Positions 1 to 34,178 of a stretch of 34,178 bases of DNA are shown here, piece after piece. The notes below the pieces were generated by a model, which worked only from the letters and a program-made list of their open reading frames with translations, did not search any database and was not told the origin of the DNA. The position numbers were made by a program, and so were the translations under genes. Source of the stretch: an uncultured Methanobrevibacter sp. (GTDB lineage: Archaea > Methanobacteriota > Methanobacteria > Methanobacteriales > Methanobacteriaceae); assembly GCF_902764455.1 (NCBI RefSeq), contig NZ_CACWVY010000025.1, positions 1 to 34,178 of the forward strand, read 5' to 3'. The stretch's first letter is position 1; every line of letters begins with the position of its first letter.

Positions 1-314
1 ACCAAATTGAGTTGAGCTACAAAGCAAGTTTTTGCAATAGCCAGCCATATGGTATACAAATTTTATTTTATAAAAGATATAATATAAAGATTACCTATGA
101 AATATTTTAGAAAACTTTATAAAGTATAATAAAACAAAAAAATTTTAAGAAAAATACCCCCAAAAGTAATACTTTTTAAAATTAATTAAAATTAAAATTT
201 AAAGATATAACAATTAAAATAAGGCCTAATATTAATTAAAATATTTAAATTCAGTATAATTAATAAAAAAAATAATATAAATAGCCCATATTAAAAACAA
301 AGAAAAAATACAAA

Positions 315-361
315 TTATTACTTTTAAGACTGCCAGTAATAAATAATACTAAAAGTAATAA
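315..361. promoter_or_regulatory. 11-bp inverted repeat upstream of mmp10
   Basis: TTATTACTTTT (315-325) and AAAAGTAATAA (351-361) are perfect reverse complements separated by 25 bases. The spacer itself contains a near-palindrome between 335 and 350. A third copy of the core lies at 162-176, as AAAAGT and ACTTTT separated by 3 bases. The pair ends about 30 bp before the probable TATA box of mmp10, so it could be an operator or activator site. In such AT-rich DNA chance is a real alternative. Confidence 0.4.
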
Positions 362-385
362 AAAAAATTTTAAAAAAAAATACAC

Positions 386-423
386 TTCATTTATAAATAA
401 AATGAATTAAAATAATAATTATT
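386..423 (+). promoter_or_regulatory. Probable mmp10 core promoter, near-leaderless
   Basis: TTTATAAATAA at about 390-400 fits an archaeal TATA box. Transcription would start roughly 22-27 bases later, close to the ATG at 424. No Shine-Dalgarno sequence precedes that ATG, which fits a leaderless or nearly leaderless mRNA. TTCATTT (386-392) and AAATGAA (400-406) form an inverted repeat flanking the box. Confidence 0.4.
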
Positions 424-1674
424 ATGCAAGTTGTAGCAGATGTTGGAGGAATACCTGGGAAAGATTGTAACGGATTTTGTAAGTACTGTTACTTTAGAAA
501 GGTAAAAGAAATTAAAGTATTTGGCTGTGCTCATTGTTTACCTAATAAAATTGGCTGTGAAAGATGCAGTAAAGGAGTATCTGAAACTCAAGGTGCATTT
601 AAATCACCATTTGAAGTAATGAATGAAGTTCAAAGTGCATTAATGATGAATATGGGGAGAGGAGAAATTTCCGCATACATAAGTGGAGGAGGAGATGTCA
701 GCTGTTATCCCCACCTTGAAAACCTAACTGCCAATCTAAAACAGATGGGAATCCCTTCAGTACTGGGTTATACCTGTGGAAAAGGAATCAGTGATAGTCA
801 AACAGCCGCAAGATTAATAAACAACGGCGTTAAAGAAGTCTCATTTACTATTTTTTCATCAGACCCTAAACTCAGAAGAGAATGGGTTAAAGACAAATAT
901 CCAGAAGAAGCGCTTAAAGCATGTCAGATTTTTTGTGAAAACATCGAACTGACTGGTGCTGCTGTAATAATACCTGGTGTTAATGACGGGGATGTTTTAC
1001 GTCAAACTTGCAATTCTCTGGAAGAATGGGGAGCAAAAGGAATGCTTTTAATGAGATTTGCAAATACGTTCAATGAAGGACTGATATTAGGAAACGAACC
1101 TATTCTTAAAGGAATAGAATCCCAGCCTGTTGAAGAATTTTCCGAACTAGTAAAACAAATTAACAGCGAATATAAATTTAGAGTAAGTGGTACCCCATTA
1201 TGTGATCCTGTAACCGGAGGCCCTTTTGCAATAGCAAGTGATGAAAATGAAGTATTCCTGCAATTTATAAAGCCTATAACAGGTGATGCTACAATAATCA
1301 CATCCAAAATTGCAGAACCGTACATTTCCAAAATATTTTCAAAATTAGAAACCGGAGACAATGTTAATGTTGTTGGCGTTGAAAAGGAAATAGCCTGTTT
1401 AATTACAAAAGAAGATTTGGAAAAACTTGACTTAAGTGAAATAAGACAAGCAGTAATCTTACCTGGACGGTCATTTGTCCATCAATTAGATGCAGAGAGA
1501 ATTTTAAGTGCAGACGGTGTTGAAAGAATTGTAGGTCGTGGCCCTGATACCCTAAGCGTTGATGGAGAATTAAGTATAGATATGACCGATGAAAATGTCA
1601 TAGAAAGAGAATTGGAACAGTTTAATGATTTGGTTGATGCAATTAATTTCTTTGGAATGAGAAGAATAATTTAA
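424..1674 (+). CDS. mmp10: Mmp10, radical SAM/B12 arginine methyltransferase of MCR
   Basis: This 416-residue protein matches the methanogenesis marker 10 family. Members are cobalamin-dependent radical SAM enzymes that C-methylate a conserved arginine of the methyl-coenzyme M reductase alpha subunit. Visible here are the CxxxCxxC cluster ligands C15, C19 and C22, followed directly by Y23. A second cysteine set, C35, C38, C45 and C48, fits the metal-binding loop described for the family. The N-terminus (MQVVADVGGIPG) begins exactly where the family does, so the ATG at 424 is well placed although it has no ribosome binding site. Length is near the usual 400-410 residues. It is convergent with mmp7, with only 13 bases between their stop codons. 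Family assignment is from recognised motifs; the activity is known for the family, not shown here. Confidence 0.92.
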   Translation: MQVVADVGGIPGKDCNGFCKYCYFRKVKEIKVFGCAHCLPNKIGCERCSKGVSETQGAFKSPFEVMNEVQSALMMNMGRGEISAYISGGGDVSCYPHLENLTANLKQMGIPSVLGYTCGKGISDSQTAARLINNGVKEVSFTIFSSDPKLRREWVKDKYPEEALKACQIFCENIELTGAAVIIPGVNDGDVLRQTCNSLEEWGAKGMLLMRFANTFNEGLILGNEPILKGIESQPVEEFSELVKQINSEYKFRVSGTPLCDPVTGGPFAIASDENEVFLQFIKPITGDATIITSKIAEPYISKIFSKLETGDNVNVVGVEKEIACLITKEDLEKLDLSEIRQAVILPGRSFVHQLDAERILSADGVERIVGRGPDTLSVDGELSIDMTDENVIERELEQFNDLVDAINFFGMRRII

Positions 1675-1687
1675 AAAAAAAAGAAAA
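1675..1687 (-). terminator. T-rich tract after mmp7 (minus strand)
   Basis: The 13 bases between the convergent stop codons of mmp10 and mmp7 are all A or G on the plus strand. Read on the minus strand they form a T-rich tract directly after the mmp7 stop codon. That is the usual archaeal, FttA-dependent termination signal. No hairpin is needed or seen. Confidence 0.45.
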
Positions 1688-2614
1688 TTAGTTTGAATCC
1701 TCTACAAGAGAACTCTCACTATTTATTTTTACTAAAATATAATCATACATAAATGATTTTTTAATTTCAGCAAGTTCAGATAATTTTTTGCCATCAATAA
1801 CTACATCTGCAATTACATCCGCATATTTATCATAATTTAATTTTACACGAACACCGTCAAGTTGTGAAGTTACCGGTGTTGGAGAAATAACATCTTTGAT
1901 TTCTCTAACCTGATTTTCAATTGCATTTTTAACAACAATAGCTGGAACTAATGGTGCATCAAGAGTCATTTCACGTTTTTTATCATTCAATATTGATTCA
2001 ACGGTTTCAACCAATGTATCAAGTGCACGTATATCAGGACCTCGTCTAAGTCTTCTTGGAATTCTGCCGAGCCCTCCAACATATGCATCAGCACCAGGAA
2101 GTTCATCAGCAGACATGTAAGGAGATCCTGTTACGATTACTGGTATGTCAATATCATCATATAAAAAGGCTTTTTCTTTAATACAGTTTTCAAAACTTCC
2201 TAAAGCAAAAATAGCTATATCATGTTCTTCAATTAGGCTTTTTTCTTCTTCAGTAATACCTGAAGTACCTTTACCATCACCCCTGGCAAGACCAATCATA
2301 TTATCTTTTGCACCAAACTCACGCAGATATTCTGAAATATCGCATGCTGCATGAGGAAGGTGGTGTCTTGCAAGAGTTGGTGAAACAATAGCTATTTCAG
2401 AACCTGCCATTGGAGCAACAGATATTTTACCCAATAGTTCTGATGATTTTTTTTCGATTTTATCAACATCTTCTAAAGGAACAGCCATATTCAAGACCAA
2501 TTCCATTTGCTGAATACTTTCCTGAAGAATAAATCCTCCTAAATCTTCAATCAGTTCCTTTATTTCTTCACTTTTGTGAACTCCACCAGTAAATATTAAT
2601 GTTTCATACATCAT
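1688..2614 (-). CDS. mmp7: Methanogenesis marker protein 7 (MCR activation complex)
   Basis: The product, about 308 residues, resembles methanogenesis marker protein 7. Mmp7 acts with Mmp3, Mmp17, McrC and the ATPase component A2 in the ATP-driven reductive activation of methyl-coenzyme M reductase. The opening [10 protein letters not shown] and the segment [17 protein letters not shown] are the parts I recognise, and the length suits the family. Upstream, a TTG (2620) and two adjacent ATGs (2614, 2611) are possible starts. I chose 2614 because GAGAG lies just before it at suitable spacing. The gene lies downstream of the unnamed 172-residue gene on the same strand, 50 bases away. Facing mmp10 tail to tail, it makes this a small MCR-maturation locus. 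Assignment is by family memory, with no alignment run. Confidence 0.8.
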
Positions 2615-2664
2615 TAACAACTCTCAAAAATGCAATTATAATAATCATATATTTTTATTATATA

Positions 2665-3183
2665 TTATATTAAATTTTCTAAAATCGCATATCTCAATTC
2701 TACCTTTTCGAATGGATTTTTAGAAATGCTATTGTGAGAAGGGATTTCCACCAAATTTTCGTTTTCTATAACATTATTTTTTAAATAATCAGGATATACG
2801 ACATAATCAAAGCATTCGGATACTATGTTAAATCCCAAATCTAAAACAATGTCTTTTAAAAATTCGGAATACACCTTAACATTAACATCCCTTTTGAAAT
2901 TGGAATTTAAATATTTTTCACATAGCTTATAATCACTAAAAAAGACCAGTATATCCTCATCAGACATTTCATTCCCCCCAATTTTAGAAACTTTTTTGAT
3001 GCTTTCAAAAATCTGTGAAGGAGTATTGATTTTAATAGGTATTGAATCCATCTCAACTTTACTTTCAGACAATACAATTGCCAAATCCCCATCCTCTTCA
3101 TCAGGAAATTTATTTATCGTGTAATCTGAAATCCCTGCCAATTTTACTATTTCCTCACACATAGGCGTTGTAATAATTTTCAT
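2665..3183 (-). CDS. Unrecognised 172-residue protein beside mmp7
   Basis: I do not recognise this protein. It begins MKIITTPMCEEIVKLAGI, has no signal peptide or membrane segment, is rich in acidic residues and isoleucine/valine, and carries scattered cysteines (C9 and others) without a CxxC pattern. It looks like a soluble alpha/beta protein. It precedes mmp7 on the same strand with a 50-base AT-rich gap, so the two could share a transcript, and a role linked to MCR assembly or activation is a guess from position only. The ATG at 3183 has no Shine-Dalgarno sequence. It is divergent from comB with only 39 bases between the two start codons, which suggests short-leader or leaderless mRNAs on both sides. 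Codon use and composition match the neighbours. Confidence 0.75.
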   Translation of the reverse strand: MKIITTPMCEEIVKLAGISDYTINKFPDEEDGDLAIVLSESKVEMDSIPIKINTPSQIFESIKKVSKIGGNEMSDEDILVFFSDYKLCEKYLNSNFKRDVNVKVYSEFLKDIVLDLGFNIVSECFDYVVYPDYLKNNVIENENLVEIPSHNSISKNPFEKVELRYAILENLI

Positions 3184-3222
3184 ACTATATATTATTATAG
3201 TAACATCTAAATAAATTAAATC

Positions 3223-3912
3223 ATGAAAGTCACATTAAGTTTAGAGACAACATGCAGTGAAGACATTTCCATAATGGTCGATGCACTAAGAGCAAGCACA
3301 AGCATAACACTGGCATTGAACAATTTTGAAAAAATAATTCCATGCTTCAGCTCCGAAGAAGGATTTAAACTAAAAGAAGAAATCGGAGGCATTCTCGCTG
3401 GAGAACGCATGGGAGAAAAAATAGATGGATTTGACATTGGAAACTCACCAACAGCCCTGAAAGATTATGAGGGTGCTGAAAAAATATTAATTCTTACAAC
3501 AAGCAATGGAACAAGGATTCTTAAAAATATGAATTCGACAGTTCTTATCGGATCGCTTGTAAACGCCAAAGCCGTAGCCGAAACATCAGTTAAAATTGCT
3601 GAAAATCACATCGATGTTGTCATGGCAGGAGTGAGAGGAGAATTTGCTTTTGAAGATTTTCTTGCATCAGGGGAAATCCTGCATGAAATATGTAAAAATT
3701 TAAATGAATATGAGCTGAATGATTTTGCAAAAGCAGCAATACAATCCAGTAAAGATAAAAATTCATTAAAAGAAGGATTTTACAATTCCCGCTCAGGAAA
3801 GCGTTTAACTAAACTGGGCTATAAAGAAGATATTGACTGCAGTTGTCAAAGAAACATTTCAGATAATGTGGCAATATATCAAAATAATGAATTAATTTTG
3901 ATTAAAGATTAA
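3223..3912 (+). CDS. comB: 2-phosphosulfolactate phosphatase ComB
   Basis: ComB removes phosphate from 2-phosphosulfolactate, giving sulfolactate in coenzyme M biosynthesis, and is Mg-dependent and cytosolic. The 229-residue protein shows the family signatures in order: VDALRASTSI (19-28), GERMGEKIDGFDIGNSP (60-76) and TTSNGTR (92-98). Length is normal for the archaeal enzyme. The ATG at 3223 is the first in frame and the protein starts where the family does, but there is no ribosome binding site. The gene therefore probably uses a leaderless transcript from the narrow divergent promoter shared with the minus-strand gene. The next pathway enzyme type, ComC, is also in this window at 21903. 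A TATA-like TTTATATA begins one base after the stop and probably drives the next gene. Confidence 0.93.
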   Translation: MKVTLSLETTCSEDISIMVDALRASTSITLALNNFEKIIPCFSSEEGFKLKEEIGGILAGERMGEKIDGFDIGNSPTALKDYEGAEKILILTTSNGTRILKNMNSTVLIGSLVNAKAVAETSVKIAENHIDVVMAGVRGEFAFEDFLASGEILHEICKNLNEYELNDFAKAAIQSSKDKNSLKEGFYNSRSGKRLTKLGYKEDIDCSCQRNISDNVAIYQNNELILIKD

Positions 3913-3913
3913 G

Positions 3914-3921
3914 TTTATATA
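3914..3921 (+). promoter_or_regulatory. TATA box for the TraB-family gene
   Basis: TTTATATA lies directly after the comB stop codon and about 55 bases before the TTG start of the TraB-family gene. It is a good match to the archaeal TATA consensus and would give a leader of roughly 30-35 bases. This is inferred from sequence and spacing only. Confidence 0.45.
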
Positions 3922-3974
3922 TTAAGATTTCATAATATTATTAGATAATAGATTAAAAATAAAGAAGTGTTATT

Positions 3975-5144
3975 TTGAAAAGAGAATGCTTAACAATAAT
4001 AGGTACTGCACATGTATCATCAAACAGTGTTGAAGAAGTAAAAGATGCAATTTATGAACAGCACCCAGATGTAGTAGCTATTGAACTTGATAGAGGCAGA
4101 TATACTCGTCTTAAAGAAGAAATGGCTGGAATTGAAAGAGACGATACAATATCCGTTACTCAAATAATTAAAGACAATAAAGTAGGATTATTTTTTACAA
4201 CAACACTCCTAAGTTACTTTCAATCCAAAGTAGGAGAAGATGTTGACGTTAAACCGGGTGCTGAAATGGTCGGAGCCATTGAAGCGGCTGAAGATTTAGG
4301 AATTCCAATAGCTCTTATTGATAGAGACATATCAGTCACATTACAAAGAGCTTTAAATAAAATGGGTTTTAAAGAAAAAGCTAAATTTTTATATGGATTG
4401 CTTGCTTCCGTTTTAGGATTTGGTGATGAAGATGATGTTGACATTGAGGAACTTAAAAATCCTGAAAATCTTGATGACCTGATGGAAATGTTTAAAGATG
4501 AAGCTCCCAGTGTTTATGAAACTCTCGTACATGAAAGAGACGCATATCTTGCAGGAAGCATTTTAAAAATCCCTCAAGACAGAGTGATTGCAGTTGTTGG
4601 TGCAGGACACCAACCGGGAATCAACAGATATTTGGATAATCCCGAAACAATACCTCCACTTCATGAATTAGAAAAAATTGACGATAAAAAAGGCATTCCA
4701 TGGCTTAAAATAATTTTAGCATTGATTCCTATATTATTTGTGGTGATATTTTTTCTGGCATATTTTAATGGGATAAACATAACCTGGAACATATATGATT
4801 TCATCATTATAAGTATGGTAATGGGATTTATTGGATCAATTCTTTCAGGGTCAAAAATTCAATCTGCACTTGTTGGAGGGCTGGTGGCTCCTTTAACAAT
4901 TATCCACCCATTGTTAGCAGCAGGATGGTTTTCAGGACTTGTTGAAGCAAAATTTAGAAAGGTCCGACAAAGTGACGTTAAAAATTTAGGCCATGTTAAA
5001 AGTTTTAGGGACCTTTGGGGAAACAACATTTTCAGAATTCTTTTGGTAGTTATAGGAACAAATTTAGGAGTCAGCATAGCTACACTAGTGATTTTACCAT
5101 CAAAAGTTTTCATACCATTATTCATGAAAATATTTGGTGGATAG
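3975..5144 (+). CDS. TraB/PrgY-family membrane protein
   Basis: This 389-residue protein belongs to the TraB family, named after the enterococcal pheromone-shutdown protein and also found across archaea. The molecular function in archaea is unknown; a metalloprotease-like fold (Tiki/TraB/EreA superfamily) has been proposed. The N-terminal soluble domain shows GTAHVSS (10-16), AIELDRGR (35-42) and a later GAGHQPGI motif, the conserved GxxH pairs of the family. The C-terminal third (about 245-385) holds several hydrophobic spans, so the protein is membrane-anchored. The start is TTG at 3975. The next in-frame ATG would delete the conserved GTAHVS motif, so the TTG is preferred; the preceding GAAGTG is only a weak ribosome binding site. 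It lies between comB and the small zinc protein on the same strand. Confidence 0.88.
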   Translation: MKRECLTIIGTAHVSSNSVEEVKDAIYEQHPDVVAIELDRGRYTRLKEEMAGIERDDTISVTQIIKDNKVGLFFTTTLLSYFQSKVGEDVDVKPGAEMVGAIEAAEDLGIPIALIDRDISVTLQRALNKMGFKEKAKFLYGLLASVLGFGDEDDVDIEELKNPENLDDLMEMFKDEAPSVYETLVHERDAYLAGSILKIPQDRVIAVVGAGHQPGINRYLDNPETIPPLHELEKIDDKKGIPWLKIILALIPILFVVIFFLAYFNGINITWNIYDFIIISMVMGFIGSILSGSKIQSALVGGLVAPLTIIHPLLAAGWFSGLVEAKFRKVRQSDVKNLGHVKSFRDLWGNNIFRILLVVIGTNLGVSIATLVILPSKVFIPLFMKIFGG

Positions 5145-5209
5145 TGAAAATTTTATATAATATATTGATAATATTATAATTACTATTAATTTTAAATGGA
5201 AAAATAATC

Positions 5210-5422
5210 ATGTATCTTATATTTCGTTGTGACTGTGGGCGAGTATTATATGCAAAAAAAGGAGTTGCAACTCGCAAATGCGTATGTGGAAAAACTTTAA
5301 AGGTCAAACAGAGACGAATCTTTAAAAAAGTAGAGACAAGAGAAGAGGCATCACTGGCAGTTCAGCAAATGCAGGATGAGATATATGGCAACACTGACTT
5401 TAAAAGAGCCAGTGAGTTATAA
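5210..5422 (+). CDS. Small CxCG zinc-ribbon-like protein, DUF1922 family
   Basis: This 70-residue protein carries two CxCG knuckles, C7/C9 and C24/C26, in a very basic N-terminal half, followed by a helical acidic tail. It matches my recollection of the DUF1922 family, whose Methanothermobacter member MTH1184 has a solved NMR structure but no known function. The cysteine pairs suggest a single zinc site. The start ATG (5210) begins exactly at the family N-terminus. It is preceded by TTTTATATAA at 5151-5160 as a likely promoter, with no strong ribosome binding site. Neighbours on both sides are membrane proteins on the same strand, 65 and 21 bases away. A nucleic-acid-binding role is conceivable but not supported directly. 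Confidence 0.85.
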   Translation: MYLIFRCDCGRVLYAKKGVATRKCVCGKTLKVKQRRIFKKVETREEASLAVQQMQDEIYGNTDFKRASEL

Positions 5423-5443
5423 GTTTTAATTGGTCTGTTAAAA

Positions 5444-6766
5444 ATGATTGGAACGACATTGGAAATAATCATAATATTAATTTTAATTATCCTTACCGGA
5501 TATTTATCAATGGCAGAATTAGCCGTTGTATCTGTAAGAAAAGCAAAAATGCAAAAATACTTAGAAGAAGGGAATGAAAACGCTCAAATTGTTTTTGATT
5601 TATTGGAAGACCCTAACGAATTTTTATCAACTGTTCAAATTGGAATTTCACTTATTGGTGTTTTAACTGGGGCTTTTGGAGGAGTAACATTAGCAAAACC
5701 TCTTTCACAACTAATTTCATTTGTGCCTTACAGCGAACCGATAAGTGTAGCCATTGTCGTTATTGTAACCACTTATTTAACATTGGTCGTTGGAGAAATT
5801 GTTCCAAAAGTTATTGCTCTTAATGACCCTGAAAGAGTTTCACTAAAAGTTGCAAAAAGCATGGTAATCCTATCAAAAATTTCAAAACCAGCTAGTTATG
5901 TTCTTGCAAAATCAAGCAGCTTTCTATTATGGTTATTGAGAATCGAAAATAGAAATGACGATCTTGTTACTGAAGAAGAAATCGAATTGATGATTAAAGA
6001 AGGAAGAGAAGACGGAACCATAGAAAAAGAAGAGGAAGACATTATCAAAAGGGTTTTCAAACTTGATGACCAAAAAGTTGAAACCATAATGACTCCACGT
6101 AATGAAGTCATTTGGATTGATTTGGAAGACGACAGAGAAATCAATAAAGTAAAAATTATTGAAAGCAGAAGGTCAATTTTTCCAATAGCTCATGGTGAAT
6201 TGGATGACTTTATTGGAGTAGTTCAAGCAAAAGACATCCTTTCTGCAATGTTTAGTGGAGAAAAATTTGATATTAATAAAATCGTTAAAGAACCACTGGT
6301 TGTATCCGAACATATGGAAACATTGGAACTGCTTAAAGAATTTAAGGAAAATCAGGAATATGTTCATATGTCCCTTGTTGTAGACGAATTTGGAAGTGTT
6401 GAAGGATTAATTACCTTAAACGACTTGCTTGAAGGAATTGTAGGGGACATTCCAGGTATTGATGAAGACGATGAACCTAAAGCTGTTCAAAGAGATGACG
6501 GCACATGGTTAATTGATGGAAGATACAATATTGAAGAGTTTAAAAAATTATTTGATTTCAATGATACCCTCCCTGATGAAGAGGAAGACAATTATACCAC
6601 ATTAGCAGGATTTATTTTAAGTATAAGCGGTACAATTCCTGATGAAAAGGACAAATATGAATGTGGAAGATTTATCTTTGAAATCATTGATATTGACGGT
6701 CACCAAATTGACAAAGTTCTTGTAACCGATTTAGGTCCGCAAGAGGAAGAAAATAAGGAGGAATAA
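5444..6766 (+). CDS. CNNM/CorC-type transporter (DUF21, CBS pair, HlyC domain)
   Basis: The 440-residue protein has the full architecture of the CNNM/CorC 'hemolysin-related' family. A DUF21 membrane domain (about 1-165, several hydrophobic helices) carries the GEIVPK motif at 117-122. A CBS pair follows (about 205-335) and begins with TIMTPR at 214-219. A CorC/HlyC-type C-terminal domain (about 350-435) ends in an acidic tail. Bacterial and archaeal relatives export Mg2+, often coupled to Na+, with the CBS pair sensing Mg-ATP. The older name hemolysin is not supported. The downstream CaCA antiporter follows after 4 bases, and the last codons of this gene contain its ribosome binding site (AGGAGG), so the two are translationally coupled and probably form an ion-homeostasis operon. 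The exact substrate is inferred. Confidence 0.9.
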   Translation: MIGTTLEIIIILILIILTGYLSMAELAVVSVRKAKMQKYLEEGNENAQIVFDLLEDPNEFLSTVQIGISLIGVLTGAFGGVTLAKPLSQLISFVPYSEPISVAIVVIVTTYLTLVVGEIVPKVIALNDPERVSLKVAKSMVILSKISKPASYVLAKSSSFLLWLLRIENRNDDLVTEEEIELMIKEGREDGTIEKEEEDIIKRVFKLDDQKVETIMTPRNEVIWIDLEDDREINKVKIIESRRSIFPIAHGELDDFIGVVQAKDILSAMFSGEKFDINKIVKEPLVVSEHMETLELLKEFKENQEYVHMSLVVDEFGSVEGLITLNDLLEGIVGDIPGIDEDDEPKAVQRDDGTWLIDGRYNIEEFKKLFDFNDTLPDEEEDNYTTLAGFILSISGTIPDEKDKYECGRFIFEIIDIDGHQIDKVLVTDLGPQEEENKEE

Positions 6767-6770
6767 CTAA

Positions 6771-7715
6771 ATGGATGCATCAATAATAATTCAGATTGTT
6801 TTATTATTAGTTGGATTTGTATTCTTAATAAAAGGGTCAGACCTTTTTGTAGATGGTGCAAGCAGTATTGCTTCAATTTTAAAGATTCCTACCATCATCG
6901 TTGGTTTGACAATTGTTGCATTTGGTACAAGTGCTCCTGAAGCGGCCGTCTCCATTACATCTTCACTTACTGGAAGTAATGCGCTTGCAGTCAGTAATGT
7001 AATCGGCAGTAATTTATTTAATATGCTGATGGTTATTGGAGTATCTGCATTACTTGGCGATTTATTAATGGAAAAAAGTGTTTTAGATAAAGATTTACCA
7101 TTCCTTGTTGGAATTACAATATTATTTGCAGTTTTCATATTCATTGGATGGAACATAAGCAATATTGAAGGTATAATCTTATTAATAATTTTAGCTGCAT
7201 ATATTTTCTATTTAATACGCAATGCACGAAAATCAAAAGATGCTAACGAAGTTGAAGAAGCTAAAATGTCTCTTCCAAAAAGTATAATTTTTATCCTCAT
7301 CGGAATTGCCGGAATTGTACTTGGTGGAGATTTGGTTGTTGACAGCGCTTCAGCTATAGCAATAGCATTCGGAATGAGTGAAACATTGGTAGGTTTAACT
7401 ATTGTGGCAGTTGGTACATCTTTACCTGAACTTGTAACCTCCCTTACTGCTTTAAAGAAAGGTGAAAATCAGTTAGTTATAGGTAATGTAATTGGATCAA
7501 ACATATTTAATATTCTGTTTGTATTAGGTGCAAGTAGTGCAATAAGTGCAATACCTCTTGATTCAAGTTTGCTTATAGATGTCCTATTCATGATATTTGT
7601 AACAATATTATGTTTCATCTTTGGTAAAACACAAGAAAAATATGATAAAAAAGAAGGTGCAATTTTAGTTGCGTTATTCATTATTTATATGGCCTTCGCA
7701 ATTATGAGAAATTAA
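6771..7715 (+). CDS. Calcium/sodium antiporter, CaCA (YrbG-like) family
   Basis: This 314-residue integral membrane protein shows the two inverted repeats of the cation/Ca2+ exchanger superfamily. Repeat one has GTSAPE (52-57) followed by NVIGSN, and repeat two has GTSLPE (215-220) followed by NVIGSN. These glutamates and asparagines line the ion sites in characterised NCX proteins. About ten hydrophobic spans with a short charged loop near 150-170 complete the usual topology. It most likely exchanges Na+ or H+ for Ca2+ across the cell membrane. The start ATG at 6771 follows AGGAGG at the end of the preceding CNNM-type gene, 4 bases away. Its last 42 bases overlap the 3' end of the oppositely oriented thiolase gene. 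Confidence 0.92.
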   Translation: MDASIIIQIVLLLVGFVFLIKGSDLFVDGASSIASILKIPTIIVGLTIVAFGTSAPEAAVSITSSLTGSNALAVSNVIGSNLFNMLMVIGVSALLGDLLMEKSVLDKDLPFLVGITILFAVFIFIGWNISNIEGIILLIILAAYIFYLIRNARKSKDANEVEEAKMSLPKSIIFILIGIAGIVLGGDLVVDSASAIAIAFGMSETLVGLTIVAVGTSLPELVTSLTALKKGENQLVIGNVIGSNIFNILFVLGASSAISAIPLDSSLLIDVLFMIFVTILCFIFGKTQEKYDKKEGAILVALFIIYMAFAIMRN

Positions 7716-8549
7716 TTCTTTTAATTCACAAGCCTTACAAATATTTGATGAAGTCGGCTCACCACAAACTTCACACTCATTAAGGCTTGTGGAAATATCA
7801 TTTTCAAAAGTTAAAATCTTTTGAAAAGATTCCATCACATTATTTTTAATACCAGGATACTTATCCTCACTGACATTTAAAAATTCTTTTATTTTAGCCC
7901 TTAGTGATAAATGAGAATACGGGCATTCATCCAAATGGATATCAATATCATTTAATACCGCCCACATGCCCACCTCTTTTTCAGGAGTGTTCCACAGAGG
8001 TTTTATTCTTGGAACTAATTTTGGATGAATAACATCAAGTTCAGGGCCAAATTTAGAAAATTTAATGGTATCTCCTCTTGCAAAACTCATTAAAAATGAT
8101 TGTATCTCATCATCCAAATTATGTCCAGTAGCTATTTTAACAGCTCCCAATTCATAGGCAGTTTTATTTAAAATATTTCTTCTAAAAACACCGCAGGGAA
8201 TGCAGGCACTTTTAAAATCCTGATAAATATCATCCAGACAGAATCCTTCTTCCTCTTTAAATGATTTTTGAACAAGTTCAACATCCAAATCCTTGGCATT
8301 TTTTATTGCAGAATCAATTCCATGTTGTCTATAACCTTCAATTCCTTCATCAACACTTATAGCAACCAAATCAAAATCCAAATAGTTCTGGTAATTTTTT
8401 AGTGCATGCAATGTTAAAACACTATCTTTTCCACCAGATAATGCAATAGCTATAAGTTCATTTTCTTTAATTAATTCATAATCAGAAATCAGATTATTGA
8501 TTCTTGTAAAAATCTTTTCATTGAATTCATCTTTGTTTAATTTAACCAT
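7674..8549 (-). CDS. Ncs6/TtuA-type tRNA 2-thiolation enzyme, N-terminal zinc finger missing
   Basis: The 291-residue protein is a PP-loop ATPase of the TtuA/Ncs6/TtcA group, which adenylates and then thiolates a tRNA uridine or cytidine. Visible are the ATP loop SGGKDS (38-43) and three cysteines suited to a [4Fe-4S] cluster, C116 and C119 (CIPC) and C209 (ECPY). A C-terminal zinc finger has C259, C262, C271 and C274. Classical archaeal TtuA/Ncs6 also has an N-terminal zinc finger before the PP-loop. Here only 37 residues precede the loop and none is cysteine, and an in-frame stop lies 15 bases upstream of the ATG, so the finger is truly absent in this frame. The tRNA position modified is therefore uncertain. 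The 3' end overlaps the antiporter gene by 42 bases. Confidence 0.87.
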
Positions 8550-8602
8550 TACTAAATTAATTTATACAAAGATAAATAAATAATTTTACCAGGTGAAAAA
8601 AA

Positions 8603-8908
8603 ATGATTACTTGTGATTTTGCAATATTGCCTGTAGGAACTGAAACTACAGAATGTAAAGAGTACGTGACTGCTGCAGTCCAGTCCATTAAGGATTCCGG
8701 ACTTAATTATCAGTTAACCGGAATGGGAACACAAATTGAAGCAGAAAACCTAAAAGAATTATATGATGCAATAGCCAATGCTCAAGAAGCTATTTTTGAA
8801 CTTGGAATAGGCAGAGTTTATACCGTGATTAAAGTAGATGACAGAAGAGATTTGGAAAACAGAACTTTGGATGCTAAAGTTGACACAGTTAACCAAATGT
8901 TAAAATAG
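8603..8908 (+). CDS. MTH1187-type thiamine-binding protein (UPF0045)
   Basis: This 101-residue protein belongs to the small MTH1187/YkoF-like family, which has a ferredoxin-like fold and forms tetramers; characterised relatives bind thiamine or its pyrimidine part. The pattern I recognise is the opening CDFAILPVGTET, the mid-segment YQLTGMGTQIE and the stretch IGRVYTVIKVDDRRD, in the order expected for the family. Length is typical. The start is clear: AGGTG precedes the ATG by 8 bases. It is divergent from the thiolase gene, with 53 bases between, and convergent with the DegT gene. Its cellular role in methanogens is not established. Confidence 0.88.
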   Translation: MITCDFAILPVGTETTECKEYVTAAVQSIKDSGLNYQLTGMGTQIEAENLKELYDAIANAQEAIFELGIGRVYTVIKVDDRRDLENRTLDAKVDTVNQMLK

Positions 8909-8947
8909 AATCTCTAATAACCATCACTTTTTAATATTTTAACCGCC

Positions 8948-10147
8948 TTAAAAATAATCCTTCATAATATCTAACAGAGTATCAATAATGTATTCGACTT
9001 CCTCATCACTTAATGTGGAATAAAGAGGAAGGGAAATTTCATTTAAAAACAAATTATAGGCATTTGGATAATCATCAATATTGAAACCCAAGTTTTTATA
9101 AGCGGTCAATAACGGTAAAGGTTTATAATGAACATTAGTGCTTACCCCACGTTCATCCATTTTTGAAATGATTTCATTTCTTTTATCAAGATCAATATCT
9201 TCAATTCTTAAAAGATATAAATGTCCTGATGAAACAGAATTTTCTGTTTTATGGAATTGTCTGATAAATGGATATTCACAAAATGCTGCATCATATTTAG
9301 CAATGATTTCTTGTCTTCTTTTTAAAATATCAGAATACCTTTTTAATTGCATTAAACCTAGACTTGCCTGAATATCAGTCATATTGCATTTATATCCTGG
9401 AATTAAAATATCATATTCCCATGACCCATTCGTTTTTGCAAGTGCATCTTTAGTTTGACCATGCAGTGAATAAATTTGGTACTGTTTATACAATTCCTCA
9501 TTATCAAGTCCATCATGATCAATCCATGTAACCGCACCGCCTTCAGCAGTGGTTAAATTTTTAACTGCATGAAATGAAAAACAGGTAAAATCAGCAAAAG
9601 TTCCGGATTTTTTATTATTTTTTACAGCGCCAAAACCGTGTGCACAATCAGCTACAACAATAATTCTGTTAAATATTTCCTGCAACTCAGAATTAGGATT
9701 AAACAAATCTTTTTTGCTTTCAATAATTTCAAATATTTTATCATAATCGCAGAGGATTCCCGCAATATCAACAGGAATAATAACTTTAGTCTTTTCCGTT
9801 ATGGCATCAGCCATTAAATCATAATCCATTTCAACATTATCCTTTTGACTATCAACAATAACGGGAGTTGCTCCAACATGACAGATGACACTGCATGATG
9901 CTGTATAAGTATATGCGGGAACAATAACTTCATCACCTTTTCCAATTCCCAAAATGCGCAAGGTCATTTCAAGAGAGGTGGTAGCAGAACTTAAACAAGC
10001 AGTTTTTGCACTGCCACAATAAGAAGTAATGTCATTTTCAAATTTTTTTGTTTTAGGACCAGTTGTTATCCATCCGGATTTTAATGTATCGATAACTTCC
10101 TCTATCTCATTATCTGAAATATCCGGTGGGGAAAATGGAATATTCAT
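8948..10147 (-). CDS. DegT/DnrJ/EryC1 aminotransferase, nucleotide-sugar type (first)
   Basis: This PLP enzyme, about 399 residues, is of the DegT/DnrJ/EryC1/StrS group, which puts an amino group on a keto-sugar nucleotide. The Schiff-base lysine is K196 in SFHAVKN, and the cofactor-stacking acidic site is in VADCAH (about 165-170). Between about 135 and 160 there is an extra helical stretch, absent from its paralogue at 11381, as in some PseC-like members. The start is the ATG at 10147: AAGGTGG lies just upstream at good spacing, and the in-frame TTG at 10150 is less likely. It follows the dehydratase gene by 11 bases on the same strand. Together they should convert UDP-GlcNAc (or a similar sugar) to a 4-amino-dideoxy sugar for cell-surface glycans. 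Exact sugar stereochemistry is not readable. Confidence 0.88.
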   Translation of the reverse strand: MNIPFSPPDISDNEIEEVIDTLKSGWITTGPKTKKFENDITSYCGSAKTACLSSATTSLEMTLRILGIGKGDEVIVPAYTYTASCSVICHVGATPVIVDSQKDNVEMDYDLMADAITEKTKVIIPVDIAGILCDYDKIFEIIESKKDLFNPNSELQEIFNRIIVVADCAHGFGAVKNNKKSGTFADFTCFSFHAVKNLTTAEGGAVTWIDHDGLDNEELYKQYQIYSLHGQTKDALAKTNGSWEYDILIPGYKCNMTDIQASLGLMQLKRYSDILKRRQEIIAKYDAAFCEYPFIRQFHKTENSVSSGHLYLLRIEDIDLDKRNEIISKMDERGVSTNVHYKPLPLLTAYKNLGFNIDDYPNAYNLFLNEISLPLYSTLSDEEVEYIIDTLLDIMKDYF

Positions 10148-10158
10148 CAAAAACCACC

Positions 10159-11142
10159 TTAACCTTCCATTTCTTTTAAAATATTTAAAATTTCATCTTT
10201 TGATAAATGGTCTACTTCATTAGAATTATAAATAAAATCAGGATGCTGTTTATTTAATTCATCATGAATAATGAATAAATCACCATTATCATAAGCAGAT
10301 AACATCTCATCAGAAGTCATCAATTCTTCATATAATTTTTCACCAGGCCTTTTTCCAATGATTTTTACATCAATATCTTCAGGGTTATACCCGTATACCG
10401 GTGCATAAAATTCAATCATTGCATCAACGAGGTCATGTAATTTAAATGCGGGCATTTTCAATATAAATATTTCTCCGCCTTGAGATAAACTACCAGCCTG
10501 TAAAATGAGTTTAGCGGCTTGATAGATATTCATTATAAATCTTGTCATGTCTTCATCAGTGAGAGTTATTGGACCGCCATTTTTCAATTGCTTTTTAAAT
10601 AATGGAATAACAGACCCTCTTGAATTTAACACATTACCAAATCTAACACAAGAGAATTTAGTTCCGTTATTCTCACTATAGGTATTTGCCGCCATCATCA
10701 GTCTTTCAGCTAAAAATTTAGTAGCTCCCATTACATTTTCCGGATGAACTGCCTTATCCGTACTGATTAAAACAACTTTTTCAACATCACATAAAACTGC
10801 CATATCAATTACATTTTGAGTTCCTAAAATATTAGTTTTAACCGCACTGATCGGATTATATTCACATAATGGAACGTGTTTATATGCTGCCGCATGGAAA
10901 ATAATATCAATATCTTTAAATACACTTTTTAATCCCTGCGGATTATTAATATCTCCAACATAAATCTTTATTTTAGAAGAATTAAAATCATTACTCAAAT
11001 CAAATAATTCTGTTTCGTTATTATCCAAAACTCTTATGACATCAACATCATATTTATTTAATTCTTTGACAATTTTTTTACCGATAGACCCTGAACCTCC
11101 AGTAACAAGAATTTTTTTATTTTTATAAAAATCATTAAACAT
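10159..11142 (-). CDS. FlaA1/CapD-type nucleotide-sugar 4,6-dehydratase (soluble form)
   Basis: The 327-residue protein is an extended short-chain dehydrogenase/reductase of the polysaccharide-biosynthesis (CapD/FlaA1) group, most likely a UDP-GlcNAc 4,6-dehydratase. It shows the NAD(P)-binding TGGSGSIG (14-21), AAYKHV (85-90), the STDKA catalytic segment (127-131) and RPGEKLYEEL near residue 265. In the catalytic YxxxK motif the tyrosine is replaced by methionine (M138 in NVMGATK, K142). This substitution is known from membrane-bound PglF/CapD enzymes, but here the membrane domain is absent, so it is a short soluble form. It sits upstream of a DegT aminotransferase, the usual partner. The ATG at 11142 follows a G-rich AGGGGG. 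Confidence 0.9.
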   Translation of the reverse strand: MFNDFYKNKKILVTGGSGSIGKKIVKELNKYDVDVIRVLDNNETELFDLSNDFNSSKIKIYVGDINNPQGLKSVFKDIDIIFHAAAYKHVPLCEYNPISAVKTNILGTQNVIDMAVLCDVEKVVLISTDKAVHPENVMGATKFLAERLMMAANTYSENNGTKFSCVRFGNVLNSRGSVIPLFKKQLKNGGPITLTDEDMTRFIMNIYQAAKLILQAGSLSQGGEIFILKMPAFKLHDLVDAMIEFYAPVYGYNPEDIDVKIIGKRPGEKLYEELMTSDEMLSAYDNGDLFIIHDELNKQHPDFIYNSNEVDHLSKDEILNILKEMEG

Positions 11143-11340
11143 TCAAGCCCCCTAAAAATACACTATAATCTAATCATAGAATATTTAAAGTTTAATTTCT
11201 TTCAACCCCTACGTTTATAGAATATTTTTCAATAATAAACTGTTATTTATACAACATATAACTTAATTAAATAATATATATTTTATATTTTAAAAATGTT
11301 TTTAATTAATTGTCAATAAATTAAATGAATTTAAAAATGA
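11143..11340. other. AT-rich spacer between the two sugar-gene units
   Basis: This spacer holds the presumed minus-strand promoter of the dehydratase-aminotransferase pair (TA-rich near 11160-11290). Its right side merges into the T-rich terminator of the second aminotransferase gene. I see no open frame of note, RNA gene or long repeat. Confidence 0.5.
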
Positions 11341-11390
11341 AAAAAATAAATGACAAAAAATAAAAAAATAGGGTTAGAAATTAATCTAAC
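11341..11390 (-). terminator. Hairpin plus T-rich tracts after the second DegT gene
   Basis: GTTAGA (11373-11378) and TCTAAC (11385-11390) form a 6-bp stem with a 6-base loop overlapping the stop codon of the minus-strand gene. Read on the minus strand it is followed by long T tracts through about 11341. This resembles an intrinsic-type terminator, although in archaea the T tracts alone may suffice. Confidence 0.5.
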
Positions 11391-12493
11391 TCTTCGGAAG
11401 CAGTTTTTACTGCTTCAATAACTAAATCCAAATCTTCTTTTGTTAATGATGGATGTACCGGAAGAGAAATTACACTGTTAGCAGCAAGTTCTGCATTAGG
11501 ACAATTTCCCTCAATTCCTAAAGATTTGTAAATTGGTTGATTGTACAGAGGGATTGGATAATGGATTCCTGTTCCTACACCACATTCATTTATAATATCT
11601 ACCCAATCATCCCTATCTCCTTTTTCAACTCTGATTGTGTATTGGTGATATACATGTTTTGATCCATAGGCACAGTATGGAGTTATAATTCCATCAACAT
11701 CTTTTAATCCTTCATTTAAGTATGCTGCATTTTCAATTCTTTTTTTATTAAAACCATCAATTTTATCTAATTGTGCAAGACCTATTGCAGCTGAAATATC
11801 AGTCATTCTAAAATTATATCCTATTTCACCGTGATGATACCTGATGCTTGCACCATGAGCTCTGAATATTTTTGCATTATCTGCTAAATCTTCATCATTA
11901 GTTGTGATTATTCCTCCTTCGGAAGTAGTCATGTTTTTAGTAGGATAAAAACTAAAACAGGACATGTCACCTAAACTGCCCACTTTACCCCCATTGGATG
12001 TAGCACCATGAGCCTGAGCAGCATCTTCTATAACAATTAACCCATATTTTTCAGCAATTTCATTGATTCTATCCATATTTGCAGCTTGCCCATATAACTG
12101 AACTGGCAAAATAGCTTTGGTATTTTCTGAAATCAATTTTTCTATAGAATCAGGGTTAATTGTATAAGTTTTTAAATCAATATCTGCAAAAATAGGTTTT
12201 GCGCCAGTGTATAATATTGAGTTTCCACTTGCAATAAAAGTAAATGGAGTAGTTATTACTTCATCACCTTGACCAATGCCGCTTGAAAGTAATGCAACAT
12301 GCAATGCGGCTGTTCCTGAATTAACAGCTATACCGTAATCAGCTCCAACCCAATCTGCGAATTTTTGTTCGAATTCTTCCACTTTAGGGCCTTGAGCAAT
12401 CATACCTGATTTTAGAACTTCAACTACATTTTCTATTTCTTCATCACCAATTATTGGTTTTGCAATAGGAACTTTTATATCTGACACAATCAT
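11381..12493 (-). CDS. DegT/DnrJ/EryC1 aminotransferase (second)
   Basis: The product, about 371 residues, is another PLP-dependent sugar-nucleotide aminotransferase. The lysine is K186 in SFYPTKN, with VIEDAAQAHGA (154-164) as the cofactor site and NSGTAALH (58-65) contacting PLP phosphate. It is closer to the classical ArnB/PglE-like length than its paralogue. A longer frame to 12574 exists but its extra residues are not family-like. I chose the ATG at 12493. However, GGTGAT, a strong match to the archaeal ribosome binding site, overlaps that ATG and is better spaced for a GTG at 12487, so the true start may be two codons later. It is separated from the dehydratase unit by 238 bases and its own terminator, so it is a separate transcript. 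The likely role is surface-glycan amino-sugar synthesis. Confidence 0.87.
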   Translation of the reverse strand: MIVSDIKVPIAKPIIGDEEIENVVEVLKSGMIAQGPKVEEFEQKFADWVGADYGIAVNSGTAALHVALLSSGIGQGDEVITTPFTFIASGNSILYTGAKPIFADIDLKTYTINPDSIEKLISENTKAILPVQLYGQAANMDRINEIAEKYGLIVIEDAAQAHGATSNGGKVGSLGDMSCFSFYPTKNMTTSEGGIITTNDEDLADNAKIFRAHGASIRYHHGEIGYNFRMTDISAAIGLAQLDKIDGFNKKRIENAAYLNEGLKDVDGIITPYCAYGSKHVYHQYTIRVEKGDRDDWVDIINECGVGTGIHYPIPLYNQPIYKSLGIEGNCPNAELAANSVISLPVHPSLTKEDLDLVIEAVKTASEELD

Positions 12494-12585
12494 CACCAGT
12501 TGATTAATTATACTATAATAATATTTAAATCTAATAATATTTAAAACATTACATAATTGATTAAAAACGAACAAGAGTTGAACAA

Positions 12586-13752
12586 ATGGATGAATATAAA
12601 ATTAAAAGTATTGAAGAAGGACTGACAAAAATCGAATTTCCGGAATTTGATAAAATTTCATCTGATGCACCGGTATTTTACAACCCAAACATGGAATTAA
12701 ATAGGGATTTGTCAATACTTGCAATACAAGTTTTTCAAAAAAATGAACAAAGGGAAATAAACATATGCGACCTTTTTGGAGGAAGTGGAATAAGAGGCAT
12801 CCGTTATAAAAATGAAATAGATGGAGTGGGAACCGTTTGTATTAATGACATTAGTGAAACCGCCAATTTTTATGAAAGACACAATATAAAACTAAATGAT
12901 TTAAATGACATTGAAGTTTTCCAACATGATGCCAGCATGTTTTTAAGAATGAAAAGAGGAGAATTTGATGTTATTGATATTGATCCTTTTGGAACCCCAT
13001 CCCCGTTTTTAGATTCCGCAGGATATTGTGCCCGTAGAAACTCTCTGCTTTGCGTCACTGCTACAGATACTTCTGCATTATGCGGAACATATAAAGAACC
13101 TTGCATAAGGAAATATAATGCAAAACCCTACAAAAGCGAATATTGTCATGAAACCGGAATACGAATTCTAGCAGGATTTGTAGCATTGACACTTGCGAAA
13201 TATGGTAAATACATTGAAGTTAAAATGTCACACAGCACCGAGCATTATATGAGATTATATCTATATGTCAAGAAAGGTCCTAAAAAAACTGATGAACGTT
13301 TAAAAAATATTGGATACATCAGTCACTGTAAACATTGCTTGCACAGACAAACAAGCAAAGGCCTGGCAAGTCCAATAGAAGATGTTTGCCCAGTTTGTGG
13401 AGAAAAATTAATCCATGCGGGCCCATTATGGTTAGGTGAAATTCAAAATTCAGAATTCATCCAAAATATGATTGAAGAAACTGAAAATAAGAAAATCAAT
13501 AAAGAAAAAGAGGCATTAAAGCTTTTAAATAGTTGTCTGAATGAAGCTAATGCACCGGCAACATTTTATGATGTTCACAAAATTTGCAAGTCAATGAAAA
13601 TAAGCGCACCTAAATTAGATTTAATCTTTGATGAAATCGAAAAAAATGGCCATATTGCTATAAAAACACATTACAATCCATTAGGAATAAAAAGTGATGC
13701 ATCAATTAAATACATTAGACATATATTATTTTCATTATGTGAAAGTGAATAG
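12586..13752 (+). CDS. trm1: tRNA (guanine26-N2)-dimethyltransferase Trm1
   Basis: Trm1 uses two SAM molecules to make N2,N2-dimethylguanosine at position 26 of tRNA. The 388-residue protein shows VFYNPNMELNRDLS (30-43), the SAM-binding DLFGGSGIRG (62-71) and the catalytic DIDPFGTPSPF (131-141). It also carries a zinc-ribbon insertion with C248, C251, C268 and C271, all typical of archaeal Trm1. The C-terminal part (about 300-388) is the winged-helix-like domain that holds the tRNA. Length is normal. The ATG at 12586 matches the family N-terminus; the upstream ribosome binding site is weak. It is divergent from the second aminotransferase gene with 92 bases between the starts. Confidence 0.95.
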   Translation: MDEYKIKSIEEGLTKIEFPEFDKISSDAPVFYNPNMELNRDLSILAIQVFQKNEQREINICDLFGGSGIRGIRYKNEIDGVGTVCINDISETANFYERHNIKLNDLNDIEVFQHDASMFLRMKRGEFDVIDIDPFGTPSPFLDSAGYCARRNSLLCVTATDTSALCGTYKEPCIRKYNAKPYKSEYCHETGIRILAGFVALTLAKYGKYIEVKMSHSTEHYMRLYLYVKKGPKKTDERLKNIGYISHCKHCLHRQTSKGLASPIEDVCPVCGEKLIHAGPLWLGEIQNSEFIQNMIEETENKKINKEKEALKLLNSCLNEANAPATFYDVHKICKSMKISAPKLDLIFDEIEKNGHIAIKTHYNPLGIKSDASIKYIRHILFSLCESE

Positions 13753-14019
13753 ATGATAACAATCGTAATAATTTTATGATAAAATTTTTTAGAAAAAAGT
13801 TAAAATTAATATACATTCGAGGGTACAAAAGAAAAATATGTAAATAAGCTTTTTTCCAACATTAAAAAAACAACATTAAAGCAAAAATCTTAAAAAATTT
13901 ATAGTAAAATAAAGCATAGTTTTAAATAATATAAAATAATACAATATATGTATAGTTAATTTATTAAAAATTCCAATTCAAAATAATAAATTAACAATAA
14001 GAAAATAAGGAGAAAAAAT
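13753..14019. promoter_or_regulatory. Leader of the Lrp-type gene
   Basis: This 267-base stretch has no gene. It contains a direct repeat of CAACATTAAA near 13858-13878, A-rich runs, possible TATA elements near 13921-13940, the 12-bp inverted repeat described separately, and a clear ribosome binding site (AAGGAG) before the ATG at 14020. Confidence 0.5.
13955..13995. promoter_or_regulatory. 12-bp inverted repeat, possible Lrp autoregulatory operator
   Basis: GTTAATTTATTA (13955-13966) and TAATAAATTAAC (13984-13995) are perfect reverse complements separated by 17 bases, with centres 29 bases apart, roughly three helical turns. The repeat lies just before the ribosome binding site of an Lrp/AsnC gene. 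Lrp-family regulators commonly bind such AT-rich dyads, often in their own promoters, so autoregulation is a reasonable inference. AT-richness lowers the significance. Confidence 0.45.
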
Positions 14020-14496
14020 ATGGTAAAAACTAAAGATAATGTTATAAAACTTGATGACACTGACATTAACATCCTTAAAATTATCAATGAAGACGTTAGA
14101 ACTTCATATAGACAAATATCTCGCAGTTTGGATGTGTCTGTAGGAACAGTTCATAATCGTATCGACAAAATGGTTAAATCAGGTGTTATTAAAAAGTTTT
14201 CACCAGTTATCGACCACGAAAAACTCGGATTTGTATTAACAACCATTATTGGAGTTAGAGTTAAAGGTGGAAAACTCAAAAACTGGGAAGAAAAAACCTT
14301 TTTTAATAAAAATGTAGTCGGGATTTATGATGTTACTGGAGAATATGACGCATTCTTAATTGCAAAATTCAGAAATACAAATGAATTAAATTCATTTATC
14401 AAAGAATTACTAAAAGATCCAATTATAGAAAGAACATACACACAAACAGTATTAGATGTCATTAAAGAAGATATGGGATCTTCTAACATTTTATAA
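14020..14496 (+). CDS. Lrp/AsnC-family transcriptional regulator
   Basis: This 158-residue protein has the standard two-part Lrp/AsnC layout. An N-terminal winged helix-turn-helix (about 12-60) has LDDTDINILKIINEDVR leading into the recognition helix near VGTVHNRIDKM. A RAM ligand-binding and oligomerisation domain (about 70-150) has the TGEYDAFL strand. Members form dimers to octamers and often respond to amino acids; the effector here cannot be read. The ATG at 14020 has a clear AAGGAG ribosome binding site. A perfect 12-bp inverted repeat lies just upstream, and a strong hairpin-T-run follows the stop, so the gene is a stand-alone transcript. The next gene downstream, mptA, has its own promoter, so it is not obviously the target. 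Confidence 0.92.
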   Translation: MVKTKDNVIKLDDTDINILKIINEDVRTSYRQISRSLDVSVGTVHNRIDKMVKSGVIKKFSPVIDHEKLGFVLTTIIGVRVKGGKLKNWEEKTFFNKNVVGIYDVTGEYDAFLIAKFRNTNELNSFIKELLKDPIIERTYTQTVLDVIKEDMGSSNIL

Positions 14497-14504
14497 AAAT
14501 ACAA

Positions 14505-14539
14505 TATGCAGTAAGAAATTACTGCATAACACTTTTTTT
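14505..14539 (+). terminator. Intrinsic-type terminator hairpin after the Lrp gene
   Basis: TATGCAGTAA (14505-14514) and TTACTGCATA (14519-14528) pair perfectly over 10 bp around a GAAA tetraloop (14515-14518). Seven T residues follow at 14533-14539. The hairpin starts 8 bases after the stop codon. This is a textbook bacterial-style terminator shape, unusual in an archaeon where T-runs usually act without a stem. Confidence 0.75.
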
Positions 14540-14663
14540 ACAAATTTAAATTATTGAAAAATTTCTATTTTCTAACGGAAACTGTAAAAAACAATTTCCA
14601 AAAAAATAATTAAAAAAAGAGATTATTTTTAAAATTCATACAAATATATAAATAAAAAGACAT

Positions 14664-14675
14664 GATATATATAAA
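14664..14675 (+). promoter_or_regulatory. TATA box of the mptA operon
   Basis: GATATATATAAA at 14664-14675, preceded by an A-rich stretch, fits the archaeal TATA box with its upstream factor-B element. Transcription would start near 14690-14700, giving a very short leader that contains the GAGGT ribosome binding site before the TTG start at 14707. Confidence 0.5.
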
Positions 14676-14706
14676 ATATTAAGAAAAATTTTTCGAGGTA
14701 ATTAAA

Positions 14707-15648
14707 TTGGCAGTATGCTTACCCGACACACAAGATGATGCTCCAAGCATTCCTATCAAATTAACTAGAGTAGGAGTGACCGGAGTAAAAAAATTATTAC
14801 AACTAGAAAGAAGAAATAAAAGACCTATAATATTATTACCAACCTTTGATGCATTTGTTGATTTACCAAATGACCAAAAAGGTGTGCACATGTCTAGAAA
14901 TCCTGAAGCAATAAGTGAAGTTCTTGAAACTGTTGCTGAAGATTCCACAGTTGATGTTGAATCATTATGCGCTAAAATTGTAGATTGCATGATGAAAAAA
15001 CATGAATATGCAAAACGTGTTGAAATCTCAATGACTACCGATTTTATGTTTATGAGAGAGTCCCCAGTGACTAAAAATAAAACTCAGGAAATGGCTAAAT
15101 TAATTGCTAAAGCAGTTGGTTTAAGAGATGATGACGGTAATGTAAGCATTAGAAAAAGTATCGGTGCTGAAGTTATCGGAATGACCGTATGCCCATGTGC
15201 ACAGGAATCCGTGAGAGAATCTGATAAAAATAAATTATTGGAATTCTTAGATGAAGAAACTACTCAAAAAGTATTAGATACTGTAACTTTCGCTTCACAC
15301 AACCAAAGAGGAGTGGGAACCTTACTTATAGAAGTTCCTGAAAACAATATCGTTAAAGCAGAAGATCTTATTGACATTATTGAAACTTCAATGAGTTCAC
15401 CAGTATGTGAATTACTTAAAAGACCAGATGAAAATGCAACAGTTATGTCTGCACACAGAAAACCAGTATTTGTTGAAGACTGTGTCAGAAATATGATGGA
15501 AAGCATTGCTAAAAAATACTCCCATTTCCCTGATGACACATTAATTACATCACGTCAGGAAAATCATGAAAGTATTCATAGGCACAATGCATTTGCAGAA
15601 AAAGTTACCACAATGGGTGAATTAAAAGAAGAATTAAATATTGAATAG
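14707..15648 (+). CDS. mptA: GTP cyclohydrolase MptA
   Basis: MptA is the Fe(II)-dependent archaeal GTP cyclohydrolase that converts GTP to 7,8-dihydroneopterin 2',3'-cyclic phosphate, the first step toward methanopterin. The 313-residue protein has the FolE2/MptA features: the opening LPDTQDDAPSIPIKLTRVGV, HMSRNPEAI with H61 as probable metal ligand, and VCPCAQES around the middle. Length is normal. The start codon is TTG at 14707, supported by GAGGT at good spacing and by the family N-terminus lying right there. It is the first gene of a tight three-gene unit with an unnamed gene and cofG, linking methanopterin and F420 synthesis. Confidence 0.93.
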   Translation: MAVCLPDTQDDAPSIPIKLTRVGVTGVKKLLQLERRNKRPIILLPTFDAFVDLPNDQKGVHMSRNPEAISEVLETVAEDSTVDVESLCAKIVDCMMKKHEYAKRVEISMTTDFMFMRESPVTKNKTQEMAKLIAKAVGLRDDDGNVSIRKSIGAEVIGMTVCPCAQESVRESDKNKLLEFLDEETTQKVLDTVTFASHNQRGVGTLLIEVPENNIVKAEDLIDIIETSMSSPVCELLKRPDENATVMSAHRKPVFVEDCVRNMMESIAKKYSHFPDDTLITSRQENHESIHRHNAFAEKVTTMGELKEELNIE

Positions 15649-15659
15649 GATCTGATTTA

Positions 15660-16106
15660 ATGAAAAAGACTTATGAAATTGCAGGACAAGTCATGGGGTT
15701 TTTTGATGCCTTTAAAGGCTCAAGACCTGCAATTGATAATGAAAGAATTTTGATTGTCAGAGGAAGGAGCAGGAAAATCTTACCTCTTAATGAATTTTCG
15801 GCAAAACTAAGTGAAATTGGTGAAATTTTAGGAGGAACTGAATTAGAAGCCAGTTCTGATAAAATTAAGGATATTTTGCAAGAGGGAGATAAAAACATTA
15901 AAGAAAGTGAAGGAAGTACAACCGATGTTGACAATAGAGGATTCTTAAGAGTAAAAGAAGAATTAGAATCTATGGGACTTGTAGTTGAATATAAAATATT
16001 CGAACTTCCAAACTTTGATGTTATTATTGCAATCTGGGAAGACAGGAATGAAATTCCGCCATTATATGTGGAAGTAACCGTGTCTGAACATAAAACAGTA
16101 CAATGA
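15660..16106 (+). CDS. Conserved methanogen protein of unknown function between mptA and cofG (possibly DUF2120)
   Basis: I cannot assign a function. The 148-residue soluble protein starts MKKTYEIAGQVMGFFDAFKG, has a basic strand IVRGRSRKILP (32-42) and ends with two predicted beta strands (FDVIIAIWED and LYVEVTVSE). It resembles the DUF2120 family of Methanobacteriales as I remember it, but I am not certain. AGGATCTG upstream serves as ribosome binding site. It lies 11 bases after mptA and its stop overlaps the cofG start by 4 bases (ATGA), so the three genes are translationally linked. The position suggests a role in, or regulation of, pterin or deazaflavin cofactor synthesis; this is inference from context. 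Confidence 0.82.
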   Translation: MKKTYEIAGQVMGFFDAFKGSRPAIDNERILIVRGRSRKILPLNEFSAKLSEIGEILGGTELEASSDKIKDILQEGDKNIKESEGSTTDVDNRGFLRVKEELESMGLVVEYKIFELPNFDVIIAIWEDRNEIPPLYVEVTVSEHKTVQ

Positions 16107-17200
16107 AATCCATAACTAAAGAAGATATTCTCCAAATATTAAACGCAAATGATAGCGACACAATCAGATATATGCTAGAAACCGCGAAATATAGGGAGAA
16201 TAATCTAATTACTTATTCTAAAAATATTTTTATACCCTTAACCGAAATCTGCAGAAATGATTGTGGATACTGTAATTTTAAGAAGAGCCCTGATGATCCA
16301 CATGCTATTATTCTCAAAACTAAAGAAGAGGTTTTAGAGGATTTAAAAGAAGCTGAGAGATATGGGTGTACCGAAGCACTGTTTACTTTTGGTGAAGATG
16401 CCGATGAAGAAGAAATAGTACGCATCAAACTTAAGGAATACGGCTATAACAATATGGTTGATTATATTGTTGATATTTGTAAAATGACATTAGAAAAAAC
16501 CAGTCTGTTACCTCATACAAATGGAGGAAATTTTAGTTTTGATGACTTAAAACTCCTAAAAGAGGTTAATGCATCAATGGGACTGATGCTTGAAAGCAGT
16601 TCAAAAAGATTGATGGAACTTCCTGCCCATAATAAAAGTCCAGGGAAAAATCCGGAACTGAGAATTGAAACCATTAAAAATGCAGGAAAGCTGAAAATAC
16701 CGTATACCACAGGAATACTAATTGGAATAGGGGAAACTAAAGAAGAAATTGCAGATTCATTGTTGACCATAAAAGACATTTATGATGAGTATGGACATAT
16801 TCAAGAAGTAATCATACAGAATTTCACACCGATTCCAGGAATTGAAATGGAAAATTGGACAGGTCCCAGCTTTTTAGATATGATAAAAACAGTCATAGCA
16901 GCTTCAATGGTATTTAAAGATACTGATGTTAGTATTCAAGTGCCACCCAACCTTAATCGCGATACAGCTCAAATATTTCTGTTATGCGGTGCAGATGATT
17001 GGGGAGGAGTATCACCAGTCAGCCCTGATTACGTAAATATCACATCACCATGGCCAGGCATTGATGAACTTAAAAAACTGACTGAAGATGAAGGATTCAA
17101 ATTAACCGAAAGATTATGCGTTTATGAAAAATACTTTAATAAAAATTGGTTAAATAAAGACATTTTAGATAAAATAACTAATTTATCCGAGCGTCAATAA
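16103..17200 (+). CDS. cofG: 7,8-didemethyl-8-hydroxy-5-deazariboflavin synthase subunit CofG
   Basis: CofG, with CofH, is the radical SAM enzyme pair that builds the F0 chromophore of coenzyme F420 from tyrosine and a ribityl-pyrimidine. This 365-residue protein has the cluster ligands C50, C54 and C57 (CRNDCGYC). It also has the following NFKKSPDDPHA stretch, LLPHTNGG, GILIGIGET and the late NLNRDTAQIFLLCGADDWGG segment, all in family order. Length and layout match stand-alone CofG, with the CofH half not fused. The ATG at 16103 overlaps the preceding stop (ATGA). The 3' end overlaps the oppositely oriented taw2 gene by 23 bases. CofH is not in this window. Confidence 0.95.
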   Translation: MKSITKEDILQILNANDSDTIRYMLETAKYRENNLITYSKNIFIPLTEICRNDCGYCNFKKSPDDPHAIILKTKEEVLEDLKEAERYGCTEALFTFGEDADEEEIVRIKLKEYGYNNMVDYIVDICKMTLEKTSLLPHTNGGNFSFDDLKLLKEVNASMGLMLESSSKRLMELPAHNKSPGKNPELRIETIKNAGKLKIPYTTGILIGIGETKEEIADSLLTIKDIYDEYGHIQEVIIQNFTPIPGIEMENWTGPSFLDMIKTVIAASMVFKDTDVSIQVPPNLNRDTAQIFLLCGADDWGGVSPVSPDYVNITSPWPGIDELKKLTEDEGFKLTERLCVYEKYFNKNWLNKDILDKITNLSERQ

Positions 17201-17906
17201 CCACATGTTCCACACCAGGAGCATATTTTTTTATTTTATTTATTTTTAGAAGTTCAACTTCCCTGTCACCAGCCTGTGATTTAATTCTTTCGATAGGCCT
17301 TGTCTGGATTAATTTTTCAGGAACTGTTTCGTGATAATGAATTATTCCTCCATTGTTAAGACTGTCTATTGCTACTTTTAAATAATGATGAGTTGTTTTA
17401 ACATATCCCATAACAATACGGTCCGCCTTGAATTTCGGAGTTTCAACCATACAATCTCCTAAAATTGGAGTGACATTATCCAATTTATTCAGTTTGATAT
17501 TTTCACACAGATAATAATGAGAATTGGGATTTAATTCTATTGCATATACCTGTTTAGGGTTTGAATGGACACCAATAGGTATTGAAAAATATCCTATTCC
17601 GGCAAACATGTCAATGACTGTTTCATTATCCTCAACAAGTTTGGCTATTCTTAATCTTTCGTTATTATTTCCCTTAGACCACATTACTTTCGACAAATCT
17701 AATTTAAACAAGCATCCATTTTCCTTATTGATTGTTTCAGTTTCACTGCCATAAAGAATTTTATAGACTGGTTCACGCTTAGTTCCTTGAATATGGTCTA
17801 TTTTCATTACCGTCTTTACATTATGCTTTTTAGACAACGCTTCAAAATCATCATTTGGATATTTATTATCCAAAATTAATATATCCCCAATTTTTTTGTA
17901 TTTCAT
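17178..17906 (-). CDS. taw2: Taw2-like tRNA-Phe wybutosine aminocarboxypropyltransferase
   Basis: This 242-residue protein is a class I SAM enzyme of the Trm5/TYW2 group. The SAM loop VIDMFAGIGYFSIP (97-110), acidic E124 and the DRIVMGYVKTTHHYL segment (162-176) are present. The MGYVxxTH form, rather than the NxPxxxxxFL of Trm5, points to Taw2. Taw2 transfers the 3-amino-3-carboxypropyl group of SAM to 4-demethylwyosine at position 37 of tRNA-Phe. It is slightly short but includes the N-terminal region up to the fold. GGTG precedes the ATG at 17906. The gene is convergent with cofG (23-base overlap) and divergent from psmB. A Trm5-like activity is the main alternative. Confidence 0.87.
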   Translation of the reverse strand: MKYKKIGDILILDNKYPNDDFEALSKKHNVKTVMKIDHIQGTKREPVYKILYGSETETINKENGCLFKLDLSKVMWSKGNNNERLRIAKLVEDNETVIDMFAGIGYFSIPIGVHSNPKQVYAIELNPNSHYYLCENIKLNKLDNVTPILGDCMVETPKFKADRIVMGYVKTTHHYLKVAIDSLNNGGIIHYHETVPEKLIQTRPIERIKSQAGDREVELLKINKIKKYAPGVEHVVIDARIN

Positions 17907-18092
17907 TTACACACCACGATAAGAAAAGTTTATATATACAAATAGATAATATTAATATTGTTAGTTTATACTAATTATTGATTCTGATTTTAAATAAAAA
18001 TTAATAGCAATATTAATTTGAATTTTAATATATTACCTGCCAAGTAGTTGAAATAAGATATATATTTTAAATACTTATATGAGGTGTTTTAA
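17907..18092. promoter_or_regulatory. Divergent promoter region of taw2 and psmB
   Basis: A minus-strand TATA-like stretch lies near 17930-17940 for taw2. GATATATATTTT at 18058-18069 fits a TATA box for psmB, placing its transcript start just before the GAGGTG ribosome binding site (18081-18086). ATTAATATTG (17951-17960) and CAATATTAAT (18008-18017) are perfect inverted copies 47 bases apart, which could be chance in AT-rich DNA. Confidence 0.45.
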
Positions 18093-18707
18093 ATGGATGA
18101 CAAAATATTAGAAGGTACAACAACCGTCGGAATTACTTGTAAAGATGGAGTTGTATTTGCAAGCGAAAGAAGAGCTAGTATGGGAAATTTAGTAGCTCAC
18201 AAAGTCGCAGAAAAAATATTTAAAATTGACGATCATATTGTAACAACCATAGCTGGTTCTGTTGGAGATGCACAAAGCTTAATGAAAGTTATTGAAGCAG
18301 AAGTATCATTATACCAAATGAGAAACAATGATGCAATAAGTGTAAAAGCAGCCGCATCCTTAACAGCAAACATATTACGTTCCGGACCAATGTATGTTCA
18401 AACATTACTTGGTGGAATGGATGGAGACAAACCATCTCTTTACTCTTTAGACCCTGCTGGAGGTATGATTGAAGATACATACATATCTACCGGATCAGGT
18501 TCCATCGTTGCTTACGGTGTTCTTGAAGACAGATTTAGAGATGATTTGACAACTGATGAAGGAATTGAAATAGCTATAAGAGCTATCAGAGCTGCTGCTG
18601 AACGTGACACATATTCCGGAAACGGATATTTAGTTGCCAAAGTAGATAAAGACGGCTTTGAAATGTTAGATAATGAAAAAATTAATGCAGTTTTGGATAA
18701 GATATAA
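18093..18707 (+). CDS. psmB: Proteasome subunit beta
   Basis: This is the catalytic beta subunit of the archaeal 20S proteasome, 204 residues as expected. An 8-residue propeptide ends at G8, and autocleavage would expose T9 as the N-terminal nucleophile. E25 and K41 correspond to mature positions 17 and 33, completing the active site. GSGS (about 137-140) and the late SGNG segment are further family marks. GAGGTG gives a strong ribosome binding site. The alpha subunit is not in this window. An inverted repeat and T-run follow the stop before fttA. Confidence 0.96.
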   Translation: MDDKILEGTTTVGITCKDGVVFASERRASMGNLVAHKVAEKIFKIDDHIVTTIAGSVGDAQSLMKVIEAEVSLYQMRNNDAISVKAAASLTANILRSGPMYVQTLLGGMDGDKPSLYSLDPAGGMIEDTYISTGSGSIVAYGVLEDRFRDDLTTDEGIEIAIRAIRAAAERDTYSGNGYLVAKVDKDGFEMLDNEKINAVLDKI

Positions 18708-18740
18708 AGCAAAAGACAATTTTTCATAACTAACTATTTT

Positions 18741-18832
18741 TTTATATAATAATGTGTACATAGTTTATGAAATTCAACTAATTATAGCTAAATGCTTTTC
18801 ATAAACTATAATTAATACACATAACTTTTTTT
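18741..18832 (+). promoter_or_regulatory. fttA promoter with a 13-bp inverted repeat and T-run
   Basis: TTTATATAAT at 18741-18750 fits a TATA box. Just after it, ATAGTTTATGAAA (18760-18772) and TTTCATAAACTAT (18797-18809) are perfect 13-bp reverse complements around a 24-base loop. Outer arms ATGTGTA (18752-18758) and TACACAT (18816-18822) add 7 bp across a small bulge. Seven T residues follow at 18826-18832, and then the GAAGGGAT ribosome binding site. With that TATA box, transcripts would start near 18770, inside the left arm. The dyad could then be a DNA operator for fttA. A psmB read-through transcript would instead fold it as a hairpin plus T-run terminator. Either reading may be right. 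Confidence 0.6.
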
Positions 18833-18843
18833 GAAGGGATTAT

Positions 18844-20757
18844 ATGACTTCAGATATTTTAGAGAATATTAAAAAGGAGATTTTGCAAAAGCTACCTGAT
18901 GAAATTCAAGTTTCAAAAGTTGAATTTGAAGGACCTGAAGTGGTAGTTTATACCAAAAATCCAGAAATTATAACTGAAAACGGTGACTTGATAAGGTCAC
19001 TTGCAAAAGAACTTAGAAAAAGGATTATCATTAGATCTGATAAAAGTGCATTACTTGAACCTGAAAAAACTATTGAAAAGATTCATGAAATAGTTCCTGA
19101 AGGTGCTGAAATCACTGATATTTATTTTGATACTGTTACCGGTGAAGTGGTGATTACCGCTAAAAAACCAGGACTTGTTATTGGAAAATATGGAGTAACC
19201 TCCAGAAATATTGTAAAAAATACCGGATGGGCGCCTAAAATTTTAAGAACCCCTCCAATCAGTTCAGACATAATCGGAAAAATAAGAACTATTCAAAAAA
19301 ACAGCAGCAAAGAAAGAAAGAAAATGTTGCAACGCCTCGGACGTCAAATCCATCAGGGAAGTAAATATCCTAATGACTGGGCAAGAGTTACTTCAATGGG
19401 AGGATTTAAAGAAGTTGGACGTTCATCTATGCTTTTACAAACACCTAACAGCCGTGTCTTACTAGACTGTGGTGTTAATGTAGCTGCATCAGATAATAAA
19501 AATGCGTTTCCTTATCTTAATGCACCTGAATTTTCAATCGAAGAATTAGATGCAGTTATTATTTCTCACGCACACTTAGATCACTGTGGATTTGTACCAT
19601 ACCTTTATCATTATGGATATGAAGGACCTGTTTATTGTACAACTCCAACCAGAGATTTAACTACATTACTTCAATTTGATCATTTGGATATCGCCCACAG
19701 AGAAGGCAATCCTTTACCATTTACATCAAAACATGTAAAACAAGCAATTAAAAATACCATCACATTAGATTATGGAGAAGTAACAGATATTTCCCCAGAT
19801 ATTAGATTAACATTGCATAATGCAGGCCACATTCTTGGTTCCGCAATATCTCACATGCACATTGGTGATGGAGCACACAACCTTGTTTATACTGGAGATT
19901 TCAAATACGAACCATCAAGATTACTTGAACCTGCAACAATCAGATTCCCTCGTGCTGAAACCGTAATTATGGAAAGTACCTACGGTGGAAGGGAGGATGT
20001 GCAACCTTCAAGAAATAATGCTGAAAAAGAAATGATGAAAACCATTTACAAGACACTTAAACGTGGCGGAAAAGTTTTAGTTCCAGTATTTGCAGTAGGA
20101 AGGGCACAGGAACTTATGGTAGTATTGGAAGAATACATGAGACACGGATTAATAGAAGAAGTGCCTATCTACATTGACGGAATGATTTGGGAAGCAACCG
20201 CAATTCATACAGCAAGACCTGAATATTTAAGTAAAGATTTAAGAGACCAAATATTCCATATGGGCAGAAATCCATTCGTTTCAGACATGTTTAAAAAAGT
20301 TCAAAATATTGACCAAAGAAAAGAGATTGTTGAAAGCCAGCAACCTGCAATCATTTTATCCACTTCCGGTATGTTAACCGGAGGTAATTCTGTAGAATAC
20401 TTCAAATGGTTATGTGAAGATGAAAGAAACACATTAATATTTGTTGGATATCAGTCTGAAGGTTCAATGGGTAGAAGAGTTCAAAAAGGCTGGAAAGAAA
20501 TTCCTCTTGAAGATGATGATGGTAGAATTAGACAATTCTGCGTAAAAATGCAAGTTAAAACCATCAACGGATTCAGTGGACACTCAAACAGAAGACAATT
20601 AATGGAGTACGTTAAAAGACTCAATCCTAGACCTGAAAAAGTTATTACATGCCATGGTGACCCTTACAAAACCGTGGACTTGGCTTCTTCAATTCACAGA
20701 AGTTATAAAATTGAAACAAAAACTCCAATTAATTTAGACTGTGTGAGAATTCATTAA
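18844..20757 (+). CDS. fttA: FttA/aCPSF1, archaeal transcription termination ribonuclease
   Basis: FttA (aCPSF1) is the beta-CASP ribonuclease that cleaves nascent RNA behind RNA polymerase and terminates transcription at U-rich tracts. The 637-residue protein has two N-terminal KH-like domains (about 1-70 and 75-145, with the GxxG-type PGLVIGKYG at 109-117). A metallo-beta-lactamase domain holds HAHLDH at 242-247, the zinc ligands, and further histidines in AGHILGS. A beta-CASP cap starts near 395, and the C-terminal part contains GFSGHSNR and ITCHGD. All catalytic motifs look intact. Start ATG 18844 follows GAAGGGAT. Its promoter region carries an unusual long inverted repeat ending in a T-run, a possible site for feedback. 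It is followed by purM with its own promoter. Confidence 0.96.
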
Positions 20758-20763
20758 TAATTA

Positions 20764-20792
20764 TATAGTAATTACAACAAAGTATTACTATA
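20764..20792 (+). terminator. 9-bp inverted repeat after fttA
   Basis: TATAGTAAT (20764-20772) and ATTACTATA (20784-20792) are perfect reverse complements with an 11-base spacer, starting 7 bases after the fttA stop. This may be an end-of-transcript hairpin or part of the purM control region. The right arm merges with the likely purM TATA box, and no T-run follows, so a terminator role is only one option. Confidence 0.35.
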
Positions 20793-20819
20793 ATATAAAA
20801 TGTTGTAATATTTACAACA
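20787..20819 (+). promoter_or_regulatory. purM promoter with palindromic operator candidate
   Basis: An AT-rich TATA-like stretch at about 20787-20799 is followed by TGTTGTAA (20801-20808), a 3-base spacer and TTACAACA (20812-20819), a perfect 8-bp dyad. The predicted transcript start falls inside or just after it, the classic place for a repressor. A further TTACAACA half-site lies at 20772-20779. The regulator is unknown. Confidence 0.5.
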
Positions 20820-20857
20820 TTATTAAATTTTATTTTAAATTAACAATAGGTGTAAAA

Positions 20858-21877
20858 ATGGTTACTTATTCAGAATCCGGTGTTGATATTGATCTTGAAG
20901 CAGTTACTGTTTCAAAACTAGCTGATAAACTTAAATCAACATTATCATGTAGAGATATAATAACAGATAGCGGCCATTATGCTGCTTTAGTCAAATTAGG
21001 CGATAAAGCTATTGCAATGAGTACTGATGGTGTCGGAAGTAAAATTTTAATTGCAGAAATGATGAATAAATACGATACTGTAGGTATTGACTGTATTGCA
21101 ATGGTTGTAAATGACATTTTATGTGTCGGTGCAGAACCTATAGCTTTAGTGGATTATCTTGCTGTTGAAAAACCTGACCCTGAAAGAGCTTCTGAAATTG
21201 CAGAAGGTCTTGTCAAAGGTGCTGAAGAATCAAAAATTGCAATCATCGGTGGTGAAACAGCATCACTTCCAGGAATTATTAAAGATTTTGACCTTGCAGG
21301 AACAGGTATTGGATTTGTCGATATTGATAAAATCATTACTGGCGAAAATATTCAACCTGGAAATGTTTTAATTGGTATTGAAAGTAATGGTATCCACTCT
21401 AACGGATATAGCCTAGCTAGAAAAGCATTGTTTGACGATGCAGGATTTAGTGTCGATGACAAAATGCCAAATGGAGAAACCACCATTGGTGAAGAGTTAA
21501 TAAGACCAACTGAACTTTACGTTAAACCTATTGTAGCATTATTTGAAAAGGAATATAATATTAACGGACTTGCTCACATTACCGGAGGAGGTTTCACAAA
21601 CCTCAGACGTTTGAAAAAAGGAGTAGGGTATGACATAACTGATCTTCCTGAAGTTCCGGAAATATTCAAATTAATATACCAACAAGATGTTGACATCAAA
21701 GAAATGTATAAAGTTTTCAATATGGGTGTCGGTTTTGTTGTAATATGTGATGAAAACGAAGCTGAAAAAATTATGAATACTTTAAAAGAATACTGTAATT
21801 GTCAAATTATCGGTAAAGTAACAGATGATGAAAAAATCACTGTTAAAGCTTTTGAAGGATCTGAAATTGAATACTGA
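20858..21877 (+). CDS. purM: Phosphoribosylformylglycinamidine cyclo-ligase PurM
   Basis: PurM (AIR synthetase) closes formylglycinamidine ribonucleotide to aminoimidazole ribonucleotide using ATP, the fifth step of purine synthesis. The 339-residue protein shows SGVDIDLEA at the start, STDGVGSK (55-62), [23 protein letters not shown] and [10 protein letters not shown] in the expected order of the ATP-binding PurM/SelD superfamily. Length is usual. AGGTG precedes the ATG at good spacing. The upstream region has a striking palindrome suggesting specific control. No other purine gene is present here; comC follows after 25 bases and could be co-transcribed. Confidence 0.96.
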
Positions 21878-21902
21878 TTAATAATTAAGAAGGTGCGAAT
21901 GA

Positions 21903-22931
21903 ATGAAGATAATGAAAGATAAAGAAATAGCTCTTGTAAAAGAAATATTGAAAAAATTAGGAGCTAGCGAAGAAGACCAGGAATTAGTAGCGGAAGCTAC
22001 AATTGATGCGGATTTAAAAGGATTTACCTCTCATGGTCTTGGTAGATTCCCACAATACTTAATTAGTATCGACGCAGGTACAATTAATTTAAAAGACAAT
22101 ATTACAATCGAAAAAGAAACCCCCGCTATTGCATTAATCAATGGAAATAGTGGATTTGGTCAGGCTGTTTCATACAAAGCAATGCAAATTGCTATTAAAA
22201 AAGCAAAAGAAGTGGGTATTGGATGTGTGGGAGTTCACAATTCAAATCACTTTGGAGTAACAGGATTTTACTCTGATTTAGCATTAAGAGAAAATTGTAT
22301 AGGACTCGTTTTAGCAAATACTGACCCTGCTATTGCTCCATTAGGAGGAAGCGAACCATTAATCGGAACCAATCCTATTGCGTTAGGTATTCCATCAGAA
22401 ACTTATATTACTGTAGATATGGCAACATCAGTTACTGCCCGTGGAAAAATTATTGAATCAAAAAGAAAAGGTTTAGATTTACCTGACGGATGGGCATTAG
22501 ATAAAGATGGAAATCCAACCAATGATCCTGAAGCAGCATTAGAAGGTTCAATTTTACCATTTGGTGGTTTTAAAGGATATGCCCTTTCAGCATTAATTGA
22601 AATTTTAACTGGTCCGTTAGTACAGGCAGGATATGGTCATGGAGTAACAGGAACTGCATCTCCATCTAAAGACTGTACTAAAGGAGATTTATATGTTGTA
22701 ATTGATCCATCCAAATTTGGAGATTTCGGTGAATTTGTAGAACATACTGAAGACTTCGTTTCACAAATCAGAGCTACCGGAGAAAATGTTGCAATTCCAG
22801 GAGATTTGGAAGTTAAAAGAATTGCTGAAGCCGAAGCAAATGGAATTCAAATTGATGAAAAATTATACGAGCAATTAAAAGAAATCTGTAACGATTTGGA
22901 TATCGATATAGATTCCTACATGGAAGAATAA
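21903..22931 (+). CDS. comC: L-sulfolactate/malate dehydrogenase of the LDH2 family (ComC type)
   Basis: This 342-residue protein belongs to the LDH2/MDH2 family of NAD(P)-dependent 2-hydroxyacid dehydrogenases, whose fold differs from classical malate dehydrogenases. In methanogens members are ComC, which oxidises sulfolactate to sulfopyruvate for coenzyme M (and methanopterin or tetrahydrofuran-related cofactor precursors), or malate dehydrogenase. Visible are SHGLGR (43-48) and HNSNHFG (112-118, H116 as the probable proton donor), IGTNPIA and the glycine-rich FGGFKGYALS. AGGTG precedes the ATG at 21903 by 7 bases; an out-of-frame ATG at 21899 quickly stops. With comB in the window a CoM role is attractive, but substrate choice cannot be read with certainty. 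Confidence 0.88.
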   Translation: MKIMKDKEIALVKEILKKLGASEEDQELVAEATIDADLKGFTSHGLGRFPQYLISIDAGTINLKDNITIEKETPAIALINGNSGFGQAVSYKAMQIAIKKAKEVGIGCVGVHNSNHFGVTGFYSDLALRENCIGLVLANTDPAIAPLGGSEPLIGTNPIALGIPSETYITVDMATSVTARGKIIESKRKGLDLPDGWALDKDGNPTNDPEAALEGSILPFGGFKGYALSALIEILTGPLVQAGYGHGVTGTASPSKDCTKGDLYVVIDPSKFGDFGEFVEHTEDFVSQIRATGENVAIPGDLEVKRIAEAEANGIQIDEKLYEQLKEICNDLDIDIDSYMEE

Positions 22932-23026
22932 TTATTATTCTTCTATACCCTATTTTTTTAATTATTTTATTGTAAATTATATTCAAATTTAACATATTTA
23001 TTCTAAAGATAATGTTAAATAGAACA

Positions 23027-23112
23027 AAACTTTATAAGTAAATAACAACTTAAATTATTATACTAGAAAATTTAACCATTTTTAAAAAAAATTTTCTTTT
23101 TATAAAGGAGGA
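23027..23112 (+). promoter_or_regulatory. Promoter and ribosome binding site of the Ig-repeat adhesin gene
   Basis: ACAAAAC followed by TTTATAAG (about 23024-23038) fits an archaeal promoter. It would give a leader of about 60 bases, mostly A/T, ending in the strong ribosome binding site AAAGGAGGA at 23104-23112. Upstream, T-rich stretches after the comC stop (about 22950-22970) may end that transcript. Confidence 0.45.
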
Positions 23113-23121
23113 ATAAAAGTT

Positions 23122-25401
23122 ATGAAACTTAAAAACTCTTATATCTTATTAATAGTAATGTCAATATTCCTATTGATAAGTATTGGATCTGTTTGTGCTA
23201 GCGATGCTGCAATGGATGCAGATATCCTATCAGCTGATGACGGATCTGTTGATGTCCTTTCAGACAATGGTACAAATGAAGGCGCATCACCAAAAGCTAC
23301 AAGTGTAGTTTCTAATGATGTAACAATCAACGAAAAAGAAACTGCGAAAATTCCAGTAACTGTAAAAGACAATGAATCTCAGACTGTAAATATTAAAACC
23401 GGAGATTTGAATGTTACTGAAGGAAGTAAAGTTATAAAATTTAATTATGCTAATGACAGTGTCATTTTAACTGAAAATTTAACTGCTGGAAATCACAGCA
23501 TAATAATTAAATTTTTAGGTAATGCAAATTACACAAGTTCACAAACTACAATGAAATTATCAGTAATTGGTGAAAAAATTATTGATGCAGCTAATGCTAA
23601 TGTAAATTCAACTAAAAAAGCAGTAGTACCTATCAAAATAACTGATGGCGTTACTGTATATGACATAGACAAAGATAAAATATCTTTGGTTGCATCATAT
23701 AAAGACGGAAATAATACAATTACTAAAGCGATAGATAATTTTGAACTTATTAATAAAGCACTACACTTTGACTATCCTTTTGATGTTACAGGTAATTTAA
23801 CAATAAATTATGCTGAAAATAAAACATTGACTAAAACTATTACAATCAATAGAATTTACAATGTTAAAATTATTGTATTAAATAAAGAAACAGATTATTC
23901 TGTAGGCAATCTTACATTCCAAATTTTTGATATTGATAATAACCTTGCAGTTTTACCAAATAAAACTATTTCAGTATCAGGAATGAAAAATACAACCCAA
24001 CTCACTTGGATTACCCGTAATAGTGGCGGAAGTATGAGTATCAGTACTAACAAAGAATTTACAAGTGATAAAAATGGTATCGTCACAATCCCAAATGAGG
24101 ATTTCTATCCTGGATACATCTTTGCTAACTACGTATATTGTCCTGCAGGAACTTATTCATTAACATTAACAGGTTCTAAAGACGTTAAAGGAACTAATAA
24201 AACAGATATTATTATTAACAAAGCATCAATAAACATTGTTATCAATCCATACAAAGAACATTACGGATCAACCAAACAAGTAGTTATTGATGTAACAAAT
24301 GCTAAAACTGGAGATGGAATGTCCGGAGTTATTCTCCATTTATACATGGCAAATACTACTGCAAAAGATTATTATTTCCAAACTGACGATAATGGAACCA
24401 GTAAAATTAATGTATCCGGTTTAGTACCAGGAGATTATGCTTTAACAGTTAGTAACAATGATACTACTGACATTAACAAAAAAAGCGTTGATGGAAAAAT
24501 AACCATTTTACCAACTGAGGTTAAAATGACAGTAAATGTCCCATCATCCATCTATTACAATACTGGAAATACTGCCACAATAAAGATTACCAACAAAAAA
24601 ACTGGTGAAATTGTTCCTAATGCAATTGTTTTAGTTACAATTCAGACTGGAAGCAAAAAACAGAATTACCTTTATCAAGCAAATGCAAAAGGTGTTATAA
24701 CTGTTAATTATGCTCCGGCAGCAGTTGGAAGTCATAAAATAATTGTACAAATGGCAGATACAAGATATGATGCAGCTAAAGTATCAAAATCATATACTGT
24801 TAAAAAAGCTAGTGGAAAAATTTCAGCTCCTAAAGTAACTACATACTACAAAGCTGGAAAATCATTCGTCATACGCTTATATAACACTAAAAATAAAAAA
24901 CCGATTTATGCTGCTAAGCTTAATGTGAAAATATTCATCTCAAGCAGCAGATATTACAATTACAACGGTCAAACCGGATTAGACGGTAAATTAAGAATTT
25001 CACTTGATACATTTAACCCAGGAACTTACAAAGTCGTAGTTTCCCAAGGTGAAAAGAAAAACTTTACCGCTAAACAGGTTACTTCCCAATTTGTGATTAA
25101 AAAGACTACAGCAAAATTAACTCCTGCGAAAGTAACTGCTAAAAAAGGTGCAAGCAAATACTTTAAAGTTACTGTTAAAAACACCAAAACCAAAAAAGTT
25201 GTTTCATCAGGAGTTAAAATAAAAATGAAAGTTTACACAGGTAAGTCTTATAAAACTTACACTGCAAAAACCAATTCAAAAGGAATTGCACAATTAAATG
25301 TAAAATCCTTAAAAGTCGGAACTCACAAAGTTATTGTAAGCTCTGGAGATAAATACGTATCAGCTAAATCTGCTACATCAAGCATAAAAATAACAAAATA
25401 A
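23122..25401 (+). CDS. Secreted adhesin-like protein with tandem Ig-like repeats
   Basis: This 759-residue protein has a Sec signal peptide (basic MKLKN, hydrophobic 8-22, probable cleavage after A26). A low-complexity acidic linker follows. The mature part is all-beta. The C-terminal half holds four tandem Ig-like domains of about 90-95 residues (about 370-465, 468-560, 565-660, 665-759), each with a K-T-G/K-K turn, a GxxxIxxxxL-type strand and a PGTYKVxVS-like closing strand. There is no membrane anchor. The last domains are very lysine-rich, which would suit ionic contact with the pseudomurein wall. Such adhesin-like proteins are numerous in Methanobrevibacter and are thought to mediate contact with bacteria, protozoa or host, but the ligand is unknown. 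AAGGAGGA gives a strong ribosome binding site. The gene interrupts otherwise housekeeping neighbours. Confidence 0.85.
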   Translation: MKLKNSYILLIVMSIFLLISIGSVCASDAAMDADILSADDGSVDVLSDNGTNEGASPKATSVVSNDVTINEKETAKIPVTVKDNESQTVNIKTGDLNVTEGSKVIKFNYANDSVILTENLTAGNHSIIIKFLGNANYTSSQTTMKLSVIGEKIIDAANANVNSTKKAVVPIKITDGVTVYDIDKDKISLVASYKDGNNTITKAIDNFELINKALHFDYPFDVTGNLTINYAENKTLTKTITINRIYNVKIIVLNKETDYSVGNLTFQIFDIDNNLAVLPNKTISVSGMKNTTQLTWITRNSGGSMSISTNKEFTSDKNGIVTIPNEDFYPGYIFANYVYCPAGTYSLTLTGSKDVKGTNKTDIIINKASINIVINPYKEHYGSTKQVVIDVTNAKTGDGMSGVILHLYMANTTAKDYYFQTDDNGTSKINVSGLVPGDYALTVSNNDTTDINKKSVDGKITILPTEVKMTVNVPSSIYYNTGNTATIKITNKKTGEIVPNAIVLVTIQTGSKKQNYLYQANAKGVITVNYAPAAVGSHKIIVQMADTRYDAAKVSKSYTVKKASGKISAPKVTTYYKAGKSFVIRLYNTKNKKPIYAAKLNVKIFISSSRYYNYNGQTGLDGKLRISLDTFNPGTYKVVVSQGEKKNFTAKQVTSQFVIKKTTAKLTPAKVTAKKGASKYFKVTVKNTKTKKVVSSGVKIKMKVYTGKSYKTYTAKTNSKGIAQLNVKSLKVGTHKVIVSSGDKYVSAKSATSSIKITK

Positions 25402-25435
25402 GAGAATTTATTTTCTCTTAATCTTTTTCTTTTTT
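25399..25435 (+). terminator. Hairpin terminator between convergent adhesin and polymerase genes
   Basis: TAAGAGAA (25399-25406) and TTCTCTTA (25413-25420) form an 8-bp stem with a 6-base loop. On the plus strand ATC and two T-runs follow. The left arm contains the adhesin stop codon and the right arm the complement of the polymerase stop codon, so the structure covers both gene ends. Strong plus-strand terminator candidate. Confidence 0.65.
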
Positions 25436-27208
25436 ATATTTCGCATAAAAACCATCAGTATCCGCATATATTGCATAAAAACCGTATTCTTCTGCTTTTT
25501 TTATTGATGATTTAATATATTGTCTTCCCCAAGAAGTAATTGCTTTTGCACATTCAAAAGAATACCATCTGAAACGTGGGAAACCATAAATACCATACAT
25601 GGTATTTGCAAGCCTTTTGATAGCTTGTTGCTGAACATCTAAAGCTTTCTTTTGTTGTGGATCGTCTGATGCCTTCATTTCACGTTTAATTCTAAAACGT
25701 TCCTGTAAAATCTTGTCAATAACAGAAGGAATGAACCCCTGTGGTGATTTTTTAAATTTAATTCCATGTTCCGGTGAAATATTGTACTCCTCTTCATTTT
25801 CAACATCACCCAGCACCATTACATCAGGAGATATGTTTTTTGAAATGATTATACTAGGATATAGGCTTCTAAAGTCGAACTGTACTAAATTTTCATGAAG
25901 GCCTGTTTCAGGTTCTCTTACATAACCCCCTTCATTGTCTTCGGCATTAGCCCTGTCTGCAAAATTAGACCCCTGTTTGTTTGGTACAACTTCATCATCA
26001 AAGTAAGCCTGCTTAACTAAAAACCATTCTGCCTGTTGGCCTGTAGCCATACGAGATACGTCAAATAAAGGTTGACCAATAATACGGGTAAGTTCTAAAT
26101 TAAGAGGTAATGTCTGTTCAGCAATTTTTAAAGTGGAAATTACATCATCAAGAGAATAATCAAAGAGATTGTCTAGCTCTTCACCGCCATTGTCCCAGAA
26201 TTCAAAAATTTGCTCACCAGGAACATCTATCTTTTCTTCACCAAACAGTTCATAATATACTCTTTCCAATGTATATCTTTCAAGTGACATGTATCTTCTC
26301 ATTACAAGATACAAATCTACATGGATTAATCCTTTAAGAGAAGCAGCATTGGCATATCCTCTTCTGATATATTTAACGTCAGATTCATCCATTCCAATAT
26401 CCAAATCCACACCCAATAATTTTGCACGGTCTTTCAGATATGGGAAATCAAAGTTATCAGAGTTGTATCCTACAAGAATGTCAATATTATTGTCTTTGAT
26501 AATTTTGACAAACTCCTGAATCATCTCTCTTTCAGATGAAACCTGATTTACAAAGTCATCACGGTTTTCGGAATTGGTTTTTGTTGAAATGACCTGATTT
26601 ATTCCGAAATTGCTTGCCACACCTATCATAATGATTTCATCCTCTTCAGAGTTTGGCATGCCGTGAGGGTTTCTAACCTCCAAATCGAAACTTAAAATTC
26701 TGAACTTTTGAGGATTATCTTCAACACGTTTTAAATCTTCTGTAAGTTTGATAATTGTTATATCCTGATTTTTGGAATCCAATTTTAAAAAGGAATCAAC
26801 TTCCTCTCCAACAGCAACCACTTCAGTCATTGGAATTACATCACGGTCCATCAGATATCTTCTATAAAATGGAATGTCAAATTCCCTTATTTGAATAACG
26901 TTTTCCAAATCCCTGAGATTATCCCTGTTTTTTGCAAGTTCCTGAGGATGTTTGAAAGTTACCTTTACAAATTCATTTTCAATCTGGAAATCCTTTTTAA
27001 TTACTTTTTCTGCTTTAACGTCATCCAGATTTTCCTCAATCTCTTTAATACACTCTTCAATGTTATCTGATACAACATATAAATATGGTTCGAATGTATC
27101 ATCAAGGAGTATGACATTTTTATCACCATCTTTTGAAAATAATCTGATTACAGGCTTATCTTCGAATGTTACATAATCAATATCTAAAATAACAACATTT
27201 CTCTGCAT
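25418..27208 (-). CDS. Family-B DNA polymerase, large subunit of a split enzyme
   Basis: This 596-residue protein is the N-terminal part of a family-B DNA polymerase (PolB). The exonuclease motifs are present: FDLE (D175, E177), GYNSDNFDFP (247-256) and YSLDD (351-355). Of the polymerase motifs, A is FDFRSLYPSI (444-453), B is KRLANTMYG (531-539), and C is YADTDG (581-586). The protein stops 10 residues after motif C, so the rest of the palm and the thumb, about 180-200 residues including the KKxY motif, are missing. The same split is known from Methanothermobacter, where a second small gene elsewhere supplies the C-terminal piece. No such piece is in this window, and the end is not an intein. 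The ATG directly abuts the stop of the AI-2E-type gene, whose GGAGAGGAG end is its ribosome binding site. Confidence 0.92.
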   Translation of the reverse strand: MQRNVVILDIDYVTFEDKPVIRLFSKDGDKNVILLDDTFEPYLYVVSDNIEECIKEIEENLDDVKAEKVIKKDFQIENEFVKVTFKHPQELAKNRDNLRDLENVIQIREFDIPFYRRYLMDRDVIPMTEVVAVGEEVDSFLKLDSKNQDITIIKLTEDLKRVEDNPQKFRILSFDLEVRNPHGMPNSEEDEIIMIGVASNFGINQVISTKTNSENRDDFVNQVSSEREMIQEFVKIIKDNNIDILVGYNSDNFDFPYLKDRAKLLGVDLDIGMDESDVKYIRRGYANAASLKGLIHVDLYLVMRRYMSLERYTLERVYYELFGEEKIDVPGEQIFEFWDNGGEELDNLFDYSLDDVISTLKIAEQTLPLNLELTRIIGQPLFDVSRMATGQQAEWFLVKQAYFDDEVVPNKQGSNFADRANAEDNEGGYVREPETGLHENLVQFDFRSLYPSIIISKNISPDVMVLGDVENEEEYNISPEHGIKFKKSPQGFIPSVIDKILQERFRIKREMKASDDPQQKKALDVQQQAIKRLANTMYGIYGFPRFRWYSFECAKAITSWGRQYIKSSIKKAEEYGFYAIYADTDGFYAKYKKEKD

Positions 27209-28213
27209 TTACTCCTCTCCAAGAAGATATTCTTTTCTATAATTATCTAAAACAGTATAGGTTATTCCTAAAATTAAAGGACCAACAATAAAACCTACAA
27301 TTCCATAGACCAAAGGACCTGACAAGAATCCTATTAACAGTATTAAAGGATGAATTTCAGCATAATGACTTGACAGGGCAGGCCTTATATACATATCAAC
27401 TGTGCTTAGGAAGAATCCGAATAACAGCACAACGATTGCCCTTGGATAATTGCCCGAGAAGATATCCATAAAAAACAATGCCCAGTAAATAGGCCACGGT
27501 CCGAATATTGGAATCAGCTGCAGAATTCCAGTCAATACACCTAAAAATATTCCAAACGGATAGCCTAAAAGACTATAACCTATTGCTCCAAAAATACCTA
27601 TGATTACAGAGGTCAGGACATGCCCGTAAAAAATGCTTCTTAAAACATCCTTTACCGATTCAACAGTATTGTCAAAAAATTTCTTGGAATCATCAGGAAC
27701 AAAGTCTCTTACAAAACTTAAGCATTTATCTCCATCTCTGACAAAATAAAATACTGAACATACCAAAATAAACAAGTCCAAGCTGAGATTAAAGAATTTG
27801 CTTAAGAAAGTAACTGCATATTGCAGAACATATTTTCCTATTTCGTTTAATGAAGAATTGATTGAGGAATTGATAGATCCCATATCTATAGGCAATTGTG
27901 AAATAAATTTATCAATGTCGGCATAATAGTTATTTGCCATCATTGATGTGATTACAGATGAAAGTTCATAAGAAACGTAAGCTACAAGCAGTATTAACGG
28001 CACCAATACAACAATCATTGCCAATATAATAGAAACTGATGAAAATTTTAATTTTGATTGAATTTTACGGGCTACCGGTTTAACCAAGTAAGATAGGATA
28101 GCCCCTAAAAGAATCATGTTTAAAACAGGGAATATGAACATTAATGAAACTACCAATAAAAAAATCACCAGCAGAATCGGCGGATTTAAGTAATTTTTAA
28201 TGTCAACTCCCAT
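27209..28213 (-). CDS. AI-2E/PerM-family membrane transporter
   Basis: The 334-residue protein has about eight hydrophobic spans and fits the AI-2 exporter (PerM/YdiK) family. The N-terminal paired helices come first (about 12-45), then a central soluble stretch with VPDDSKKFFDN and TVESVKDVLRSIFYGH (about 172-200). C-terminal helices follow, with the segment LTGILQLIPIFGPWPIY that is the best family mark. Members export varied small molecules or act in Na+/H+ exchange; the substrate here is unknown, and a quorum-sensing role should not be assumed. GGATGAT precedes the ATG. It sits 13 bases after pyrK and abuts the polymerase gene, so it belongs to the minus-strand run. Confidence 0.85.
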   Translation of the reverse strand: MGVDIKNYLNPPILLVIFLLVVSLMFIFPVLNMILLGAILSYLVKPVARKIQSKLKFSSVSIILAMIVVLVPLILLVAYVSYELSSVITSMMANNYYADIDKFISQLPIDMGSINSSINSSLNEIGKYVLQYAVTFLSKFFNLSLDLFILVCSVFYFVRDGDKCLSFVRDFVPDDSKKFFDNTVESVKDVLRSIFYGHVLTSVIIGIFGAIGYSLLGYPFGIFLGVLTGILQLIPIFGPWPIYWALFFMDIFSGNYPRAIVVLLFGFFLSTVDMYIRPALSSHYAEIHPLILLIGFLSGPLVYGIVGFIVGPLILGITYTVLDNYRKEYLLGEE

Positions 28214-28226
28214 AATATCATCCTAT

Positions 28227-29027
28227 TCAGTATTTTACGCCTGAAGCATCCCTTCTGTATTTTCCGAATTCTGAAATTTTATAAATCTTTTCATTTTCAA
28301 AAACAGGACCTTCCACACATATTCTCCAACCTTCATCATCAACACAACATTGACCACACACTCCAAGAGCGCATTTCATGTATCTTTCAAGAGAATATTG
28401 GGCAGGTATTGAAGCATCTTCAAGAATATTAAAGATACCTTTCATCATTATCTCAGGACCGCAAACAAATGCATAATCATAAGTCGAATCTTCAAGTAAA
28501 GTTATAGTACAATCAGTTGCAAATCCTTTAAATCCAAAACTTCCATCATCAGTACATGGATGAATGGTAGCTCCCAATTTTTCCAAATAATCAATGAACA
28601 GCAATTCGTCTTTTGTCACTGCAGCTGCAACAACATCAACATTATTGTTTTTATTCAATAAATCTGAAGTAATTGATGCAATAGGAGCCATTCCAACTCC
28701 TCCACCAATAGCCAAAATATTTTTGCCTTCAAATGAATTATTGAAACCATTACCGTAACTACCTCTTACTCCTATCTGATCGCCGACATTGAGGTCATGG
28801 AGTTGAGAAGTAAATTCACCGATATTTTTAACGCTGATGGCCAGTTCATTATCATTTATCTGAGAGATTGACATCGGTTTTTCATTTCTAAAGTTCCAAA
28901 CCATTACAAACTCACCAGGATTAGGGCGTCCTAATGATTTCATGTCCCAATCAAATTTAAAAGTCTTAATTGTAGGAGTCTCTTCAATAATTTCTTTTAT
29001 TTCAACTATTTTCGGTTCGTTAATCAT
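28227..29027 (-). CDS. pyrK: Dihydroorotate dehydrogenase electron-transfer subunit PyrK
   Basis: PyrK carries electrons from the PyrD flavin to NAD+ through a [2Fe-2S] cluster and FAD. The 266-residue protein has a ferredoxin-reductase-like FAD domain (about 5-100, PGEFVMVW at 37-44) and a nucleotide-binding GGGVGMAP (108-115). C-terminal cluster cysteines are C219, C224, C227 and C237 in the family spacing; C228 is an extra cysteine. The ATG at 29027 lies 2 bases after the pyrD stop, and the GGGAG ribosome binding site is inside the last pyrD codons, so translation is coupled and equal subunit amounts are expected. Confidence 0.95.
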   Translation of the reverse strand: MINEPKIVEIKEIIEETPTIKTFKFDWDMKSLGRPNPGEFVMVWNFRNEKPMSISQINDNELAISVKNIGEFTSQLHDLNVGDQIGVRGSYGNGFNNSFEGKNILAIGGGVGMAPIASITSDLLNKNNNVDVVAAAVTKDELLFIDYLEKLGATIHPCTDDGSFGFKGFATDCTITLLEDSTYDYAFVCGPEIMMKGIFNILEDASIPAQYSLERYMKCALGVCGQCCVDDEGWRICVEGPVFENEKIYKISEFGKYRRDASGVKY

Positions 29028-29029
29028 TT

Positions 29030-29941
29030 TTACAACTCCCTGTGAGCCAAACCTACCATTTCATCAATGGAGGAATACCCTTTTTCACTCATGAATTTTT
29101 CCAGTCCTTCATTTATTTTGCCAAATACTTCCACACCTTCATCCATAATGGCAGTTCCTATCTGGACAGCTCTTGCACCGGCAAAAATAAATTCCACAAC
29201 ATCTTCAAATGTATATATCCCGCCAACACCAATCAACGGAATATCAACCGCTTCATAAACAGAATAAACATTGCTGATTGCAATCGGTTTTATTGCGCGG
29301 CCACTCATTCCTCCGGACTTGTGGAATAAGACAGGTCTTGCAGCGTCAATGTTAATTTTCATTCCAGGACCTAATGTGTTAATGAGAGATATTACATCAG
29401 CACCAGCATCCTCACAGGTTTTGGCAATTTCAGTAATGTCTGTAACATTAGGAGTTAATTTGGCAATGATTGGAACATCTGCAGCATCTTTTGCCGCTGA
29501 AACAATTGTGTGACTTAAATTACAGTCCTGACCAATAGAGGCTCCAAAACCTTCCATTGCATGAGGACAGGATATATTCAGTTCAATCATGTCAACATAC
29601 TCCTGAACATCACCAACCAATTTTGAAAATTCATCAGGTGTAGCTCCATAAATAGAAGCAATAACAACATTGTTTTGCCTTTCAATTCTTTTTAATTCTT
29701 CTTTAAAATTATCTACACCCGGATTTGAAAGTCCGATTGCATTTAAAATACCTCCTTCAACTGCAACAGTTGTTGGATTTGGATAACCCGGATGAGGATT
29801 TAGGGAAAAAGATTTGGTTACTACCCCTCCTGCACCTGACTTTAAAATCCAATTCATGGATGAAGCATTACTTCCCATAATACCTGCAGCCAACATTAAA
29901 GGATTTCTAAATTCTACCCCGCAAATATTTGTGTTTAACAT
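29030..29941 (-). CDS. pyrD: Dihydroorotate dehydrogenase, class 1B catalytic subunit PyrD
   Basis: PyrD oxidises dihydroorotate to orotate in pyrimidine synthesis, using FMN. The 303-residue protein is of class 1B, the type that pairs with PyrK. Visible are NPLMLAAGIMG near the start, AIGLSNPG (68-75), the active-site cysteine C125 in ELNISCPH (120-127), and the FMN phosphate-binding GVGGIYTFED and ARAVQIGTA segments. Length is normal. It is followed at once by pyrK. The ATG has only a weak ribosome binding site. The coiled-coil gene upstream ends 24 bases away and may share the transcript. Confidence 0.96.
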   Translation of the reverse strand: MLNTNICGVEFRNPLMLAAGIMGSNASSMNWILKSGAGGVVTKSFSLNPHPGYPNPTTVAVEGGILNAIGLSNPGVDNFKEELKRIERQNNVVIASIYGATPDEFSKLVGDVQEYVDMIELNISCPHAMEGFGASIGQDCNLSHTIVSAAKDAADVPIIAKLTPNVTDITEIAKTCEDAGADVISLINTLGPGMKINIDAARPVLFHKSGGMSGRAIKPIAISNVYSVYEAVDIPLIGVGGIYTFEDVVEFIFAGARAVQIGTAIMDEGVEVFGKINEGLEKFMSEKGYSSIDEMVGLAHREL

Positions 29942-29965
29942 AATATCAACTTTGTAATTAATTAT

Positions 29966-30505
29966 TTAATTAGTTTTTGTTAATTTATCAATGATTTCTT
30001 GATATTTTTCATTTTGCAATTTTAAACTGATAACATTTGTTTTATTTGATTTGATGATTTCTTCTTTGGATTTGATTAGATTGGAAATTTCTTCATCCTG
30101 TTTTTGAATAATAGCATCCTTTTGCTCAAGTAAACTTTCATATGTTTTAGTGATTTTTCTAAGTTGAACTTCCAAGTTTTCAGTGTTTGCATTCAGCTGC
30201 TGCTTATAATCATCAATTAATGACCTCAAATATCTTACCTGATCCTGTTTATCTTCAATAATTGAATCCTTTTCCTTCAGTTTATCTACCAAATCATCCA
30301 ATTCTTTCATTGTGGCCTTGTCATAATCGATTTTAGTGTCAAGTTTATCTTCTAAATTTTTCTTTTCATATTTAAGCTTTGTAGAATATAACTTTAACTT
30401 GTTAATTTCTTCAGTCTTATCCTGAAGTTCCATTGTAAGTTCATCAATTTCTGCATTTTTAAGTTCAATTTCATTTTTTAAATCTCTAAAACTTTGTTTT
30501 GACAT
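29966..30505 (-). CDS. Coiled-coil protein of unknown function
   Basis: I do not recognise a family. The 179-residue protein is almost wholly predicted helix, with heptad-like leucine/isoleucine spacing from about residue 5 to 170 and very high content of K, E, D, Q and N. There are no cysteines, signal peptide or membrane segments. It is probably a soluble rod-shaped dimer. The gene is divergent from nop5 (106 bases between the starts) and just upstream of pyrD on the same strand. Its position gives no clear function. Matches to SMC-like or myosin-like proteins in searches would reflect coiled-coil composition and should be treated with care. Confidence 0.75.
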   Translation of the reverse strand: MSKQSFRDLKNEIELKNAEIDELTMELQDKTEEINKLKLYSTKLKYEKKNLEDKLDTKIDYDKATMKELDDLVDKLKEKDSIIEDKQDQVRYLRSLIDDYKQQLNANTENLEVQLRKITKTYESLLEQKDAIIQKQDEEISNLIKSKEEIIKSNKTNVISLKLQNEKYQEIIDKLTKTN

Positions 30506-30611
30506 AATAACAATTCCAAAAAAATAGAAAAATCTATAAATTTAATTTAAATTTTGAATAAATTAAATCTTTTCATAATATTTATTAAAAATAAAAAAAA
30601 TATTTAATTTC
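30506..30611. promoter_or_regulatory. Divergent promoter region of the coiled-coil gene and nop5
   Basis: This 106-base AT-rich stretch must hold both promoters. ATTTAATTT (30540-30548) and AAATTAAAT (30560-30568) form a 9-bp inverted repeat of low complexity. No clear ribosome binding site precedes the nop5 ATG at 30612, so its transcript may be leaderless. Confidence 0.4.
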
Positions 30612-31763
30612 ATGCGATGCTATATAACTTACTCTATTAAGGGATTTTTAGCTTTTAATAGTGAAAATGAACTAATTTGTGAAAAGTTATTTCCGGAAGA
30701 TGAAATAATTGACAGATTAGGTCAGATTGCAGAAAAACAAGTGGTAGCTGAAGAACTTGAAATAATTGAAGAAGTTTCAAAAAAATATGATGAAGTAATA
30801 ATTGAGTCAAATAAAAGATTATCCGATTATTCAAACGATAAAATTACCATTCAAAACCCGAATCAGGGCGGAGAATATTTAAGAAATAATTATGATAAAT
30901 TTGATTTAAGCAATGAAGAGATTACCGATATTTACCAGAGATTAGCTATTTATAAGATTAAAAAAGAATCTGCAAGTGAAGACAAACATTTAATTCAAGC
31001 TATAAATTCCATTGATGAAATTGATGAAAGCATATCCAAACTGATTGAACGTGTTAGAGAATGGTATGCTCTGTACTTCCCCGAAATGGACGTGATTAGA
31101 AATAATGAGACATATATAAAATTAATTTCCCAAAATAAAACTAAAGAAAAGATTATGGAAGCTAAACCTGATGCATTCCCAGACAATGTCTTGGATTTGG
31201 AAGATGATATCAACCCGTTAGATTTGGAAATAATGAATAAATATGCAAATTCCATTTTTGAGCTTCAAAAAACAAGAAAGGAAATAGAAGAATACATAGA
31301 TAATAAAATGGAATCCATAGCTCCGAATTTAAGACTGCTTGTAGGATCATCACTTGGAGCCAAGTTAATTTCACATGCAGGCGGCCTGAAACGACTTGCA
31401 ACTTACCCTTCAAGTACCGTTCAGATAATGGGTGCGGAAAAGGCATTATTCAGACATCTAAAAACTGGAGAAAGACCTCCAAAATACGGTTTGATATATC
31501 AGCACCCCCAAGTAAGAGGTGCAAAATGGTGGAATAGAGGTAAAATTGCCAGAATGCTAGCAAGCAAAATTTCACTAGCTGTGCGCAGAGACGTTTTTAC
31601 AAAATCATTTGATGAAAATGCATTTAATGAATTTATCGAAAAAGTAGAAGAAATTGAAAAAAATAATCCTTTTCCAACTAAAACAACTAAAAAAAGAAAA
31701 GAAGAAAAAGGCAAAGTAAAAAATAAGAAAAGAAAAGGTAAAAAAAGAAAGAAAAGGAGATGA
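30612..31763 (+). CDS. nop5: Nop5, C/D box sRNP scaffold protein
   Basis: Nop5 (archaeal Nop56/58) bridges L7Ae-bound C/D guide RNAs and fibrillarin in the 2'-O-methylation complex. The 383-residue protein has an N-terminal fibrillarin-binding domain (about 1-115), a coiled-coil (about 120-235, with REWYALYFPE at 149-158) and the C-terminal Nop domain. The Nop domain has GSSLGAKLISHAGGL at 245-259 and later KTGERPPKYGLIYQHP. It ends in a K/R-rich tail (about 358-383) typical of the family. The fibrillarin gene starts 3 bases later, with the AAGGAGAT ribosome binding site in the last Nop5 codons, so the pair is coupled. No ribosome binding site precedes the nop5 ATG. Confidence 0.96.
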   Translation: MRCYITYSIKGFLAFNSENELICEKLFPEDEIIDRLGQIAEKQVVAEELEIIEEVSKKYDEVIIESNKRLSDYSNDKITIQNPNQGGEYLRNNYDKFDLSNEEITDIYQRLAIYKIKKESASEDKHLIQAINSIDEIDESISKLIERVREWYALYFPEMDVIRNNETYIKLISQNKTKEKIMEAKPDAFPDNVLDLEDDINPLDLEIMNKYANSIFELQKTRKEIEEYIDNKMESIAPNLRLLVGSSLGAKLISHAGGLKRLATYPSSTVQIMGAEKALFRHLKTGERPPKYGLIYQHPQVRGAKWWNRGKIARMLASKISLAVRRDVFTKSFDENAFNEFIEKVEEIEKNNPFPTKTTKKRKEEKGKVKNKKRKGKKRKKRR

Positions 31764-31766
31764 AAC

Positions 31767-32408
31767 ATGAATGTTTATTTTAAAGATGGTAATGTAGCTA
31801 CCAAAAATTTAACTCCGGGCATCTCAGTTTATGGTGAAGAATTAATAAAAGAAGATGAGGAATACCGGATATGGAATCCTAAACGTTCCAAATTAGCAGC
31901 CGCCCTTTTAAATGGGCTGGAAAATTTGGAGATTTTAGACACTTCAAAAGTGCTATACTTAGGCGCATCAACCGGAACAACAGTTTCACATATTTCTGAC
32001 ATCACAATCAACGGAAGAATATACGCAGTTGAATTTTCACCAACAACAGCAAAAAAATTAGTCCGGCTTTCACGTCAAAGGCCCAATATTGCTCCAATTT
32101 TAGGAGATGCAACCAAACCCAAAGGATATTTAAATCTGGTTGAAAAAGCAGACCTAGTTTACTGTGATGTTGCTCAACCAACACAAAGTGAACTTTTCAT
32201 GAAAAATATGAATTTATTTGCAAAGGATAAAGGTGTTGGCTTATTAATGATAAAAGCTAGAAGTATTGACGTGGTTCAAAAACCAAAAAAGATATTCAAA
32301 GAACAAGAGAAGAAACTGAAAGAAAAAGGTTTTAAGATTATTGAAAAAGTGAAACTAGAACCCTACGAAAAAGACCATATTGCATTGTTAGTAGAAAAAA
32401 ATTTTTAA
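31767..32408 (+). CDS. flpA: Fibrillarin, rRNA/tRNA 2'-O-methyltransferase
   Basis: Fibrillarin is the SAM-dependent methyltransferase of the C/D box sRNP, modifying rRNA and tRNA at sites chosen by guide RNAs. The 213-residue protein is of archaeal length, without the glycine-arginine region of eukaryotes. It shows the N-terminal YRIWNPKRSKLAAA (33-46), the SAM loop VLYLGASTGTTVSH (62-75), YAVEFSP and YCDVAQPTQSE. The ATG follows AAGGAGAT inside the nop5 end. With Nop5 it forms the usual archaeal operon; guide RNAs are not seen in the window. Confidence 0.97.
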   Translation: MNVYFKDGNVATKNLTPGISVYGEELIKEDEEYRIWNPKRSKLAAALLNGLENLEILDTSKVLYLGASTGTTVSHISDITINGRIYAVEFSPTTAKKLVRLSRQRPNIAPILGDATKPKGYLNLVEKADLVYCDVAQPTQSELFMKNMNLFAKDKGVGLLMIKARSIDVVQKPKKIFKEQEKKLKEKGFKIIEKVKLEPYEKDHIALLVEKNF

Positions 32409-32463
32409 ATGGATTTATCATCATAATTATTAAGAATAACAAATAAGATTAAGGAGGGATATC

Positions 32464-34178
32464 ATGTTAAAAAATAAATACTTAATTACAATATTTCTAA
32501 TATTTTTATTGTTTATTATCCCCTCAACAAGCGCAAGCAATAATAATACTGATTTAATTGAAATAGACAACGAAAACACAATTTCTAACAATAATCTTCT
32601 AAATGAAAAGATTGACAATGCCGGAGACGTTTTATCTGTTGACACACCACATAAAGAATTGACAGACAATGACCTTATAAATGATTCGAGCATTTACTTG
32701 ACAAATGGAGAATATGACTATAAGCAGAAATACGAACACAGAAACATTACATTTATCGGCGAAGACACATCAAAAACCATTATCAATGGTAACGGAAGCA
32801 CAATCCACATAACTGAATTTTTATCATTTAGCAACCTGACCTTGAAAAACATCAAAATCCAAGCTCCCGAAAACCTGACCGCAACAAATGTCATTTTCAG
32901 AGATTTCAAATACAAATATTCTGAAGACTTCCCAACAGGAATGATTTACAACGACTACTATGACAGCAGCAATATCAATCTGAGGAATTGTACATTTTAC
33001 AATAACACCAATTTAGATGCAGGCATCTTAGAAGCATATTACAGCACAGTGAATATTAAAGACTCAAAAATCATTGACAACGAAAACGTCATGTCAGATG
33101 AGTATATAACTTATGGAATAATTTATGCCGAAAATTCAATCATCAACATTTCCAACTGTGAATTTATCAACAACAAAGTAGGATCTGTTTCAGGAGCAGT
33201 GATATGCGAAAAATCGCCAATCAATATAAAAGATTCCAAATTCGTGAACAATACCGCAAAAAGCACCCCATGTATTCGTTCAAATAAGGGTGACGTTTCA
33301 ATTGAGGGTTGTGAATTCATTAACAATACAGGCACATCCTCATATGGGTCCGTCTATACACGGGGAGGGAATCTTTACATCTCCAATTGTGAATTTATAA
33401 ACAATTCTGCCGGAAAAAGGGGAGGATCAATATATTCCGACCTTTCAAATTTCAATGTTGACAATTGTACATTTTATGATTCAAAAGCAAAGCAAACCGG
33501 AGGGTCCATTTATATCTCTAGTGGAAACAACAATATCAACGATTGTAAGTTTTATAATTCTCAATCCGATAGAGGAGGTGCAATATTTTTTGAAAATTTA
33601 TTCAAGGATCCGTCTCAAATAAACATCACCTCAACTGAGTTTATCAATTGCTCTTCAACATCAAAAGGCGGAGCAATATACTGTAGTAATCTGACTATAA
33701 CAAATTCATCAAGCCTAATTGGATCTTATTTCCACCAGGAAGGTAACTTAAAATTAATAAACTCATTACTTTCATTAAATACAGGTAATTTCGGATCTGC
33801 AACATATTTATCAAATATAGAAAATGTAGTGATTGAAAACAATACATTCAAGAACAATAATGCCAGCGGTTATGGTAGCGCAATTTATATCATTTCCAAA
33901 TCAACTCAAGATTTTTCAAAAAATGATTATGAGAATAATTCAGCAAAAGACAATGAAACCATATATGTCAATTACATTTCATATAATCAGGATAATCTAA
34001 TAATTATCAGCAGAAATTACACATTTTTCATAGGCAATTATACTGATACTGATTACATCCCTCATTATTACAATTTAGTTGACTTAAATCAGACCACTTC
34101 CGTTAAGGACCAGATGGATGAGGGTAACTGCTGGGCTTTTGCAGCAATTGGAGGATTGGAGTCAAATGTTTTAAAAGC
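32464..34178 (+). CDS. Secreted beta-helix adhesin-like protein entering a papain-like protease domain, partial at right edge
   Basis: The frame is open from the ATG at 32464 to the window end (571 whole codons), after a strong AAGGAGGGAT ribosome binding site. The protein has a Sec signal peptide (MLKNKYLIT, hydrophobic 7-20, probable cleavage near residue 24). An Asn-rich linker follows. A long right-handed beta-helix region (about 70-500) then shows repeated units of about 24-30 residues of the type NCxFINNxAxxxGGSIY, as in parallel beta-helix adhesins. The last visible residues begin a C1A cysteine protease domain: Q550 and C556 keep the exact Q-x5-C spacing of papain Q19 and C25, followed by WAFAAIGGLES. 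The His and Asn of the catalytic triad would lie beyond the window. Such protease-adhesins occur in Methanobrevibacter; the target is unknown. Confidence 0.87.
   Translation, partial: MLKNKYLITIFLIFLLFIIPSTSASNNNTDLIEIDNENTISNNNLLNEKIDNAGDVLSVDTPHKELTDNDLINDSSIYLTNGEYDYKQKYEHRNITFIGEDTSKTIINGNGSTIHITEFLSFSNLTLKNIKIQAPENLTATNVIFRDFKYKYSEDFPTGMIYNDYYDSSNINLRNCTFYNNTNLDAGILEAYYSTVNIKDSKIIDNENVMSDEYITYGIIYAENSIINISNCEFINNKVGSVSGAVICEKSPINIKDSKFVNNTAKSTPCIRSNKGDVSIEGCEFINNTGTSSYGSVYTRGGNLYISNCEFINNSAGKRGGSIYSDLSNFNVDNCTFYDSKAKQTGGSIYISSGNNNINDCKFYNSQSDRGGAIFFENLFKDPSQINITSTEFINCSSTSKGGAIYCSNLTITNSSSLIGSYFHQEGNLKLINSLLSLNTGNFGSATYLSNIENVVIENNTFKNNNASGYGSAIYIISKSTQDFSKNDYENNSAKDNETIYVNYISYNQDNLIIISRNYTFFIGNYTDTDYIPHYYNLVDLNQTTSVKDQMDEGNCWAFAAIGGLESNVLK

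Follow-up and report, generated by a model that had tools for sequence, protein, structure and literature searches.

Introduction

FttA terminates transcription throughout archaeal genomes and is considered essential. In E. coli, rho is controlled by attenuation in its leader. The bacterial nuclease RNase E reads the leader of rne in mRNA decay. Autoregulation has also been noted for Rho in B. subtilis (PMC12350095) and, by way of the rne 5' UTR, for RNase E (PMC10989929). PCF11 autoregulates by premature cleavage and termination (PMC6458999). For FttA, also named aCPSF1, the KH domains bind U-tracts and cleavage occurs downstream (PMC8716108, PMC7515710); such U-tracts are the terminators read by FttA (PMC8716108). 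No report of FttA/aCPSF1 autoregulation or level control was found in the open-access literature, to which the search was confined.

Herein, the leader of fttA from an uncultured Methanobrevibacter sp. is analyzed in a window of 34,178 nt, the whole stretch of contig NZ_CACWVY010000025.1 under study. The leader shares with the published FttA/aCPSF1 U-tract terminators (PMC8716108, PMC7515710, PMC11616081) a U-rich tract at the positions that FttA reads; those terminators are located at gene 3' ends, whereas the fttA tract is located in a 5' leader, at the Shine-Dalgarno (SD) sequence and beside a covarying hairpin. The likeness to Rho is that of a global termination factor restricting its own expression, the feedback being a proposal in the present case. 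Rho works as a helicase on rut sites; FttA, by contrast, is a ribonuclease whose sites are U-tracts, and the one in this leader is located at the SD behind a conserved hairpin. RNase E is comparable as a nuclease whose gene carries a structured 5' UTR acting in cis; that system is bacterial and concerns mRNA decay, whereas FttA would also terminate transcription, and the two have no sequence relation. PCF11 is comparable as a termination and 3'-end factor that attenuates its own gene through early cleavage and termination, but it does so in vertebrates at an intronic poly(A) site with no leader hairpin, and PCF11 is not itself the nuclease.

Inverted repeat between psmB and fttA

The fttA gene starts with the ATG at 18844 and was identified as aCPSF1 by TIGR03675 (E 5e-303); its product contains the KH_TffA (Pfam PF17214) and Beta-Casp domains. 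The perfect 13-bp inverted repeat that an earlier note on this DNA had pointed out downstream of psmB was found in place, followed by the seven T residues, the GAAGGGA ribosome binding site, and the start codon (Table 1). Outer arms of 7 bp (18752-18758/18816-18822) had also been described. They are present, but the conserved outer stem is limited to 5 of the 7 bp, and the two further outer pairs are unconserved.

When the 136-nt psmB-fttA intergenic region was shuffled, a perfect 13-bp repeat appeared in 9 of 5000 shuffles. The window contains one other such repeat, within a coding sequence, and 0.22 are expected per shuffled window. A chance origin of the dyad upstream of fttA is unlikely. 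The RNA fold of the intergenic region has an energy of -19.1 kcal/mol (z = -3.3).

The single other perfect repeat of the window (23436/23503) lies inside the coding sequence (23122-25401) of a 759-aa adhesin-like protein, which contains Ig-like repeats and apparently a signal peptide.

Table 1 Genes and leader features at the fttA locus, with positions in the window.
Feature	Position	Strand	Basis
psmB, proteasome beta subunit, upstream of fttA on the same strand	18093..18707	+	TIGR03634
Conserved upstream block AATTTTTCATAACTAACTATTTTTTTATATAA	18718..18749	+	Near-invariant in genus alignment
Outer stem, 5' side (GUGUA)	18754..18758	+	Paired with 18816-18820 in 98.6% of cells (58 distinct sequences)
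Main stem, 5' side, 13 bp	18760..18772	+	Pairing in 98.8% of cells; both sides changed in 9 of the 13 pairs
Conserved asymmetric bulge AACUAAUUAU running into AGC	18776..18788	+	Mostly unpaired in fold
Small apical hairpin AGC-UAAAU-GCU	18786..18796	+	Pairing in 81% of cells; double changes in all 3 pairs
Main stem, 3' side	18797..18809	+	Inverted repeat and structure alignment
Outer stem, 3' side (UACAC)	18816..18820	+	Partner of 18754-18758
U7 tract touching the SD; predicted FttA KH-binding site 18827-18832	18826..18832	+	Conservation, site geometry
Ribosome binding site GAAGGGA, with an FttA cut predicted after U18840	18833..18839	+	Sequence; PMC11616081 rule
fttA (aCPSF1), termination ribonuclease	18844..20757	+	TIGR03675; KH_TffA, Beta-Casp

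Conservation of the hairpin in Methanobrevibacter

Regions upstream of fttA were gathered from the genus (Methanobrevibacter), the family, and the order. All alignable Methanobrevibacter leaders have a common architecture, which consists of the block CTAATTTTTCATAACTAACTATTTTTTTATATAA, the hairpin, and then ACUUUUUUUGAAGGGAUUAU-AUG. The hairpin follows a shared plan: the outer stem is GUGUA/UACAC, the main stem measures about 13 bp, the bulge AACUAAUUAU is on one side only, and the loop contains a small apical hairpin with the arms AGC/GCU (18786-18788/18794-18796). The loop hairpin, the conserved bulge, and the conserved upstream block are absent from the earlier note. The bulge, AACTAATTATAGC in the window, is conserved through indels in the flanking sequence of the alignments. 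FttA binding does not explain this conservation, and the bulge is a possible recognition site.

The hairpin was found in 59 distinct Methanobrevibacter sequences, one per genome and always upstream of fttA, so that it is in fixed association with a single downstream gene. A covariance model built from 40 sequences gave one plus-strand match per genome, at fttA, in 37 of 41 Methanobrevibacter genomes. Among the four misses, fttA itself was not found in one (G002) and was truncated by the contig end in two (G027 and G035); the fourth (G029) has a diverged hairpin (L067/L096). Weak minus-strand matches represent the same fttA site in reverse. No convincing match was obtained with the model in other genera, and none of 4227 Rfam families matched the leader up to E 1. 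It is a conserved structured archaeal leader, probably part of the mRNA, that is absent from Rfam. A wider regulon was considered and rejected, the hairpin model and the upstream block giving no second site in the genome.

In one metagenome-derived genome (L058/L075), the upstream block and the left arm are gone, and the right arm and U-tract are kept; this is possibly a real deletion or an assembly error. A four-codon ORF (ATG AAA TTC AAC TAA, MKFN*, 18768-18782) spans the left arm and the bulge. A similar tiny ORF occurs in most relatives, with GTG starts included, has no SD, and is broken by indels in several. As a functional upstream ORF, MKFN* and its variants were rejected because the frame is broken or lengthened in some sequences and lacks an SD; it is probably a by-product of the stem.

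Evidence for selection of the hairpin as RNA

The dyad is kept among Methanobrevibacter and its arms contain compensatory changes, a pattern that the earlier note had proposed to look for. In a model-fitted alignment of the 59 matches, which is biased towards the structure, 96.3% of cells are paired and 13 of 21 pairs are changed on both sides, compared with a mean of 3.7 after shuffling. The double-change cells in this alignment number 38, against 6.8 in shuffles. When the partner is shifted by one base, pairing falls to 22-28%. A MAFFT-based alignment gave the same result in weaker form (5 double-change pairs versus 2.1 in shuffles). Conserved secondary structure with compensatory changes is one mark of a structured cis-regulatory RNA leader. 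These comparative data strongly support the conclusion that the fttA 5' leader is a structured cis-acting RNA element.

The types of mismatch were counted with Fitch parsimony, for which the tree was derived from the fttA coding sequences. The stems show 28 changes from Watson-Crick to G-U and 0 from Watson-Crick to A-C (50 versus 3 when counted as cells); within the main stem, G-U is seen and A-C is not. A DNA dyad would lose its symmetry equally by G-T and A-C, whereas RNA tolerates G-U only, so the type of mismatch is decisive. Third codon positions served as the coding-sequence control, with T>C at 0.118 and A>G at 0.072 per site. Since T>C is no rarer than A>G, a mutation bias does not account for the G-U excess. 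This pattern indicates that selection on the hairpin acts at the level of RNA from the fttA strand and not on a DNA operator, and the strand bias in turn implies that the hairpin is transcribed.

The earlier note had offered, as one half of its proposal, a DNA operator over the transcript start. A repressor-bound dyad at the fttA promoter, perhaps near the transcript start, would agree with a perfect inverted repeat near a TATA-like sequence. It is contradicted by the 28 to 0 count, which no mutational bias mimics, and by mismatch types that are not strand-symmetric as an operator dyad demands. The varying loop length, the covarying apical hairpin, and the lack of a second copy in the genome also stand against an operator, and this explanation is hardly tenable.

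Upstream block and the origin of the transcript

The upstream block starts 10 nt past the psmB stop; a U5 tract, a U7 tract, and a sequence resembling a TATA box are located within it. It is present in a single copy in the genome, even when 3 mismatches are allowed, and its spacing to the hairpin is fixed at 8-11 nt (ATAT to GTGT). The block may be a promoter, the psmB 3' end, or both. With the TATA-like TTTATATA (18741-18749) as TATA box, the transcript would begin within the left arm, at about 18771. This box was rejected as the origin of the hairpin RNA because its spacing is wrong and a start at that position would leave out the left arm. Such a start conflicts with the RNA evidence; therefore, either the promoter is further upstream or the hairpin is transcribed from psmB. 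As a TATA-like element, TTTTTCATA at 18720-18728 would fit the spacing. No marked enrichment of TTTTTCATA k-mers was found upstream of other genes.

Part of the block, UUUUCAUAACUAACUAU (18720-18736), resembles the right arm of the hairpin, UUUUCAUAAACUAU. Pairing of the left arm with the block in the style of an antiterminator was examined by alignment inspection and rejected, as no covariation supports it. The block keeps CAU in the clade in which the stem has changed to G-C, and the complementarity is lost in L066; both leave such pairing unsupported.

U-tract at the Shine-Dalgarno sequence

In 97 of 101 Methanobrevibacter leaders, at least seven U's in a row adjoin the SD, and the other four have CUAUUUUU. 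Over the 20 genera compared, which cover Methanobacteriales and one outgroup family, a U5-U9 run is found at the SD in 17. The genera without a run of at least 5 are g2 and g3, and the outgroup g20 has U4. Control genes (n = 211) were taken from 400 kb of the relative G028 together with the window; runs of at least 5 at the SD occur in 6 of them (2.8%) and runs of at least 7 in 2 (0.9%). The U-tract part may date back to the order Methanobacteriales or beyond.

The tract persists at the SD in genera in which psmB is 380-560 nt away, which indicates that it is tied to fttA rather than to the end of psmB. This result bears on the possibility that the upstream U5/U7 block, the hairpin, and the U7 together end the psmB transcript or control its read-through. 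The 10-nt distance of the block from psmB and its two U-tracts, U-tracts being FttA terminators (PMC8716108), speak for such a role. The persistence of the tract far from psmB speaks against it, and structure of this kind is not expected to be conserved in ordinary terminators. A terminator placed 11 nt ahead of the fttA start would stop transcripts of fttA as well and thus would still act on fttA. We consider a psmB terminator very improbable.

Hairpins of unrelated sequence lie just upstream of the U-tract in L111 of g6 (GUGUAAAA/UUUUACAC, z -3.6) and in g19 (CAGUAAAC/GUUUACUG, z -2.2 to -3.7). The hairpins of g8, g11, g12, g13, g15, and g17 are individually weak (z -0.4 to -1.6); convincing ones are confined to g1, L111 of g6, and g19. 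The U-tract is present with no hairpin in g18, and neither the U-tract nor a comparable leader is present in g2 and g3. These absences indicate that the full arrangement is not needed for FttA function.

Two genera have leaders of other kinds. The most diverged FttA (65-71% identity) is found in g3 (L137-L143, L189, L190), together with GAGAGAGUGAU-like ribosome binding sites and no U-tract or hairpin. In g10 (L127-L131), the last 60 nt before the fttA start contain a different conserved leader, ATTTTATACCATATGCTAATTTTATACGTCTATTTTTCGAAGTGATAAT, with the direct repeat ATTTTATAC and no hairpin.

The maintenance of structure while the sequence drifts, exemplified by L111, L067, and L179 with their distinct stems, would agree with a hairpin that only sets message stability or translation, as a 5' protective stem-loop or a fixed setting without feedback. 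This would leave the conserved U-tract at the SD and the conserved bulge unaccounted for, and we regard it as decidedly unlikely.

Fit of the leader to the published FttA site

In the structure of the pre-termination complex, the optimal site has U at -1 and a U-rich stretch from -9 to -14 of the cut 3' end, and the cut is made 22 nt behind the growing RNA end (PMC11616081). By this rule, U occupies -1 and every position from -9 to -14 in 55 of 59 leaders. The fitting residues in the window are U18827-U18832 and U18840, and the predicted cut falls between the SD and the AUG. Among the 211 control genes, 2 fit as well at no more than 5 nt from the start codon. The fit is largely a by-product of a U-tract that adjoins the SD and is not independent evidence. 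Two U4 tracts have been called the minimum for efficient aCPSF1 binding (PMC8716108). The U7 provides one U4 and three U's, and further tracts are located upstream in 18718-18749. FttA is recruited near promoters in Saccharolobus (PMC8448881), and the same paper cites aCPSF1 as able to terminate complexes at +54.

Proposed autoregulation by FttA

The RNA structure, the U-tract at the SD, and the match to the FttA site are consistent with an attenuator or autocleavage element. These comparisons strengthen the other half of the earlier proposal, an attenuator at which FttA would end its own transcripts or those reading through from psmB. In the proposed mechanism, the bulged hairpin (18754-18820) would present a single-stranded U7 directly adjoining the SD, and FttA in excess would bind it via the KH domains. 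FttA would then cut about 9 nt downstream, in either the nascent or the finished leader, and the cut would separate the ribosome binding site from the message. An RNA polymerase still near (about 22 nt downstream) would be released by the cut. FttA would thereby cap its own level. The hairpin may keep the U-tract open, pause the polymerase, protect the 5' end, or bind a partner at the bulge.

The inferred parts of this mechanism are the identity of the ligand as FttA, cutting or termination by FttA at this site in cells, and a negative effect. Negative autoregulation, with FttA binding the U7 and cutting or terminating its own mRNA, is in our judgment evenly balanced between being right and being wrong.

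Archaeal Sm-like proteins bind U-rich RNA. The same leader could be under another regulator, such as an RNA-binding protein, a small RNA, or a ligand, acting at the bulge AACUAAUUAUAGC, with the U-tract as an Sm-like site or translation enhancer. The affinity of Sm-like proteins for U-rich RNA, the conservation of the bulge through flanking indels, which a mere spacer would not show, and the separability of hairpin and U-tract in g18 all favor such a regulator. The occurrence of the element only at fttA suggests a regulator specific to this gene, and a general enhancer should be common, yet T7 at the SD is found in just the two control genes. We judge another regulator to be unlikely, though worth serious attention.

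Significance

A covarying RNA element that is found only at fttA and ends in the target sequence of FttA itself provides a direct route to the question of feedback. It is conceivable, and we hold it as a tentative view, that the termination factor governs itself via a dedicated leader by cutting its own message between the ribosome binding site and the start codon, as an archaeal counterpart of rho and PCF11. If this is true, self-limitation of a termination factor would exist in archaea, besides bacteria and eukaryotes.
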